Positions 1 to 63,113 of a DNA stretch of 63,113 nt are shown piece by piece. Source of the stretch: Litoreibacter sp. GTDB lineage: Bacteria; Pseudomonadota; Alphaproteobacteria; Rhodobacterales; Rhodobacteraceae. The stretch spans positions 1-63,113 of the forward strand of contig JAPORH010000200.1 in assembly GCA_026710325.1 (NCBI GenBank). Reading direction: 5' to 3'. Made by a program: the position numbers and the translations under genes. The notes beneath the pieces were generated by a model. The model worked only from the letters and a program-made list of their open reading frames with translations, was not told where the DNA came from and did no database searches. The number at the start of each line of letters is the position of its first letter. The first letter of the stretch is position 1.

Positions 1-126
1 CAAGGGATATTTTCGCGAAAACGCTCGGACTCAAGGGGTCGCTCAAAATAAGTCAGAATTTATCACACGATTTCAGAGACTTGAAAAAACCTACTTTGCC
101 ATGCGAGAACCACACCCGAGTGGCAC
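1..126. other. Left-end segment up to the first HindIII site, no gene recognised
   Basis: No coding region can be supported here. The frame of the radical SAM gene has stops at 49-51 and 82-84, yet from the HindIII site at 127-132 onward the same frame reads at once as the linker of a radical SAM protein. The segment contains a perfect 12-bp palindrome, TTTTCGCGAAAA, at 10-21. The sharp change at a HindIII site suggests that these bases come from another fragment joined during cloning; a natural 5' deletion of the gene is the alternative. Confidence 0.5.
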
Positions 127-141
127 AAGCTTCCCGGTCTG

Positions 142-1392
142 GTGGCGCGCGCTCCCGATGGTCGCATTCACGCCAACCCCTTGCGTAAGCAGATCATGGA
201 GCTCGATACGCTCGCTTGGCCGGACCGCGCCGATATCCCGTATGAAGAAACGGCCCAACCGACGGCGGCCATTTTAGGCTCTCGTGGCTGTCCATGGAAT
301 TGCGACTTCTGTTCCATCCGCCCCTTTTATGAGGCGCAGGAGGGGAGTTTGCGCAGGTTACGTAGCCCCCGCGATGTGATGGAGGAGATGCGTCATCTTT
401 ATCATGATCGCAGCGTCTCGCTGTTTCTGTTTCAAGACGACGATTTTCTGGCGACACGCGCGCGGGCGCGCAATTGGGCCGGTGAGCTATCAGACCTGAT
501 CGCGGAGAGCGATATCGGCGGTAACGTGTCCTCGAAAATGTCCTGCCGTTCTGACGAGCTGCGTCCTGATATCATCGCACGCATGGTGAGGGGCGGGCTC
601 ACCCATGTCTATATGGGCGTTGAGAGCGGCGACGTTCAGGGCCTCAAAAACATGAACAAAATGATGTCGCCGCAAAAGCATCTGGATGCGGGCCATATGT
701 TGCGTGCAGCGGGGCTGTCCTTTGACTTCGGTTTCATGCTGATGGACCCATGGTCCGATTTTCGCATGATCCGCGCCAATGCTGAATTTCTTGACGCCTT
801 TGTCGGCGACGGTTGGTCGGTGGCCGGGTTTTGCAGAATGCTGCCCTATTCCGGGACGCCGGTTGAACGCAAATTGAAGGCGGAAGGGCGCCTGGAGGGC
901 AGCGGGTTTGAACCTGACTACAAGTTCCTCGATCCCAAGCTCGACCGGTTTTACGCATGGATGCTTGAGACTTTCCACACCCGGAATTTCACCAATGAGG
1001 GCCTGGCGCATTTGCTACGCGCGATGCTCTTTGAAAGCCGGTTACAGTCGGAGCGAACGCGCTGGATGACTTCGGAGGAGACAAGGTGGCTGCAATTTAT
1101 CACGGCGCGGGCGAACCGCTCGGCCGTGACAACGGTGTTGCAGGCGGTCGATTACTTCGAGCGCACGCCACTCGATGAGATTGTTGTCTATGACGGCTTG
1201 CTCGCCGCTTTAACGGCACGGGAGCTTGAGGAGCAGGCGGTGTTTACGCACCAAGTCGAGCGATTTTGGAGCGATCCGGGGCGTCAGGCCCGACGCAAAG
1301 CGCGCCATGAAAGCCTGCTGGGCGGGTTTGAGCGGAGCTGGACGTTTGAAGGACCGGCCGCTTGGGAGACTTTGGGCGTTGGCGTGCGATAG
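142..1392 (+). CDS. Radical SAM protein, 5'-truncated
   Basis: C-terminal part of a radical SAM enzyme of the type that usually carries an N-terminal cobalamin-binding domain. The [4Fe-4S] motif CxxxCxxC is present as CPWNCDFC at residues 50-57 counted from GTG 142, followed by strands typical of the partial TIM barrel (DDDFL near 99, GVESG near 162). The first 40 residues match the linker that normally joins a B12-binding domain to the radical SAM core, so GTG 142 is not a natural start. The frame is open back to 85, and the homologous reading seems to begin at the HindIII site at 127. The substrate cannot be told. It lies 98 bp before frr, where pyrH is the usual neighbour in this group, so the order here is unusual or the junction artificial. 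Confidence 0.75.
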
Positions 1393-1490
1393 CAACACGT
1401 CTGGTGAGCTTGGTTAATCTTGAACTGGCGTTGCGTGGCAGGCTTGGCTATAGAAGGGCCAACCAACAAGAACACGCTACAGGACGCCAC

Positions 1491-2054
1491 ATGTCTGACG
1501 ACTTCATGCTCGATACTGATGATCTTCAACGCCGCATGGATGGGGCTATGAGCTCTCTACGATCTGAGTTTGCGTCATTGAGGACGGGGCGCGCTTCGGC
1601 TTCGATGCTGGAACCGGTGATGGTGGATGCCTATGGTTCGATGACGCCTGTGAACCAAGTCGGCACGGTCAATGTACCCGAGCCGCGCATGGTGACCGTG
1701 AATGTTTGGGACAAAGGCCTTGTGGGCAAGGTAGAGAAGGCCATCCGCGAAAGCGGTCTGGGTATCAACCCGCAGCTCAACGGCACGATCATTATGTTGC
1801 CGATCCCCGAGTTGAATGAGGAACGCCGTCGCGAGCTCACTAAAGTCGCTGGCACTTACGCAGAGAACGCGCGTGTCTCGATCCGGAATATTCGCCGTGA
1901 TGCGATGGACCAGATCAAGAAGGCCAAGGCCGATGGCATGTCGGAAGACGACCAGAAGATTTGGGAAGCCGAAGTTCAAGAAATGATTGATGCACAAATT
2001 AAATCCGTTGATGCCGCATTGACGACAAAACAAGAAGAAATAATGCAGGTGTGA
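1491..2054 (+). CDS. frr: Ribosome recycling factor
   Basis: RRF of 187 residues, the normal length for the family. With EF-G it splits the post-termination ribosome in the cytoplasm. The N-terminal helix with the [10 protein letters not shown] signature and the NPQLNGT and [16 protein letters not shown] stretches are all present. ATG 1491 is chosen because AGGA lies 6 bases upstream and the protein then has the family length; the reading frame runs open further upstream without RRF homology. A strong hairpin with a T-run follows the stop codon directly (2060-2084), so part of the transcription ends here before uppS. Confidence 0.97.
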
Positions 2055-2059
2055 CGAAG

Positions 2060-2084
2060 AAAGGCCGCTCGCGCGGCCTTTTAT
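2060..2084 (+). terminator. Intrinsic terminator after frr
   Basis: AAAGGCCGC (2060-2068) pairs perfectly with GCGGCCTTT (2073-2081) across a TCGC loop and runs into TTTT. It sits 5 bases after the frr stop and 22 bases before uppS, so it may act as a partial, read-through terminator within an otherwise co-oriented cluster. Confidence 0.85.
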
Positions 2085-2106
2085 TATCGTATTTGAGGGC
2101 AGCTAT

Positions 2107-2835
2107 ATGAATAATGTGACACCAATCAAAGGCGACGGGCCCAGCCACGTCGCGATCATCATGGATGGCAATGGCCGTTGGGCGACACAACGTGGTCGTC
2201 CGCGCCTGTTTGGGCATCAAGCTGGTGCGAAACGTGTGCGCCAGGTCGTCTCTAAATGTCCTGAACTGGGCGTCAAATATTTGACGATTTTTGCGTTCTC
2301 GACCGAGAACTGGAAGCGAACACAGTCCGAGGTCGCCGGACTTATGGCACTGTTTCGCCGCTACATCACGCGGGAAGCGAATTTCCTGCACCAGCTCGGC
2401 ACCCGCGTACGCTTCATTGGCGAGCGTGAAAAGCTGGATGAAAAGCTGCAGAAGCTTATGAATTACCTTGAGGAACTGACGGCTGAGAATGATGAAACCC
2501 ATCTCACGATTGCGCTCAATTACGGTGCGCGGGATGAGGTGACACGGGCGACGCAGCGCCTAGCCGTTGAAGTGGCTGAGAAGCGGTTGCGGCCGGAGCA
2601 GGTGAACACCGAGGTGCTTGCCTCCTTCCTGGACACATGCATGTTGCCGGATCCTGATCTTGTCATCCGCACAAGCGGGGAGGCGCGGATTTCGAACTTC
2701 CTGCTATGGCAATCGGCCTATGCGGAATATGAGTTTATCGATACGCTCTGGCCTGATTTCAGCCCTGACGTGTTTGCGGATGTGGTTGCACGGTTCTCCG
2801 GCCGCGACCGCCGTTTTGGCGCGGTAAAGGCCTAA
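2107..2835 (+). CDS. uppS: Isoprenyl (undecaprenyl diphosphate) synthase
   Basis: Cis-prenyltransferase of 242 residues that elongates farnesyl diphosphate with isopentenyl diphosphate to the C55 lipid carrier needed for peptidoglycan and lipopolysaccharide. The P-loop-like motif IIMDGNGRWA (residues 18-27) holds the catalytic Asp. The conserved FAFSTENWKR, NYGARDE and the C-terminal RTSGEARISNFLLWQSAYAE region are all seen. GAGGG lies about 8 bases before ATG 2107. It is followed after 4 bases by cdsA. Confidence 0.96.
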   Translation: MNNVTPIKGDGPSHVAIIMDGNGRWATQRGRPRLFGHQAGAKRVRQVVSKCPELGVKYLTIFAFSTENWKRTQSEVAGLMALFRRYITREANFLHQLGTRVRFIGEREKLDEKLQKLMNYLEELTAENDETHLTIALNYGARDEVTRATQRLAVEVAEKRLRPEQVNTEVLASFLDTCMLPDPDLVIRTSGEARISNFLLWQSAYAEYEFIDTLWPDFSPDVFADVVARFSGRDRRFGAVKA

Positions 2836-2839
2836 CGCT

Positions 2840-3640
2840 TTGAGCCCGCAGGCCGAGAAGTTTTCCGACCTTTCGGTCCGTATGGGGTCCGGCGCGGTCA
2901 TCGCCGTAGTCGGTCTTACATGCGTTTGGTTGGGAGGTGCGCCCTTTCTTGCATTATGTACGCTGCTCACCGGAGCCCTGGTCTGGGAGCTTGTGCGCAT
3001 GTTGGGCGGCGGGCCGAAGCGCGCTATCACGCTTGGTCTTGGCGCAGCCGCTGCATTTCTAGCCGCGCGGCTTTTGCCGCCAGGTGTCGGTCTTCCTTTC
3101 ATTTTGCTGCCATCTATCGCGGGCATCGCGCTTTTGACACGAAACCGCACGCTTTACATGGTCTTCACTGCCCTCATCATCATCGCGGCTTACGGCCTCG
3201 CCGTGCAGCGCAACGATTTTGGCTTCACATGGATGCTCTGGCTGGCGCTTGTCGTGATCGTGACGGATGTCGCGGGATATTTCGCGGGCCGGGTGTTTGG
3301 CGGGCCGAAATTCTGGCCGCGCGTGAGCCCCAAGAAAACATGGTCCGGCACCATCGCAGGCTGGGTCGCTGCGGGGCTTGTTGGGGCCTATTTCCTGCGT
3401 ATTCCGGGCGTCGGGCTCGAGGTTGTAGGCATTTCGATCGCGCTGTCGATGGCCTCGCAAATGGGCGATATCGCGGAAAGCGCGATGAAGCGGAAGATGG
3501 GTGTCAAGGACAGCTCAAACCTGATCCCGGGCCATGGCGGCGTGTTCGACCGGTTTGACGGGATGCTGGGGGCTTCGGTCTTCTTGCTCTTGATCGAGCA
3601 GATTGTCGATTTCCCGCCTATCCCGTCGATTGTGAACTAG
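2840..3640 (+). CDS. cdsA: Phosphatidate cytidylyltransferase
   Basis: Polytopic inner-membrane enzyme (266 residues) making CDP-diacylglycerol from phosphatidate and CTP. About seven hydrophobic segments precede the C-terminal CdsA signature, SAMKRKMGVKDSSNLIPGHGG (two halves, residues about 214-234), with the conserved Lys-Asp and His-Gly-Gly. The start is probably TTG 2840, 4 bases after the uppS stop; ATG 2882 would leave a short N-terminus before the first membrane helix. The stop codon abuts the dxr start without a gap. Confidence 0.94.
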   Translation: MSPQAEKFSDLSVRMGSGAVIAVVGLTCVWLGGAPFLALCTLLTGALVWELVRMLGGGPKRAITLGLGAAAAFLAARLLPPGVGLPFILLPSIAGIALLTRNRTLYMVFTALIIIAAYGLAVQRNDFGFTWMLWLALVVIVTDVAGYFAGRVFGGPKFWPRVSPKKTWSGTIAGWVAAGLVGAYFLRIPGVGLEVVGISIALSMASQMGDIAESAMKRKMGVKDSSNLIPGHGGVFDRFDGMLGASVFLLLIEQIVDFPPIPSIVN

Positions 3641-4804
3641 ATGCGCAGCGTCTCAGTTTTCGGGGCGACCGGCTCTATTGGCGAGAACACGCTTGATCTG
3701 ATCGCGCGGCAACCGGGTGATTTTGACGTGGTCGCTTTAACGGGCGGCAGGAACATTGCCCGGTTGGCGGAGCTGGCGCAGCTTCACAATGCAGATTTGG
3801 CCGTGACCGCCTTTGAAGAGTGTTTCGAGGATCTGACAGCGGCACTTGCTGGCAGCGAGATTGAGGTCGCTGCAGGTGCGCAGGCCATCAAGGAGGCTGC
3901 CTCACGTCCTGCAGACTGGGTGATGTCCGCCATTGTTGGGGCAGCGGGGCTCATCCCTGGTCTCGAAGCCGTCAAGCAGGGCAAAACGCTGGCGCTCGCT
4001 AATAAGGAGTCCCTGGTAACCGCAGGTCCATTGTTGTTAGGCGCGGCACAACAGCACGACGCTACAGTGCTGCCTGTGGATAGCGAGCATTCGGCCGTGT
4101 TTCAGGCTTTGGTGGGGGAGGATATCTCCGCTGTTGAACGCATCGTCATCACAGCCTCCGGCGGGGCGTTCCGCGACTGGCCAGCCGAGAAGCTGAAACA
4201 TGCAACGCTGGAGGATGCGTGCACCCATCCCAATTGGGATATGGGTCAGCGGATCACAATTGACAGCGCATCCCTTTTTAACAAGGCGATGGAGCTAATA
4301 GAAACAAAAGAATTTTTTGGTGTGCGTCCGGAACAGATCGAGGCGGTTGTGCATCCTGAAAGCCTGATCCATGCTTTAGTAGGGTTCAAAGACGGCGCGC
4401 TCATGGCGCATCTCGGTCCGCCCGATATGCGCCACGCAATCGGATATGCGCTCCACTGGCCGGAGCGCGGTGGTGTTCCGGTGGAACGGCTCGATCTTGC
4501 GAAAATCGCGCAGCTTAATTTTCGTGAAGCTGATCCCGAAAAATACCCTGCGCTGCGCCTTGCGCGTGAAGTGATGCAGGCAGGCGGTTTGTCAGGTGCC
4601 ATTTTCACAGCCGCAAAAGAAGCAGCGCTCGACGCATTTATCTCCCGCCAGATCGGTTTTACGCAGATGGCGGAAGTGGTCGATGCCACGCTCTCGACAC
4701 TTTCGGGTGAGATTGACGCATCTTCAGGGATTAGTCTTGATTCTGTGCTATCAGCGGACCATCTGGCTCGTAAGACAGCGATGCAGATCATAGAAAGCTG
4801 GTAA
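3641..4804 (+). CDS. dxr: 1-deoxy-D-xylulose 5-phosphate reductoisomerase
   Basis: NADPH-dependent enzyme of the methylerythritol phosphate pathway, 387 residues, supplying isoprenoid precursors that UppS uses. The N-terminal Rossmann motif GATGSIGENTLDLI, the ALANKESLVTAG stretch, the metal-site region PVDSEHSA and the flexible-loop and substrate region SGGAFRDWP are present, as is HPNWDMGQRITIDSA. ATG 3641 follows the cdsA stop with no intervening base, indicating coupled translation. Confidence 0.97.
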   Translation: MRSVSVFGATGSIGENTLDLIARQPGDFDVVALTGGRNIARLAELAQLHNADLAVTAFEECFEDLTAALAGSEIEVAAGAQAIKEAASRPADWVMSAIVGAAGLIPGLEAVKQGKTLALANKESLVTAGPLLLGAAQQHDATVLPVDSEHSAVFQALVGEDISAVERIVITASGGAFRDWPAEKLKHATLEDACTHPNWDMGQRITIDSASLFNKAMELIETKEFFGVRPEQIEAVVHPESLIHALVGFKDGALMAHLGPPDMRHAIGYALHWPERGGVPVERLDLAKIAQLNFREADPEKYPALRLAREVMQAGGLSGAIFTAAKEAALDAFISRQIGFTQMAEVVDATLSTLSGEIDASSGISLDSVLSADHLARKTAMQIIESW

Positions 4805-4816
4805 AGAGGCGCAGGT

Positions 4817-6151
4817 ATGGATGTAATTGGCATGATCCCCACAATGGGCGGCATTGCGGGCACGATTGTGGCCTTCATCGTCGCACTTTCGGTGATTGTC
4901 GCCATCCACGAATATGGACATTACATCGTTGGCCGCTGGTGTGGCATTCATGCCGAGGTATTTTCGCTGGGCTTTGGCCCGGTGCTTTATTCCCGCTTTG
5001 ACAAGCGCGGTACCAAATGGCAGATCGCAGCCTTGCCTTTCGGGGGCTATGTCAAATTTTTGGGCGATGCGGACGCGGCCTCCGGCAAAGACGGAGAGGC
5101 GATACAGGGGCTGTCAGAGGCCGAGCGCGCCCGCACCATGCATGGGGCCGCTCTCTGGAAACGCTCCGCCACGGTGGCGGCGGGCCCTGTGTTCAATTTC
5201 ATTCTTTCAATCATCGTTTTTGCAGGGATATTTCTGTTTGCGGGCACCGTGACTGATGACCCTGTGATTGGTGAAGTCAAACCCAACCCGGGCCAGGAAG
5301 AGCTGTTTGAGGCGGGCGACACGTTGCTCAGTGTAGGCGGGGTCGAGACGCCGGATCTTGCGCGTTTTTACGAGGTCGCGCGCGAGACTGCCCCAGCTGA
5401 AATGGTGGCCTATGTCGTCGAACGCGACGGCAGGCAGATAGCTTTCGACAGCGTCTATCCATTCCCGCCGGTCTTGGATCAAATTCAACCACGATCCGCT
5501 GCGATGAGCGCTGGCTTGGAGGTCGGCGACGTCATCACGGCTGTTGACGGGACACCGGTTTGGGCGCTGAGCGAAGTCCAGGAGCGGGTGCAAGCAGGCG
5601 AGGGCGCGCCTGCGCAATTGACGGTTTGGCGGGGTGGGGAGACGCTTGATATCACGCTTACGCCGCGCAAGACCGACCTTCCCGTGGATGGTGGTTTCGA
5701 AACCCGGTGGCTTATCGGTTTCTCTGGCGGCGCCTTTTTCGAGCCGCCACGCGTCACCCTTGGCGCTGGCGAGGCCTTGATGGGGGGCGTGTCGCAAACC
5801 TGGTTTGTGATCAATTCGAGCCTGTCGGGTCTTTGGCATATGATCACCGGGGCGATTAGCTCCTGCAACATTCAAGGGCCCATTGGCATCGCCCAGACCT
5901 CGGGCGACATGGCAAGCCAGGGCATACAGGAATTCATATGGTTTATCGCAGTATTGTCGACCGCGGTGGGGCTGTTGAACCTGTTCCCGATCCCGGTCCT
6001 TGATGGCGGCCATCTGGTGTTTCACGCTTATGAAGGTGTTGCCGGAAAACCCCCAAATGACCGGGTGCTTAACGTCATGATGACAACGGGTCTCTTCCTT
6101 CTGTTGTCTTTGATGGTGTTTGCGCTCAGCAACGACTTGTTCTGCCCTTAA
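4817..6151 (+). CDS. rseP: Site-2 protease RseP (M50 zinc metalloprotease)
   Basis: Intramembrane protease, 444 residues, that cleaves anti-sigma factors and leftover signal peptides in the inner membrane. The zinc-binding HExxH is HEYGH in the first membrane helix (residues about 32-36), and the third ligand lies in NLFPIPVLDGGH near the C-terminus. Two PDZ-like segments lie between (about 135-310). It is placed between dxr and bamA, the standard envelope-biogenesis order. Confidence 0.95.
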   Translation: MDVIGMIPTMGGIAGTIVAFIVALSVIVAIHEYGHYIVGRWCGIHAEVFSLGFGPVLYSRFDKRGTKWQIAALPFGGYVKFLGDADAASGKDGEAIQGLSEAERARTMHGAALWKRSATVAAGPVFNFILSIIVFAGIFLFAGTVTDDPVIGEVKPNPGQEELFEAGDTLLSVGGVETPDLARFYEVARETAPAEMVAYVVERDGRQIAFDSVYPFPPVLDQIQPRSAAMSAGLEVGDVITAVDGTPVWALSEVQERVQAGEGAPAQLTVWRGGETLDITLTPRKTDLPVDGGFETRWLIGFSGGAFFEPPRVTLGAGEALMGGVSQTWFVINSSLSGLWHMITGAISSCNIQGPIGIAQTSGDMASQGIQEFIWFIAVLSTAVGLLNLFPIPVLDGGHLVFHAYEGVAGKPPNDRVLNVMMTTGLFLLLSLMVFALSNDLFCP

Positions 6152-6256
6152 GTCCAGCTGAAGCATCCATATAGTCACCTTAGAACTGCCCCATTTTGGC
6201 CATCTTTGATGTTCATTTACCGTTCATTGAAACACATCATTTGGGCGACATGAGCC

Positions 6257-6382
6257 ATGCAAACACTTCAAAACGGGTATCGGGGTCTACGACTTCTTGC
6301 AGATTTGAACTGGGACCGGCTGCTGTGGCCAGCAGCGATTGCGGCTTCGCTGACGCTTGGAAGCTTTGCGTTCGGGCTTTAA
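6257..6382 (+). CDS. 41-residue membrane-type small protein between rseP and bamA
   Basis: Short reading frame MQTLQNGYRG... ending ...GSFAFGL, with a basic, aromatic N-terminal part and a hydrophobic segment at residues about 22-41 (LLWPAAIAASLTLGSFAFGL), fitting a single membrane helix with the C-terminus at or near the far side. I believe small proteins of this form recur in Rhodobacterales, but no function is known to me. The ribosome site is weak. A strong terminator begins 31 bases after the stop (6413), so the gene probably forms its own transcript or the end of the rseP transcript. Confidence 0.6.
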   Translation: MQTLQNGYRGLRLLADLNWDRLLWPAAIAASLTLGSFAFGL

Positions 6383-6412
6383 GCACGCACTCTACATTTC
6401 GCGGTTCTTCCC

Positions 6413-6441
6413 AAACGGCCCCCAGAATAAGGGCCGTTTTT
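6413..6441 (+). terminator. Intrinsic terminator before bamA
   Basis: AAACGGCCC (6413-6421) pairs perfectly with GGGCCGTTT (6431-6439) around a 9-base loop and ends in TTTTT. It closes the transcript carrying the small protein gene at 6257. The rest of 6152-6524 holds only that gene; bamA must then use its own promoter in about 80 bases or rely on read-through. Confidence 0.85.
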
Positions 6442-6524
6442 GCGTTTTGGCCTTTTGACATCGTTTGGGAGTCGCGGTACCACAGAAGGAATTAACAAAC
6501 GCGACAAAACGGGGCGGTGGGGTT

Positions 6525-8852
6525 ATGACTTTCGCAATTTCGGCGAAGCGGGCAATGGGCTTTTTCAAAGCATATAGTTTGGCCATTTTAATCGCTGCTC
6601 TGGTGAGCAGCTACACCGCGACGACGAGCTCGGCCTCAGCGCAAGCTTTTACGGTCAGTGCTGTACAGATTGAAGGAAATCAACGCATCGAAGATGCGAC
6701 GATCCTGAGCTTTCTAAACTTGCCAAGAGGTGGCGCCGTGTCGGCGTCTCAGCTGAATGATGCGCTGCAACGTCTCCAGAGATCGGGCCTGTTTGAACGC
6801 GTAGAACTTGTACCTGCGGGCTCCACCTTGGTCGTAAGCGTGACAGAGTACCCAACAATCAACCGGGTCAATATCGAGGGCAACCGACGCCTCGCAGACG
6901 AAGACCTTTTGCCGCTTTTGCAATCGCAATCGCGCCAAGTTTACAACCCCGCCACTGCAGAGGCCGATGCCGCGACGTTGACGGAAGGCTACCGCCAGGC
7001 TGGGCGGATCGCAGCGACGGTGACGCCCCGTATCATCCGCCGTTCCAACAACCGCGTCGATTTGGTCTTTGAGGTGGTCGAAGGGCGTGTGGTCGAAGTT
7101 GAGCGCATCAGCTTTGTGGGCAACCGAAATTACTCTGACCGCCGCTTGCGCCGGGTCATTGAAAGCAAGCAAGCAGGCCTGTTCCGTGGCCTAGTGCAGT
7201 CCGACACCTTCATCGCCGACCGCATTGCCTTTGACCGCCAGCTTCTGCGTGATTTCTACCTGTCGCGTGGCTATGTCGACTTCCAGGTTCTCTCGGTCGC
7301 ACCTGAGCTTACGCGCCAACGTGATGCATTCTTCCTGACCTTCAGAATTCAGGAGGGGCAACAGTTCCGTTTCGGCTCCATCACAACCTCAAGCGACCTG
7401 TCGTCGATTGACCCTGACGAGTTTCAAGAGGTCAACCGGATTAAGGAAGGCAGCATCTATTCGCCCGTCAGGGTTGAGAACACGATCACGCGGATGGAGC
7501 GGTTAGCGATCCAAAAAGGCCTCGATTTTATTCGAGTTGAGCCACGGATCACACGCAATGACGCAGACCTGACCCTTGATGTCGAGTTCCAGGTGGTACG
7601 CGGGCCGCGCGTGTTTGTGGAACGCATTGATATTGAAGGAAACGCGACCACGTTGGACCGCGTCATTCGCCGCCAGTTCCGTACCGTTGAGGGCGACCCG
7701 TTCAACCCGCGCGAAATTCGGGATGCTGCAGAGCGGATCCGAGCGCTGAATTACTTCTCGACTGCAGATGTGAACACACGGCAAGGTTCCAGCCCGGATC
7801 AAGTGATTGTGGATGTTGACCTTGAAGAAACCACTACCGGTTCGCTTGGCTTTGGTGTGAGCTTTGGCTCTGAAGAGGGGGTTGGCTTCAATGTCAGCTT
7901 CTCTGAACGCAACTTCCTTGGCCGCGGTCAGATTTTGAACTTCTCGTTCGATACAGGAAGTGACACGCAGGATACGTCTCTCAGCTTTGTTGAACCGGCT
8001 TTCCTGGGTCGTGATTTGCGGTTTGGGTTCGACATTTTCTATCGCACCACAGATTCTGATTTAGCGGAGTTTGACACTCAAAATCTGGGTTTCGGGACCA
8101 GCCTTGGTTTCCCGGTGTCGGAAAATGGACGGCTACGCCTGAGTTACAGCCTGTCTGAAGACCAGATCAAAAATGTCAGCTCGGACCTGACACCGATCAT
8201 TGCACGCGATGAAGGTAAGGCAATCACGTCTGCGCTTGGATATGAGTATAGCTATGACACGCGCCGCACCGGTTTGAACCCGAATGCGGGGGTCTTGCTG
8301 CGCTTCGGCCAGGAATTCGCAGGCGTCGGTGGGGATCGAGAATTTATTCGGACCACCGCCTTGGCCTCCGCCCAGACGCGCGTTGCGCGCGAGGAGGTTT
8401 TGCTGCGCGCCGAGCTTGAGGTGGGTGGTCTCACAATGCTTAGCGGCAATAGCCGTGTGACCGAACGCTTTTTCCTCGGTTCCCGCAGGTTGCGGGGATT
8501 TGACTCCGACGGTGTGGGTCCCCGCGACCTTGGCTCCGCAAACCAAGACGCGCTCGGCGGCAACTATTTCGCTGTGGCCCGGTTTGAGGCAGAGTTCCCC
8601 TTGGGGCTTCCAGAAGAGTACGGCATTTCCGGCGGCGCTTTCTTGGATGTCGGCTCGCTTTGGGGGCTTGATGACGTCAATGGCGCGACAGGGATCGTTG
8701 ATGACAGCGCCAATATCAGGGCCACGGTCGGAGTTTCGATCTTCTGGGATACTCAGATCGGACCGCTTCGTTTCAACTTCTCCGAAGCTCTCGTGAAGGA
8801 GCCTTACGATGAAACGCGAAGCTTCGATTTGACAGTTTTCACTCGGTTCTAA
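6525..8852 (+). CDS. bamA: Outer membrane protein assembly factor BamA
   Basis: Core of the BAM complex that folds beta-barrel proteins into the outer membrane; 775 residues from ATG 6525. A signal peptide ends near SASAQA (about residue 35) and is followed by five POTRA repeats (IEGNQRI, IEGNRRL, FVGNRNY and IEGNAT mark their starts) and a C-terminal 16-strand barrel ending in the outer-membrane sorting Phe (FTRF). The frame is open from TTG 6465, but ATG 6525 gives a normal signal peptide. The VTERFFLGSRRLRGF motif of loop 6 is intact. Confidence 0.96.
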   Translation: MTFAISAKRAMGFFKAYSLAILIAALVSSYTATTSSASAQAFTVSAVQIEGNQRIEDATILSFLNLPRGGAVSASQLNDALQRLQRSGLFERVELVPAGSTLVVSVTEYPTINRVNIEGNRRLADEDLLPLLQSQSRQVYNPATAEADAATLTEGYRQAGRIAATVTPRIIRRSNNRVDLVFEVVEGRVVEVERISFVGNRNYSDRRLRRVIESKQAGLFRGLVQSDTFIADRIAFDRQLLRDFYLSRGYVDFQVLSVAPELTRQRDAFFLTFRIQEGQQFRFGSITTSSDLSSIDPDEFQEVNRIKEGSIYSPVRVENTITRMERLAIQKGLDFIRVEPRITRNDADLTLDVEFQVVRGPRVFVERIDIEGNATTLDRVIRRQFRTVEGDPFNPREIRDAAERIRALNYFSTADVNTRQGSSPDQVIVDVDLEETTTGSLGFGVSFGSEEGVGFNVSFSERNFLGRGQILNFSFDTGSDTQDTSLSFVEPAFLGRDLRFGFDIFYRTTDSDLAEFDTQNLGFGTSLGFPVSENGRLRLSYSLSEDQIKNVSSDLTPIIARDEGKAITSALGYEYSYDTRRTGLNPNAGVLLRFGQEFAGVGGDREFIRTTALASAQTRVAREEVLLRAELEVGGLTMLSGNSRVTERFFLGSRRLRGFDSDGVGPRDLGSANQDALGGNYFAVARFEAEFPLGLPEEYGISGGAFLDVGSLWGLDDVNGATGIVDDSANIRATVGVSIFWDTQIGPLRFNFSEALVKEPYDETRSFDLTVFTRF

Positions 8853-8855
8853 GCG

Positions 8856-9485
8856 ATGCTGTTGGGGCGAGCCTTCGCCTTGCTCCTGGGCTGTTGCATT
8901 GCAGCCCAATCCTTCGCGCAGGAGGAGGCGGTGCTTCCGCCCCCTTTACTCACCCTTAATCAGGACCGGCTCTATGCCAACTCGCTTTTTGCGGCACGGG
9001 TGCGTGAAGAGCTTGAGAAGGCCTCCGCCACGCTGTCGGCCGAGAACAGGCGAATTGAGGCCGAGCTTGTTGCCGAAGAAAGCCAGCTTGTGGAGGACCG
9101 CGCGACCTTGCCGCCCGACGAATTCCGGCTGCTAGCAGAAGACTTTGATGCGCGTGTCACTGATATCAGGCAAGCTCAGGCGGACAAGCGTGCGGCACTT
9201 CAAACCTTGGCAGATAGCGAGCGCGCGCGGTTCTATGAAATGGCGTTCCCGGTACTGTTTGAATTGGTGGAGGAAACTGGGGCGCTGGCTATTTTGAACC
9301 AAAACGCGGTGATCCTCTCCTCGCGTTCTATCGATGTGACCGAAGTGGCCATCGAGAGGGTGAATATGCAAATCGGCGCGGCACCCTTGCCGCCGGGCGC
9401 GCCTGTTGCCCCGCAGCCGCGCCCGACGCTGGAGCAGGAGAACGCGCCACTTGTCCCCGCGCCTCAGGCGACTGACACAGAGTGA
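8856..9485 (+). CDS. OmpH/Skp-family periplasmic chaperone
   Basis: 209 residues with a signal peptide (cleavage near SFAQ-EE, residue 22) and then a long Glu/Ala/Arg-rich region (about 45-125) typical of the coiled-coil tentacles of Skp, which holds unfolded outer-membrane proteins in the periplasm. The C-terminal tail (from about 170) is Pro/Ala-rich and probably disordered, longer than in E. coli Skp. It starts 3 bases after bamA, matching the classical bamA-skp order. Confidence 0.88.
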   Translation: MLLGRAFALLLGCCIAAQSFAQEEAVLPPPLLTLNQDRLYANSLFAARVREELEKASATLSAENRRIEAELVAEESQLVEDRATLPPDEFRLLAEDFDARVTDIRQAQADKRAALQTLADSERARFYEMAFPVLFELVEETGALAILNQNAVILSSRSIDVTEVAIERVNMQIGAAPLPPGAPVAPQPRPTLEQENAPLVPAPQATDTE

Positions 9486-9554
9486 AACAGGACGTGCCTG
9501 CCCGGGACTTGTGCGGCCCGAGACCGGCTGATACCCCTGCCAAATAAGAAGAAT

Positions 9555-10031
9555 ATGAGAAAACAGATGAGCGACAGACCCACCAGCGCCGATATTGACC
9601 TGATCCAACGGATTATTCCCCATAGGTACCCGTTTTTGCTGATCGACAAGGTCGTAGATATCGAGCATGGCGTGCGCGCCACGGGGATCAAGAATGTGAC
9701 GTTCAACGAACCCCATTTTCAGGGACATTTCCCTGGTGCACCGATTATGCCTGGCGTCACGATCATTGAGGCCATGGCGCAAACCGCTGCGGTCATGGTG
9801 GGCGTCACTATGGATATGGCCGACAAGGACCTGCTGGTTTATTTCATGGCCATCGATGGGTGCAAGTTCCGCCGCAAGGTGGTGCCTGGCGATGTGCTCA
9901 AGCTCGACGTCGAGGTTACGCGTGGCAAACCCGGTGGCAAGGTGTGGCGCTTCAAAGGCGTGGGACATGTTGATGGTGATCCCGCCGCCGAAGCGGAGTT
10001 CACGGCCATGATGGATTTGCCCAAGACATGA
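9555..10031 (+). CDS. fabZ: 3-hydroxyacyl-ACP dehydratase FabZ
   Basis: Hotdog-fold dehydratase of fatty acid elongation, 158 residues from ATG 9555 (ATG 9567 is an equally possible start). The active-site segment [18 protein letters not shown] carries the catalytic His, with the Glu in the following helix VTIIEAMAQ. It sits before lpxA, with which it overlaps by ATGA; both use 3-hydroxyacyl-ACP, so the pair sits at the branch between phospholipid and lipid A synthesis. Confidence 0.96.
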
Positions 10032-10813
10032 GCGGGTCCGTTCATCCAAGCGCCGTGATTGAAGACGGTGCCGCGATTGATCCAACCGCCAAGATTGGTG
10101 CCTTTTGCACTGTTGGTCCCAACGTCAAGATTGGCCCCGGCGTCGAATTGAAATCGCATGTCGTGGTGACAGGGCAAACGACCATCGGCGCGGACACCGT
10201 CGTCTTCCCCTTCGCAGTGATTGGCGAGATCCCACAAGACCTGAAATTTGACGGGGAGGAGACACGGCTCGAGATCGGGGCGCGCAACCGCATTCGTGAA
10301 GGCGTGACGATGAACACTGGCACGGCGGGTGGCGGCGGCCTGACCAAGGTAGGCGACGATTGCCTGTTCATGACCGGTGCTCATGTCGGCCATGACGCCA
10401 TTGTCGGCAACGGGGTCATCATGGCAAACCAGGCCGCGCTGGCCGGGCACTGCATCATTGAGGACCGGGTGATCATCGGCGGTCTTGCAGGAATCCATCA
10501 ATTCGTGCGGATCGGGCGCGGCGCAATCATTGGCGCTGTGACCATGGTGACGAATGACGTGATCCCATATGGCCTTGTGCAGGCCCCGAGAGGGGAACTT
10601 GACGGGCTGAACTATGTGGGGTTGAAGCGGGCCGGGGTGGCGCGGTCGGATATTACGGCGCTGCGCGCGGCCTATCAGATGCTTAGGCAAGGCGATGGCG
10701 CGTTTCAGGACCGCGCTGGACGGCTGCGCGATGAAACAGACAGCGCCTATGTTCAGGAGGTCGTGGATTTCATTCTGGGGCAGAGCGACCGATCGTTCCT
10801 GACCCCACGGTAG
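10028..10813 (+). CDS. lpxA: UDP-N-acetylglucosamine acyltransferase
   Basis: First enzyme of lipid A synthesis, 261 residues. The N-terminal two thirds are hexapeptide repeats ([LIV]-G-x4, e.g. [18 protein letters not shown]) that form a left-handed beta helix; the catalytic His lies in [12 protein letters not shown] (about residue 118). The C-terminal helical domain begins near 195 ([10 protein letters not shown]). It overlaps fabZ by 4 bases and is followed by lpxI after 8 bases. Confidence 0.96.
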
Positions 10814-10821
10814 AGGCCTCA

Positions 10822-11691
10822 ATGCTGGCTGTGATCGCGGGCGAAGGCGCCCTTCCGCCGCTCTTGTTTGAGGCATTGGACGCGCGGTCCGAACCGTTTC
10901 ACCTGTGCGAGATGGAAGGCCATCCTTGCGAGAAAGCAGGCGACCGGCCGATCATTCGGTTCAGGGTCGAACAGTTGGGCAGCTTCATCAACCATTTGGT
11001 TTCGCTCGGGGTCACCAAGGTTTGCATGGCCGGACGCATGCAACGCCCGCCGCTTGATGTCAGTAATCTGGATGCCGAGACCCAGCCGCTTGTTCCGCGC
11101 TTCATGGCCGCCATGCAGCAGGGCGATGACGCGTTGCTGCGCACGGTTTTGGGCTTCTTTGAGGAACGCGAAATTGAGGCGCTTGGCGCACATGAGGTGC
11201 GGCCTGATTTGCTTCCCGAGCCCGGTGTTCTGACGGACCGCAAGCCCGAGGCTTTTCACGAGACGGACGCGGATCGCGGCGCGCAGATCATAGCCGCAAT
11301 GGCTCAGGCCGATGTCGGGCAGGCCTGCGTTGTCGCTAAGGGACAGGCTCTCGCCATCGAAGCGCTTCCCGGCACGGATTGGATGATGCAATCGCTCATG
11401 GTGGAGAACCAGCCGCTCAACCCGGACGTGGTCGCCAAGGTTGTGGGCTATGGGGGCAAGCTGCAACGTTCCCGCCAACTCCCACCTGGCGGCATTTTGG
11501 TCAAAGCGGCAAAGCCGGGGCAGGAGCTGCGGGTGGATATGCCTGTCATTGGCCCTGATACGATACGTCGTGCGATCCAGGTCGGGCTGGAAGGCATCGT
11601 GATTGAGGCAGGCCGCGTCATGGTTTTGGAAAGCCCGCTTTGTCTAAAGATCGCAGATAGGCACGGCCTGTTTCTTTGGGTGCGGGCGTGA
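10822..11691 (+). CDS. lpxI: UDP-2,3-diacylglucosamine pyrophosphatase LpxI
   Basis: 289-residue protein of the DUF1009/LpxI family, which hydrolyses UDP-2,3-diacylglucosamine to lipid X in bacteria that lack LpxH. The N-terminal domain starts LAVIAGEGALPPL. The C-terminal domain has the conserved RVDMPVIGPDTI segment (about 243-254), the region of the catalytic Asp of the family, and GIVIEAGRVMVLE. Position between lpxA and lpxB supports the assignment. The stop overlaps the lpxB start as GTGA. Confidence 0.93.
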   Translation: MLAVIAGEGALPPLLFEALDARSEPFHLCEMEGHPCEKAGDRPIIRFRVEQLGSFINHLVSLGVTKVCMAGRMQRPPLDVSNLDAETQPLVPRFMAAMQQGDDALLRTVLGFFEEREIEALGAHEVRPDLLPEPGVLTDRKPEAFHETDADRGAQIIAAMAQADVGQACVVAKGQALAIEALPGTDWMMQSLMVENQPLNPDVVAKVVGYGGKLQRSRQLPPGGILVKAAKPGQELRVDMPVIGPDTIRRAIQVGLEGIVIEAGRVMVLESPLCLKIADRHGLFLWVRA

Positions 11692-12860
11692 ACGCTTTTT
11701 TGATCGCGGGCGAGCCCTCGGGCGACAGGCTTGGTGCTGCGCTCATGTCGGGACTGCGCCAGCTTAACCCGGAGATTGGTTTTGCAGGCGTCGGCGGGCC
11801 AATGATGGAGGCCGAGGGCCTCGTGAGCCAGTTTCCGATGCAGGAGCTGTCGGTCATGGGGCTGGCGGAGGTTCTGCCTAAGCTACGGCACCTGTTTCGT
11901 CGACGCGACGAACTTGTGGATCAGATTGTGTTGGCCAAGCCCGATGTTCTGATCACCATCGACAGCCCGGATTTTTGCCTGCGCGTTGCGCGCAAGGTAC
12001 GCCAGCGAGCGCCTGATATTCCAACGGCGCATTATGTTGCGCCGACCGTCTGGGCCTGGCGGCCTGAACGAGCGGAAAAGATGGCAAGTTCGATCGACCA
12101 TGTGCTAGCGCTTTTTCCGTTCGAGCCGCCTTACATGGAAGCGGCCGGGATGAGCTGCGATTTTGTGGGCCACCCTATCGTCTCCGAGCCCATTGCGACG
12201 GACGAGGAGGTTGCCTGGTTCCGCCGCACCTACGGTCTGGACGACGCGCCGATGATCCTTGCCTTGCCTGGCTCACGATTGGGGGAGGTCACGCGGCTTG
12301 GCGACCGTTTCGGTCAGGCCTTGGCGCAAGTCGTGGATCGACATCCCGACGCGAGGATTGTGTGTCCGACCGTTGGCCATGTGGCCAGCAAGGTTCATAT
12401 GTTCGCCGCGCGGTGGCCGGGTGTTCCGCTTGTGCTTGACCCGCGCGATATGGCTGCTGACGATTTTGCCGTCGTCAAACGCGCGGCCTTTCGCGCCGCG
12501 CATGTCGCTTTGGCGGCCTCGGGCACAGTATCTTTGGAACTCGCCGCCGCCGAGACTCCCATGGTCATCGCCTATGATATGAACTGGTTCTCCCGCCGTA
12601 TCATCGCGGCCAAAGCGCTGATCGACACGGTGACGTTGGTCAATATCGTGACACGGTCGCATGTCGTCCCGGAATTTCTGAGCGAGAACTGCAGGCCCGA
12701 TGGGATTGCGCGAGCGCTGATCGAATTGATGGAAGAAGAAGAGCTACGAACACGTCAGCTGGACGCGTTCGCGCAGACAATGCAGGCCTTGGGGCAGGGG
12801 GATGAGCCCCCCGGGGTGCGCGCGGCTTTGTCGATCTATGACGTGATCGACAAAGACTAG
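11688..12860 (+). CDS. lpxB: Lipid-A-disaccharide synthase
   Basis: GT19 glycosyltransferase, 390 residues from GTG 11688, joining lipid X and UDP-diacylglucosamine at the inner membrane. The N-terminal AGEPSGDRLGA motif, YVAPTVWAWRPER and the C-terminal ASGTVSLELAAAETPMVIAYDMN are characteristic. GTG 11688 is preferred because it overlaps the lpxI stop (GTGA); TTG 11676 would add four residues. The stop codon is shared, as CTAG, with the convergent ybaK-like gene. Confidence 0.95.
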   Translation: MNAFLIAGEPSGDRLGAALMSGLRQLNPEIGFAGVGGPMMEAEGLVSQFPMQELSVMGLAEVLPKLRHLFRRRDELVDQIVLAKPDVLITIDSPDFCLRVARKVRQRAPDIPTAHYVAPTVWAWRPERAEKMASSIDHVLALFPFEPPYMEAAGMSCDFVGHPIVSEPIATDEEVAWFRRTYGLDDAPMILALPGSRLGEVTRLGDRFGQALAQVVDRHPDARIVCPTVGHVASKVHMFAARWPGVPLVLDPRDMAADDFAVVKRAAFRAAHVALAASGTVSLELAAAETPMVIAYDMNWFSRRIIAAKALIDTVTLVNIVTRSHVVPEFLSENCRPDGIARALIELMEEEELRTRQLDAFAQTMQALGQGDEPPGVRAALSIYDVIDKD

Positions 12861-13330
12861 CTTTCCGTAAAGTCCGCGCGCTTTGCGCCGGTTAGTTTCA
12901 GTAAAATATCTGGTGCAATCGGGAATATGTGATGCGGCGTGCCGGCCGCAGCCCAAATCACGTCAAACTCCAACAGTCGCGGGTCGAAGAAGGCGCGGAT
13001 CGGGTTGAGATGCCCCACAGGTGAGACGCCGCCAATGGCAAACCCTGTTTGCGCGCGTATGAGTGCAGCATCGGCCTTGCCCAGCTCTTCACCCGCAACC
13101 GCAGATGCTTTCGCGCTATCGACGCGGTTGCCGCCAGCCGTAAGAAAAAGGATTGCGGTCTGACTGTTTTCGCCGCGAAAGATGATCGATTTTGCAATTT
13201 GTTCGAGGTGGCAACCTGCTACGTCTGCCGCCTGAGCCGCAGTGCTCGTGTCGCTTCCTGTCTCCAAAACGTCAACGCTAATGCCAGCCTCATCCAAGGC
13301 CCGCTTCACCCGTTTCAAGCTCTTGCTCAT
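12857..13330 (-). CDS. YbaK/EbsC-family aminoacyl-tRNA deacylase
   Basis: 157 residues of the YbaK/ProX editing-domain family, which hydrolyses mischarged aminoacyl-tRNA such as Cys-tRNA(Pro) or Ala-tRNA(Pro). The family pattern is clear: EQIAKSIIF with the conserved Lys, FLTAGGNRVDSAK, TGFAIGGVSPVGH and the closing ILLKLTGA. ATG 13330 is preferred over 13342 because GGAGG lies 8 bases before it, inside the first few codons of the longer form. Its end overlaps lpxB by 4 bases. Confidence 0.9.
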   Translation of the reverse strand: MSKSLKRVKRALDEAGISVDVLETGSDTSTAAQAADVAGCHLEQIAKSIIFRGENSQTAILFLTAGGNRVDSAKASAVAGEELGKADAALIRAQTGFAIGGVSPVGHLNPIRAFFDPRLLEFDVIWAAAGTPHHIFPIAPDILLKLTGAKRADFTES

Positions 13331-13408
13331 CAGCTCCTCCAAATGCTTTGTTCATTTGCCCGAACTGCCCTGTTGACCACAAGCCTCATGCGCGCAAACG
13401 TGCAGATC

Positions 13409-16195
13409 ATGAGCTTCACCTCTCGCCTGACGCGCTGCCCGCGCCCATACCTTCCGGACATCGGCGAAGACAGCGCCCGCAGTTTTAACGAGATGGACCC
13501 GGCTTTTCGGGAATTGGTCAAGGGTACGGCCGGGTGTAGCCCTTACTTGGGCGGGCTACTCGCAAAGGAACACGACTGGATTTGCCAGCTTGCCGATCTC
13601 TCCCCGGAAGACCTTTTGGCGGATTGCCTCGCCTCTGTGCGCGCTGCGGAGACGGATCAGAAAAAGGTTTTTAGACAAGCCAAACGCCGCATCGCTTTGC
13701 TGACAGGATTGGCCGATTTGGGTGGTGTCTGGACCCTCGAAGAGGTGACCGGCGCGCTCACTGATTTGGCCGATACCAGCGTCGATGCGGGCGCGAAAGC
13801 CCTCGTGCGCGCAGAGATCGCGCGCGGCAAATTGCCGGGGCTTTCAGAGGATGATGCTGAAACTGCAGGTGGCATGTGCTTGCTGGCCATGGGGAAAATG
13901 GGTGCCGGGGAGCTGAACTATTCCTCCGACATCGATCTGATTTGCCTCTTTGATGAGACGCGGTTCGACCCCGATGACTATGCCGAGGCGCGGGATGGAT
14001 TTGTTCGGGTGACGCGCAGGCTTATGCAGCTGCTGTCCGAGGTGACGGCGGATGGATACGTGTTTCGTACCGATTTGCGCTTGCGCCCAGATGCCTCCGT
14101 CACGCCGGTTTGCATCGCCATGGAGACGGCGGAGCGGTATTATGAAAGCGTCGGCCGCACGTGGGAGCGTGCGGCCTTTATCAAGGCGCGTTCCTGCGGG
14201 GGTGATGTCGCCGCGGGCGTGCGGTTTCTGGAACGCCTGATGCCGTTCGTTTGGCGCAAACATCTCGATTTCGCTGCCATTCAGGACGCGCATGACATGC
14301 GGCTTCGCATTCGTGACCACAAAGGGCTTGGCGGGGGTTTCGTGCTTGAGGGGCATGATTTGAAGCTTGGTCAGGGTGGCATCCGAGAGATCGAGTTTTT
14401 CACCCAGACACGCCAGATCATTGCGGGCGGGCGTGACCCCTCCTTGCGCGTACGCGGCACAAAGCAAGGGCTGGCGCGGCTTGTTCAGTCGGGATGGGTC
14501 GAAGGAGACGTGACAGAGCGGCTGACATCCAACTACACTCGCTTTCGCGAGGTAGAGCATCGCTTGCAGATGATTGGTGACGCACAGACGCATGCTTTGC
14601 CAAGCGCAGATGAGGGGTTTGCGCGGCTTGCCGCGTTTATGGGGGAGGATGCCGCCACATTGCGCGCCGACCTTGAAGCGCGTCTCAAAGAAACCTCACG
14701 CGCGACAGAGGCCTTTTTCGCCCCGGATGCCGCGCAGCAGGAGCATGGTGAGACAGCAGAATACCTTGAAAAATGGCGCGGGCTTCCGGCCTTGCGCAGC
14801 CCCCGGTCGGTCGAAATCTTCAAACGCCTTTTTCCTGAGATCCTGATCCGAATGCAGAGCGCAGCACGGCCCGATGAGTCTCTGCAGGCATTCGAGCGCT
14901 TCCTTTCAGGCCTGCCAGCCGGCGTACAAGTTTTTTCTATGTTTGAAGCCAACCCGCAGTTGACCCAGCTTTTCATCGATATTTGTACAGTTTCAAGCGA
15001 TCTTGCGGGCTATCTATCGCGGAATGCGCAAGTCTTCGATGCGGTGCTGGCTGGCAGCTTTTTTAGCCCCTGGCCCGGACGGGAGGCGCTGACAGCTGAG
15101 TTGTCAGATGCGCTGGCGCGCCTCGAAGACTATGAGGCACAGCTTGACCTTGCGCGCCGTTGGCAGAAAGAGCGGCATTTTCAAACGGGCGTTCATCTGT
15201 TGCAAGGGCTGATCTCACCAGGTGAGGCCGGTTGCGAATATGCCGATCTGGCAGAATCAGTTTTGGCGGCGCTCTATCCCAAGGTCGTCGCACAATTCGG
15301 ACAGAAACACGGGCCCCCGCCCGGGCGTGGTGCCAGTGTGCTCGCCATGGGCTCTCTTGGCGCAGGGCAACTCACAGCGCGGTCAGATTTAGATCTCATC
15401 GTGATCTACGACGCACAAGGCGTTGAAAGCTCAGACGGCCCAAGGCCGCTTGCCACGCGCCTTTACTATGCGCGACTGACCCAAGCCCTCGTCACGGCCT
15501 TCACGGCCCCTACAGCAGAGGGCAAGCTCTATGAGGTTGATATGCGGCTGCGCCCGTCTGGGCAATCCGGGCCGGTTGCCACAGGGCTTGCGGCTTTCGA
15601 CACTTACCAGCGGACGGAAGCCTGGTTTTGGGAGCACATGGCGCTGACGCGTGCGCGTCCCGTGGCCGGTTCGCCTGAGATCGGGGAGGCTGTTGAGAGG
15701 GTCCGCGCAGAGGTTCTTCGCAAAGAACGAAACGCCAAGACCTGCGCGCAAGAGACCCAAGATATGCGTGCCAGACTCGCCGAGGCAGGCCGAACAGGAA
15801 GCGCATGGAACGTGAAGGATGGCCCTGGCGGGTCGCAAGATATCGACCTCTTTGCGCAAAGCCTTGCGCTGCTATCTCGCTGCACCGCGCGCGGGACGAA
15901 AGTCCAACTGCAAGCCGCGTGTGATGCGGGTTTGCTCGGCGCGCGCGACATGCAGGAGCTCATTGCCACGCGTGACACGTTCATGCAGCTTACCCAGCTT
16001 GACCGGCTCATTACCGAGGGTGATTTCGAGCCGGATGAACAATCTGAGGCCGCGCAAACCCTGTTGCTCAGAGTTTTGGAAACGGACAGCCTTAGCCAAA
16101 CGGAGACGCGGCTTACAGCATGTCGCAAACGCGCTAAAACTGTCATAGAACAGACACTCAGAGAGTTGGGTGCCGTGATAGAAGCCAAAACGTAG
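13409..16195 (+). CDS. glnE: Bifunctional glutamine synthetase adenylyltransferase/deadenylylase
   Basis: 928 residues from ATG 13409. It controls glutamine synthetase by adding or removing AMP in response to nitrogen status. Two nucleotidyltransferase domains are visible: the N-terminal deadenylylase with GKMGAGELNYSSDIDLI (about 164-180) and the C-terminal adenylyltransferase with GSLGAGQLTARSDLDLI (about 648-664), each with the metal-binding DxD. The central region carries helical regulatory segments. The frame is open far upstream, but homology begins at MSFTSRLTR; ATG 13388 is a possible alternative. No strong ribosome site is seen. Confidence 0.94.
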   Translation: MSFTSRLTRCPRPYLPDIGEDSARSFNEMDPAFRELVKGTAGCSPYLGGLLAKEHDWICQLADLSPEDLLADCLASVRAAETDQKKVFRQAKRRIALLTGLADLGGVWTLEEVTGALTDLADTSVDAGAKALVRAEIARGKLPGLSEDDAETAGGMCLLAMGKMGAGELNYSSDIDLICLFDETRFDPDDYAEARDGFVRVTRRLMQLLSEVTADGYVFRTDLRLRPDASVTPVCIAMETAERYYESVGRTWERAAFIKARSCGGDVAAGVRFLERLMPFVWRKHLDFAAIQDAHDMRLRIRDHKGLGGGFVLEGHDLKLGQGGIREIEFFTQTRQIIAGGRDPSLRVRGTKQGLARLVQSGWVEGDVTERLTSNYTRFREVEHRLQMIGDAQTHALPSADEGFARLAAFMGEDAATLRADLEARLKETSRATEAFFAPDAAQQEHGETAEYLEKWRGLPALRSPRSVEIFKRLFPEILIRMQSAARPDESLQAFERFLSGLPAGVQVFSMFEANPQLTQLFIDICTVSSDLAGYLSRNAQVFDAVLAGSFFSPWPGREALTAELSDALARLEDYEAQLDLARRWQKERHFQTGVHLLQGLISPGEAGCEYADLAESVLAALYPKVVAQFGQKHGPPPGRGASVLAMGSLGAGQLTARSDLDLIVIYDAQGVESSDGPRPLATRLYYARLTQALVTAFTAPTAEGKLYEVDMRLRPSGQSGPVATGLAAFDTYQRTEAWFWEHMALTRARPVAGSPEIGEAVERVRAEVLRKERNAKTCAQETQDMRARLAEAGRTGSAWNVKDGPGGSQDIDLFAQSLALLSRCTARGTKVQLQAACDAGLLGARDMQELIATRDTFMQLTQLDRLITEGDFEPDEQSEAAQTLLLRVLETDSLSQTETRLTACRKRAKTVIEQTLRELGAVIEAKT

Positions 16196-16216
16196 ACGCT
16201 TGAAACAGGGTGCCCG

Positions 16217-16495
16217 ATGCCACAAAGCTACCTCCCGCAAGACCCCAAGGGGCTGGTCCATGAGGCCTATCAAATTGAAGGGATCACGGCGGGCGAATGC
16301 CGTTCAATCTTTCTGGATTGGGCATTGAGCGTGCCACTGGGCAAAGACCAAGTGATACTGATCAAAGAACTGCTCGTCCATTATGGCAGCGCAGCGGATC
16401 ATCCCATGACGGCGGTTTTGAACGAAGGGCTTGGCGACGGTGCGAAACCGGCGAGGCGGGGGGGCCGTGCGGCACGGGTTGGCAAAACTCAGTAA
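16217..16495 (+). CDS. Conserved hypothetical protein, 92 residues
   Basis: Small soluble protein starting MPQSYLPQDPKGLVHEAYQ, with an acidic helical middle and a basic, Arg/Gly-rich tail (ARRGGRAARVGK). It contains a single Cys and no signal peptide. I take it as a Rhodobacterales family of unknown function. AGGG lies 9 bases before ATG 16217, and the gene follows glnE by 21 bases, so the two are probably co-transcribed. Confidence 0.75.
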   Translation: MPQSYLPQDPKGLVHEAYQIEGITAGECRSIFLDWALSVPLGKDQVILIKELLVHYGSAADHPMTAVLNEGLGDGAKPARRGGRAARVGKTQ

Positions 16496-16511
16496 CGCGC
16501 ACGCATTATCC

Positions 16512-16549
16512 AAAAAAAAGCCCCCAGCCGGTGTCGTCCGGCTAGGGGC
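16512..16549 (-). terminator. Intrinsic terminator of the IalB-family gene
   Basis: On the minus strand a 12-bp stem with one mismatch (arms 16520-16531 and 16538-16549) is followed by eight U residues (A-run 16512-16519 on the + strand). It ends the transcript of the gene at 16581-17207 and may also serve the 92-residue gene on the + strand, though there the tail is poor. Confidence 0.85.
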
Positions 16550-16580
16550 ATTTGAAAACGCTAAAAAGGCTATTTTATGC

Positions 16581-17207
16581 CTATTCGGCCTCTGTCGCAG
16601 CCTCAGCGAGAGCGGCGTCAAAAGCCGCCGTAAAGCCTGTCAGTGACACGGTCAATTCAACGCGCTGATCAGGGGCACGCATCGGCACAACAACCACTTT
16701 GGCCTCATTTCCGCGCTTGAACGCGTCGATATCCCCACTGGTAAACCCAATCCGAGAGAAACAGCCGATCTGAGTGCAAAATGTGAACGGGTAGACCTTG
16801 GCCTGACCACCGTCGACAGACAGACGCAGTTGTTGTGTTAGCAGGGTCTCAAGTGGGGTGACGATTGTGGCACCTGCGGCCAATTCATCCTCAGGTGGGA
16901 GCGGAAACAGGTTGATCTCAGCCACGGATTGCCCGTTCTGGTCCTCGAGCAATTGATAAAGATTACAAGGTTCTTTTTGACCCTCAGGCACCGTGATGCA
17001 TCGCAGGTCCCAGTCGCCATGTTCTGATTTGACATAAGTTTCCCCAACTGGGTTCTCGGGCTGCCCGGTGGACAAGCCATCGGCGCGCTCAGTTGGCGTC
17101 TCGCTAGGTGTTTCGGCTTCGGACTCTGCCTCGGTGGTTTGGGCATATGCATGCGGCGCGCAGGCAAGAAAAAGCGCGGCACTTGCGTATTTCAGGATGC
17201 TGGACAT
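16581..17207 (-). CDS. IalB-family periplasmic protein
   Basis: 208 residues with a clear signal peptide (cleavage at AYA-QT, residue 22), an acidic Thr/Glu-rich linker (23-50) and a domain of the invasion-associated locus B family: GDWDLRC, EPCNLYQLLED, FCTQIGCFSRIGF with the paired cysteines, and VSLTGFTAAFDA at the end. The role in free-living relatives is unknown; the name comes from Bartonella. A strong terminator follows at 16512-16549. Confidence 0.88.
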   Translation of the reverse strand: MSSILKYASAALFLACAPHAYAQTTEAESEAETPSETPTERADGLSTGQPENPVGETYVKSEHGDWDLRCITVPEGQKEPCNLYQLLEDQNGQSVAEINLFPLPPEDELAAGATIVTPLETLLTQQLRLSVDGGQAKVYPFTFCTQIGCFSRIGFTSGDIDAFKRGNEAKVVVVPMRAPDQRVELTVSLTGFTAAFDAALAEAATEAE

Positions 17208-17337
17208 CTTTTTTCCATACTCGTTTATTTTGGCGAATGATTAACATGGCTGCGTGCTGGTGTCAGGGCCAAATCTGTGCGCAATCGCGCGATGTTTTGC
17301 CAAGAGTGTTACAGCTTAGTTGAGGCAACCCAAAATC

Positions 17338-17364
17338 GAAAAAAGGGCCTGATTACAGACCCTT
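17338..17364 (-). terminator. Minus-strand intrinsic terminator without an upstream minus-strand gene
   Basis: Read on the minus strand, AAGGGTCTG pairs with CAGGCCCTT around a TAAT loop (9 bp, one G-U) and runs into six U (A-run 17339-17344). No minus-strand protein gene ends here, so it is either the end of a small RNA or a barrier for antisense transcription entering the ialB-like gene. Confidence 0.65.
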
Positions 17365-17375
17365 CTTCCTCTTTT

Positions 17376-17537
17376 CTCCCCGTCGGACTGGCCGACTTAT
17401 TACGAAGACGCTAAGCGACAGCAGTTCACAGGTCAACAGTGAATATGCCAAAAAGTGATCACAAATTTTGCGCCAAGCAGTAGGGCTCTGAGACGAAAAA
17501 AGGCCGTGTCACAAGGACACGGCCAGTCGACAGGGAG
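17376..17537. repeat. Imperfect inverted repeat, 17 paired positions
   Basis: The left arm CTCCCCGTCGGACTGGCC (17376-17393) is complementary to the right arm GGCCAGTCGACAGGGAG (17521-17537) with one extra base and one G-T pair. Beyond the arms both sides continue as CTTCCT (left) and AGGAAG (right). About 127 bases lie between, including the hairpin at 17502-17524. It falls wholly in the stretch between the ialB-like gene and the DUF853 ATPase gene, where no protein gene is seen. Confidence 0.6.
17496..17524 (-). terminator. Strong minus-strand intrinsic terminator
   Basis: GGCCGTGTC (17502-17510) pairs perfectly with GACACGGCC (17516-17524) around a five-base loop; on the minus strand the stem is followed by six U (A-run 17496-17501). 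No minus-strand protein gene precedes it, since the next gene upstream in that direction is on the + strand. Confidence 0.75.
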
Positions 17538-17600
17538 GAAGTTGTCCAAATCACCTAATAAAGGCGAATTGGAAACACGAACCTACTAGCAGGATCGAGT
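17496..17600 (-). ncRNA. Candidate small RNA ending in a terminator, with a CUUCCUCCC stretch
   Basis: The minus strand from about 17600 to 17496 holds a possible hairpin (CCAA...TTGG around CCT/AGG, 17546-17572), then an unpaired CUUCCUCCCU (complementary to ribosome-binding sites), then the terminator at 17496-17524. This order resembles the layout of alphaproteobacterial small RNAs with anti-Shine-Dalgarno motifs. I could not find a convincing promoter, so the 5' end is a guess. It would partly overlap the 5' leader of the ATPase gene in antisense. Confidence 0.35.
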
Positions 17601-17648
17601 TAACAATGTATGTTCAACCCGAATTTTGTAGCCGACTGGGGGACGAGC

Positions 17649-19202
17649 ATGACTGAGGATGGTGGTATTTTTGTAGGCGGGGGCGGAGAAAGCTACGCAA
17701 AGCCTCAGCATCTGACTTTGAAATACGCCAATCGCCATGGCCTGATTGCCGGCGCCACAGGGACCGGCAAAACTGTGACACTGCAGATCCTGGCCGAAAG
17801 CTTCTCGGCTGCGGGTGTTCCGGTTTTTATGTCTGACGTGAAAGGCGACCTTTCAGGGCTCGCCGCCTCCGGTAGTGCTGATCACAAGTTGCACGCCCCA
17901 TTTATCGAGCGCGCAAAAAAAATCGGTTTTGATGATTTCGAATATGCGAGCTTTCCGGTCACGTTTTGGGACCTCTATGGCGAGCAGGGTCACCCTGTGC
18001 GTACGACGGTTTCGGAGATGGGTCCGCTGCTGTTGTCGCAACTTCTCGAACTGACAGAAGCGCAAGAGGGCATTCTGAACATCGCATTTCGCGTGGCGGA
18101 TGAGGAGGGCTTGCCGCTACTTGATCTCAAGGATCTACAATCGCTCCTTGTGTTCGTCGGGCAAAACGCCAAGACGCTAGCGCTGCGCTATGGATTTGTC
18201 TCTTCCCAATCAGTCGGTGCAATCCAGCGGCGTTTGTTGGTGCTCGAAAATCAGGGAGCTGCCGATTTCTTCGGCGAGCCTGCGCTTGATCTCGAAGATA
18301 TGTTCCATGTCGATGAAAACGGGCGGGGCCAGTTGAACATACTCGCCGCTGACAAGCTTATGGCCGCGCCGAAACTCTATGCGACCTTCCTGCTTTGGTT
18401 GCTTTCGGAGCTTTTCGAGAACCTGCCCGAGATAGGTGACCCGGACAAACCGCGCTTTGTTTTTTTCTTCGATGAAGCGCACCTGCTTTTCGAGGGCGCG
18501 CCGAAAGCGCTGGTTGACAAAGTCGAACAGGTCGCGCGCCTGATCCGCTCGAAAGGGGTCGGGGTCTATTTTGTGACGCAAAACCCTGCTGACGTGCCCG
18601 AAGATATTTTGGGGCAACTCGGCAACCGTGTTCAACACGCATTGCGCGCTTTCACCAGACGCGATCAGAAAGACTTACGTGCGGCGGCTGATACCTATCG
18701 TGAGAACCCTCGTTTCGATATCGAAGATGCAATCAAGGAGGTCGGTGTTGGCGAGGCCGTGACCTCTTTCTTGGTTAAGAAGGGCATGCCTGGGGTCGCA
18801 GAGCGCACGCTCATCCGTCCACCATCCTCCCAACTTGGGCCAATCTCAAAAGTTGAACGCAAAGCCGCGATGTTGGGCTCACCGGTCAGTGGGAAATACA
18901 AAACAGCCCTCGATCGTGAAAGTGCATTTGAAATTCTTGCCGAGCGTGCCGCCAAGGCTGCAAAAGAAGCCGAAGAAGCTGAAAAACGCGAAGAAGAAAT
19001 GGAAGCCCGCGAACGTGAGTACCAAACGGGACGTAGATATTCAGGGACGCGCGTGAAACGGTCGACGACCAAGCGGACACGTTCAAGGCGCGGCGACACA
19101 TCGATGGAAGCCTTTACCAAGTCAATGATGCGTTCGATTGGAACAAAGGCGGGTACCGCAATTGTTAGGGGCGTTTTAGGGGGCCTCTTTAAAGGACGGT
19201 AG
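17649..19202 (+). CDS. HerA-like/DUF853 ATPase (YjgR type)
   Basis: 517-residue P-loop ATPase of the HerA/FtsK-related DUF853 family. The Walker A is GATGTGKT (about 36-43), followed by [11 protein letters not shown]; the Walker B is [11 protein letters not shown] (about 270-280), and [29 protein letters not shown] supplies the sensor and Arg region. The C-terminal part (about 430-490) is a Glu/Lys/Arg-rich coiled coil with a very basic tail. The cellular role is unknown. ATG 17649 is preferred because it gives the usual start just before GIFVGGGG and has GGGGGA upstream; ATG 17610 would add 13 residues. Confidence 0.88.
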
Positions 19203-19204
19203 AG

Positions 19205-19253
19205 GAAGACACTTTGAATAAGTGTCTTCGAAAATCCTTCGTTAAGGATTTTT
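19205..19253. terminator. Tandem hairpins forming a bidirectional terminator
   Basis: Two perfect hairpins stand side by side: GAAGACACTT/AAGTGTCTTC (19205-19229) and AAAATCCTT/AAGGATTTT (19231-19252). The second has U-runs in both directions and abuts the stop codon of the minus-strand gene at 19254. It separates the convergent ATPase and 76-residue genes. Confidence 0.85.
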
Positions 19254-19484
19254 CTACTCGATCAGTCGGATCGCTTCACGGTTACAGCAAATCACATATT
19301 GCCCGCCATTCTCGATAGCGCGCCATCCGCGTCTTCGGATGCGGTCTTCGAAGTCTTGGCGCCCGAATATTCGTTCGACATCAGAAACTGAGCGGCGCAC
19401 GATCCCGCCCCGTTGTGCAGCCTTCGAGCTGAAAATCTGCGCAAACCAGATATCGGGGGTGATGCTTGGGTTGGGTATGACCAT
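19254..19484 (-). CDS. Conserved hypothetical protein, 76 residues
   Basis: Small protein MVIPNPSITPD... with a basic central helix (AAQRGGIVRRSVSDVERIFG) and the end GGQYVICCNREAIRLIE. The pattern of an Arg-rich middle plus QYVI(C/F)CN is, to my knowledge, a small family confined to Rhodobacterales; no function is known. It has no signal peptide or membrane segment. It is the last gene of the minus-strand set mazG-lysE-this gene and ends on the bidirectional terminator. Confidence 0.7.
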   Translation of the reverse strand: MVIPNPSITPDIWFAQIFSSKAAQRGGIVRRSVSDVERIFGRQDFEDRIRRRGWRAIENGGQYVICCNREAIRLIE

Positions 19485-19519
19485 GAAGGTAAACGAACCA
19501 AAGCCGGGTTAATTTGACG

Positions 19520-20146
19520 CTAACGCTGTGTCGCAATCAACCTTAAGGCGAGGGCCAGAAAAACCAACCCTGCCAGTCGATTAAGCCAGATATGAACAAG
19601 GGGTTTGCGATTGATCCAATCCCCCAAGCTACCGGCAGCCAACGCGATCGTTCCGAAAACGACGAGTGTGACCAGAAAGAACAATCCGCCTAGTTGATAG
19701 AATTGCGCAACCAGCGATCCGTGCTCGGGCGATACGAATTGCGGCAGGAAGGCCAGCATGAAGATCGTTACTTTTGGGTTGGCAACATTCATGATCAAGC
19801 CGCGAAGGAACAGCTTAACAGGCGTGCTGTGAGATGTGGCGGGGCCCTCTATGGGTTGCGCAGAACTGCGGAGCGCGCCCCATGCGAGATAGAGCAAATA
19901 TCCGGCACCTATAAGTTTAAGCGCCGTGAAGGCAAACGGCGAAGTTTGCACAAGCGCAGCCACGCCAAACGCGGCCGCTGTCGTGTGGACGATCAAACCA
20001 CTTGCAAGCCCGAGGGTGACGATCAGGCCCGAAAACCTTCCGTGGAGCGCCGATTGCATCAGAACAAAAATATTGTCGGGCCCGGGGACCGCGGCCAGTG
20101 CCGAAGCCGCAGCTATGAACAAAACTGCGGTCTCGAGCGGGATCAA
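19520..20146 (-). CDS. LysE/RhtB-family amino acid exporter
   Basis: 208-residue inner-membrane protein with about six hydrophobic helices and the family N-terminus AAVPGPDNIFVLMQSALHGRFSGLIVTLGLASG, the PGP motif being the hallmark. The family exports amino acids such as threonine, homoserine or lysine; the substrate cannot be told from sequence. Its start overlaps the mazG stop by 4 bases (ATGA), so the two are translated together. Confidence 0.88.
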   Translation of the reverse strand: MIPLETAVLFIAAASALAAVPGPDNIFVLMQSALHGRFSGLIVTLGLASGLIVHTTAAAFGVAALVQTSPFAFTALKLIGAGYLLYLAWGALRSSAQPIEGPATSHSTPVKLFLRGLIMNVANPKVTIFMLAFLPQFVSPEHGSLVAQFYQLGGLFFLVTLVVFGTIALAAGSLGDWINRKPLVHIWLNRLAGLVFLALALRLIATQR

Positions 20147-20952
20147 GCGCGCTCCTCCCGTTTGACCTCCTCCCAGAGTGCGTCCATTTCGGTCAAATCT
20201 GACAGTGCGGGTGTTTTATCGCGTGCGGCGAGCAAGGCCTCGACCCGCTCAAACCGGCGTGTGAACTTAGCATTGGCGGCGCGCAGCGCTTCCTCTGGGT
20301 CCAAGTTCAAATGTCTTCCGAGATTGGCCATAACGAAGAGCAGATCGCCAAACTCTTCCTTGATTTCTTCGTGGGAAAGGTCCTCACGCGCCTCCACCAG
20401 TTCGGCGGACTCCTCATTGAGTTTGTCGAGCACTTCTTTTGTTGACGGCCAGTCAAACCCGACCCGTGCTGCGCGTTTCTGGAGTTTTACGGCCCGTAGC
20501 AATGAGGGCAATCCAATTGCGACGCCGTCTAGCGTACCGCCCTGTGCTTTGTTTGCTCGCTCCGTTGCTTTGATGGCTTCCCAATCTGCCACCTGCTGTT
20601 CGGCGGATTTATCGCGGCTATCGGAACCAAACACATGGGGGTGGCGGGCGATCATCTTCTCCGAGATTGCGTTCGCCACGGAAGAAAAGTCGAAATGGCC
20701 GGCTTCCTCACCCATTTGCGTGTGATAGACCGTTTGCAAAAGCAAATCGCCAAGCTCACCTTCTAGCTCACCCCATGCCTCACGCTCAATTGCATCGGCG
20801 ACCTCATACGCCTCTTCGATCGTGTAGGGCGCGATGGTCGCAAAATCTTGTTCAATATCCCAGGGGCAGCCTGTTTGCGGATCTCGCAATCTGCGCATGA
20901 TTTCAATCAACCGCGCCATGGGTTGAGAGGTGTCGTAGATCAGCTCGGTCAT
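20143..20952 (-). CDS. mazG: Nucleoside triphosphate pyrophosphohydrolase MazG
   Basis: 269 residues from ATG 20952, with two MazG helical-bundle repeats. The first has CPWDIEQDFATIAPYTIEEAYEVADAI and ELGDLLLQTVYH with metal-binding Glu and Asp residues; the second has EEFGDLLFVMANLGRHL. The family cleaves (d)NTPs to the monophosphate and pyrophosphate and clears abnormal nucleotides. A longer open frame to 21018 lacks homology and would run into the divergent amidohydrolase start. Confidence 0.93.
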   Translation of the reverse strand: MTELIYDTSQPMARLIEIMRRLRDPQTGCPWDIEQDFATIAPYTIEEAYEVADAIEREAWGELEGELGDLLLQTVYHTQMGEEAGHFDFSSVANAISEKMIARHPHVFGSDSRDKSAEQQVADWEAIKATERANKAQGGTLDGVAIGLPSLLRAVKLQKRAARVGFDWPSTKEVLDKLNEESAELVEAREDLSHEEIKEEFGDLLFVMANLGRHLNLDPEEALRAANAKFTRRFERVEALLAARDKTPALSDLTEMDALWEEVKREERA

Positions 20953-21011
20953 TGCGCGCATGCCCCGGTTTAGGCCAAAGTCCGAACGACAAAAGCATAG
21001 AGGAGCGACAG

Positions 21012-22172
21012 ATGCCACCCATCAACCGGATTGCTGACTACGCCGAAGATCTGACGGCGTGGCGGCGGCATTTGCATATGCACCCTGAATTGCAATTCGA
21101 GTGCCATGAGACTGCCGCTTTCGTGGTTGAGCGTCTCAAAAAGTTTGGCATCGAGGAAATCCATGAAGGGATTGCAACCTCGGGCGTCGTGGCCGTGATT
21201 GAAGGGCAGGGAGACGGACCAACAATTGGCCTGCGCGCTGATATGGATGCTCTGCCGATGGATGAAAAAACAGGGCTGGAATACGCCTCAAACACGCCGG
21301 GCAAAATGCATGCCTGCGGGCATGACGGCCATACGGTGATGCTCTTAGGGGCTGCGCGTTATTTGGCTGAGACGCGGAACTTTAAAGGTCGTGTGGCATT
21401 GATCTTTCAGCCCGCCGAGGAGGGCGGCGGCGGCGGAGAGGTGATGGTGCAGGAAGGCATTATGGAGCGTTTCGATATCTCAAGTGTTTACGCCCTGCAC
21501 AATACACCGGGTGCGCGGGAAGGCGTGATCTATACAACACCCGGCCCAATAATGGCGGCCGCAGATACGTTCCATGTTCATATCAAAGGCGAAGGGGGCC
21601 ATGGCGCTTATCCAAGTGAGACCCGCGATCCGGTTGTGGCCTGTCTTGCCATTTGCAACGCATTTCAGACGATTGTCTCACGCAACAGACATGGGTTGGA
21701 AGACCTCGTTGTCTCCGTGACCCAAATCCACACAGGGACCATCGACAATATCATTCCGGAGACGGCCTATATCAACGGAACGATCAGGACATTTGATGAA
21801 GCGCTTCAGAAACGCGTTGTCTCCAGGATGCAGGAGATTTGCGCAGGGATTGGGCAGGCCTATGGGGTCATGGCGGAGTTCGTATTCGAGAAGGGCTACC
21901 CCCCGACGATAAACCACGCCCAAGAAACTGCATTTGCGAGCAAAGTAGCAAAGGAGGTGGTGGGAGACGCGATGGCAATAGACGATGCGCCTCCGGAAAT
22001 GGGGGCCGAGGATTTCGCCTACATGCTGCAAGCGCGGCCGGGGTGTTACCTTTTCCTTGGCCAAGGGGAGGGACCCGGCCTGCATCATCCGGAATATGAC
22101 TTTAACGACGAAATCGCGCCGATCGGGGCGAGCTTTTTTGCGAGGCTCGTTGAAACAGCTCAGCCTTTATAG
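21012..22172 (+). CDS. M20-family amidohydrolase (hippurate hydrolase type)
   Basis: 386 residues. Metallopeptidase-fold amidohydrolase acting on N-acyl amino acids. Metal-binding elements are present: RADMDALPMDE, MHACGHDGHTVMLLGAA with the Cys and His ligands, FQPAEEGGGGGEVMV with the catalytic Glu, and the C-terminal PEMGAEDFAYML and HHPEYDFND. The dimerisation lid domain lies at about 180-290. GAGGAG stands 9 bases before ATG 21012. It ends at the first copy of the intergenic repeat. Confidence 0.92.
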   Translation: MPPINRIADYAEDLTAWRRHLHMHPELQFECHETAAFVVERLKKFGIEEIHEGIATSGVVAVIEGQGDGPTIGLRADMDALPMDEKTGLEYASNTPGKMHACGHDGHTVMLLGAARYLAETRNFKGRVALIFQPAEEGGGGGEVMVQEGIMERFDISSVYALHNTPGAREGVIYTTPGPIMAAADTFHVHIKGEGGHGAYPSETRDPVVACLAICNAFQTIVSRNRHGLEDLVVSVTQIHTGTIDNIIPETAYINGTIRTFDEALQKRVVSRMQEICAGIGQAYGVMAEFVFEKGYPPTINHAQETAFASKVAKEVVGDAMAIDDAPPEMGAEDFAYMLQARPGCYLFLGQGEGPGLHHPEYDFNDEIAPIGASFFARLVETAQPL

Positions 22173-22178
22173 TCTTGG

Positions 22179-22234
22179 GGCTCTGCCCCCGGCGCGTGCC
22201 GCGCCTCCCCCGGGATATTTTTGAAGCAATGAAG
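22179..22234. repeat. GC-rich intergenic repeat, copy 1
   Basis: Starts GGCTCTGCCCCCGGCGC and ends GATATTTTTGAAGCAATGAAG (last 14 bases from 22221). The core contains the hairpin GGCGCG-TGC-CGCGCC (22191-22205). The first 42 bases match copy 2 (25461) at 41 positions, in the same orientation. It fills nearly the whole gap between two convergent genes. Elements of this look recur between genes in Rhodobacterales genomes, as far as I recall; a role in transcription termination is likely. Confidence 0.75.
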
Positions 22235-22235
22235 T

Positions 22236-23441
22236 TTAGAGTCTTTGCCAGTCGGGGGCGAAGGAGAGGTTCTGTGAACCGGCAAGGCGTGCGGTGCGTT
22301 CCAGAGCTGCGTGAAGGCGCTTGCGTCGACCGGGACCCATTCTGACGCCACGCTCCGGCCAAAACGCGCGGACGTTAAGCTTTTCCGACTTACGATCGCA
22401 TTTCATGTCGATGCGGCATATGAGCTTCGCGCCTTCGAGCACCGGAAAGACATAGTAGCCATATTGGCGCTTCGCTTCCGGGGTGAAGATTTCAATCCGA
22501 TAGTGGAACCCGAACAGCAATTCTGCCCGCTTTCTGTCACGCAATGCGGGGTCAAAGGGGGAGAGGATGCGGATCATGCCGGGTGGCTCTGGAGCCGTTG
22601 TCGCGCGCTCAAATACGTCTGGGCGTGCTATATGTTTTCGCAAACGACCATCGGCGCCTTCAACCTCGATTTCTATGAGAGACTGATCTGCGACCCCTCT
22701 TGCGCACCAGGTCTTGGCTTCTTCCTTGGTGGTGAGATCCCAGAAATTGGCCAACTCGCCAGATGTCGCGAACCCGAGCCGGTCCAAAGCCGCATTGCAG
22801 GCCCAATCCACTGTTTCTTCGAGATAGGTGCGTGCATTCAGGTATTCCGGTGGAATGACATTCTCGGTCAGATCATAGTATTTCCGAAATCCCCTACGAT
22901 GGCACACGGACAGAGCACCGGTTCGCCAGAGATACTCCAGCGCGGTTTTGGATGGATGCCAATCCCACCAGCCACCTGAACTGCGTTTTTCATCTGCGCC
23001 GACATCAGCCGAACAACACGCGCCCTGGTCTGCGATCTGGCGCAAGACCTCCTCCGTTTTCTCGAGAAATCCGTCTCTCCGCCATGCGCTCCATTGTTTG
23101 CGAATACGCGCTTCTTCGCGCGCCATTTTATGTCGCCAATGCGGAAAGAACGGCATCGAAATGATAGACGCATCATGCGTCCAATGCTCAAACCCCTGCC
23201 GGGTTTGGCTTGTTACCCGGTCAAGCGCGGGGGCGCGGTAGCTTTGACGGCGTACGTGCAGGATCATGTGATGGGCGCGCGCGACCGTGTTGATACTATC
23301 GAGCTGCACGAACCCCAGATTGTGGATCAACGCTGCCAAGTCATCGCCTTTGCCAAGCCCGGTCGGGCGGGTCGCCAGCAGATGGTGGTGCAGAAACAAG
23401 CGGCGGGCTTGGGCGTTGGTCAGGCGGGGTAAAGTGGTCAT
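22236..23441 (-). CDS. YcaQ/AlkX-type DNA glycosylase (winged-helix, HTH_42)
   Basis: 401 residues of the DUF1006 / HTH_42 family, related to the E. coli interstrand-crosslink glycosylase YcaQ. The catalytic QxD motif is seen as QLD at residues 46-48 in FVQLDSINTVARAHHMIL, distinguishing it from the QxQ of the AlkZ branch. The middle shows winged-helix repeats, and the conserved RILSPFDPALRDRKRAELLFGFHYRIEIF lies near 300-330. It is expected to act on bulky or crosslinked N7-alkyl purines. It is divergent from the SDR gene. Confidence 0.87.
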   Translation of the reverse strand: MTTLPRLTNAQARRLFLHHHLLATRPTGLGKGDDLAALIHNLGFVQLDSINTVARAHHMILHVRRQSYRAPALDRVTSQTRQGFEHWTHDASIISMPFFPHWRHKMAREEARIRKQWSAWRRDGFLEKTEEVLRQIADQGACCSADVGADEKRSSGGWWDWHPSKTALEYLWRTGALSVCHRRGFRKYYDLTENVIPPEYLNARTYLEETVDWACNAALDRLGFATSGELANFWDLTTKEEAKTWCARGVADQSLIEIEVEGADGRLRKHIARPDVFERATTAPEPPGMIRILSPFDPALRDRKRAELLFGFHYRIEIFTPEAKRQYGYYVFPVLEGAKLICRIDMKCDRKSEKLNVRAFWPERGVRMGPGRRKRLHAALERTARLAGSQNLSFAPDWQRL

Positions 23442-23525
23442 CTTGGAGCGTAGTTTGGAATGCTTGGGGCTTTCGCGCCACCCGGTTCTTGCGTAACCTC
23501 AGAGAAAAATCAAAAGGGGCTGGGT

Positions 23526-24281
23526 ATGGACCAAATTGTAGCGCTTGTCAGTGGCGGAGCATCGGGGCTTGGCGCGGCCGCCGCACGCGCGATCGTAGAG
23601 GCGGGTGGTACGGTGGTGTTGCTGGACCGCGATGGTCAAAAGGGGAAAGCCTTCGCCTGCGAACTAGGCCAAGCTGCTCGTTTTGCCGAAACAGATGTCA
23701 CTGATGAAGGGTCGGTCCAAACTGCGCGGGATTGGGCGTTGTCTGAATTTGGGTCCATCACTGCCGTGGTCAACTGTGCGGGCATCGCGATAGCGTCCAA
23801 GACAGTCGGACGCGACGGGGCGCACCCATTGGCGAGTTTTCAAGCGTCCGTCGATATCAATCTCGTGGGCAGTTTCAATGTGGCGCGGTTGGCAGCAGAA
23901 GCCATGACAGAGAACGACCCAGACAAAGACGGACAAAGAGGCGTCATCATTCACACCGCCTCTGTCGCGGCGTTCGAGGGGCAAAAAGGCCAGCCCGCCT
24001 ATGCGGCGTCAAAAGGTGGTATTGTCGGAATGGTACTGCCCATGGCGCGCGATTTGGCGGCGCACGGGATCCGCGTGATGGCGATTGCGCCTGGACTGTT
24101 TTTGACGCCCATGCTCGAGGGATTGCCGGATGGAGCAAAGGAAGCGCTGGCTTCGCAGCCGCTTTTTCCCACGCGACTTGGGCGGCCGGAGGAGTTTGGC
24201 GCGATGGTTAACACCATTATTGGCCAACCCTATCTGAACGGCTCTGTAATCCGCCTTGATGGTGGGATCCGCCTGCCATGA
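23526..24281 (+). CDS. Short-chain dehydrogenase, 3-hydroxyacyl-CoA dehydrogenase type-2 like
   Basis: 251 residues, Rossmann fold. The cofactor motif is SGGASGLGAAAAR (about 9-21), NCAGIA marks strand 4, and the catalytic Ser-Tyr-Lys is in TASVAAFEGQKGQPAYAASKGG. Asp in LLDRD (about 36) predicts NAD preference. The closest type is HSD10-like 3-hydroxyacyl-CoA dehydrogenase. ATG 23526 has AGGGG 9 bases ahead; the frame is open to 23460 without homology. It overlaps the next gene by ATGA. Confidence 0.88.
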   Translation: MDQIVALVSGGASGLGAAAARAIVEAGGTVVLLDRDGQKGKAFACELGQAARFAETDVTDEGSVQTARDWALSEFGSITAVVNCAGIAIASKTVGRDGAHPLASFQASVDINLVGSFNVARLAAEAMTENDPDKDGQRGVIIHTASVAAFEGQKGQPAYAASKGGIVGMVLPMARDLAAHGIRVMAIAPGLFLTPMLEGLPDGAKEALASQPLFPTRLGRPEEFGAMVNTIIGQPYLNGSVIRLDGGIRLP

Positions 24282-25459
24282 AAGCCGCAATTGCGGGTGC
24301 GGGGATCGGGGGGCTGGCGGCCGGGCTTGCGCTTGCGCGCGCAGGCCTTGAGGTGGAAATATGCGAGCAGGCACCCGTCATTTCCGAGGTAGGTGCAGGT
24401 ATTCAAATTAGCCCGAATGGTATGCGCGCCTTGGACAGCCTTGGTGTGACAGACGCCTTGGAGGCCACACTTTTCGAGCCTGAAGCAATCTCGATGCGCA
24501 TAGGACAGACGGGGCGCTTAATTTTCTCCTTGCCGATGAAAGGCTATGCCGAGCGCAGATGGGGCGCACGGTTTTGTCAGGTGCACCGTGCAGATCTCCA
24601 GGAGGTCCTGCGCGCGGCCTGTATCGAGGCCGGTGTTGTTATCCGAACTGGGGCTAAGATCACCGGCTATGTGCGGGAGCGAGGCGGCGCGAGCTTCTAT
24701 GTGGAAGATGGTGCGCGGGTCTTTGGAGATATCTTGATCGGGGCTGACGGGTTGCATTCGGTCACGCGCGCGCAAGTTGCCGGACCGGACAGGGCGCGCT
24801 TCACCGGCAATATGGCTTGGCGCTGCGTGATGCCCTTGGAGCTTTTGGGTGAGGACGCGCCGCCGCCTGAAGGCTGCATTTGGGCAGGCCCAGGCAGACA
24901 TGCGGTCACGACACGCATTCGGGGCGGGAATCTTGTGAACTTCGTGGGCATAGTTGAGCAAGAAGAACGGAAGGAAGAAGGCTGGTCGATAGAAGGTTCG
25001 CGGGAGGCGGCCGTGCAAGACTTCGCAGGTTGGGTGCCACAGGTTCAGCGCATTTTGGCCCATGCGGAACCAATCAACCGTTGGGCGTTATTTGACAGAC
25101 CTGCGCTGTCAACTTGGTCGGATGGTCCTGTGACACTTCTAGGTGATGCGGCGCACCCGATGTTGCCCTCAATGGCGCAAGGCGCCGTGCAAGCGCTGGA
25201 AGACGCGGTGATCCTTGCGGCTTGTTTGTGCGAAAGCGACGACAAACTGTCAGCTTTGGCAAAGTATGAAACCGTGCGTCGCGACCGCACGGCACGTGTC
25301 CAACGCCGTTCAGCCGAAAACCTGCGACTGTTTCACAAGTCTGGTCTAAGCCAATTGTCATCATATCTGCCAATTTGGGCGGCGGCGCGTCTTTCACCGG
25401 CAATCATCCAAGGGCGACAAGACTGGATCTATCGTTATGATCCTACGGCAGTGGTTTAG
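24278..25459 (+). CDS. FAD-dependent monooxygenase (salicylate hydroxylase type)
   Basis: 393 residues of the group A flavoprotein monooxygenases. GAGIGGLAAGLALARAG is the FAD-binding dinucleotide motif at the N-terminus, GADGLHS is the DG motif (about 162-168), and GDAAHPMLPSMAQGAVQALED is the GD motif (about 289-309). This class hydroxylates aromatic acids with NAD(P)H; the substrate is open. The 4-base overlap with the SDR suggests a two-gene operon. Confidence 0.88.
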   Translation: MKAAIAGAGIGGLAAGLALARAGLEVEICEQAPVISEVGAGIQISPNGMRALDSLGVTDALEATLFEPEAISMRIGQTGRLIFSLPMKGYAERRWGARFCQVHRADLQEVLRAACIEAGVVIRTGAKITGYVRERGGASFYVEDGARVFGDILIGADGLHSVTRAQVAGPDRARFTGNMAWRCVMPLELLGEDAPPPEGCIWAGPGRHAVTTRIRGGNLVNFVGIVEQEERKEEGWSIEGSREAAVQDFAGWVPQVQRILAHAEPINRWALFDRPALSTWSDGPVTLLGDAAHPMLPSMAQGAVQALEDAVILAACLCESDDKLSALAKYETVRRDRTARVQRRSAENLRLFHKSGLSQLSSYLPIWAAARLSPAIIQGRQDWIYRYDPTAVV

Positions 25460-25460
25460 A

Positions 25461-25517
25461 GGCTCTGCCCCCGGCGCTTGCCGCGCCTCCCCCGGGATAT
25501 TTACCAAAGCAATGAAG
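25461..25517. repeat. GC-rich intergenic repeat, copy 2
   Basis: Same element as at 22179-22234, in the same orientation, differing by one base in the first 42 and then by a short variable stretch before AAGCAATGAAG. It again fills the gap between two convergent genes (stop at 25459, stop at 25522). The two copies bracket the YcaQ, SDR and monooxygenase genes. Confidence 0.75.
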
Positions 25518-25521
25518 AGGC

Positions 25522-26484
25522 TCAGGCCTGATCTATATAGCGCGCGCACCCGGTTAGGGCGGCGTAGTCATCCTCGATCACATGCACCGCAAAATTCTGC
25601 ATAAACCCTGCAAAACGTCCTTTGTCCCGGAAAGCTGATAGAAAACCGAGGGCATCGAAATGCGGCGCAAAGGCACGAGCGACACCGCCAGCAAAATAGA
25701 TGCCGCCAAAGGGAAGTTGAATGAGGGACAGGTTCCCCGACACCGTGCCCAGCATACGCACAAACATCTCGGCGGCTTTTTGAGCGATAGGATCGGTTCC
25801 GCTTTCAAAGCCTGACATGATGTCGGCGGCGGGCATTTCTTTGCGGGCACCATTTTGTTCGCTGAGCCAAAGGTAGACGCGTTCAAGACCGCGCCCTGAC
25901 AGCATGTCTTCGACAGCCGGAAAGCCATGCGCGGTTTCAAAAAAGCGCATGAGAGCGAGCTCGTCGGCCGTTCTAATTGGAAGATTGGCGTGCCCAGCCT
26001 CCGAGGCCGGCACATGCCGGCCAGAAGGTGTCTCAAACACGGGGGCTATATTGAACCCGGTGCCGACACCAATGACGAGCTTGGTTGCGTGGGCTGGGGC
26101 CTCCGTGCCCGAAACAAGCTCGCGCACCGAGGTTTCGGGAAGCGCGCCGAGCGCGTGACCTTGCGCCTGGAGATCATTGAGCAGACGTGCTGTTTCCGCG
26201 CTGGTGGCATTTTTTAGGCTCGTCTCATCAATCTCCCAGTCGAGATTGGTCAAAGTTCCGCGCCCGTCTGCAACGGGGCCCGCGAGGGCGACGCAGGCAC
26301 TCTTGCAATCTACGCCGTCTTCCTCGTCGATGAAGGCGCGCAGGACGGTCTCCAGCCCGGGATAGTTGCGATTTGGGTAGCGACGCACCGTTTCTGTAAG
26401 CAGCCGTGGCCCTTCGGCCAAGGCAACGCGCGTGTTTGTGCCGCCGATATCGGCCACGAGTGTGTAAGTGTCAGGGGCGCGCAT
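25522..26484 (-). CDS. glk: Glucokinase
   Basis: 320 residues of the ROK-unrelated bacterial glucokinase family (E. coli Glk type). The phosphate-1 motif is LVADIGGTNTRVALAEG, ACVALAGPVADGRGTLTNLDWEI binds sugar, IGVGTGFNIAPVF is phosphate-2 and FAGGVARAFAPH lies near the C-terminus. It phosphorylates the glucose released by the neighbouring glucosidases, feeding Zwf and the Entner-Doudoroff route. It is the last gene of the lacI-bgl-glk transcript and ends at the second intergenic repeat. Confidence 0.94.
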   Translation of the reverse strand: MRAPDTYTLVADIGGTNTRVALAEGPRLLTETVRRYPNRNYPGLETVLRAFIDEEDGVDCKSACVALAGPVADGRGTLTNLDWEIDETSLKNATSAETARLLNDLQAQGHALGALPETSVRELVSGTEAPAHATKLVIGVGTGFNIAPVFETPSGRHVPASEAGHANLPIRTADELALMRFFETAHGFPAVEDMLSGRGLERVYLWLSEQNGARKEMPAADIMSGFESGTDPIAQKAAEMFVRMLGTVSGNLSLIQLPFGGIYFAGGVARAFAPHFDALGFLSAFRDKGRFAGFMQNFAVHVIEDDYAALTGCARYIDQA

Positions 26485-26510
26485 TATGGGCTTTCTTTGG
26501 TTTCCGGTGT

Positions 26511-27824
26511 TTATTGGCTCAGCGCCTTAGCTATCGCGTGATAGGACGCTTTCGGGGTGCGCTTAAGCGTGTCGAAATCGACATGGATCAGCCCGAAGCG
26601 CTTTTCGTAACCAAAAGCCCACTCGTAATTGTCGAGAAGGGACCAGAAGGTATAACCCTCAAGAGGTACATCTTGGGCGATCGCTGACTTGGCAGCGTCA
26701 AGATGGTCGTCGAGATACGCCATCCGTTCTGTATCCTCGCGGCCCAGCAGGTCAGCATTGGCCATGCCGTTCTCGGTCACGTAGAGCGGCAATCCTTTTG
26801 TGTAATTCTCATGCACCCAGGCCAGGAAGTGATGCAGGCCCTCGGGGTAGATTTCCCAGCCCATCTGGGTTTTGTTCAATGGCCCTTCGACCTCCGCATG
26901 GGCGGGCCAGGCCCCGTCGGCAGGAGCGATCACCTTCCGCGTGTAGTAGTTCAAGCCCAGCCAATCGATCGGGGTTTGAATCAGGTCAAAATCATCTTCC
27001 CATCCTTGCGGCATATGCGGCGCGAAAGCCACCATCATTTCCTCAGGATAGCTGCCTTGAAACAAGCCGCCGAGAAAAAAGCGGTTGTAATACGCATCAT
27101 AAAGCCCTGCAGCTTCCGCTGCGGCTGCGCTGTTATCAACCGGCTGCGCATATTCGAAGTTACACACCGCGCCGAGGTTTTTCATACCCAGACCGCGCAT
27201 CACCTGAACGGCCCGCCCATGGGCAACAAGGACGTGATGCATGGCATGCGCGGTTGCACGGATGTCGCGCAGGCCCGGCGCGTGATGCCCCATGAAGTGG
27301 CTCAGCCAGCCCACGCACCAAGGTTCGTTAATTGGCGCGCACGAAAACACGCGATCACCAATCCGCCCCATGATTACTTCTGTGAAATCGGCAAACCAGT
27401 TCGGCAGGTCCGGGTTCCGCCAGCCCCCCAGATCGGCGAGCGCGACTGGCAGTTCCCAATGGTACAGCGTTGCCTGCGGCTTTAGCCCGCGCTCTAGCAT
27501 CGCGTCGACCAGCCGGTCATAAAAATCGAGGCCCTCTGGGTTCACATTGCCACGCCCTTCCGGCATCACACGTGCCCAAGACGTAGAGAACCGGTAGGCG
27601 TCGAGTCCCAGATCGCGCGCCAAGTCCAAGTCTTCTTCAAATCGGTGATAATGGTCACAGGCCCGTTGCCCGTGTTCTGCCCGTACAACATTGCCCGGGG
27701 TTGCTGCGAACGTGTCCCAATGTGTTTTGCCTGCGCCGCCGAACCCATGACCTTCGATCTGGTAGGAGGAGGTGGCCGCAGAGAACAAAAACCCTTCCGG
27801 GAATTCGGATCGTTTGAATCGCAT
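26511..27824 (-). CDS. GH1 family beta-glucosidase
   Basis: 437 residues, close to the family length. The acid/base Glu is in the APINEPWC segment (NEP motif, about 163-165), the nucleophile Glu in YVTENGMAN (about 344-352), and the aglycone region LYHWELPVALADLGGW is present. Without a signal peptide it is cytoplasmic, so it acts on imported disaccharides or glucosides. It starts 3 bases after the LacI regulator stop, giving the order regulator-glucosidase-glucokinase. Confidence 0.94.
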   Translation of the reverse strand: MRFKRSEFPEGFLFSAATSSYQIEGHGFGGAGKTHWDTFAATPGNVVRAEHGQRACDHYHRFEEDLDLARDLGLDAYRFSTSWARVMPEGRGNVNPEGLDFYDRLVDAMLERGLKPQATLYHWELPVALADLGGWRNPDLPNWFADFTEVIMGRIGDRVFSCAPINEPWCVGWLSHFMGHHAPGLRDIRATAHAMHHVLVAHGRAVQVMRGLGMKNLGAVCNFEYAQPVDNSAAAAEAAGLYDAYYNRFFLGGLFQGSYPEEMMVAFAPHMPQGWEDDFDLIQTPIDWLGLNYYTRKVIAPADGAWPAHAEVEGPLNKTQMGWEIYPEGLHHFLAWVHENYTKGLPLYVTENGMANADLLGREDTERMAYLDDHLDAAKSAIAQDVPLEGYTFWSLLDNYEWAFGYEKRFGLIHVDFDTLKRTPKASYHAIAKALSQ

Positions 27825-27827
27825 AGG

Positions 27828-28859
27828 CTAGTCTTTCGCAGGGGCAGGGCCGGTTGAATTTCCGACGACCAATTCAGCCTCCCAAAGCTCGGCTATGGGG
27901 GTGGCGGGTGGCTCTTTGATGATGTCGATCAGCAGCTCGGCGCATCGTTTTCCGGCATCGCGGACGGAGGATCTTGTCGCGGTGAAAATTGGCTCGCCAG
28001 AACCGTTTGGCAGGTAGGAAATCGCGTCATCAAAGCAGATCACAGAGACGTCCTTGCCCAGCTTCAACCCGCTATCCTCAATCGCGCGGCGAATGCCAAG
28101 CGCCGGCACTATGGACGAGGCAACAAACGCTGTCGGGGGACGCGTCTTGCGCAACATGTCATGCGCCGCTTTATACCCGTAAGGCTCCGTCATCTCGTCG
28201 CTACACATCAGAGATTGATCAGGCTCGATTCCGCGTGCCCTAAGGGCCGACACATAACCGTGCCTGCGTCTTTGCGCGAAATCCATGCGTTCAAGGCCAT
28301 TTATAAGGCCAATCCGTGTATGGCCGAGATCCAGCAAGAAATCGGTTGCCCGCACAAAGGCGCGTTTATTGTTCACGTCGAGATGGTTGTAAGGCACTCG
28401 CACATCTGTAGACCGGCCATGTACAAAGAACGGGATCCCCAGTTTTTGGAGCAAAGCAATGCGTGGATCATCATCAGTGGGGCCATGCACGATGAAGCCG
28501 TCGACCGAACCTTTTCGAGCGAGCTCCTCATAGGCTTTGACTTCGTCATCGTCGGAGACGACAGACATGAGCATGTCATAGCCATTCCGGCCATAAACCT
28601 CGCCAGCGCCGGCGATGAAGTCGGCAAAGACAACATTCATCATCTCATGCTGTATCGAAACAGGGATCACATGCCCAATTTGCATCGAACGACCTGTGGC
28701 GAGTGACTTCGCGCGTTGGTTGGGATGGTAGCCATGCGCGATTGCCGCGTCTTGCACGCGTTTTCGCGTAGCTTCGCTGACCTCCGGGTACCCGTTCAAA
28801 GCGCGGCTGACCGTCGTTTGCGATAGTCCGAGCTTTTCTGAGAACTCGCGAAGATTCAT
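27828..28859 (-). CDS. aglR: LacI-family repressor of the glucoside genes
   Basis: 343 residues. The N-terminal helix-turn-helix LREFSEKLGLSQTTVSRALNGYPEVSEATRKRV (about 3-35) is followed by the hinge helix and a periplasmic-binding-protein-like effector domain (about 60-335). It is divergent from aglEFGAK. Two copies of AAAGCGCTTT lie in the shared upstream region, the usual operator type of this family, one directly downstream of its own probable promoter. Release by an alpha-glucoside is the likely trigger, by analogy with AglR of Sinorhizobium. Confidence 0.9.
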   Translation of the reverse strand: MNLREFSEKLGLSQTTVSRALNGYPEVSEATRKRVQDAAIAHGYHPNQRAKSLATGRSMQIGHVIPVSIQHEMMNVVFADFIAGAGEVYGRNGYDMLMSVVSDDDEVKAYEELARKGSVDGFIVHGPTDDDPRIALLQKLGIPFFVHGRSTDVRVPYNHLDVNNKRAFVRATDFLLDLGHTRIGLINGLERMDFAQRRRHGYVSALRARGIEPDQSLMCSDEMTEPYGYKAAHDMLRKTRPPTAFVASSIVPALGIRRAIEDSGLKLGKDVSVICFDDAISYLPNGSGEPIFTATRSSVRDAGKRCAELLIDIIKEPPATPIAELWEAELVVGNSTGPAPAKD

Positions 28860-28873
28860 GTGCGATTTTTGCC

Positions 28874-28885
28874 CAAAGCGCTTTC
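28874..28885. promoter_or_regulatory. AglR operator O1
   Basis: AAAGCGCTTT palindrome (28875-28884) with C on both flanks, 14 bases downstream of the predicted -10 of the minus-strand regulator promoter and 15 bases from its start codon. This position fits autorepression. Confidence 0.75.
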
Positions 28886-28898
28886 AATCATTTCTAAA

Positions 28899-28927
28899 GT
28901 GTTAGTCAGGATATGCTGTGGCGTCAA
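28899..28927 (-). promoter_or_regulatory. Probable promoter of aglR-bgl-glk
   Basis: On the minus strand TTGACG (28922-28927) and TAACAC (28899-28904) are separated by 17 bases. The start point would fall just upstream of operator O1. Confidence 0.5.
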
Positions 28928-29026
28928 AGGGGCAATTCAGAAATTCTCTAAATATTATCGATTTTATAAACCATAGACTAAGTGTTATTGACAGAATGCA
29001 GGGCTTAGGTCACCTTGCCGATTATT

Positions 29027-29038
29027 CAAAGCGCTTTG
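29027..29038. promoter_or_regulatory. AglR operator O2
   Basis: Perfect 12-bp palindrome CAAAGCGCTTTG, 66 bases before the aglE start and centred 153 bp from O1. A TTGACA lies at 28988-28993, but I see no good -10 at the right distance. Two equal sites flanking an AT-rich stretch (28935-28990) allow looping by a LacI-type tetramer or dimer pair. Confidence 0.75.
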
Positions 29039-29104
29039 GAAATGATTCCCGAAGCGCGCATGACGAATTGGCGCCCGTGCGGGCGCAATCCTTGGGAGGA
29101 CTTC

Positions 29105-30460
29105 ATGAAAACACCAATTCTCACCAGCGTTGTAGCGCTGTCACTTATGAGCAGCACGGCGCTTGCCGATGGTCATTTGATGTTTGCGCCAGGCGAGGGC
29201 GGCTTCGGTTGGGACTCGTATAACGCATTCGCTGATAGTACTGATCTCAGCGGTCAAACGCTGGAAATCACGGGCCCATGGACCGGGGACGAGAAAACCA
29301 AGTTTGATGCGGTCATTGCTTATTTCGCTGCCGCAACTGGTGCTGAAGTCAGTTATTCCGGCTCCGACAGCTTTGAGCAAGACATCGTTGTCTCGGCGCG
29401 TGCAGGCTCCGCACCAGGTCTTGCCGTCTTCCCGCAGCCGGGTCTTGCCGCTGACATGGCGAGCCAAGGGTTGCTGACACCCTTGCCGGAAGGCACAAGT
29501 GACTGGGTCGCCAACAACTTCGCCGCGGGCCAGTCTTGGGTTGATCTGGGAACTTACGCGGACGCTGATGGTAATGACCAGATGTACGGCATGTTCTACC
29601 GCGTCGATCTGAAGTCGCTTGTCTGGTACTCCCCTGAAGCGTTTGATGAGGCGGGTTTTGACATCCCTGAGACGATGGAAGACCTCAAAGCGCTGACCGA
29701 AGAAATTGCCGCCGCGGGCGAGACGCCGTGGTGCATTGGTCTGGGTTCAGGCGCGGCCACCGGTTGGCCTGCAACCGATTGGGTTGAAGACATGATGCTG
29801 CGCACGCTGCCACCGGCGGATTACGACGCATGGGTCGCCAATGAGCTGAAGTTCGACGACCCAAAGGTCGTTGCAGCAATCGAGGAATTTGGCTGGTTTG
29901 CTCGCAATGACGCCTATGTCGATGGTGGCGCTTCGGCTGTCGCCAACACCGATTTCCGCGACAGCCCGACTGGCCTGTTTGAAATCCCACCAAAATGCTA
30001 CATGCACCGTCAGGCCTCTTTCATCCCGGCCTTCTTCCCGGAAGGCACCACCGTAGGCGAGGATGTGGACTTCTTCTACTTCCCAGCTTTCGCTGAAAAA
30101 GACCTTGGCGCGCCTGTATTGGGTGCCGGCACGCTCTTTGCGGTCACCAACCCATCTGACGCGGCGACAGCGTTCCTGGACTTCCTGAAACTGCCAATCG
30201 CGCATGAGCTGTGGATGGCGCAGGGCGGGTTCCTGACAGCGCATGGCGGCGTCAACCTGGACACTTACGCTGATGATAGCCTGCGTGCGCAGGGTGCGAT
30301 TTTGCAGAATGCCACGACCTTCCGCTTTGACGCATCTGACCTGATGCCGGGCGAGATTGGCGCGGGTGCCTTCTGGACCGGCATGGTGGATTACGCCACC
30401 GGCGCGTCGGCCGAAGATGTGGCCAAGGGCATTCAGACGCGTTGGGACGCGCTGCAATAA
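29105..30460 (+). CDS. aglE: Alpha-glucoside ABC transporter, substrate-binding protein
   Basis: 451 residues with a signal peptide (cleavage near ALADG, residue 22) and a family-1 sugar-binding fold. Characteristic segments are LEITGPWTGDEKTKFDAVIAYF, FPQPGLAADMASQG, PWCIGLGSGAATGWPATDWVEDMML and the C-terminal helix region. It captures alpha-glucosides (sucrose, maltose, trehalose type) in the periplasm for AglFG. GGGAGG lies 7 bases before ATG 29105. The first gene of aglEFGAK, it is followed by a hairpin that may favour its higher expression. Confidence 0.93.
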   Translation: MKTPILTSVVALSLMSSTALADGHLMFAPGEGGFGWDSYNAFADSTDLSGQTLEITGPWTGDEKTKFDAVIAYFAAATGAEVSYSGSDSFEQDIVVSARAGSAPGLAVFPQPGLAADMASQGLLTPLPEGTSDWVANNFAAGQSWVDLGTYADADGNDQMYGMFYRVDLKSLVWYSPEAFDEAGFDIPETMEDLKALTEEIAAAGETPWCIGLGSGAATGWPATDWVEDMMLRTLPPADYDAWVANELKFDDPKVVAAIEEFGWFARNDAYVDGGASAVANTDFRDSPTGLFEIPPKCYMHRQASFIPAFFPEGTTVGEDVDFFYFPAFAEKDLGAPVLGAGTLFAVTNPSDAATAFLDFLKLPIAHELWMAQGGFLTAHGGVNLDTYADDSLRAQGAILQNATTFRFDASDLMPGEIGAGAFWTGMVDYATGASAEDVAKGIQTRWDALQ

Positions 30461-30483
30461 GCAGCGAATCCTAAGTGAAAAAA

Positions 30484-30505
30484 GCCTCGGCACACGTGCC
30501 GGGGC
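30484..30505 (+). promoter_or_regulatory. Intercistronic hairpin after aglE
   Basis: GCCTCGGCAC (30484-30493) faces GTGCCGGGGC (30496-30505) with one G-U pair and a tight loop. There is no U-run. Such hairpins after binding-protein genes usually protect the upstream mRNA and set the higher level of the binding protein against the permeases. Confidence 0.65.
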
Positions 30506-30539
30506 CAGACGGCGAGATTGATCTTGGGAGGGATCGCCA

Positions 30540-31520
30540 ATGTCACCTATTGTTCAAGGCATTTTGACAATTCTCATTGGGGTAGGGGGCTGCGTTGGCT
30601 ATTTCTACGCCTCCAACCTGATCCTCGATAAAGTTTTTTTTCCGCCTCAAGAAGATAATCCAGGCCGCAACATCAATCGCGCCAATATGGTGCGCCCTTG
30701 GCTCTTCCTGTTTCCGGCCATGTTTGCCTTATCGCTCTATCTGCTCTATCCGGTGATCGGCTCTTTCTGGCGCTCGCTCTTCAATCGGGCAGGGGATGAG
30801 TTTATCGGTCTGGGCAACTACACAGCGCTCGCTGCTGACACCACGTTTCAGACCGCCTTCCTGAACAACTTCCTGTGGATGCTGGTCGTCCCGGCGGCCT
30901 CCACCTTCCTTGGTCTGCTCGTGGCGCAGCTTACTGACCGGATCAAATGGGGCAATATTGCCAAATCGCTGATCTTCATGCCGATGGCGATCTCCTTTGT
31001 GGGGGCGTCGCTTATCTGGAAATTCGTTTACGCGAACAATCCCGACATCGGGTTGATCAACGCACTGCGCTTCTTCTTCGGCGCGGAGGAGGCGTTAGAC
31101 GTTCTCCAGCTGCGCTTCTGGAACAACTTCTTCCTGATGGTCATTCTGATCTGGATCCAGACCGGTTTCGCCATGGTGATCTTGTCCGCGGCTCTGCGCG
31201 GGATCCCCGAAGAGACGATCGAGGCCGCGATCATTGACGGTGCCAACCCGTTTCAGGTCTTCTTCAAGATCAAGGTGCCGCAGATCATGGGCACCATCGT
31301 GGTGGTCTGGACAACGATCACCATTCTTGTGCTGAAGGTTTTCGACATCGTCTACACGATGACGGGCGGCAATTTCGGGACCGAGATCCTGCCCAGCTAC
31401 ATGATGTCCTACATGTTCCGCGATGACGGAAGGGCGACAGCGGTGGCCTTCGTGATCATGATTATCGTTCTGCCGGTGATGATCTGGAACATCCGGCAAG
31501 CTAGGGCGGAGATGAGATAA
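30540..31520 (+). CDS. aglF: Alpha-glucoside ABC transporter permease
   Basis: 326 residues, MalF-type inner-membrane subunit with about seven to eight helices; the first (4-26) is an extra N-terminal helix. The EAA loop that contacts the ATPase reads EETIEAAIIDGANPFQVFFKIKVPQI (two halves, about 222-247). GGGAGG lies just upstream. The stop overlaps the aglG start as TAATG. Confidence 0.93.
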   Translation: MSPIVQGILTILIGVGGCVGYFYASNLILDKVFFPPQEDNPGRNINRANMVRPWLFLFPAMFALSLYLLYPVIGSFWRSLFNRAGDEFIGLGNYTALAADTTFQTAFLNNFLWMLVVPAASTFLGLLVAQLTDRIKWGNIAKSLIFMPMAISFVGASLIWKFVYANNPDIGLINALRFFFGAEEALDVLQLRFWNNFFLMVILIWIQTGFAMVILSAALRGIPEETIEAAIIDGANPFQVFFKIKVPQIMGTIVVVWTTITILVLKVFDIVYTMTGGNFGTEILPSYMMSYMFRDDGRATAVAFVIMIIVLPVMIWNIRQARAEMR

Positions 31521-32644
31521 TGGATAACATCGCAGGAACCAAATCATCACTGACCTGGGCCGTCCATATTTCGGTCGCAGCACTCGTCATCCTTTGGCTG
31601 ATCCCGACCATCGGGCTTCTTGTTTCCAGCTTCCGCGACCGTGATCAGATCACAGCGCAAGGCTGGTGGGCCTCGCCTTTGCCTGTTGTGCAGAACTTCG
31701 CTGTAAAGGCCGAGGGCGATCCTGAGGAGCGCGACGGGCTTTTCGTGCTCGAAGGCAATGTCTTTGGTACCGACGGGTCCGGTGAAGTCCAACGGTTTGG
31801 TGGTCGTCGCGCCGCACCCGACGCTTTTGAACCAGGCGTCTTGGGGGAGCTGACTCGTGACCGTACGCTCATGGTTCAAGCCAATGGCGACTATATTTAC
31901 ACCTCACCGGCGGAGATCAAACGCGCGCCCTCGATCTATTTCGCCTCCGCTACACCGCCGGAATTCTCGCTCGCCAATTATGAGCAGATCATGAGCTCGG
32001 ACGGCATGGACCGGGCCTTTATCAACACACTGACCGTGACGATACCTGCCACGATCATCCCCATCCTTATCGCGGCTTTTGCGGCCTATGCGCTTGCGTG
32101 GATGGAATTTCCGGGCAGGGGGCTTTTGATCGCCCTTGTCGTGGGGCTTTTGGTGGTGCCCTTGCAGCTGGCGCTCGTGCCAATGCTCAAGCTGCATAAC
32201 CAAATGGGGGTCGGGCAAAGCTTCCTCGGCATCTGGATGGCGCATACCGGCTTTGGGCTACCGCTCGCGATTTATCTGCTGCGAAATTACATGGTCGGGC
32301 TGCCGCGAGATATCATTGAAAGCGCCAAGGTCGATGGGGCCACGGATTTTCAGGTTTTCACCAAGATCGTTTTGCCGCTCAGCTTTCCGGCGCTGGCCTC
32401 TTTCGCGATCTTTCAGTTCCTGTGGACGTGGAACGACCTGCTTGTGGCAAAGGTCTTCCTGCCCTCCAATTCTGAGAGCTGGGTGATGACGGTCAAGATC
32501 GCGGATGATCTGCTCGGCTCGCGTGGCGGAGACTGGGGCATACTGGCCGCGGCGGCATTCATTTCCATCGCGATTCCGCTGATCGTCTTTTTCACAATGC
32601 AACGCTATCTGGTGCGCGGTCTGTTGGCCGGCTCCGTCAAATAG
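31520..32644 (+). CDS. aglG: Alpha-glucoside ABC transporter permease with periplasmic insert
   Basis: 374 residues, MalG-type permease. After the first helix (about 14-36) comes a hydrophilic insert of some 100 residues (about 45-145), longer than in ordinary MalG proteins, which is predicted to lie in the periplasm; I believe it is shared by AglG relatives. Five further helices follow, with the EAA loop RDIIESAKVDGATDFQVFTKIVLPL near 270-295. It pairs with AglF. Confidence 0.92.
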   Translation: MDNIAGTKSSLTWAVHISVAALVILWLIPTIGLLVSSFRDRDQITAQGWWASPLPVVQNFAVKAEGDPEERDGLFVLEGNVFGTDGSGEVQRFGGRRAAPDAFEPGVLGELTRDRTLMVQANGDYIYTSPAEIKRAPSIYFASATPPEFSLANYEQIMSSDGMDRAFINTLTVTIPATIIPILIAAFAAYALAWMEFPGRGLLIALVVGLLVVPLQLALVPMLKLHNQMGVGQSFLGIWMAHTGFGLPLAIYLLRNYMVGLPRDIIESAKVDGATDFQVFTKIVLPLSFPALASFAIFQFLWTWNDLLVAKVFLPSNSESWVMTVKIADDLLGSRGGDWGILAAAAFISIAIPLIVFFTMQRYLVRGLLAGSVK

Positions 32645-32653
32645 AGACCCGCT

Positions 32654-34312
32654 ATGACACAACAAGACCCGAAACTCATGGCCGAGGCCAAGGCGAATGA
32701 AGACTGGTGGCGCGGCGCCGTGATCTACCAGATCTATCCGCGCTCTTATCAGGACAGCAATGGCGACGGCGTGGGCGACCTTTTGGGCATCACGCAAAGG
32801 CTGCCCTATATCCGTTCTCTCGGTGTGGATGCGATCTGGATCTCGCCCTTCTTCACCTCGCCGATGAAGGATTTCGGCTATGATGTGAGCGATTACCGCG
32901 ATGTTGACCCGATGTTCGGGCAGCTCGCTGATTTCGACATTTTGGTCGATACGGCGCATCAGCTGGGCCTGAAGGTCATGATCGACCTGGTGCTCAGCCA
33001 CAGCTCTGACCAGCATGTCTGGTTTCAAGACAGCCGGACCGCCCGCGACGCTGACAAGGCCGATTGGTATGTCTGGGCCGATCCCAAACCCGATGGCACG
33101 CCGCCCAACAACTGGTTGTCGATCTTCGGTGGCCCCGCTTGGACGTGGGAGCCCGCGCGCGAGCAATATTACCTGCACAATTTCCTCAAATCGCAGCCTG
33201 ATCTGAACTTCCACAATATGGATGTGCAGGACGCGCTTCTCGACGTGACTCGCTTCTGGCTGGATCGCGGCGTCGACGGCTTCCGGCTCGATACGATCAA
33301 TTTCTACATCGCCGACAAGGAGCTGCGCGACAATCCTGCGCTGCCGAAGGAAAAGCGCAATGACACGATTGCGCCCTCGGTGAACCCCTATAACCATCAA
33401 GAGCATATCTATTCCAAAAACCAACCCGAAAACATTGCATTCCTGGAGCGGTTCCGCGCGCTTCTGGACGAATACCCGGCCCGCACCTGCGTGGGCGAGG
33501 TCGGCGATGCGCAAAAAGGGCTTGAGATTCTGGGCGAATACACGTCCGGCGACGACCGGGTGCACATGTGTTACGCGTTCGAGTTTCTATCGAAAGAGAA
33601 GCTGACCGCGCAGCGCGTGGTCGATGTCATGGCGCGTCTTGATGCGGCAGCGCCCGATGGCTGGGCCTGCTGGGCCTATTCCAATCACGACGTGATGCGC
33701 CATACCAGCCGTTGGGACCTGACGCCAGCGGCGCTAAAGCTCTACATGACGATGCTCATGGGCCTGCGCGGCTCGGCCTGTATCTATCAGGGCGAGGAGT
33801 TGGGCCTGCCCGAGGCCGATGTGGCGTTTGAAGACCTCCAAGACCCCTACGGGATCGAGTTCTGGCCCGAATTCAAAGGCCGCGACGGGTGTCGTACACC
33901 AATGGTGTGGGAGGACTCTAACCAGAACGGTGGTTTCTCGGAGGAACGGCCTTGGTTGCCTGTCAGCTCCGAGCATCTATCGCATAACGTAGCCGCTCAG
34001 GAAGCTGATCCCGGGGCATCGCTGCATCACTACCGCCGCGCCATCGCATTTCGCAGGGCCCATCCCGCGTTGATCCACGGAACGCAGGAGGAGATGGTGG
34101 CTACTGGCACCGCGGTACATTTCATCCGCAGGTCGGGCAATGAGACAATCTTCTGCGCCTTTAACCTGTCAGACGAACCCGTAACAATCGACATGCCGGA
34201 CGGCACTTGGCAGCCAATAGGGGCTGAGCTCGGCGTTACCGGGCCTGCTGAAAACGGACAGCTTTACTTGGGCCCATGGCAGCCCTGTTTTGCGCTGGAA
34301 ATGAAGGCCTAA
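32654..34312 (+). CDS. aglA: GH13 alpha-glucosidase
   Basis: 552 residues, oligo-1,6-glucosidase/alpha-glucosidase subfamily. The catalytic triad is visible: nucleophile Asp213 in GFRLDTINF, acid/base Glu282 in VGEVGD and Asp346 in SNHDVM, together with region I (DLVLSHSS). No signal peptide, so it hydrolyses imported alpha-glucosides in the cytoplasm and yields glucose for glucokinase. It lies between the permease and ATPase genes, as in the Sinorhizobium agl operon. Confidence 0.94.
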   Translation: MTQQDPKLMAEAKANEDWWRGAVIYQIYPRSYQDSNGDGVGDLLGITQRLPYIRSLGVDAIWISPFFTSPMKDFGYDVSDYRDVDPMFGQLADFDILVDTAHQLGLKVMIDLVLSHSSDQHVWFQDSRTARDADKADWYVWADPKPDGTPPNNWLSIFGGPAWTWEPAREQYYLHNFLKSQPDLNFHNMDVQDALLDVTRFWLDRGVDGFRLDTINFYIADKELRDNPALPKEKRNDTIAPSVNPYNHQEHIYSKNQPENIAFLERFRALLDEYPARTCVGEVGDAQKGLEILGEYTSGDDRVHMCYAFEFLSKEKLTAQRVVDVMARLDAAAPDGWACWAYSNHDVMRHTSRWDLTPAALKLYMTMLMGLRGSACIYQGEELGLPEADVAFEDLQDPYGIEFWPEFKGRDGCRTPMVWEDSNQNGGFSEERPWLPVSSEHLSHNVAAQEADPGASLHHYRRAIAFRRAHPALIHGTQEEMVATGTAVHFIRRSGNETIFCAFNLSDEPVTIDMPDGTWQPIGAELGVTGPAENGQLYLGPWQPCFALEMKA

Positions 34313-34325
34313 GGGAGGGGACACT

Positions 34326-35423
34326 ATGGCTGATCTCAAACTGACTGACGTCGAGAAGACATATGGCGGCACGGTCAACGTGCTCAACAACATCAATCTC
34401 GATATCAAAACAGGCGAGCTGATTGTTTTCGTGGGTCCATCCGGCTGCGGCAAGTCCACGCTCCTGCGCATGATTGCGGGCTTGGAGAAAATCACCGGCG
34501 GCACGCTGACCATTGATGGCGATCTGATGAATGACGTGCCGCCCGCGCAGCGCGGCATCGCTATGGTCTTCCAATCCTACGCGCTCTACCCCCATATGAC
34601 CGTGCGCGACAACATGGCCTTCGCCCTAAAGCTCGCCAAGAAATCCCCGGCCGAGATCGATGAAGCGGTGAACCGCGCCGCCAAGGTGTTACAGCTTGAT
34701 GAGTATCTCGACCGTCTGCCCAAAGCGCTCTCAGGGGGCCAGCGCCAACGCGTGGCCATCGGCCGCTCCATCGTGCGGGACCCAAAGGTTTACCTGTTTG
34801 ACGAGCCACTTTCGAACCTCGACGCCTCTCTGCGGGTCGCGACCCGGATTGAGATCGCGCAGCTGAAAGAAAGCATGCCAAATTCGACCATGATCTACGT
34901 GACCCATGACCAAGTGGAGGCAATGACGCTCGCGTCCCGCATTGTCGTTCTGGCCAATAAAGGCATCGCGCAGGTCGGGACGCCGCTGGAGCTCTATGAG
35001 ACCCCGGAAAATGAATTCGTCGCACAATTCATCGGCTCGCCTGCCATGAACCTGATGTCGGGCGAAGTTGTCATGAGCGGGGACGTAACGGAGGTAAAGC
35101 TCGACGATGGTTCGGGTCTTATCAAAGCCAACATACCGACAACCGACGCGGATCGCGGGTTGAAGGTAAATGTCGGGATCCGTCCGGAGGATATGGTTGT
35201 CACGGAAGGCGACGATTATGCTTTCCGTGGGGAGGTCGCGATCACTGAGAAGCTGGGGGAGGTGACGCAGTTCTACTTCAAACCCGCCTCGGAGGGCGCA
35301 TCGCAAGTGATTGCGAAACTCGCAGGTATACACAACGGCATGCGCGGGCAGGTGATGAGCATGACGGCGGATCCGTCAAAAGTACACCTGTTTTCGAACG
35401 GGCAATCTCTGCTGTATCGCTAA
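34326..35423 (+). CDS. aglK: Alpha-glucoside ABC transporter ATP-binding protein
   Basis: 365 residues, MalK/UgpC type. Walker A GPSGCGKST (about 37-45), signature LSGGQRQRVAIGRSI (about 134-148), Walker B VYLFDEPLSNLD and the switch His in YVTHDQVEAMTLA are intact. The C-terminal TOBE/OB domain (about 240-360) is present. It energises AglFG import. AGGGAGGG precedes ATG 34326. Confidence 0.95.
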   Translation: MADLKLTDVEKTYGGTVNVLNNINLDIKTGELIVFVGPSGCGKSTLLRMIAGLEKITGGTLTIDGDLMNDVPPAQRGIAMVFQSYALYPHMTVRDNMAFALKLAKKSPAEIDEAVNRAAKVLQLDEYLDRLPKALSGGQRQRVAIGRSIVRDPKVYLFDEPLSNLDASLRVATRIEIAQLKESMPNSTMIYVTHDQVEAMTLASRIVVLANKGIAQVGTPLELYETPENEFVAQFIGSPAMNLMSGEVVMSGDVTEVKLDDGSGLIKANIPTTDADRGLKVNVGIRPEDMVVTEGDDYAFRGEVAITEKLGEVTQFYFKPASEGASQVIAKLAGIHNGMRGQVMSMTADPSKVHLFSNGQSLLYR

Positions 35424-35464
35424 AGCTGCATAATTCTGTCGCAGGCTACCCGATTCCGCTGGAC

Positions 35465-35478
35465 TGTTAGCGCTAACA
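35465..35478. promoter_or_regulatory. 14-bp palindromic operator of edd-eda
   Basis: TGTTAGCGCTAACA is a perfect palindrome with a central CG pair, typical of LacI/GalR-family operators, and ends 34 bases before edd. A copy with one base changed stands before zwf at 57810. It differs from the AglR operators, so a regulator outside this window is expected to bind. Confidence 0.75.
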
Positions 35479-35512
35479 TTGATAGCGCATGCACGACCGC
35501 AGGAGAGTAGCC

Positions 35513-37318
35513 ATGACCCTCGACCCACGCATAGAAGATATCACAGCCCGCATCGTAAAGCGCTCAGCCGAGAGCCGTAAAACCTACCTCTCGCGCATGG
35601 CGCAAGCCGCTGAAGAAGGCCCGCGTCGCGGGCATCTGAGCTGTGGCAACCAGGCTCATGCCTATGCCGCCATGGGGCAGGACAAGGACGCGCTCGTCGC
35701 TGAGCAGGCGCCAAACCTTGGGATTGTCACAAGCTATAATGATATGCTGTCGGCCCATCAGCCTTTTGAGTCCTATCCCGCTTTCATCAAGGAGGTCGCG
35801 CGCAAAAACGGTGCGACGGCACAAGTGGCAGGCGGGGTGCCCGCCATGTGCGACGGTGTTACTCAAGGTCAAGTGGGGATGGAGCTATCGCTCTTCTCCC
35901 GCGACGTGATTGCGCTTTCTACGGGGGTTGCGCTCAGCCACAATACATTCGACGCGGCTGTTTATCTTGGTGTTTGCGACAAGATCGTGCCGGGCCTCAT
36001 CATTGCGGCTGGAACCTTCGGGTACCTACCGGGCGTGTTCCTGCCTGCGGGTCCCATGACCTCCGGTCTGCCCAATGACGAGAAAACCGCAGTGCGCAAG
36101 CAATTCGCTAAAGGGGAGGTCGACCGCTCCGAGTTAATGAAGGCAGAGATGGCGTCTTACCACGGTCCGGGAACTTGTACTTTCTACGGCACTGCGAATT
36201 CTAACCAGATGCTTATGGAATTTATGGGTTTGCACTTGCCCGGTGCGTCCTTCGTTAACCCGGGCACAGAGCTGCGCGATGCGCTGACGGAAGCGGGTGC
36301 CAAGCGCGCTTTGGAGATCACAAAGCTCGGCAATGATTATCGACCGGTTTGCGACATCTTGGACGAACGCACCTTCGTGAATGGGCTTGTCGGGCTGATG
36401 GCCACCGGTGGTTCGACCAATCTGATTATCCATATCATCGCGATGGCGCGTGCGGCGGGCGTTCAGCTCGATTTGCAGGATTTGTCCGACATTTCCGATG
36501 CAGTGCCGTTGATGGCGCGGGTCTACCCGAACGGTCTTGCCGATGTGAACCATTTCCACGCCGCTGGGGGCTTGGGCTACATGATTGGTGAGTTGCTGTC
36601 CGAAGGGCTGCTGCACCCAGACACCAAAACCGTTTTTGGCAATGGTCTCAGAGACTACCATTCAGAACCTCACATAAAGAATGGGGAGCTGAGCTGGGGT
36701 CCCGGCGCCACCAAATCAGAGAATGAGAAGATCCTGCGCCCGGCAAAAGACGGGTTCCAAAAAACAGGCGGCCTGAAGCAGCTCACTGGCAATCTGGGTC
36801 GTGCAGTGATCAAGGTATCCGCCGTCGATCCTGACCGCCATGTGATCGAAGCGCCTGCACGCGTCTTCTCGGACCAGCAAGCCGTGAAGGACGCCTGGCG
36901 CGCCCATAAGCTCGACCGTGACTGCGTGGTTGTCGTCCGCTTCCAAGGACCCAAGGCCAATGGCATGCCCGAGCTGCACGGCCTGACACCAACGCTTTCG
37001 GTGTTGCAAGACCGGGGCTTCAACGTAGCCCTTGTCACCGATGGCCGTATGTCAGGTGCGTCCGGGAAGGTTCCTGCAGCGATCCATGTCTCGCCTGAGG
37101 CTGTGGATGGCGGGTTGATCGCAAAAATTCAGGACGGTGACATCATTCGAGTTGACGCAAAGGCGGGCACGTTGGAAGTCCTAACGGAGGGTGTTGCGGA
37201 GCGCGTAGCAGCGCAACCCGACCTATCTGACAATGGCCATGGGATCGGCCGCGAAATGTTTGAAATTTTCCGCAGCAGCGTGGGCCGTGCCGATACCGGC
37301 GCAGGCGTTGTCGTGTAA
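35513..37318 (+). CDS. edd: 6-phosphogluconate dehydratase
   Basis: 601 residues, IlvD/Edd family [4Fe-4S] dehydratase, making 2-keto-3-deoxy-6-phosphogluconate. Conserved stretches include [29 protein letters not shown] with the cluster Cys, [14 protein letters not shown] with a second Cys, [16 protein letters not shown] and [24 protein letters not shown] 35513 is chosen because AGGAGAG lies 8 bases ahead; ATG 35489 would lie only 10 bases from the operator. Eda follows after 22 bases. Confidence 0.95.
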
Positions 37319-37340
37319 CAAGACCAAGAAGGACATCCAA

Positions 37341-37976
37341 ATGACACCGCTAGAGGCCAGCGCCGCCGCATTACAAATCTGTCAGCTCGCGCCGATTGTG
37401 CCTGTTCTCGTCGTTGACGATGCGGCGCATGCCGCGCCCTTGGCGCAGGCGCTCGTAGCAGGTGGCTTACCGGCACTTGAAGTGACGTTGCGCACGCCTG
37501 CCGCGCTTGAGGTGATCGCAGAGATGGCCAAAGTCGAGGGCGGCGTTGTGGGGGCAGGGACGCTGCTTACCCCGCAGGACGTACAAGATGCCAAAGATGC
37601 TGGCGCCCTGTTCGGCGTCTCTCCCGGGGCCACCGACCGGCTGCTAGATGCGTGTGAGGAAGCGGATTTGCCGCTCCTGCCAGGCGCCGCTACTGCGACC
37701 GAAGCCATGCGTCTTTTGGAGCGCGGCTATTCAATGCTGAAGTTTTTTCCGGCAAAGGCCTCAGGAGGCGCTACCGCGCTCAAAGCCATTGGTGCCCCCA
37801 TCCCTCAGGTTAATTTCTGCCCGACAGGTGGCGTCTCAATCCAAAATGCGCGCGACTACCTATCGCTCAGCAACGTGGTCTGCGCAGGCGGCTCGTGGGT
37901 GGCGCCCAAGGACAAGGTTCAAGCCGGTGACTGGGCCGCGATCGAGGCTTTGGCGAAAGAAGCCGCCGCGCTCTGA
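37341..37976 (+). CDS. eda: 2-keto-3-deoxy-6-phosphogluconate aldolase
   Basis: 211 residues, class I aldolase giving pyruvate and glyceraldehyde-3-phosphate. The Schiff-base Lys is in MLKFFPAKASGG (about 133-136), the catalytic Glu in LEVTLRTPAALE, and GAGTLLTPQDVQDAKDAGA and FCPTGGVS bind phosphate. The frame runs open upstream into edd, but ATG 37341 has AAGGA upstream and begins the homology. Ends 3 bases before a convergent lipoprotein gene. Confidence 0.94.
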   Translation: MTPLEASAAALQICQLAPIVPVLVVDDAAHAAPLAQALVAGGLPALEVTLRTPAALEVIAEMAKVEGGVVGAGTLLTPQDVQDAKDAGALFGVSPGATDRLLDACEEADLPLLPGAATATEAMRLLERGYSMLKFFPAKASGGATALKAIGAPIPQVNFCPTGGVSIQNARDYLSLSNVVCAGGSWVAPKDKVQAGDWAAIEALAKEAAAL

Positions 37977-37979
37977 CCC

Positions 37980-38585
37980 TTATCGCCCGATGCTTTGGAA
38001 GGTTACGCGCGGGTCGGGACCGATCCCAAGATAGCCCGCGGTCACCTTGGCGAGATGCTCACGGATACGCACCCGCTGTGTCTGCCCCTGTTGCGCGGAA
38101 ACAAAGGCTTGTTGCCCTACGAAAGCTGGCAGATCGGCAGAAATAAACTCAGGCTCGGTCAACCGGTTTCCGGCGCTGTCAAACACCGTCATGGTGTAAC
38201 GAATATCGTGAACAGCTTCTGGCGCGCGCTGCACCGCAATCGGCGTCACGGCGTGAAACTGCGCCAAAACCAGCTGAAGCGTCACGGGTTTTCTGCCGCG
38301 CAGGCCCTTGGCGCCCTCGGTGACCCCTTCTTCCAACAGCCGTTTCACCTGGGACCGCCGGTCACCCGCCGCTTCCCCGTGCCAGACAATGTCGAAATTG
38401 GGCGCATAGGAGTTTTGGTCCGAAGTGGTCAGGTCATCCGGGATCACCACCTGAACATTGCTCACCCGCCAGCCCTTGGTGACGGCGGGCGAGAGCGCTT
38501 CAGAGTAGTCCGTTTTCCAAGTGCCGGAACAGGCGCCAAGCGCGAGAAGTGCAAGCCCTGCAAGGGCGGAAGGGATCAGTTTCAT
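37980..38585 (-). CDS. Lipoprotein of unknown function
   Basis: 201 residues with a type II signal peptide: Lys2, a hydrophobic stretch and the lipobox LGAC, so Cys19 would be lipidated. The mature part is soluble; VIPDDLTTSDQNSYAPNFDIVWHGEAAGDRRSQVKRLLEEGV and the later LQLVLAQFHAVTPIAVQ suggest a compact alpha/beta domain. I recognise it only as a family of Rhodobacterales envelope lipoproteins. It lies 78 bases downstream of the MttB-like gene. Confidence 0.8.
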   Translation of the reverse strand: MKLIPSALAGLALLALGACSGTWKTDYSEALSPAVTKGWRVSNVQVVIPDDLTTSDQNSYAPNFDIVWHGEAAGDRRSQVKRLLEEGVTEGAKGLRGRKPVTLQLVLAQFHAVTPIAVQRAPEAVHDIRYTMTVFDSAGNRLTEPEFISADLPAFVGQQAFVSAQQGQTQRVRIREHLAKVTAGYLGIGPDPRVTFQSIGR

Positions 38586-38663
38586 GTCAATTCACCTGAC
38601 TTTTCATACAGTTTTTACCCCCGGTGTCGGCACAGGGTACCAATCAGAAGCGCTCTTTTCCAA

Positions 38664-40220
38664 TCATTTCAAATGAATGTTGAAACGCTCACGGATCGCC
38701 ATGTCCAAAATCGGGTCAAATTCAGCAGCGGACGGCTCCGAAAGGATGGCTTCTTTCCGCGCCACGGCCTTGGCAATCAGGTCCGGCTTGTCATTCTCCG
38801 CCCATTCCTTGGGAGAGGTCCTGTCGCCAAGGGCAGGGTAAACGTAGTTGCTTTCCATAAGCCCAAGGGTTTGATCGGTACCAAGGTAGTGCCCCGGACC
38901 GATGCCCGACCCATCTGTGCCAAGGCAGGTGGCGCGAATTTCTTCCAACCCCAGAGTGTCGTCCGTAACCTCAATGCCGCGCACGCAGCGCTGCGCCTGG
39001 CCGATCAGGTCATCGCCGAGTATCAGGGACTCGTGGCAAAAGCCCAGAAGCGAGGCATGCATGCCTGCGGCCTCATAGACCATGTTCAGCCCTGACAGTC
39101 CTGCCATCACGTTTGAACACATTTGCTCCCAGCCGGCCTGCATATCCGGCATCTTGCTGTCTGAAGCTCCTGCTGCAGCGCCGCCCGGGATCCCATAGAA
39201 ATGATGCATCTGGGCGCAACCAGCCGTCAGCAAAGCCTGCTCACCAGATCCAACCGACATTGCGCCCGTACGCAGATCGAGCCCGAAAGGCCAGGTGCCA
39301 AACACCGCGGGATGCCCCGGTGAGATCGCGTTGACATAAACGACACCAGCCAAGCATTCCGCCACGGCCTGCACAATCGCACCTGCAACTGTCGGGGGCG
39401 CTGTCGCACCTGCCATGCCAGCAGAGAGCAACAACACTGGCATGCCACCCCGGATGCAATTCTCCATCACCTCGCAGCTTTCGGTCGCGAATTTCATCGG
39501 TGGAACGACGAAGCAATTGGTGTTGGATACAAAGGGCCGTGCGCGCCACGCGTCCTCGCCGCCCGCAATCATGTGCAGCAGTTCAAGTCCACCTTTGACG
39601 AAGCCGGGTTCGGTGAAGGAGGTGCCGATATGTTTGGTCGTGCCTCTTGTCGCCGCGTAGATGGAGTTGTGATCCATTTCCTCGTTGTTGGAGATATCCC
39701 GGCACACCATAGGGCGTTGGAAGAAGTGGATATTATCGAGCGTATTGGTGATTTTCGCCGCGTCGAACAAGTCCTGAACGGTACTTTCGCGGTAATCATT
39801 GCCCTCGACATCAACAAGGTGCACCGCAGCACCTGCCGTGCCGTAGTGTACTCGGCTTCCAGACAGATCAAGGTCATTGACCGGATCACGGCCACAAAGT
39901 GTGACTTGCTTGGCCGCCTTTGCGAGCATGTCCTCAACCAGCGCGCGCGGGAAACGGATGCGCCCGTCATCGCCCAGGATTGCGCCAGCGCCTTTCAGGA
40001 TCTCGATACCCGAGGCGGGCGCATCGGCCAAGCCGATCTGTTCTAACGCGTCGAGCGCTGTCTCGTGGATGCGCTGCAACTGCGCATCTGTCATGGGTTT
40101 GTATGTGCCGCCTTCCATTCCGGGGCGGATAGGGCGCTTGTCTTCGCTCAAAGGGGCGGCACGCAGCGCCATGCGCGCGGCGCGGCCACCGGAACGGCGG
40201 GTGCGGATTTGTTCTGTCAT
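38664..40220 (-). CDS. MttB-like methyltransferase (non-pyrrolysine)
   Basis: 518 residues, trimethylamine methyltransferase superfamily (COG5598). Archaeal MttB carries pyrrolysine at an in-frame TAG; here the frame is uninterrupted, so it belongs to the larger non-Pyl branch whose known members demethylate glycine betaine or similar quaternary amines to a corrinoid protein. No corrinoid protein or activase is nearby, although cobalamin genes are at 49-53 kb. Typical stretches are HYGTAGAAVHLVDVEG, GTSFTEPGFVKGGLELLHMIAGG and FGTWPFGLDLRTGAMSVGSGEQALLTAG. ATG 40220 is preferred to TTG 40241. Confidence 0.85.
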   Translation of the reverse strand: MTEQIRTRRSGGRAARMALRAAPLSEDKRPIRPGMEGGTYKPMTDAQLQRIHETALDALEQIGLADAPASGIEILKGAGAILGDDGRIRFPRALVEDMLAKAAKQVTLCGRDPVNDLDLSGSRVHYGTAGAAVHLVDVEGNDYRESTVQDLFDAAKITNTLDNIHFFQRPMVCRDISNNEEMDHNSIYAATRGTTKHIGTSFTEPGFVKGGLELLHMIAGGEDAWRARPFVSNTNCFVVPPMKFATESCEVMENCIRGGMPVLLLSAGMAGATAPPTVAGAIVQAVAECLAGVVYVNAISPGHPAVFGTWPFGLDLRTGAMSVGSGEQALLTAGCAQMHHFYGIPGGAAAGASDSKMPDMQAGWEQMCSNVMAGLSGLNMVYEAAGMHASLLGFCHESLILGDDLIGQAQRCVRGIEVTDDTLGLEEIRATCLGTDGSGIGPGHYLGTDQTLGLMESNYVYPALGDRTSPKEWAENDKPDLIAKAVARKEAILSEPSAAEFDPILDMAIRERFNIHLK

Positions 40221-40406
40221 TGGTCTGGTCTCTCGCTTCAAATGGATGGGAACGGGTTCACATCACATCAAGCGGTCGCCCTCGGGCCGCACGGCCGCGC
40301 CGCGCACCAATGGTCCTCGAGACCAGCATCATTTTGCAACGCGATCTTTGCATCACACGTAGCCTCCCCTGAATGGAGATAGCACAAAACAACGCGACAC
40401 AGGTTT

Positions 40407-40438
40407 CTGTCCCATTTGCGTCATCCTGTCCCGTTTGC
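40407..40438. repeat. Tandem 13-bp direct repeat upstream of the MttB-like gene
   Basis: CTGTCCCATTTGC (40407-40419) and CTGTCCCGTTTGC (40426-40438) differ by one base and are spaced with a 19-bp period, close to two helical turns. They lie some 190-220 bp upstream of the MttB-like start. The 225-base stretch 40221-40445 otherwise shows no supported gene. The arrangement suggests a binding site for an activator; which one is unknown. Confidence 0.6.
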
Positions 40439-40445
40439 AGCATGG

Positions 40446-41555
40446 CTACCAGCTGCCGGATCCACCACCGCCAGAGGAAGACCCACCACCAAAGCTCGAA
40501 GACGAACGGCGTCCGGAGCCGCCACTGGAAGAGGAACTTGACCTCTCGCGGCGTGGCGTATCCACAACGCGCGTTTCGGTATGCCCACAGTTTTCACAAT
40601 GTGAGTCGAGCTGATCGCGTCCACCACTCGTATAGCTAGCCGCAACCAAATTCGTCCGACGTGTCTCATAGGTATGATATTTGCAATTGGGGCAGGCGGA
40701 ATGGCGTTTGCGCCACTTTGGGTAACCGATAATCGTTAGATGCTCGTCATGTTTGCAAAACCAGACGCCGTAGTTTTTAGCATCCAATTTTTCCTCAAGG
40801 ATCTGACCAGCGGTCAAGTATTGATCCTCTTGCACGTCGCCTAGTCGTAACATCACGCGACCGCATTCCGGGCATTTCTTCGGGCGCATCCGGATGAGGG
40901 CCCTAACACCATAGAAAAAGGCAAAGGGCAGGGCCATGCCGACGAACGGGAATGTCATGACCAAGACAATGATAATCGGAATGGCAAGACCGGAGTTGTT
41001 GTCGATCCAGAATTCGACCCGCTCCCCAAATGACAGCTTTGGCAGCGTGTTCGACTGCATGTCCAGCTGCGCTAGGCTCGCTCGCGTGCCATCAAGAATA
41101 CCGCGTTCGTACTCGTTTGATCGAAATCGCGGTAGCATGTCTCGTTCGATGATCCGTGTCGCGATACCGTCCCATCTTGCGGGGTAACCTGTTCCAAGCG
41201 CGATACGCACGTCGCGGTCTTGCACGGCTACGACCATTAGGATGCCGTCATTCCGCTCTGCGTTACCAACACCCCATTTGTTGAATAAGTCTTTCGAAAA
41301 ATCTGCAATGTCACGGAAGCTTCCGTAGTCGCTGCGGCGGTTGATCGTGACGACCGCCATTTCGTGGTCTCGCGCGTCACGCGCTTCCTGCAGCATAGCG
41401 GTAAGTTGTGCTTCGGTCTCCGGCGAAAGGATGTCTGCGAAGTCATTTACAAAGACCGAGGTGTAATCCGGCAAGTTTTGCGCTTGCGCTGCAGTCAGCA
41501 TGAAGAATGTGGCGCAGAGCGCTGAAAATGTGCAGAAAATTACCTTTCGCAACAT
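40446..41555 (-). CDS. TPM-domain protein (YgcG type)
   Basis: 369 residues with a signal peptide (cleavage near AQAQN, residue 25), a TPM domain (about 30-155; VNDFADILSPETEAQL and ALGTGYPA), a membrane helix (about 185-220) and then a cytoplasmic or exposed part with two zinc-ribbon-like Cys pairs (CPECG, CPNC, HCENCGH). The tail is Ser/Gly-rich and ends SSGGGGSGSW, a feature shared by many YgcG-like proteins. Function is unclear; TPM proteins are linked to photosystem repair in plants. ATG 41555 starts the signal peptide. Confidence 0.85.
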   Translation of the reverse strand: MLRKVIFCTFSALCATFFMLTAAQAQNLPDYTSVFVNDFADILSPETEAQLTAMLQEARDARDHEMAVVTINRRSDYGSFRDIADFSKDLFNKWGVGNAERNDGILMVVAVQDRDVRIALGTGYPARWDGIATRIIERDMLPRFRSNEYERGILDGTRASLAQLDMQSNTLPKLSFGERVEFWIDNNSGLAIPIIIVLVMTFPFVGMALPFAFFYGVRALIRMRPKKCPECGRVMLRLGDVQEDQYLTAGQILEEKLDAKNYGVWFCKHDEHLTIIGYPKWRKRHSACPNCKYHTYETRRTNLVAASYTSGGRDQLDSHCENCGHTETRVVDTPRRERSSSSSSGGSGRRSSSSFGGGSSSGGGGSGSW

Positions 41556-41559
41556 GTTT

Positions 41560-42363
41560 CTAGGTCTTTTGCTTGATGAGTGCGTCAACTTTGTCGCCCA
41601 ACATGGCACTTGTCAAAGGCGAGAAATCGCCATGTTGGAACATCGCCTCTGAAGCCTCAAAGATCGCTCTATGCGTCACCCGCGCCAAACTCGACCCCAA
41701 CGAAATCCGCGCGACTCCAGCCGCCGCGAACTCAGCCCGCGTGAATTTGGCAAACCGTCCCGCGGCCAGCACATTGACGGGTTTCGTCGTTGCGGCCACG
41801 ACCCGTTTCAAATCCTCCATCGTCGGCGGCAGCGGCACGTAGATCCCATCCGCACCCGCAGCGTCAAAAGCCTGTACGCGCCGGATGGCCTCGTCCATGT
41901 CATAGCCCCCGGTCATCACCCCATCCGCGCGTGCAACAAAGAACAAGTCGCCCGGCAAGGCACGCGCCGCGGCGCTCGCAGCGCATACGCGCTCCACCGC
42001 AAGATCAAAATCGTAATACCGCTCGGACGCCGCAATCGTGTCCTCAATGCAAATTCCTGCCAGCCCGACTTCGCCAGATAACTGGACCGTCTCCGCGCAG
42101 GTTTCTGGGCTTTCGCCAAACCCATCCTCGAAATCGCCCGAGACTGGGACAGAGACTGCGTTCAAAATCTCCTGAGCATGTGCCAGATTGTCGTCGCGCG
42201 ACGTGTGCCCACCATCTGGCAACCCTTTGGTGAACGCAAAGGCCGCTGATGACGTCGCAATTGCTTGCGCGCCCATGCCCTGCAACATCCGCGCCGAACC
42301 CGCGTCCCAGGCATTTGCCAGTATGAACGGGTCGCCCGGCTTGTGCAGGTCGCGGAAGCTCAT
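41560..42363 (-). CDS. Isocitrate lyase/PEP mutase family enzyme
   Basis: 267 residues, TIM-barrel phosphoenolpyruvate mutase superfamily. ILANAWDAGSARMLQGMGAQAIATSSAA, VPVSGDFEDGFGESPE and GICIEDT carry the metal-binding acids; FVARADGVM and the VNVLAAG strand follow. The catalytic Cys loop (KKCG) of isocitrate lyase is not seen, so it is rather a C-C or P-C lyase/hydrolase such as oxaloacetate hydrolase. It overlaps the aminotransferase stop by ATGA. Confidence 0.85.
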   Translation of the reverse strand: MSFRDLHKPGDPFILANAWDAGSARMLQGMGAQAIATSSAAFAFTKGLPDGGHTSRDDNLAHAQEILNAVSVPVSGDFEDGFGESPETCAETVQLSGEVGLAGICIEDTIAASERYYDFDLAVERVCAASAAARALPGDLFFVARADGVMTGGYDMDEAIRRVQAFDAAGADGIYVPLPPTMEDLKRVVAATTKPVNVLAAGRFAKFTRAEFAAAGVARISLGSSLARVTHRAIFEASEAMFQHGDFSPLTSAMLGDKVDALIKQKT

Positions 42364-43532
42364 GGTGTCATCTCCTTGGCAAAGCTCAACACTGTGCTGA
42401 GTGCGCGCTCAAACGCTTCATCATCTACCGTCATGGCCACACGTACATGACCCGCGGCGGCTTCGCCAAAGCTCTCACCGGGCATGACGGCGATGTGGTG
42501 AGCGTCGAGCAGTTGGTTTGCAAACTCTTCGCCCGAAAGGCCGGTCGCGCGGATATCTAGCATCAGATACATGGCACCCCCCGACGGCACGAGCTTGACC
42601 AGATTCTGAGCCTCAACTAGCCGTTTCCCAATCTCACGTCGCCGTTCAAATGGCGCGCCAACCTCCTTCTCGAGTCCCGGCCCCTCGTTCAACGCGAAGG
42701 TGGCCGCGTCCTGGATGTAGCCCGGCACGCCGTAGGTCGTATGGGTGGAGAGGTTGATAATATGCTCGACCACCTCAGCCGGTCCTGCGACCCAACCAAC
42801 GCGGCTGCCGGTCATGGCGTGGCTTTTCGACATGGACCCCACGACAAGCGTGCGCTCCACCATCCCCTCAGCTGTGCGCGGAGAAATATGCGCTCCTTCC
42901 CAGACTTGCGTGTCATATACCTCGTCTGAAATGCACCAGAGGTCATATTCGCGGCAGGCCCGCGCGATGCCGTTCACGGTCTCCTCCGCATAAACCACGC
43001 CGGTCGGGTTGTTCGGTGTGTTCACAAGGATCGACCGTGCCCCGCGTGCTTGTTTGGCAATGTCGATAAAGCTTGGTTGAAACGCGGCCTCCGGTCGGGT
43101 GAGCACGCTGCGCGGGGTCGCGCCAACGCCGCGCACGGTACCCGGATAGGTGGCGTAGTATGGGTCGCAAATCAGCGCCACGTCGCCCTCATCCAGCACG
43201 GCGTGATGCGCTGCAAAAAGAGCCGCTTGACCACCTGTTGTTATGAGAACGTTGTCGCGTGTTGTCGGAACGCCGCTCCGCTCTGTCAAACGCGCAGCAA
43301 CAGTATCGCGCAATGCGTTCGTGCCGGGAACGACGGCATAGCCTGTGTGTCCAGCTTTCGCGGCCTCATGCATGGCATTCAAAATCTTGGAATGGGTGCG
43401 GATGTCATGCTCACCAATTGTGAGTTCAGTGACTTCAACACCGTCCGCTATCATATTGCGAGCACGATAAAAAACATCCCAACCGTCAGAGCCCCCGGCA
43501 TTCAGGTTCAGTATTCGTTTGGACAGCTGCAT
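42360..43532 (-). CDS. Class I/II pyridoxal-phosphate aminotransferase
   Basis: 390 residues from ATG 43532. Fold-type I aminotransferase with the PLP Lys in GSMSKSHAMTGSRVGWVAG (about 237), the NTPNNPTGVVY segment, and ISDEVYDTQVW with the PLP-binding Asp and Tyr. AspC/AlaT-like; amino donor and acceptor are not evident. It overlaps the following PEP-mutase-like gene by 4 bases, so the two may act in one catabolic step pair. Confidence 0.9.
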   Translation of the reverse strand: MQLSKRILNLNAGGSDGWDVFYRARNMIADGVEVTELTIGEHDIRTHSKILNAMHEAAKAGHTGYAVVPGTNALRDTVAARLTERSGVPTTRDNVLITTGGQAALFAAHHAVLDEGDVALICDPYYATYPGTVRGVGATPRSVLTRPEAAFQPSFIDIAKQARGARSILVNTPNNPTGVVYAEETVNGIARACREYDLWCISDEVYDTQVWEGAHISPRTAEGMVERTLVVGSMSKSHAMTGSRVGWVAGPAEVVEHIINLSTHTTYGVPGYIQDAATFALNEGPGLEKEVGAPFERRREIGKRLVEAQNLVKLVPSGGAMYLMLDIRATGLSGEEFANQLLDAHHIAVMPGESFGEAAAGHVRVAMTVDDEAFERALSTVLSFAKEMTP

Positions 43533-43595
43533 CTGCGCGCTCCGTTTTGTAAAGATGGCGCGATCAAGCCTGCCGCTTGCCACCTTGTCAAATCG

Positions 43596-43946
43596 CTAAT
43601 CGTTACCCTCACGTAACGTTTTTTGAACGCTTTTGGGCAGCTTATCGAAGATCAGTTGGTAGGAAATTGCGAGCCGTTCTTGCAACTCATCATCAGGCAC
43701 CATGCCCCACGGGATCCGGATCCAACTGCGATGAAAATAGGGCGCCTTGATCGCGCGACCCATTTCAATCAACAACGAGGCTGTTTCAATGTCGGGCGTT
43801 TTGACGGACACGCCTTCGCCTTTATGCGCGATCAAGGCAAACATCTTGCCGCCGACCTTCCAGGAAGGGTGCTCGCCCGTGCTCTCATCTGCCCATTCGG
43901 CGCCGGGCAGGCTTTGACAGTAGTCATTCACAGTATCGCGGCTCAT
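43596..43946 (-). CDS. MmcQ/YjbR-family protein
   Basis: 116 residues. The compact CyaY-like fold of the family is indicated by SRDTVNDYCQSLPGAEWADES, the WKVGGKMFALIAHKG strand pair, VSVKTPD and the closing HRSWIRIPWG and ISYQLIFDKLPK. The family is often annotated as DNA-binding, without firm biochemical support. ATG 43946 is preferred to 43955 because an AGG precedes it. Confidence 0.85.
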   Translation of the reverse strand: MSRDTVNDYCQSLPGAEWADESTGEHPSWKVGGKMFALIAHKGEGVSVKTPDIETASLLIEMGRAIKAPYFHRSWIRIPWGMVPDDELQERLAISYQLIFDKLPKSVQKTLREGND

Positions 43947-43970
43947 GCATTGCAACCTGTCACAAAAGCC

Positions 43971-43999
43971 TTGGCCGATCCAGATTTCACTGCTATGCC
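43971..43999 (+). promoter_or_regulatory. Probable promoter of the cysS-cimA leader
   Basis: TTGGCC (43971-43976) and TATGCC (43994-43999) are separated by 17 bases. The start point would fall at or within a base or two of the ATG at 44006, making the leader peptide leaderless, which fits the lack of any ribosome site before it. The -10 match is only partial. Confidence 0.4.
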
Positions 44000-44005
44000 A
44001 CTCCC

Positions 44006-44050
44006 ATGAATAAGACCTGCACCATCATTTGCTGCTGCATTACCATCTGA
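44006..44050 (+). CDS. Cys/Ile/Thr-rich leader peptide upstream of cysS-cimA
   Basis: Fourteen codons, MNKTCTIICCCITI. Eleven of the 14 residues are Cys (4), Ile (4) or Thr (3), with three TGC codons in a row at 44030-44038. It stands 81 bases before cysS, whose product charges tRNA-Cys, and cimA, whose product opens the citramalate route to isoleucine. The composition matches the two downstream genes, as in classical attenuation leaders. The surrounding RNA can form mutually exclusive stems (44011-44108). No upstream ribosome site is seen; a leaderless mRNA is likely. The reading as a regulatory peptide is inference, but random occurrence of this composition is improbable. Confidence 0.7.
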   Translation: MNKTCTIICCCITI

Positions 44051-44108
44051 CATCAGTCAGGCGGGTCTTAACCATTTCCATCAGAGACATGAGTTGCTAA
44101 GCCCCGCC
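44011..44108 (+). promoter_or_regulatory. Attenuator-like alternative RNA pairings before cysS
   Basis: Segment 44061-44070 (GCGGGTCTTA) can pair with leader codons at 44011-44020 (TAAGACCTGC), 10 bp with one G-U, or, extended by G44060, with 44098-44108 (TAAGCCCCGCC), 10 bp with one mismatch. The two pairings exclude each other, and the first would be blocked by a ribosome on the leader. A small hairpin CTGAC/GTCAG (44047-44060) covers the leader stop. No U-run follows the second stem, so control may be of translation or Rho-dependent termination and not by an intrinsic terminator. Confidence 0.55.
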
Positions 44109-44131
44109 GGGACACTTGCGCGTGAGGCCAC

Positions 44132-45493
44132 ATGACCATCAAACTCTACAACACCGCAACCCGCCAGAAAGAGGTTCTGACACCGATCAAACCCGGTGAG
44201 GTCTCGATGTACGTCTGTGGTCCAACGGTTTATGACCGCGCCCATATCGGCAATGCGCGCGCAGTGCTCGTGTTCGATATGCTTTTCCGTCTGCTCAGAC
44301 AGGAATATGGCGCTGAGTCAGTGCGTTACGTGCGAAACTTCACGGATGTCGATGACAAGATCAACGCCCGCGCCGCAGAGACAGGGCGGGAGATCAGCGA
44401 CATCACCGCCGAAACCACCCAATGGTTCCTCGATGATATGGCCGCCATCGGCGCGCTTGAGCCCACTGATATGCCGCGCGCGACCGCTTACATCCCGCAG
44501 ATGATCGCGATGATCGAGGAGCTAATCGAAAAGGGCCACGCATATGCCGCCGAAGGGCACGCGCTCTTCCGTGTCCGCTCCTATGAAGAATACGGCAAGC
44601 TCTCAGGCCGCTCGGTCGACGATATGATCGCAGGCGCGCGGGTGGAGGTCGCACCGTTCAAAGAAGACCCGATGGATTTCGTGCTTTGGAAACCGTCTGA
44701 CGAAAATACGCCGGGATGGGACAGCCCATGGGGCAGGGGCCGCCCCGGCTGGCATATCGAATGCTCGGCCATGGCAAACGACCTGCTCGGGTCCGAGTTC
44801 GACATCCACGGCGGTGGCAACGACCTGACCTTCCCGCATCACGAGAACGAAATCGCCCAGTCCAAATGCTGCGGCCACAGCTTCGCGCGCATCTGGATGC
44901 ATAACGAGATGCTGCAGGTCGAAGGCAAGAAGATGTCCAAGAGCTTGGGCAATTTTTTCACTGTGCGTGACTTGCTCGACCAAGGCGTCTCGGGTGAGGT
45001 GATCCGCTTCGTTATGCTCTCCACCCATTATCGTAAACCGATGGATTGGACTGAGAAGAAGCGGCAAGAGGCAGAGAACACATTACGCAAGTGGTATCGT
45101 GTCACCGAGGGGCTTGATGCGGGTGAAGACGTTTCGGCCGATGCTTTGGACGTAATGAAAGACGATCTAAACACTGCAGGTGCAATTGCCGCGTGTCATA
45201 AACTTGCAACGGAACAGAACTTTCGGAAACTCAAAAAAACGATGCAGTTTCTAGGATTGCTCATAGAGCACACGCCAAGCTGGGCTTTGCAAAACGAAGT
45301 AGACCTTAGTTCGTTTGAAACTCTGCTCTTTGAAGCGCGTCAAGCTGCCATGCAAAACAAAGATTTCTCAGAAGTTGACCGTCTCAAAGCGGGGCTACTC
45401 GACGCAGGTGTTTCGGTGATGATGTCAAAAGACGGGGTTTCGCTTGAACCAAAACCGGAGTTCGACGCAGCCAAATTAGAGGCTCTAAAATGA
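44132..45493 (+). CDS. cysS: Cysteinyl-tRNA synthetase
   Basis: 453 residues, class I synthetase. The HIGH motif is HIGN at 38-41, preceded by the zinc Cys in [39 protein letters not shown] with further zinc ligands, and KKMSKSLGN (KMSKS, about 267-271) complete the active site. The C-terminal helical domain is intact. GAGG lies 4 bases before ATG 44132. It overlaps cimA by ATGA and follows the Cys-rich leader peptide. Confidence 0.97.
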
Positions 45494-47106
45494 CCAAAGA
45501 CCGCCTCTACCTTTTCGACACAACATTGCGCGACGGGCAGCAAACGCAGGGCGTACAATTTTCGACCTCCGACAAGGTTCAAATCGCCACCATGCTGGAC
45601 GAGATCGGGATCGATCATATCGAGGGGGGCTGGCCCGGCGCGAACCCGACCGATAGCGAATTTTTCGCGAAGGCCCCAAAAACCCGCGCCACCATGACCG
45701 CTTTCGGGATGACCAAAAGATCAGGTCGTTCGGCAGAAAATGACGATGTGCTGGCACCCGTTCTCAATGCTGGCACGCCTTCTGTCTGTCTGGTGGGCAA
45801 GACGCATGATTTCCATGTCGAGACAGCTCTGGGCATCAGCCTGGACGAAAACCTCGAAAACATCGCGGCGTCGTTCAAACATATCGTGGCCCAAGGGCGC
45901 GAGGCGATCTTCGATGCGGAGCATTTCTTCGACGGCTACAAATCCAATCCTGATTACGCCCTGAAAGCAGTCCACGCTGCCTATGATGCAGGTTGCCGCT
46001 GGATCGCGCTTTGTGACACCAATGGTGGGACGCTTCCGTCCGAGGTTTCCGATATCGTCCACGCCGTGATCGCCTCAGGCCTGCCGGGCGACCACCTCGG
46101 CATCCACACTCATAACGACACGGAAAACGCCGTCGCGGGTAGCCTTGCAGCCGTAGACGCTGGGGCCAGACAAATTCAGGGCACGCTCAACGGGCTAGGG
46201 GAGCGTTGTGGCAATGCGAACCTGACGTCGATCATCCCAACATTGCTACTCAAACCCCATTTCGCGGAGCGGTTTGAGACGGGCATCGCACCCGAGAACT
46301 TGCCAAAGCTCACGCTCGCCTCTCGAAAGCTCGATGACATTCTCAATCGCGTGCCGAACCGGCAAGCGCCTTACGTGGGAACCTCCGCCTTTGCTCATAA
46401 GGCGGGCTTGCATGCCTCCGCGATCCTTAAGGACCCGACGACCTACGAGCATGTTGACCCGGGTGCCGTCGGTAATAGGCGCATCATCCCGATGTCCAAT
46501 CAGGCAGGCCAATCCAACCTGCGCAAGCGTCTGTCGGAAATGGGGCTGCCAGAGGTCGACAAAGCCGCGCTTCCGCGCATTCTCGATCGGATCAAGCAAG
46601 CCGAGGACAAGGGATATAGTTACGACACAGCCCAGGCATCGTTTGAGATGTTGGCGCGGTCTGAACTTGGCCTCATCCCGGACTTTTTTGAGGTGAAGCG
46701 GTACAAAGTTACGGTCGAGCGGCGGAAGAACAAGTACAATCAGATGGTGTCCTTGTCGGAGGCCGTCGTCGTTGTCAAAGTCGGCGATGAGAAGATGCTC
46801 AGCGTTTCCGAATCCGTAGATGAACAGGGCTCTGACCGGGGGCCGGTAAATGCGCTCTGGAAAGCACTGGTGAAAGACTTGGGCCGCTACACAAGTGTGC
46901 TTGAGGACATGCATCTGGTCGACTTCAAAGTCCGCATCACCCAAGGCGGCACAGCTGCTGTGACGCGCGTTATTATCGACAGCGCAGATAGCGCCGGACG
47001 CAGATGGTCCACCGTCGGGGTTTCGCCTAACATTGTAGATGCGTCTTTTGAGGCACTTCTCGATGCGATCCAATGGAAGCTGATCCAGGAAGGGGCTGCC
47101 GCGTGA
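45490..47106 (+). CDS. cimA: (R)-citramalate synthase
   Basis: 538 residues, LeuA-like HMGL family. It joins pyruvate and acetyl-CoA to citramalate, the first step of the threonine-independent route to 2-ketobutyrate and isoleucine. The N-terminal [16 protein letters not shown] has the metal Asp; [40 protein letters not shown] has the metal His pair. The C-terminal (about 400-535) is the regulatory LeuA dimer domain, and the length fits CimA better than IPMS. It overlaps cysS by 4 bases. Confidence 0.92.
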
Positions 47107-47870
47107 GTTTGGAAGCCTGCGCGGCACTTGTTGAGGAGGCGGACCCAGATCGTTTTGCAACCGCGCGTCTCGCCGACGACCGCGTGCAACGCATTCTCTG
47201 GCCACTCTATGCGTTCAACATTGAAGTCACACGCGCCCCTTGGGTGACCCAAGAGCCAATGATCGCTGAGATCAGACTTCAATGGTGGCGCGACGCGTTG
47301 GAGGAGATACGGGAAGGGCGCAAAGTTCGATCGCACGCGGTTACTGTGCCTTTGGCGGAGGTGTTGGACGCGGAGGGCGCAATGGTGCTCGACCGGCTGG
47401 TTGAAGCGCGCGCCTGGGACATCTACAGCGACCCGTTTCCAGATCAAAAAAGCTTCGACGCTTATATAGACGCAACCTATGGCGGGTTGTTCTGGACAGC
47501 GGCGCGGCTCATTGGCGATGCGTCTGAAGCCATGATCCGCAAATTCGCCTACGCCTGTGGGGTTGCAGCGATCCTACGCGCCGCGCCCGAACTTGCGCGA
47601 CGCGGGCGTGACCCGCTACCAGTGGACGACGTGGCAGGATACAAGGTTTTAACAGGTGGCGCCTTAAACGCTTTAGACGCGGCCGTTGCTGAAAAGGAGC
47701 ACGTGCAAGCGGATCACGAAGCCCTTATGCTCTCTGGCTGGCAAACACGATCTCTCCTGCGTGCCGCCTTGGCGGATTCCGAGAGCAGTTTCAAAAATGG
47801 CGTTACACTGTCCGAGTTTTCGCGCAGGTTTCGGCTTTTTAAGCTCTCGACCTTGGGATGGTGGCGCTAG
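47103..47870 (+). CDS. Squalene/phytoene synthase-like protein
   Basis: 255 residues of the trans-isoprenyl diphosphate synthase head-to-head fold. The usual first Asp-rich motif DxxxD is replaced by a region around RLADDRVQRILWPLYAFN, and EIRLQWWRDALEE and YIDATYGGLFWTAARLIG follow. This form resembles NDUFAF6-like proteins found in alphaproteobacteria and mitochondria more than true phytoene synthases. GTG 47103 overlaps the cimA stop (GTGA). It shares its stop as CTAG with the convergent MFS gene. Confidence 0.82.
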   Translation: MSLEACAALVEEADPDRFATARLADDRVQRILWPLYAFNIEVTRAPWVTQEPMIAEIRLQWWRDALEEIREGRKVRSHAVTVPLAEVLDAEGAMVLDRLVEARAWDIYSDPFPDQKSFDAYIDATYGGLFWTAARLIGDASEAMIRKFAYACGVAAILRAAPELARRGRDPLPVDDVAGYKVLTGGALNALDAAVAEKEHVQADHEALMLSGWQTRSLLRAALADSESSFKNGVTLSEFSRRFRLFKLSTLGWWR

Positions 47871-49099
47871 GCTGCGCGCCTGCGGTCAATCATCAGCCAG
47901 ACCAAAGCGCCGCCCGCCAAAGCCAGGAACGGCCCCATTGCGTAGTTCACGGCGTTCCAACCTTCGACCGCCGTGCCGCCCGAACAGTTCATGAGACCGC
48001 CTGAGGCAAGTGAAGCCACGGTAACGCAGCCGAATACCAGCGCATCATTCATGCCCTGAACCCGGCCACGTTCAGCGACGGAATGGGATGATGCCAGCAA
48101 AGTCGTGGCCCCGATAAAGCCGAAATTCCAGCCAAGCCCTAATAGGATCAAAGCGCCGAAGAAATTTACAAGCTCGACACCCGTCAGCGCGACAACGCCT
48201 GCGAAGCCCAAAATGATCAAACCTGCGCCAATGATCTTCTCGACCCCAAACCGTGCGATAAGGTGGCCCGTGAAGAACGACGGGGCGAACATAGCAAGCA
48301 CATGGGCGGATACGATGTCGTTGGCGTTGTCATTGGTGAAGCCGCAGCCCACTACAGCCAGGGGCGTCGATGTCATGACCAAGTTCATCAAGGCATAGGA
48401 CACCATGGCGCAAATCACGGCGACGGCGATACGCGGGTCTTTCAGAAGCGCCGCTTTGCTGCGCGCGGCAGCGGAGCCCTTCTTGATCTGATCAGTAACT
48501 TGGTCCGGCAGGTTTAGCGCAAAGAACAGGAACAAACCAACTAGGTTCAGTACAACAACCGCCGCATAGGTGCCGAAGAACGGCACCATCCAGGCGTCCA
48601 TGACCCCCTTGTTCAATTGAGGGCCCAGAATTGCGGACAGAAGCCCGCCCGCCATCACATAAGAGATCGCTTTGGGCTTGAAATCATCTGAGGCCATGTC
48701 GGTGGCTGCAAAGCGGTAGAACCCCTGCGCGGACATGTAGATTCCTGTCAGGTAACTGCCTGCCAAAAGTGTGATGAAAGAGCCGATATAGAGCCCGAAG
48801 GCTGCCATCGCAGCGCCCGCCGCGCCTGCCAATGCGCCGATGATGAACCCAGCTTTGCGACCATTGCGCTGCATATATGGGCTCAGCCAAGGCGCGGTTG
48901 TCATCGAGCCAAAAACGATCATCGAAATTGGCAGTGTCGCGAGGCAAGGGTTCGTTGACAACATGTTGCCCGCGAGACCGCCCGTGACGAAAATCATCGG
49001 CATCTGCGCGCCAAGAACAGCTTGAGCGAGTACAAGCACGACCACATTCCGCCGCGCGGCTGCGTCGTCATAGTCGGGAGTGAGCGCTTGATCGGTCAT
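47867..49099 (-). CDS. Major facilitator superfamily transporter
   Basis: 410 residues with about twelve hydrophobic helices and a central cytoplasmic loop (about 200-215). The loop after helix 2 carries SPYMQRNGRKAGFIIG, a variant of the MFS motif A. The substrate is unknown. It lies 27 bases downstream of cobB on the same strand, so a link with cobalt or corrinoid metabolism is possible but unproved. Confidence 0.85.
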   Translation of the reverse strand: MTDQALTPDYDDAAARRNVVVLVLAQAVLGAQMPMIFVTGGLAGNMLSTNPCLATLPISMIVFGSMTTAPWLSPYMQRNGRKAGFIIGALAGAAGAAMAAFGLYIGSFITLLAGSYLTGIYMSAQGFYRFAATDMASDDFKPKAISYVMAGGLLSAILGPQLNKGVMDAWMVPFFGTYAAVVVLNLVGLFLFFALNLPDQVTDQIKKGSAAARSKAALLKDPRIAVAVICAMVSYALMNLVMTSTPLAVVGCGFTNDNANDIVSAHVLAMFAPSFFTGHLIARFGVEKIIGAGLIILGFAGVVALTGVELVNFFGALILLGLGWNFGFIGATTLLASSHSVAERGRVQGMNDALVFGCVTVASLASGGLMNCSGGTAVEGWNAVNYAMGPFLALAGGALVWLMIDRRRAA

Positions 49100-49126
49100 G
49101 ATTTCTGACCTACGCCCGTTCGCGCA

Positions 49127-50398
49127 TCATAGCAAGACGCGGTCGATGATATGAGCGAATGAGCCGCTGACATGTCCTTTGACAAGCCCCATGGCAGGCA
49201 GCGAGTTGCCTTCGGCATCGCGCGCCGTGAAGAGCGGCTCACCCTCAGCGCGCAGGGTTGTAGCATAGTGGAACTCATGCCCTTTGAATTGACCTTTGAA
49301 CGGGCCTTTATGAGCATTCAGGTTTCGGTAGCCCAAATGCAGCTTCCGGTCTGCAAAGCTTGTATCAAGTGGCAAAAGACCGGTCATTTCATGCGCCCGC
49401 CCATCACCATCTATCAATGTCTCGCCAAGCACCATGTATCCACCGCACTCACCGTAGATTTCGGTCGTTTTTGAGGCCTTCGCGAGGCTTGCTTTAAAGG
49501 TTTGCGCTTGGCTGAGCCGCGCGGCGTGAAGCTCCGGGTAGCCGCCAGGCAAATAGATCAAATCCGCTGGCGGGACCGGATCATCATTAAGAGGCGAAAA
49601 AATGGATAGGGTGACGCCAGATTGAATCCATTCCTGCAAGAGATGCGGGTAGATGAAGGTAAAGGCCGCGTCGCGCGCAACGGCCACGTGGCGGCGAGAG
49701 GGTGGAATGGGCCGCGTGGCAACGCTTTGTGGACGCGGGGCCGCTTCCTGCAACAGAGCGTCGATATCAACCTGTTCGCTGACTTGCGCTGCGGCTCCAT
49801 CAAGAAACCATTCCAGATCGGACCGCTCATGCGCCTGCACAAGCCCCAGATGGCGCGATGGATTTGACAAGTCCTGATCGCGCATCACGGCCCCGAAAAC
49901 CTTTATCCCGGCTTGCTCAAGGCTTGTGCGTAGCAGACGTGCATGGCGCGGGCTTCCGAGCTTGTTGAGAATGACGCCAGCGATGCGAACGTCCGGATCG
50001 TGGTTCGCAAAGCCTTGAACCAAGGGGGCTGCAGATTGCGCCATACGTGCGGCGTCGACGACCAGAACCACGGGCAGCTTTAGGATGCGCGCCAAGTCGG
50101 CAACAGCACCTTTGCCATCGGGTGGGGCACCGTCAAACAAGCCCATGGCGCCCTCGATCAGCAACAACTCATCGCCCGCAGCCATGTCGCGGATACGGTC
50201 TGGTGTCATCGCCCAAGCATCAAGATTGAAGCATGGTGCGCCGCAGGCGGCTTCATGAAACTTGGGATCAATGTAATCGGGGCCGGATTTGGCGGCGCGT
50301 ACCGGGATTTTCTTGTCGCGAATAGCGCGAAGAAGACCGAGGGTAATCGAAGTTTTTCCGCTGCCAGAGGTCGGCGCGGCGATGATCAGTCCAGGCAT
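49127..50398 (-). CDS. cobB: Cobyrinate a,c-diamide synthase
   Basis: 423 residues, glutamine-dependent ATP amidotransferase (CobB/CbiA family). The N-terminal dethiobiotin-synthetase-like domain has the P-loop APTSGSGKTSITLGLL and GPDYIDPKFHEAACG; the C-terminal glutaminase has the nucleophile Cys in EIYGECGGYMVLGE and the His in GHEFHYATT. It amidates (hydrogeno)byrinate at a and c. It ends 27 bases before the MFS gene and starts 12 bases after cobA. Confidence 0.93.
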   Translation of the reverse strand: MPGLIIAAPTSGSGKTSITLGLLRAIRDKKIPVRAAKSGPDYIDPKFHEAACGAPCFNLDAWAMTPDRIRDMAAGDELLLIEGAMGLFDGAPPDGKGAVADLARILKLPVVLVVDAARMAQSAAPLVQGFANHDPDVRIAGVILNKLGSPRHARLLRTSLEQAGIKVFGAVMRDQDLSNPSRHLGLVQAHERSDLEWFLDGAAAQVSEQVDIDALLQEAAPRPQSVATRPIPPSRRHVAVARDAAFTFIYPHLLQEWIQSGVTLSIFSPLNDDPVPPADLIYLPGGYPELHAARLSQAQTFKASLAKASKTTEIYGECGGYMVLGETLIDGDGRAHEMTGLLPLDTSFADRKLHLGYRNLNAHKGPFKGQFKGHEFHYATTLRAEGEPLFTARDAEGNSLPAMGLVKGHVSGSFAHIIDRVLL

Positions 50399-50410
50399 CG
50401 TGCTAACCGG

Positions 50411-51262
50411 TCACGCGCTTTCAGCGGGACGGCCACGCCCGAGCGGGTCCAAATTGCGCGGGGCCTCGCCTTGTGCTTGCGACTGCCAATCGAGCGCCTG
50501 CCGCATCAGAACAGAGCGTCCAATACAGATGATCGAGGGCGGCTCCATCCCTTCACGCGCAATGTCTTCAACGCAGGCGCTAAGCGTCGTCTCAAGCACA
50601 CGTTGCTCATCTGTTGTTGCCGTCGACACGATGGCAACCGGCTCAAGCGGCGGACGACCGGCCTCTAGTAATTCTGCGGCGATGCGCGCGATATGTTTCA
50701 TGCCCATGTAGATCACGATCACCTGGCTACCGCGCGAAATAGCACTCCAATCGAGTGAACCCGTTGCGTTGCCGGACTGATCATGCCCGGTGACAAAGGT
50801 GACGGATTGGTTCACATCGCGATGCGTCACGGGGATGCCTGCGTAGGCCAATCCGCCAATGCCCGCGCTGATACCGGGGATAATACGAATAGGGATGTTG
50901 TGCTGAACCAGCGTCTGCGCCTCTTCGCCGCCGCGCCCAAACACGAACGGGTCACCCCCCTTTAGGCGCAAAACCTTCTTTCCCTCGCGCGCAAGCTCGA
51001 CCAGCCTGAGAGAAATGTCACGTTGCTTGGCAGAAGGCTTGCCTCCACGTTTGCCCGCGTACTCATGGATCGCTTGCGGCGCCCATTCAAGAATGGCTTC
51101 TTGCACGAGAGCGTCATAGATCACGACATCCGCTTGTCTCAGCGCGTTCAAGGCATGCAACGTCAGAAGGCCGGGATCTCCGGGTCCTGCACCGCATAGC
51201 CAAACCCAGCCGGGCTCAAGCTTGGGCCAATCGCCTTTGGGATATGTGACCGAGTCGTTCAT
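50411..51262 (-). CDS. cobA: Uroporphyrinogen-III C-methyltransferase
   Basis: 283 residues, SUMT converting uroporphyrinogen III to precorrin-2, the first committed step to cobalamin and siroheme. The SAM site is VWLCGAGPGDPGLLTLHAL, with VIYDALV, KRGGKPSAKQRDI, LRLKGGDPFVFGRGGEEAQ, GIPVTHRDVNQSVTFVTGH and VIYMGMK following in the usual order. ATG 51262 begins the homology; ATG 51271 and a longer frame to 51325 are alternatives. Divergent from cbiD. Confidence 0.94.
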   Translation of the reverse strand: MNDSVTYPKGDWPKLEPGWVWLCGAGPGDPGLLTLHALNALRQADVVIYDALVQEAILEWAPQAIHEYAGKRGGKPSAKQRDISLRLVELAREGKKVLRLKGGDPFVFGRGGEEAQTLVQHNIPIRIIPGISAGIGGLAYAGIPVTHRDVNQSVTFVTGHDQSGNATGSLDWSAISRGSQVIVIYMGMKHIARIAAELLEAGRPPLEPVAIVSTATTDEQRVLETTLSACVEDIAREGMEPPSIICIGRSVLMRQALDWQSQAQGEAPRNLDPLGRGRPAESA

Positions 51263-51324
51263 CCCGGCCATATTGCAACCGGGACGCGCCCAAGGAAAGC
51301 GAAACCGCGACCGACGATGTGCCA

Positions 51325-51352
51325 TTGGCGGCGTGAATTTTGACGGTATAGT
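51325..51352 (+). promoter_or_regulatory. Promoter of cbiD giving a leaderless mRNA
   Basis: TTGGCG (51325-51330) and TATAGT (51347-51352) are spaced by 16 bases. The -10 ends 8 bases before ATG 51361, so transcription would begin at or just before the start codon. No purine-rich ribosome site exists before the ATG. Confidence 0.6.
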
Positions 51353-51360
51353 CGCGGCTT

Positions 51361-52416
51361 ATGACGAATGACCCCGCAACACGGCTCAAGCGCGGATGGA
51401 CCACTGGCGCTTGCGCAACCGCGGCCTCCAAGGCCGCATTGCAAATTCTGTGGGGTCATGAGGATCCTAAAACAGTCGTGATCACTTTGCCCAAGGGCGA
51501 AGAGCCGGTATTCGCAATTCAAGCAAAACAATCTGGCGACGGCTGGGCCATGGTCGCGATAGAAAAGGATGCGGGTGACGATCCAGATGTGACCCACGGG
51601 GCTATCATCGAAGTTCGGGTAGGACCTTCAACTGGTGGCATCGTATTTAAGGCTGGGGAGGGGGTTGGGCATGTCACCAAACCCGGTCTGCCGATCGCCG
51701 TCGGCGAGCCAGCCATCAATCCGGTGCCGCGTCAGATGATGGCGGCGGTCGTTGAAGAGTTGGCGCAGCAATATGGTCGCATCGCTGATGTGGAAATCGA
51801 GGTCTCCGTCCAAAACGGCCGCGCGCTTGCGCTGAAAACTTGGAACCCACGTCTTGGGATTGAGGGCGGGCTTTCGATCCTAGGGACAACAGGTGTTGTG
51901 CGCCCATTTTCCTGCGCTGCCTGGATCGCGTCTATTCATCGCGGCATAGATGTCGCCAATGCGACCGGTACCCCGCATGTAGCGGGCTGCACGGGCGCTA
52001 CGAGCGAACGGATCGTGCAGGACCTTCACGGCTTACCCGATCACGCAATGTTGGATATGGGCGACTTTGCGGGCGGCCTTCTGAAATACTTGGCCAAACA
52101 CCCTGTAGAACGCTTCACCTTGGGGGGTGGCATAGGAAAACTCACCAAATTTGCGCAGGGCGCGCGAGACCTTCACTCCAAGCGGTCTCAAGTCGATTTC
52201 ACAACTCTTGGGACTTGGGCCGTTGCGGCGGGGCTGCCAGATGTGAGCGGTGCAAACACGGCCCTCGAAGCCGCCGAAATTGCAGGTGGAAAGCTCTGTA
52301 CTATTGTAGCGGAGAAGTGCCTTGATCACGCCCGTGATATGCTTTCGGGAAGCGATATGAGCGTCGATGTTGTGGTGATTGATCGCGCAGGCAAGATTTT
52401 GGCGCGGGCCGATTGA
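51361..52416 (+). CDS. cbiD: Cobalt-precorrin-5B C1-methyltransferase CbiD
   Basis: 351 residues. CbiD adds the C1 methyl in corrin ring synthesis. The family start LKRGWTTGACATAASKAAL, EVRVGPSTGGIVFKAGEGVGHVTKPGLPIAVGEPAINPVPR, and GTTGVVRPFSCAAW are unmistakable. CbiD is best known from the anaerobic route, yet alphaproteobacteria often keep it next to Cob-type enzymes. The stop overlaps the cobK start (TGATG). Confidence 0.94.
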   Translation: MTNDPATRLKRGWTTGACATAASKAALQILWGHEDPKTVVITLPKGEEPVFAIQAKQSGDGWAMVAIEKDAGDDPDVTHGAIIEVRVGPSTGGIVFKAGEGVGHVTKPGLPIAVGEPAINPVPRQMMAAVVEELAQQYGRIADVEIEVSVQNGRALALKTWNPRLGIEGGLSILGTTGVVRPFSCAAWIASIHRGIDVANATGTPHVAGCTGATSERIVQDLHGLPDHAMLDMGDFAGGLLKYLAKHPVERFTLGGGIGKLTKFAQGARDLHSKRSQVDFTTLGTWAVAAGLPDVSGANTALEAAEIAGGKLCTIVAEKCLDHARDMLSGSDMSVDVVVIDRAGKILARAD

Positions 52417-53153
52417 TGCGGGTTTTGTTGCTGGCAGGGACGGGTGAAGCGATGCAGCTCGCGCAGGCACTGGTGGATCAAGGCCACCAGGTTCTGGCCT
52501 CGCTGGCGGGCGCGACGCGTACGCCTAGACCATTGCCCTGTGAAACGCGGGTTGGTGGTTTTGGAGGGGCTGACGGGTTTTTGCAGGTCTTGTCTGAGTA
52601 TGAACCCGACCTCGTATTAGATGCGACGCACCCTTTTGCGCATCGCATTTCCAACCGAACAATAAAGATATGTGGGGCAGAAAACGTGCCTTACCTGCAG
52701 CTCCTGCGACCGAAATGGAAGGCCGATGTATCACGCCAGATTTTCGAAGTGGGAAATGCGTCTGCTGCCCGCGAGATGACCGAAGAAGGCGCGCGCGTTT
52801 TTTTGGCGACAGGACGACAGACTTTGCAAGACTTCACCAACTTTCAGGATTGCACCTTAATTTGCCGTCAAATCGATCCGCCTGACGCGCCCTTCCCATT
52901 TCCGAATGGAAAATACCTCATCGGTCGCCCGCCTTTTTCGGTTCAAGATGAGATAGCTTTGTTCAAGGAAGAAAAGATCGACATCCTTATCGTCAAAAAT
53001 GCAGGAGGGGCCGCATCGTATTCCAAAATAGAGGCCGCTCAAGAACTTGGAATAAGAACCTTGATGCTGGCGCGCCCGGAGATGTCGGAAGCGCCACGCG
53101 TCGAAACTGTCGAAGAGGCGCTGGAATGGGTGGATGGTCATGCGCATCATTGA
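52416..53153 (+). CDS. cobK: Precorrin-6A reductase
   Basis: 245 residues, NAD(P)H-dependent reductase of corrin synthesis. The N-terminal LLLAGTGEAMQLAQALVDQG, DATHPFAHRIS, ATGRQTLQDFTNF, KYLIGRPPFSVQDEIALF and ILIVKNAGGAASYSKIEAAQELGI match CobK/CbiJ. The start codon overlaps the cbiD stop, and the gene ends 20 bases inside the following glycosylase gene. Confidence 0.93.
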   Translation: MRVLLLAGTGEAMQLAQALVDQGHQVLASLAGATRTPRPLPCETRVGGFGGADGFLQVLSEYEPDLVLDATHPFAHRISNRTIKICGAENVPYLQLLRPKWKADVSRQIFEVGNASAAREMTEEGARVFLATGRQTLQDFTNFQDCTLICRQIDPPDAPFPFPNGKYLIGRPPFSVQDEIALFKEEKIDILIVKNAGGAASYSKIEAAQELGIRTLMLARPEMSEAPRVETVEEALEWVDGHAHH

Positions 53154-53763
53154 AGGGGATGCCTGCGTTGCAGAGGGGGCGCATTGGCTTAAGGCTAACC
53201 ATAAGCCATTCGCCAAAATTATTCCTTTGATTGAGCCATTGCCGTTGCGTTTGCGTCCCGACGGGTTTGGTCAGCTCCTAAGCGCGATTATGTCCCAACA
53301 AGTCAGTGTTGCCTCCGCCCGCGCCATTTCTGGTCGTCTTGAGGAGGCGGGCCTTCTAGAAGAGGACGCCGTGGCAGAAGCATCGGAAGAAGAACTGCGC
53401 GCCTGTGGGCTATCGCGCCAAAAGATCCGTTACGCGGGTGAGCTTGCGCGCGCACGCATTGATTATGAAGGATTGCGAAATGCCGATAGTGAAACGGTGG
53501 TCAAAACTCTGACTGCGGTGCCGGGCATTGGCCGCTGGACGGCTGAAATCTACGCGATGTTTTCCCTCGGTCACGCCGATGTCTTCGCGCCCAATGATCT
53601 CGCGCTACAGATTGCCGCGCAGCATGCGTTTGATTTGCCAGAGCGCCCAACTGAGAAAGAGCTTCGGGCTTTAGCTGAAAACTGGTCGCCTTGGCGTGCC
53701 GTTGCGGCGCGCGCGCTCTTTGCCTATTACCACCATATCAAAGGGCGCGAAGGGCTTTCATAA
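53134..53763 (+). CDS. DNA-3-methyladenine glycosylase II family protein
   Basis: 209 residues, HhH-GPD superfamily. The helix-hairpin-helix is LTAVPGIGRWTAEIYAMF, and the catalytic Asp is Asp155 in FAPNDLALQ; no catalytic Lys precedes the hairpin as in OGG1/EndoIII, so it is monofunctional. It lacks the N-terminal beta domain of E. coli AlkA. It removes alkylated purines from DNA. The start may be ATG 53134 or 53140; both lie within the cobK 3' end. Confidence 0.9.
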   Translation: MVMRIIEGDACVAEGAHWLKANHKPFAKIIPLIEPLPLRLRPDGFGQLLSAIMSQQVSVASARAISGRLEEAGLLEEDAVAEASEEELRACGLSRQKIRYAGELARARIDYEGLRNADSETVVKTLTAVPGIGRWTAEIYAMFSLGHADVFAPNDLALQIAAQHAFDLPERPTEKELRALAENWSPWRAVAARALFAYYHHIKGREGLS

Positions 53764-54435
53764 ATGGCGAGAATTCTTGAAGGCGGGCGCAAAGCGTCCA
53801 AATCGGGTGAAGTATCTTCAGTGGTTATTTTCCTGCACGGATATGGGGCCGATGGGAGCGACTTGTTGGGCCTTGCGGACCCGCTTGGAGAGCATCTTCC
53901 CGATACAGTATTCTATGCCCCGAACGCGCCAGAGCGCTGCATCGGCAACCCGATGGGGTATCAATGGTTCCCGATCCCTTGGATCGACGGCTCATCTGAG
54001 GAAGCAGCCGAGGCCGGTATGGACGCCGCGGTCGAGGACCTGAACGCATATCTTGATCGGGTCATGGTCGATGAGGATGTCCTTCCAGAGCAAGTCGTCG
54101 TCGTGGGTTTCTCTCAGGGCAGTATGATGGCGCTTCATGTTTTGCCGCGCCGCGAAGATCCAGTGGCGGGAATCGTCGGCATTTCGGGTCGACTTTTGCG
54201 GCCAGAGCTTTTGGCGGATGAAGCAAGCTGTAAGCCGCCGGTGCTTCTGATCCACGGTGATCAAGACGAGGTCGTGCCCCCGATTTCCATGCCAGAGGCC
54301 GGGGACGCACTACAAAACGCAGGGTTTGAAGTCTTCGGTCATGTTATGAAGGGCACCGGCCACGGGATTGCACCGGATGGGCTTGGCGTAACGCTCAGCT
54401 TCATTGGCAAGCAATTCAATATTGATCTTGGCTAA
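53764..54435 (+). CDS. Phospholipase/carboxylesterase-family alpha/beta hydrolase
   Basis: 223 residues, serine hydrolase of the Abhydrolase_2 family. FLHGYGADGSDLLGL forms the oxyanion region, GFSQGSMMALH carries the nucleophile Ser (about 119), HGDQDEVVP the Asp and GTGHGI the His. Cytoplasmic, as no signal is seen. It starts directly after the glycosylase stop. Its 3' end overlaps the convergent gene by 20 bases. Confidence 0.9.
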   Translation: MARILEGGRKASKSGEVSSVVIFLHGYGADGSDLLGLADPLGEHLPDTVFYAPNAPERCIGNPMGYQWFPIPWIDGSSEEAAEAGMDAAVEDLNAYLDRVMVDEDVLPEQVVVVGFSQGSMMALHVLPRREDPVAGIVGISGRLLRPELLADEASCKPPVLLIHGDQDEVVPPISMPEAGDALQNAGFEVFGHVMKGTGHGIAPDGLGVTLSFIGKQFNIDLG

Positions 54436-54907
54436 GCCTGTTTCTCGCGCCCGCCAACAACAGCCGTGAATAGACGCGGTGAAGCGGCGTTGCGAGCTTC
54501 ATCGCTATGCCGAGTTCGCCGCCCTGTTTAGGTGTTACGGCCGATCCAAAATAAAGCTTCGTACCCGTTGTTTGGGGCTCCACCTTGAACCAAGATCGGG
54601 TCGCTTGTGAAAGATCACAGGCGAGGGGCTGATCATCCGTCCTTGCCTCCATGTCCCACGCAGCAAACTTATCTCTTTGTCCCGCCGCAAACTCTGACGC
54701 TTCTGCATCGGTGGATGGGCGTCTAACAGTATGGGCTAACACAAACCGCTCGGACCGGAAAAGCCGGGCTGTGTAAAATGCTGTAACAAAGCCTTCGAGC
54801 AAAACTCTATGATCTACAACCGTGCTGAAGCAGTCCGTGTAGCATTCGGGTCGGTCGGCATAACGACCTAGCAAGGCATCTTGGGGCAAACTGTCCGCTT
54901 TGATCAT
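54416..54907 (-). CDS. Conserved hypothetical protein, 163 residues
   Basis: Soluble protein of unknown function. MIKADSLPQDALLGRYADRPECYTDCFSTVV, WDMEARTDDQPLACDLSQATRSWFKVEPQ, and KLYFGSAVTPKQGGELGIAMKLATPLHRVYSRLLLAGAR suggest a single alpha/beta domain. I recognise it as a Rhodobacterales family only. ATG 54907 is preferred because GGAGG lies 7 bases before it, inside the longer reading starting at 54928. Confidence 0.72.
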   Translation of the reverse strand: MIKADSLPQDALLGRYADRPECYTDCFSTVVDHRVLLEGFVTAFYTARLFRSERFVLAHTVRRPSTDAEASEFAAGQRDKFAAWDMEARTDDQPLACDLSQATRSWFKVEPQTTGTKLYFGSAVTPKQGGELGIAMKLATPLHRVYSRLLLAGARNRLSQDQY

Positions 54908-55030
54908 GAGCGCCTCCATTCTGTGCAAACAGTCTAGTAAAGTCTGATCGTAAGTTCAGCTGTGGATAAGTGTCACAGGCCTGTCACAGGAATCTGGGAA
55001 CCTGCGGCAAAATCCCCGATATAGCGGGGG

Positions 55031-55058
55031 TTGTCAGATAAAAAACACGAGATATAGT
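55031..55058 (+). promoter_or_regulatory. Promoter of the HNH-speB-like operon
   Basis: TTGTCA (55031-55036), 16 bases, TATAGT (55053-55058): a close match to the sigma-70 consensus. The start point would be near 55065, giving a leader of about 70 bases. Confidence 0.7.
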
Positions 55059-55070
55059 TTTAACAAGGAA

Positions 55071-55090
55071 AGGGCAGGGCGTCCTGCCCT
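55071..55090 (+). promoter_or_regulatory. 5'-end hairpin of the HNH mRNA
   Basis: AGGGCAGG (55071-55078) pairs perfectly with CCTGCCCT (55083-55090) around GCGT, starting only about six bases after the predicted transcription start. There is no U-run, so it is more likely an mRNA-stabilising or regulatory leader structure than a terminator. Confidence 0.55.
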
Positions 55091-55133
55091 GGGGCTTCAA
55101 CACAGGCGTTACAGGGCGGGAGACGAGTCACCC

Positions 55134-55730
55134 ATGCAAGAGCACGCAAGTACCGAGTTTCGACATGAATTTGTGCGAGAGCCAAGCGCGCTGAAGCACA
55201 ATCCGGCGTTGGTGCTCAATGCAGATTATCGACCACTATCCTACTACCCGTTGTCACTATGGACCTGGCAAGAAGCGGTGAAAGCCGCCTTCCTCGACCG
55301 GGTGACCATATTGAGCGAGTATGAAGACGTCGTACGCTCGCCCACCACCGAAATCAAAATCCCGTCGGTCGTTGTTCTTAAAGAGTATGTGAAGCCGCAA
55401 AAGAAAGTGGCCTTCACACGGTTCAATTTGTTTCTGCGCGATGAGTTTTCTTGCCAGTATTGCGGAGCGAAGGGCGATCTGACCTTTGACCATGTGGTCC
55501 CGCGCGCGCATGGCGGGGTAACCAGCTGGGAGAATGTTGTCGCGGCATGCTCCCGTTGCAATCTGTCCAAAGGGTCAAAAACCTTAAAGAATTCCGGGCT
55601 AAAGCTCCGGAAACCGCCCTACAAGCCAGAGGCGGAAGCGCTTCGGAATATGGGGCGCAAATTTCCGCCAAACCACTTGCATGAAAGCTGGATTGACTTC
55701 CTCTACTGGGACGCCGAACTTCAGGAATGA
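55134..55730 (+). CDS. HNH endonuclease-family protein
   Basis: 198 residues. The C-terminal half has an HNH/zinc motif: CQYCG (107-111), FDHVVPRAHGG, ENVVAACSRCNLSKG, with four Cys and the catalytic His near 121. The N-terminal half (VLNADYRPLSYYPLSLWTWQEAVKAAFLDRVTILSEY) is characteristic of a widely distributed alphaproteobacterial branch of HNH proteins whose cellular function is unknown; it is not tied to restriction modules here. It overlaps the next gene by ATGA. Confidence 0.9.
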   Translation: MQEHASTEFRHEFVREPSALKHNPALVLNADYRPLSYYPLSLWTWQEAVKAAFLDRVTILSEYEDVVRSPTTEIKIPSVVVLKEYVKPQKKVAFTRFNLFLRDEFSCQYCGAKGDLTFDHVVPRAHGGVTSWENVVAACSRCNLSKGSKTLKNSGLKLRKPPYKPEAEALRNMGRKFPPNHLHESWIDFLYWDAELQE

Positions 55731-56674
55731 GCGATTTTTTCCATCCAGTTGCGGGGACCGTCCTTCCCCGTTTCGCAGGGCTGCCCAGTTTCATGCGCTT
55801 GCCTTATCTGACACCAGATCATCCTCGTGTCGGAGAGGTCAATATTGGGTTTTATGGCATGCCTTGGGATGGCGGCACGTCGAACCGACCCGGTGCGCGA
55901 CACGGGCCGCGCGCTTTGCGTGATGCGTCCACCATGATCCGCGCAGAACATGCGGTAAACGGGATACGGCCCTTTGAGGCCCATAACTGTGCCGATCTCG
56001 GCGACGTACAGGTCAATCCGGTCGAACAAGACGCGACGCTCGCCGAAATAACCCGGTTTGTGGGCGAAATCCTGTCACGCGGAACCAAGCCTTTTGGCGT
56101 GGCGGGTGATCACTTGTGCACCTTGCCCGTCCTACGGGCGATTGCGGCCTCCGGTGTAAAGCCGGCGCTGTTGCTCTACGACAGTCACACGGACCTCTTC
56201 CCGCCTTACTTTGGGAGCCCCGTTTTGACACATGGCAACCCGTTCCGCATGGCCGTGGAAGAGGGGCTCATAGATTGCGAACGCTCTGTGATGATCGGGA
56301 TGCGTGGCACAATGTATGACGATAGCGACCGGCAGTTCGGGGCAGAGCATGGGATCACGATCATTCCGATGCATGAGGCTTTTGAAGCAGGGCTGGTGGA
56401 GACTGTAGGCCGCGCGAAAAACATCATCGGTGATGCGCCGACCTATTTCAGCTTCGATATCGATTTCATAGACCCGGCGTTTGCACCCGGAACTGGGACG
56501 CCTGAGGTTGGCGGGCCGACCTCTGCACAGACGCTCGACATGATCCGCGCCGCGACAGGTCTCAATTTCGTCGGCATGGACCTCGTCGAGGTGTCTCCGC
56601 CATTTGACAATAATGGGATCACATCATGGTTGGGCGCCTCGGTAATGTTCGAGATGCTGTGTTTAATGCCTTGA
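55727..56674 (+). CDS. Agmatinase/ureohydrolase-family enzyme
   Basis: 315 residues, arginase superfamily. All six manganese ligands are present but in variant settings: His in AGDHL (usually GGDHS), Asp-His-Asp in YDSHTDLF (usually DAHxD) and two Asp in SFDIDFIDPAFAPGTGTPEVGG. The substitutions after the metal residues make agmatine less sure as substrate; a guanidino acid is equally possible. Cytoplasmic. Start overlaps the HNH stop by 4 bases. Confidence 0.85.
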   Translation: MSDFFHPVAGTVLPRFAGLPSFMRLPYLTPDHPRVGEVNIGFYGMPWDGGTSNRPGARHGPRALRDASTMIRAEHAVNGIRPFEAHNCADLGDVQVNPVEQDATLAEITRFVGEILSRGTKPFGVAGDHLCTLPVLRAIAASGVKPALLLYDSHTDLFPPYFGSPVLTHGNPFRMAVEEGLIDCERSVMIGMRGTMYDDSDRQFGAEHGITIIPMHEAFEAGLVETVGRAKNIIGDAPTYFSFDIDFIDPAFAPGTGTPEVGGPTSAQTLDMIRAATGLNFVGMDLVEVSPPFDNNGITSWLGASVMFEMLCLMP

Positions 56675-56690
56675 AGTGATTTTAGTTTTC

Positions 56691-57650
56691 CTAGCCCGAG
56701 CAGCTCGCGCCACCTAGAACGCAGAATTTAGCGCAATGGGGATGGTTGAGTTGCACAGCGCCTTCGGCGTCTTCTAAAGTCGCCCCGAGCTCAAACTCGG
56801 GCGCATAGGGGAGCAGCGTGCAGGCAAGCACTGCCGTGGTGTCGGCGCCGCGGCGTTTGACGACCATCCGAGAGGAGGCACACATCATTGCATCGGGCGA
56901 CTTGTCTAAGATGCCCCAACAAGCTGTCGTGATTTCTGGCACTTCGACGCGCTCGTCCATTTCCGGGAAAATTACAGTCATTGCCGGGTTTTGCGCATCT
57001 ATCTTAAAGTCGTTCTCGGCGAAAAGTGCGGCGTAGCCATTGCGCGCATCTGCGTCGTTTTCTTCCCAAACGGAGCGGCCTGCGACGGCAAGTTTGGCAC
57101 CTTGATCGCGCAACCAGCGCATACCTTCGAGCGTCTTTTCAAAAGAGCCCGCACCGCGTTCCTCATCGTGCAGGTTTTCGGACCAATGATCGACGGAGAC
57201 GCGGAACGTAATTTTGTCGCCAAATTCGGCAATCAAATCAGCAATCCCGGCACGCACGGTTTTGCGCATCATTGGGCGCATGGCGTTCGTCAGGATCAGA
57301 ACCTCGTATCCGCGTTCCAGAGCAGCACGGGTCATCGCATTCATCTCGGGGTTCATGTAGGGCTCGCCACCCGTGAACCCGATCTCCTTCACACCCCATT
57401 TTCGGGTTTCCAACTGATCGAGGTAGCTGCGCACCTCATCCGCGGTGATGTACACCAACGCGTCATTTGTAGGAGATGACAGAATATAGCAATTTGCGCA
57501 TTCGATATTGCACAAAGTGCCAGTGTTGAACCAAAGCGTTTGTGGGTTTGAGAGTGCGACGGAGGCGCGGGCCTCTCCTTTCGCGGTGGTCAACGGATCC
57601 TTGAACTTCCCTAAATTTGCCGCGGGAAGGGCGGTCGTCTGGTCTTTCAT
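56691..57650 (-). CDS. Radical SAM protein with Cys-rich SPASM-like tail
   Basis: 319 residues. The SAM-cluster motif is CNIECANC (Cys47, 51, 54), followed by IGFTGGEPYMNPEM (GGEP) and ILTNAMRP. The C-terminal part holds further Cys at CWGI, MCASS, ACTLL, HCAKFC and SCSG, which could bind one or two auxiliary [4Fe-4S] clusters as in SPASM or twitch domains. No small substrate peptide gene was seen next to it. The substrate is unknown. It is divergent from zwf with 212 bases between. Confidence 0.87.
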   Translation of the reverse strand: MKDQTTALPAANLGKFKDPLTTAKGEARASVALSNPQTLWFNTGTLCNIECANCYILSSPTNDALVYITADEVRSYLDQLETRKWGVKEIGFTGGEPYMNPEMNAMTRAALERGYEVLILTNAMRPMMRKTVRAGIADLIAEFGDKITFRVSVDHWSENLHDEERGAGSFEKTLEGMRWLRDQGAKLAVAGRSVWEENDADARNGYAALFAENDFKIDAQNPAMTVIFPEMDERVEVPEITTACWGILDKSPDAMMCASSRMVVKRRGADTTAVLACTLLPYAPEFELGATLEDAEGAVQLNHPHCAKFCVLGGASCSG

Positions 57651-57809
57651 TCAAGGCTCCGATACGCGTGTCCCAAAAGTGTCTAGTCGCTCTGACAGCG
57701 CGTGAAAAGTGCTAAGCGTGTTTTTGACGGGCTTGTGAAGACTTGCGAAGCAAGAAACGCATGCTAGACATTGCGCGCGTGGGACAGTAAGCCTCGCGAA
57801 GAACGAAAA

Positions 57810-57823
57810 TGTTAACGCTAACA
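57810..57823. promoter_or_regulatory. 14-bp operator upstream of zwf, matching the edd operator
   Basis: TGTTAACGCTAACA, one base different from the palindrome before edd (35465). The symmetry extends on both sides (CGAAAA... and ...TTTCG). It ends 39 bases before zwf. A possible promoter is TAGACA (57765-57770), 17 bases, TAAGCC (57788-57793), so the site would lie just downstream of the start point, a repressor position. The remaining bases of 57651-57862 show no gene. Confidence 0.75.
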
Positions 57824-57862
57824 TTTCGGCCCTCATGGCCGATCACGCGAGGATAAGGCGAC

Positions 57863-59320
57863 ATGGTTTCACGCGTCATTCCTGTTGAAAACTTCGATTT
57901 GGTCATATTCGGTGGCACCGGGGATCTCGCCCGTCGAAAGATTTTGCCAGGTCTTTACCGGCGCTTTTGTGCCGGACAGATGCCGGAGGACTCACGCATT
58001 ATCGGGGCCGCGCGCGGCGATCTGGATGATGCGGGTTTCCGGAAACTGATCGGCGAGGCGATCGAGGAATTTGTCCCGAAGAACCGTCGTGATACGCAGA
58101 CGATCAAGGATTTCACCGCACGCTTGCACTACGTGGCAGTGGACGCGCGGGGGGAGAAAGGCTGGCCCGAACTCGCGAAGATCGTGCGCCAAGATGTTGT
58201 GACAGCGTTTTATCTCTCCGTCGGGCCTGGCCTTTTTGGCGATATCGCGTCGCGCTTGCATGACTATGAGATCGCAAACCCGAGCTCCCGCATCGTGGTC
58301 GAAAAGCCGTTTGGACGTGATCTTGAAAGCGCCAAAGCGCTGAATGCCGAGCTTGCAAGCGCTTTCGAGGAAAGCCAGATCTACCGTATCGACCATTACC
58401 TTGGGAAAGAGACGGTGCAGAACCTGATGGCCGTCCGCTTCGCCAATGTCCTGTTCGAGCCGCTTTGGAACGCGCAATATATCGACCACGTCCAGATCAC
58501 TGTCGCAGAAACGGTAAGCGTGGACGGGCGTGGCGCTTACTACGACAAATCCGGCGCGATGCGCGACATGGTCCAAAACCATCTGATGCAGCTGCTGTGT
58601 TTGACGGCGATGGAGCCACCGTCAAAGTTTGATCCAGACGCGGTTCGCGACGAAAAGCTCAAGGTGATCCGTGCGCTTGATGACATCGCGCCCGAGAATA
58701 TTGTGCGCGGCCAATACAGCGCGGGCGACGATGGGGTCGCATCCTATGTCGAACACTCGGAGAAACCCGACACGAGGACTGAGAGCTTCATCGCAATGAA
58801 GGTGGATATCTCAAACTGGCGTTGGAAAGGGACCCCATTTTACCTGCGCACAGGCAAACGCCTCAAGGCACGCATGTCTGAGATCGTGATACATTTCAAA
58901 GAGACACCGCATTCGATTTTCGACGAAGACGCGGGCAGCCATGCCAACATCCTGACGATCCGTCTACAACCGGATGAAGGCATGGATATGCGCGTGACAA
59001 TTAAAGAGCCGGGCCCTGGCGGTATGCGTCTTGTCGACGTGCCTTTGGACATGACTTTTGCTGAAGCGCTCGGCCCCCAAACCGAAGATGTGCCAGACGC
59101 CTATGAGCGGCTGATCATGGATGTCATTCGCGGCAACCAGACGCTGTTTATGCGCGGCGATGAGGTGGAGGCCGCCTGGAAATGGACGGACCCAATCATC
59201 GAGGGCTGGACGACCCGTGGTGACAGGCCAATGCCTTATGAGCCAGGAAGCTCGGGCCCGGAAGACGCGCTTATGCTTTTGCACCGCGACGGGCGCCGCT
59301 GGCGGGAGATCCGCAAATGA
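57863..59320 (+). CDS. zwf: Glucose-6-phosphate 1-dehydrogenase
   Basis: 485 residues, NAD(P)-dependent first step of the Entner-Doudoroff and pentose phosphate routes. The dinucleotide motif FGGTGDLARRKILPGLYR (about 12-29), VEKPFGRDL with the catalytic-region Lys, YRIDHYLGKETVQN with the active-site His, and YLRTGKRL are intact. It starts the zwf-pgl-pgi operon and overlaps pgl by 4 bases. Confidence 0.97.
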   Translation: MVSRVIPVENFDLVIFGGTGDLARRKILPGLYRRFCAGQMPEDSRIIGAARGDLDDAGFRKLIGEAIEEFVPKNRRDTQTIKDFTARLHYVAVDARGEKGWPELAKIVRQDVVTAFYLSVGPGLFGDIASRLHDYEIANPSSRIVVEKPFGRDLESAKALNAELASAFEESQIYRIDHYLGKETVQNLMAVRFANVLFEPLWNAQYIDHVQITVAETVSVDGRGAYYDKSGAMRDMVQNHLMQLLCLTAMEPPSKFDPDAVRDEKLKVIRALDDIAPENIVRGQYSAGDDGVASYVEHSEKPDTRTESFIAMKVDISNWRWKGTPFYLRTGKRLKARMSEIVIHFKETPHSIFDEDAGSHANILTIRLQPDEGMDMRVTIKEPGPGGMRLVDVPLDMTFAEALGPQTEDVPDAYERLIMDVIRGNQTLFMRGDEVEAAWKWTDPIIEGWTTRGDRPMPYEPGSSGPEDALMLLHRDGRRWREIRK

Positions 59321-59982
59321 AGCTGGAAACTTACCCAGACCGCGAAATGCTGATGATCGACCTCGCCCAGCATCTGGCGGGTGAACTTGAAAACGCACTT
59401 TTTTCAAACGACAAAGTGAGCCTCGCTGTACCTGGCGGCACCACGCCTGGACCTGTGTTTGATGCACTTTGCGCCGCAAGTCTCGACTGGGCGCGCGTAC
59501 AAGTCATGCTCAGCGACGAACGTTGGGTGCCTGAAAGCTCCGAGCGGTCAAACACGCGCCTGATCAAGGAGCGTCTTTTGCAAAACCGCGCAGCTGATGC
59601 AGAATTCGTACCGTTTTTCCGCCAAGGCGTAGCGGCGGAGGACGCAATGTCAGAGGTTGGTATAAGCCTTGAGGCTGCGCTGCCGCTTTCTGTTCTTCTG
59701 CTTGGGATGGGTGCGGACATGCATACCGCATCCTTGTTTCCGGGCGCTGCCGAATTGGATGAGGCGCTAAGCACTGACGCGCCCATTATGGCCATTCATC
59801 CGGAAGGGCAGGAAACGCGCGTCACCCTCACTGCAAAAGTGCTCGCAGCCGCTTTGTCGACCCATGTTTTGATCACTGGCGATGAAAAGCGCGAAGCGCT
59901 TGAACGCGCGCAAATGCTTGATGCGCATCACGCGCCGATAAAGACAGTCTTGACCAATGCGACCGTGCATTGGGCCCCTTGA
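59317..59982 (+). CDS. pgl: 6-phosphogluconolactonase
   Basis: 221 residues, DevB/SOL family. It hydrolyses 6-phosphogluconolactone from Zwf. VPGGTTPGPVFDAL binds phosphate, VMLSDERWVPESSERSN is the family signature, LLLGMGADMHTASLFPG carries the catalytic His, and VTLTAKVL and ITGDEKREAL close the fold. Overlaps zwf (ATGA); pgi follows after 15 bases. Confidence 0.95.
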   Translation: MKLETYPDREMLMIDLAQHLAGELENALFSNDKVSLAVPGGTTPGPVFDALCAASLDWARVQVMLSDERWVPESSERSNTRLIKERLLQNRAADAEFVPFFRQGVAAEDAMSEVGISLEAALPLSVLLLGMGADMHTASLFPGAAELDEALSTDAPIMAIHPEGQETRVTLTAKVLAAALSTHVLITGDEKREALERAQMLDAHHAPIKTVLTNATVHWAP

Positions 59983-59997
59983 GTAAGGAGTTTTCGC

Positions 59998-61593
59998 ATG
60001 GATAGCGCGCTTTGGGATGAGCTGAGACGGATCGCGGAGACACGTCCTAAAATCACCGAGCTTTTTGCGAAAGACGAGGCCCGCGCCGAAGATTTCTCGG
60101 TATCCTGCGGGGAGATGCTATTCGACTTCTCAAAAACCCAGGTCACTCGATCCACTCTCGATTTCCTTTTGTCTATGTCAAAGAACGCGGGTGTAGCCGC
60201 GAAGCGCGACGCAATGTTCTCGGGCGCGCGCATCAATGAGACCGAGGATCGCGCCGTTCTTCACACGTTGCTGCGCGCGCCACAGGCTCCTGAAGGGCTC
60301 GAAGTCGAGCACGCGGAAGTTGCGCGCATTCTTGCCAACATGGCTGCCTTTGCAAATAACGTCCGGGATGGCAGCTACACAGGGCAGGGCGGGGCGATTA
60401 CGGATGTAATCAATATCGGCATTGGAGGGTCGGATCTGGGCCCGGCCATGGCTGCCCTTGCGCTTGCGCCCTACCATGATGGGCCGCGCCTGCATTTTGT
60501 TTCAAATGTAGATGGTGCAGACGTCGCTGACACGCTGGACGGTCTGAACCCGGAAACAACGCTTGTGATTGTTGCGTCCAAAACCTTTACCACAATCGAA
60601 ACCATGACCAATGCGCGTAGCGCATTTGAGTGGATGGCTGCGAAGGTGAGTGACCCGGGATCGCAATTCGCCGCTGTCTCGACCGCTGAAGACAAGACAG
60701 CCGCTTTTGGAATCGATCCTGCGCGCGTCTTCGGCTTTGAAGATTGGGTCGGCGGACGCTACTCAATGTGGGGCCCAATTGGCCTTGCACTTATGATCGG
60801 CATAGGTCCCGACGATTTTGACGCCTTTCTGGCAGGTGGCGCTGCGATGGATGCGCATTTCCAGTCTGCCCCGATGGCCGAAAACATGCCGGTTCTGCTG
60901 GCGCTGATTGGCATCTGGCACAATCAGGGCTGCGGTCATGCCACGCGCGCTGTGCTGCCTTATGACAACCGATTGGCGCGGCTGCCCGCCTATCTTCAAC
61001 AGTTGGAAATGGAAAGTAACGGCAAAACCGTTGCGATGGATGGCGCGGCGCTCCCCGTGCATTCAGGTCCCGTTGTGTGGGGGGAGCCCGGCACCAATGG
61101 CCAGCATGCATTTTACCAGCTGATCCATCAGGGAACGCGCGTGATCCCTTGCGAATTCCTGGTCGCGGCCAAAGGGCATGAGGATAACTTGAGCCATCAC
61201 CACGAATTGCTGGTCGCCAATTGCCTTGCGCAGTCGGAGGCTTTGATGGTCGGACGCAGCTTTGAGGAGGCGCAAGCCCTGATGGCGGCAAAAGGGTTGG
61301 AAGGGGCAGAGCGCGACCGCCAAGCGCGCCATCGTGTTTTCCCGGGCGACCGTCCCTCGACGACCTTGCTTTACCCGAAGCTCACGCCCGAGGTGCTTGG
61401 TATGATCATCGCGCTCTATGAACACCGTGTGTTCGTCGAGGGGGTGATGCTGGGCATCAACTCCTATGATCAATGGGGTGTTGAGTTGGGCAAAGAACTC
61501 GCCAATGCGCTGACCCCTATCCTCAAAGGCGAGGAAAGCGACGCAGGCAAGGACGGATCAACCCGGATGCTGCTTTCGCGCATCAAAGGTTAG
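59998..61593 (+). CDS. pgi: Glucose-6-phosphate isomerase
   Basis: 531 residues, full length for the classical [20 protein letters not shown] binds phosphate, the signature 1 region is [14 protein letters not shown] with [12 protein letters not shown], and GVELGKELA at the C-terminus is signature 2; GTRVIPCEF and the catalytic Glu and His regions are present. In this pathway it lets fructose-6-phosphate enter the ED route. Its stop overlaps the convergent thioesterase stop. Confidence 0.96.
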
Positions 61594-62057
61594 GCTTGCG
61601 ACGCACCATCACGTGTGATCAAGGTTTCTCGCACGCTTGCGCTCAATGGGAGTTTGGCTCCGGTCGTTGGATCGAGCTGAACGATGACTGAGCTGCCCGT
61701 GGTCATCAGGCCTTGGTCGGTCCAGACCGCATACTCCATAACCCATGAGGTGTTGCGGAAGCTCGTGGTGCGGCCCGTAACAATGTAATCTTGCGCCACA
61801 ACCATTTCCTGGATGAACTCAGCAGTGATAGATTTCAGCACGATCCGCGGGCTTCCGTCGTCGTAATTTGAGATGCCGTAATCGCGGAAATAGTTGATCC
61901 GGAAGGTTTCAAACCAGCGCAAATATGCCGTGTGATTGACGTGGTTCAGCGCGTCTATCTCACCAAAGCGCACACGGTCGGCTGTGCCGTAGCTCCAAGG
62001 CTCTGGAATTGAGAGTTCGCGCAGCTCATCGCGCGTTAAAGGGGTGTGGTATTTCAT
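61590..62057 (-). CDS. Hotdog-fold acyl-CoA thioesterase
   Basis: 155 residues of the 4-hydroxybenzoyl-CoA thioesterase/YbgC-like type. [29 protein letters not shown] has the Asp and the strand-helix signature of the family. [36 protein letters not shown] follows. The acyl substrate is unknown. Four-base stop-to-stop overlap with pgi. Confidence 0.88.
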
Positions 62058-62084
62058 AGGCGCGTGGCTACGACAGAGCGCAGC

Positions 62085-63113
62085 TCATGGCAAGTTTGGC
62101 GGGTCGTAGTTCGGCTTCTCTTTCCGCCTTGTTTCCGCGGCCTCCGAGATGCTGTGCTTCAACGCAGGATCGCTGAGCGGGATTTTTCGCGGCTCAGACA
62201 GTGGCAAATACCAGATGAACCCGGGGCGCCCTTGTGGCCATTCCCGGCGTGTCATCGATTTTGGAAACACCTCCAGAAGAGACCAGGGAAATTTCATCGA
62301 ATTGTGAATCGGGGCCAATGGATCTGGTTTGGAATAGGGTAGCCCTCCCATGGTGCGCGCGTCTTCAATCCCACCAAGTACGTAGCGATTGATCGCGCCG
62401 CGCTTGAAACTAAGCTTGATCCCGGCCGCTTCCATCTCATCGAGCATCCATTTCAACGTGATTTTCCCGATCCCGGCACGGTCCTCAAACGGGGAGCCGC
62501 CAATGTCGCTATGGTAGCCCGGGAACCAGACTTGCTTGACGTCCTGAGGGCCCTCAGACGGGGCAAAACGATTGGGTTTGAATTCGGTCGGAACCCAGCC
62601 CTGCGCCCGAAACATCGAACGGCGTTCGTCAATGGCAAGCGCATGACGCACCATCTGGACCGAGGTGTTGCTATCAACATTCGCATGCGTTCCGAGCTCC
62701 AGCAGCGACCCGGTCGTCTTTAAGTTATGCAGAAAACGCCGAAACCGAATGATCGAACTGACCGTGTCATAGATACCCAGAAAGCGGATCGACACGCGCT
62801 CTTGGTCCAGCACCTGATCATATTCGCGCAGGCGCTGATAGGTCTTGTCATGATCCGCGTCTTCGCCCGCATCCGTGATTTCCCGATATGCGCGGAAGAC
62901 TTGCGGGGCGAGGTGCAGTTGATGCTCCGGCATCAAGCCAACATTATGGATAAATCCAGCAAGCACACGCGCGGCATAGGCCCCGCGCGAAAAGCCAAAG
63001 ACGAGAATATCATCTCGCTTCTCTTCGTCCGTTTTTGAGGGCGGCTTATAGTTCAGGCCATAGTACACGACGCTACTTGAAACGAGGAGCGAAAAGGATT
63101 CGAATTGAAGCTT
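62085..63113 (-). CDS. DUF2235 alpha/beta hydrolase, 5' end cut by the window
   Basis: 343 codons visible, open to the edge, so the N-terminus is missing; GTG 63068 is only an internal codon. The nucleophile elbow GFSRGAYAARVLAG fits the DUF2235 family, seen in T6SS phospholipase effectors and in many stand-alone proteins. FLGIYDTVSSI and ADHALAIDERR-like segments (RHALAIDERRSMF), KQVWFPGYHSDIGG carrying a catalytic Asp-His region, support it. No T6SS gene is nearby. The end of the insert is again a HindIII site (63108-63113). Confidence 0.85.
   Translation of the reverse strand, partial: KLQFESFSLLVSSSVVYYGLNYKPPSKTDEEKRDDILVFGFSRGAYAARVLAGFIHNVGLMPEHQLHLAPQVFRAYREITDAGEDADHDKTYQRLREYDQVLDQERVSIRFLGIYDTVSSIIRFRRFLHNLKTTGSLLELGTHANVDSNTSVQMVRHALAIDERRSMFRAQGWVPTEFKPNRFAPSEGPQDVKQVWFPGYHSDIGGSPFEDRAGIGKITLKWMLDEMEAAGIKLSFKRGAINRYVLGGIEDARTMGGLPYSKPDPLAPIHNSMKFPWSLLEVFPKSMTRREWPQGRPGFIWYLPLSEPRKIPLSDPALKHSISEAAETRRKEKPNYDPPNLP

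Follow-up and report, generated by a model that had tools for sequence, protein, structure and literature searches.

The locus raises the question of whether a very short reading frame, placed ahead of a cysteinyl-tRNA synthetase gene, controls that gene and the one behind it, and which amino acids it would report on. The window, i.e. the whole stretch of 63,113 nucleotides of Litoreibacter sp. DNA analysed here, carries on the forward strand a leader ORF at positions 44006..44050 (ATG at 44006, TGA at 44048-44050), reading MNKTCTIICCCITI. Its translation matches a first, sequence-only reading of this DNA, which had counted 14 codons with four Cys, four Ile and three Thr, and includes tandem cysteines (CCC). 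The stop codon is separated by 81 nt from the start (44132) of cysS, encoding cysteinyl-tRNA synthetase (44132..45493, forward strand; NCBIfam TIGR00435, 439 bits vs. a cut-off of 340), which overlaps by 4 bases with cimA, encoding citramalate synthase (45490..47106, forward strand; TIGR00977, 581 bits vs. a cut-off of 450). Both names pass the NCBIfam cut-offs, and the cysS-cimA operon proposed behind the leader is supported. A search of the region against Rfam returned no family matches. Judged by comparison with related sequences, the Cys/Ile leader ahead of cysS-cimA is real and widely conserved, and we infer that it controls the two genes.

A Cys/Ile-rich short frame was found in 78 of 81 cysS loci (80 named relatives and the window), located 113-178 nt upstream of cysS; it is absent at L024 and L052 and doubtful at L058. 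The leader of Ruegeria pomeroyi strain SZCCDBG043 (locus L026) reads MTRTIRIIICCITR. From 586 loci in named genomes, the 80 with a cysS most similar to that of the window were taken; leader starts were assigned with a scoring rule and, at some loci, corrected manually. Composition figures for this named set refer to 77 leaders (without L022, L024, L052 and L058), the alignment and swap tests to 75 loci (additionally without L038 and L068) and the folding of the Shine-Dalgarno (SD) region to 73 loci. L021 and L022 have identical sequence, the same contig coordinates and the same leader; the 'Flavobacteriia' MAG label within this pair is probably wrong, since the same contig stretch belongs to a Roseobacter MAG. 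A covariance model of the leader built from 75 loci matched 213 genomes in an even sample of 244 from the order (90 of 100 genera), all of which, as listed, belong to the family of the window. Among 190 genomes drawn from the class, 14 matched, three of them strongly and from the same family, while the 11 weak matches had no cysS motif within a flank of about 1.5 kb; the leader thus appears to be a cysS feature of that family. Multiple matches occurred in 20 genomes, with one strong match each and 21 extra matches at E-values from 4e-4 to 1e-2. Extra copies of the element were considered and dismissed as noise: 10 of these extra matches, examined as loci, showed no cysS motif in about 1.5 kb.

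The codon content of the leaders is strongly biased. In 163 distinct leaders (all distinct ones minus two known to be without cimA), Ile makes up 30% (617) and Cys 23% (471) of residues, and Leu 2.3% (47). Loci from L083 on were accepted only with a promoter score of at least 4 and at least three Cys or Ile, a rule that favours the reported composition; the 77 leaders of the named set, unconditioned on cimA, agree with these figures (31% Ile, 24% Cys). At loci L083-L130 and L142, included in the 163, the flank ends near the position of cimA and cimA status was unread. The background in cysS genes of the named set is 3.9% Ile and 0.8% Cys. Counted back from the end of the frame, codon -3 encodes Ile in 152 of the 163 leaders. 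Cys stands at codon -5 in 125 leaders and at codon -4 in 115, with Ile there in 29 and 36, respectively, and 428 of the 489 places at codons -6 to -4 are Ile or Cys. At these core positions Ile and Cys interchange between leaders; ATY and TGY differ by two bases, yet codons only one step away are seldom seen, a pattern pointing to selection for 'an Ile or Cys codon'. An alignment of relatives had been suggested as a check by the sequence-only reading, and there both the short frame and its Cys/Ile codons are kept. The joint Cys/Ile/Thr leader that it had put forward stood for Cys and Ile, whose codon content is conserved, and fell short for Thr, which is enriched (about 16% of residues) yet looks structural, since its commonest place (codon -2, ACC; 76 of 163) sits inside the arm of the stop-codon hairpin described below. 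Threonine as a third sensed amino acid was rejected, its commonest position being a pairing arm.

The same counts bear on two other explanations of the frame. One is a sensor of Cys only, with Ile codons kept for RNA or peptide reasons and cimA as a passenger. The Cys codons do match cysS directly, some leaders are poor in Ile (two of 163 have a single one), and codon -3 is nearly fixed as ATT (145 of 163; 44039-44041 in the window) against the usage of the genes, ATC being 75% of Ile codons in cysS genes of the named set, so that part of the Ile conservation may lie at the RNA level. However, Ile is more numerous than Cys, the two are swapped at codons -6 to -4, the leaders at L187 and L224 have one Cys and several Ile, and the sole leader type found without cimA is the Ile-poor one; we regard a Cys-only sensor as improbable. 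The other is that the Cys-rich peptide acts itself, during its own synthesis, either as a sensor of metal or redox state or by arresting the ribosome. Very short nascent peptides remain inside the ribosomal tunnel, as would these, and despite the frequency of tandem Cys at codons -5 and -4 the CC pair is dispensable (CICI, TICI and GICI forms occur) and Cys and Ile replace each other, which makes this explanation hardly credible.

The occurrence of the leader was then compared with that of cimA. The N-terminal motif of CimA lies no more than 640 nt downstream of cysS in 81 of 81 loci of the first set, a figure biased by the choice of the most window-like of 586 loci. The neighbourhood of cysS was also read in 76 further loci, from 80 of the 244 genomes in which the covariance model was weak or silent. 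The cimA motif is present in 64 of these 76, and the leader is recognizable in 53 of the 64 (52 by rule and L168 by eye) and missing in 11. The remaining 12 loci have no cimA nearby, and the best genome-wide match is LeuA-like and only 32-34% identical; in eight control genomes, the CimA match is 69-100% identical and lies beside cysS. Ten of the 12 genomes lacking a CimA-grade match are without leader, and two, from one genus, possess the Ile-poor MDWICCLCRA, with three Cys and one Ile. An absent or Ile-poor leader where cimA is missing is what a joint sensor of Cys and Ile predicts, although the cases of cimA loss represent few lineages, nine of the 12 falling in one genus. Nine of the ten genomes without leader and cimA belong to this genus, g7 (L158, L163, L164, L165, L167, L171, L217, L223 and L228), in which cysS directly follows another frame that abuts it upstream. 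The same kind of upstream frame end is seen at L207, also of g7, with cimA present and the leader absent; overall, g7 loci with cimA have the leader in four of five cases (one by eye). Threonine deaminase as a replacement for cimA was also considered, and dropped because the search was non-discriminating (20 of 20 genomes matched, 0 of 20 over the cut-off).

A second cysS was observed in the window's own genome (L002 1-3486; contig C43, about 47672-48970). It encodes 446 aa, 51% identical, and scores above the TIGR00435 cut-off. By eye, an abutting GTPase-like frame with a His-rich stretch lies upstream and a Fur/Zur-like frame downstream; this copy looks like a spare for zinc starvation.

At the RNA level, the sequence-only reading had predicted that 44061-44070 can pair either with the leader's own codons at 44011-44020 or with 44098-44108. 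The first pairing, helix H1 (44011-44020 with 44061-44070, forward strand, 10 bp), appears in the minimum-energy fold of the leader at exactly these coordinates, and it recurs when the longer stretch 43960-44160 is folded. The same fold contains helix H3, the stop-codon hairpin (44047-44051 with 44056-44060, forward strand), which is longer in many relatives and there also includes GCGGG. The second pairing was found with minor shifts: segment 2 (44060-44069) can pair with segment 3 (44099-44108, forward strand) through six pairs, one mismatch and three pairs, as read from the sequence, and this 2:3 pairing excludes both H1 and H3. Segment 2 (GCGGGC) and segment 3 (GCCCGC) lie about 35-45 nt apart, and the partners in H1 are, in the relatives, early leader codons and bases just upstream of a T-rich tract. 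The leader RNA of the window folds at z = -3.1 against dinucleotide shuffles, but at only z = -0.58 for the longer stretch 43960-44160; over the 75 loci, the fold of the leader RNA beats that of shuffles in 74 (mean z -1.98).

The covariation that had been proposed as a check on both exclusive pairings is present in permutation and nearest-relative swap tests. When native partners were compared with permuted ones over 75 loci, 0 of 5000 permutations reached the native value for each of H1, H3 and 2:3, vs. 395, 1040 and 4997 of 5000 for mismatched controls. In the stricter swap, where partners were exchanged only between closest relatives (37 pairs), p-values were 0.003 for H1 (22 better, 11 worse), 0.00013 for H3 (20 better, 5 worse) and 0.0009 for 2:3 (25 better, 9 worse), and 0.051, 0.04 and 0.9 for the controls; with two controls at 0.04 and 0.051, the support for H1 is modest. 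The 2:3 helix is the only one found by RNAalifold on the whole alignment. Its cells pair in 85.6% of cases vs. 80.1% in shuffles, and 42 cells changed on both sides, compared to a shuffle mean of 24.2 and at most 8 in slid versions, whereas two of the five measures (counts) were not above shuffles (75 and 97 of 500). The flank pair of 2:3 switches between G-C and C-G (28 and 21 of 75).

Two promoters are predicted around these elements. The first, the putative leader promoter (43971..43999, forward strand), consists of a -35 box TTGGCC (43971-43976), a 17-base spacer and a -10 box TATGCC (43994-43999), and its predicted start, by arithmetic on the coordinates, is 44006, the A of the leader ATG. 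In the relatives, TA at -12/-11 before the leader ATG is present in 73 of 77 loci, TTG at -36 (±2) in 63 of 77, both together in 59 of 77, and C at -1 of the leader start in 64 of 79. A Shine-Dalgarno-like motif precedes 5 of 77 leaders vs. 54 of 77 cysS starts of the same loci. Both the promoter geometry and the absence of this motif fit a leader ORF that is predicted to be leaderless.

The second candidate promoter lies within the switch: the conserved T-run/TTGCTAAG looks like a promoter, a feature of 44075-44103 absent from the sequence-only reading. We read the element (44075..44110, forward strand) as a second sigma-70 promoter with -35 TTTCCA (44075-44080), TG at 44095-44096 and -10 TAAGCC (44098-44103), whose transcript would begin at 44110, past segment 3. 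A position -7 without T is usual in Alphaproteobacteria (PMC8407463). In the 75 aligned loci, TT at -35/-34 is kept in 73 and 75 and TG at -15/-14 in 68 and 73, a purine occupies +1 in 65, and both TT and TG stand at a fixed distance to TA (23 bases, T94 to A117, in 74) with free spacer bases; the base at -11 served as anchor of this alignment, and that at -12 partly so. TT-N18-TGNTA occurs in 60 of 77 leader-to-cysS stretches and in 18 of 1540 shuffled ones. Within the weaker set, 22 of 54 loci with a leader carry it, as do 8 of the 11 loci outside g7 that lack one (L156, L157, L159, L160, L161, L162, L170 and L201), compared to 0 of 11 g7 loci scored leader-less by rule (including L168, with its leader recognized by eye); the motif is therefore common, not universal, and separable from the leader. 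These counts also bear on the view that 44075-44110 is a promoter alone, its match to segment 2 being incidental and the 2:3 switch nonexistent. Promoter geometry accounts for much of the conservation, and a CCCGC/TCCGC core is present, in our reading, in three of the eight leader-less loci that keep the motif. Nevertheless, 2:3 covaries, including the exchange of G-C for C-G at its flank, and we consider a promoter without switch very unlikely.

How the pairings would act on cysS is the next point. The cysS Shine-Dalgarno GAGG (44124..44127, forward strand) is predicted to be freed once segment 2 pairs with segment 3. In folding of the window, the probability of this site being unpaired is 0.27 with segment 2 removed and 0.73 with segment 2 free. 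Over 73 loci, the corresponding values are 0.48 with native segment 2, 0.40 with permuted (p = 1.7e-5) and 0.35 with removed segment 2, and the site is freest (0.59) in the transcript starting after segment 3; the effect is absent or reversed at many loci (of the 73, 25 rise and 4 fall by more than 0.1 relative to permuted). Sequestration of the SD region by segment 3 is suggested by the folds on average, but not by covariation: for this pairing the simple swap test gave 57 of 5000 but the comparison with nearest relatives p = 0.36 (16 better, 18 worse), and with the latter value we keep it as a presumed step.

The other possible output is transcription termination. The statement that the downstream stem has no U-run was borne out for the window, in which a terminator scan of 43850-44200 gave no terminator-like site and no 8 nt within 27 nt after GCGGG hold more than four T. 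Two hallmarks of trp/his-type attenuation are present in the window, a leader ORF whose codons match the amino acids of the operon and exclusive pairings overlapping the ORF, and the third, an intrinsic terminator, is not found there. In relatives, 65 of 75 loci have an 8-nt stretch with at least five T in the 27 nt that follow GCGGG, and in 35 of 75 such a stretch starts 0-2 nt past the stem; because of this U-rich tract, termination stands as an alternative output. In that explanation, H1/H3 and the U residues would form an intrinsic terminator, a stall at Cys codons would prevent termination and the promoter-like motif inside would have a secondary role; termination through Rho is a variant of this explanation. 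It corresponds to the published model for uORFC-8-2 (Brewer et al., 2021; PMC8632094), an element upstream of Rhodobacterales cysS described, in the part of that account considered here, from 145 examples as having tandem Cys codons and two stems, with ribosome-mediated attenuation proposed and the U-run read as an intrinsic terminator. The folding of the leader RNA in 74 of 75 loci also agrees with it. Against it, besides the T-poor window, the spacing of the most conserved T pair is constant relative to TGNTA and not relative to the stem, and 2:3 covaries yet forms only once such a terminator has already been passed. We rate termination as rather unlikely, though deserving some weight.

The reading that we favour, and hold to be fairly probable, is a ribosome-mediated attenuator in which a leaderless ORF reads the charging of tRNA-Cys and tRNA-Ile and governs cysS and cimA together. 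Transcription would begin on the first base of the leader's start codon. As long as Cys and Ile are plentiful, the ribosome would complete the leader and depart, H1 and H3 would form, segment 2 would be hidden and expression would be low. With Cys- or Ile-tRNA scarce, the ribosome would stall at codons -6 to -3 and, given the usual size of a ribosome footprint, cover the 5' arm at the stop codon, so that segment 2 could pair with segment 3 and cysS be expressed, we think mainly via the freed Shine-Dalgarno region. The inner promoter, starting just past segment 3, would supply a basal cysS transcript without the switch. Comparison among relatives supports the leader, its codon choice, H1, H3, 2:3, the promoter geometry and the cysS-cimA linkage. 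The stalling, the direction of the response, the output step and the activity of both promoters are what we infer from this arrangement. A more specific formulation, to which we give an even chance, is that a leaderless ORF responds to two amino acids unconnected in metabolism (Cys or Ile) and couples a synthetase gene to cimA, whose product is the first enzyme in the pathway of another amino acid, while a second promoter lies inside the switch; one DNA stretch would then be RNA pairing arm and -10/discriminator at once, and the basal transcript, starting just past the regulatory arm, would escape control.

If this attenuator is real, one short leader would, in most of the family, make a single operon follow the charging of tRNA-Cys and tRNA-Ile, probably raising cysS and cimA together when Cys or Ile runs short, and this would explain why the two genes remain together. 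The published model would have to be corrected, as the best-conserved part of the uORFC-8-2 'terminator U-run' would probably be a promoter element, and an alphaproteobacterial leaderless regulatory ORF would join the mycobacterial ones.

Among known systems, erm-type translational attenuators, in which a ribosome stalled in the leader ORF changes the RNA pairing so that a Shine-Dalgarno site is released, resemble the sequence of events presumed here; their signal is a drug, whereas here it would be amino-acid supply, and the SD-sequestering pairing is without covariation support. The enterobacterial attenuators thrL (Thr, Ile) and ilvL (Ile, Val, Leu) likewise have a single leader for more than one amino acid tied to the products of the operon, but they serve linked pathways and employ intrinsic terminators, while here a tRNA synthetase is coupled to an enzyme of an unrelated pathway. 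The mycobacterial leaderless polycysteine short ORFs (Canestrari et al., 2020, as cited in PMC9031893 and PMC9094748), whose elongation speed reports Cys supply, are similar in being leaderless (here predicted), Cys-rich and placed ahead of operon genes. They are likened to the present leader by their features as described in the parts of those papers considered here, and not by sequence relation: they belong to another phylum and other operons and have contiguous Cys codons, whereas here Cys is mixed with Ile. The closest system is uORFC-8-2, which also lies ahead of cysS in Rhodobacterales and has a short ORF containing tandem Cys codons. As far as the considered part of its description (PMC8632094) goes, it concerns Cys alone, without Ile or cimA, and ends at the U-run, while the window's leader has Ile codons and cimA behind it, shows no U-run after the stem and includes a 2:3 pairing that extends beyond that point, besides a predicted leaderless start and a putative inner promoter supplying the conserved T pair. 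Searches of the open-licence literature gave no description of a role for Ile, of the leaderless start or of the inner promoter. The opinion of the sequence-only reading that such a leader had not been described accordingly holds for the Ile/cimA half and fails for the Cys half, predicted in 2021 as uORFC-8-2; the Ile part, the promoter layout and the switch pairing are apparently new.
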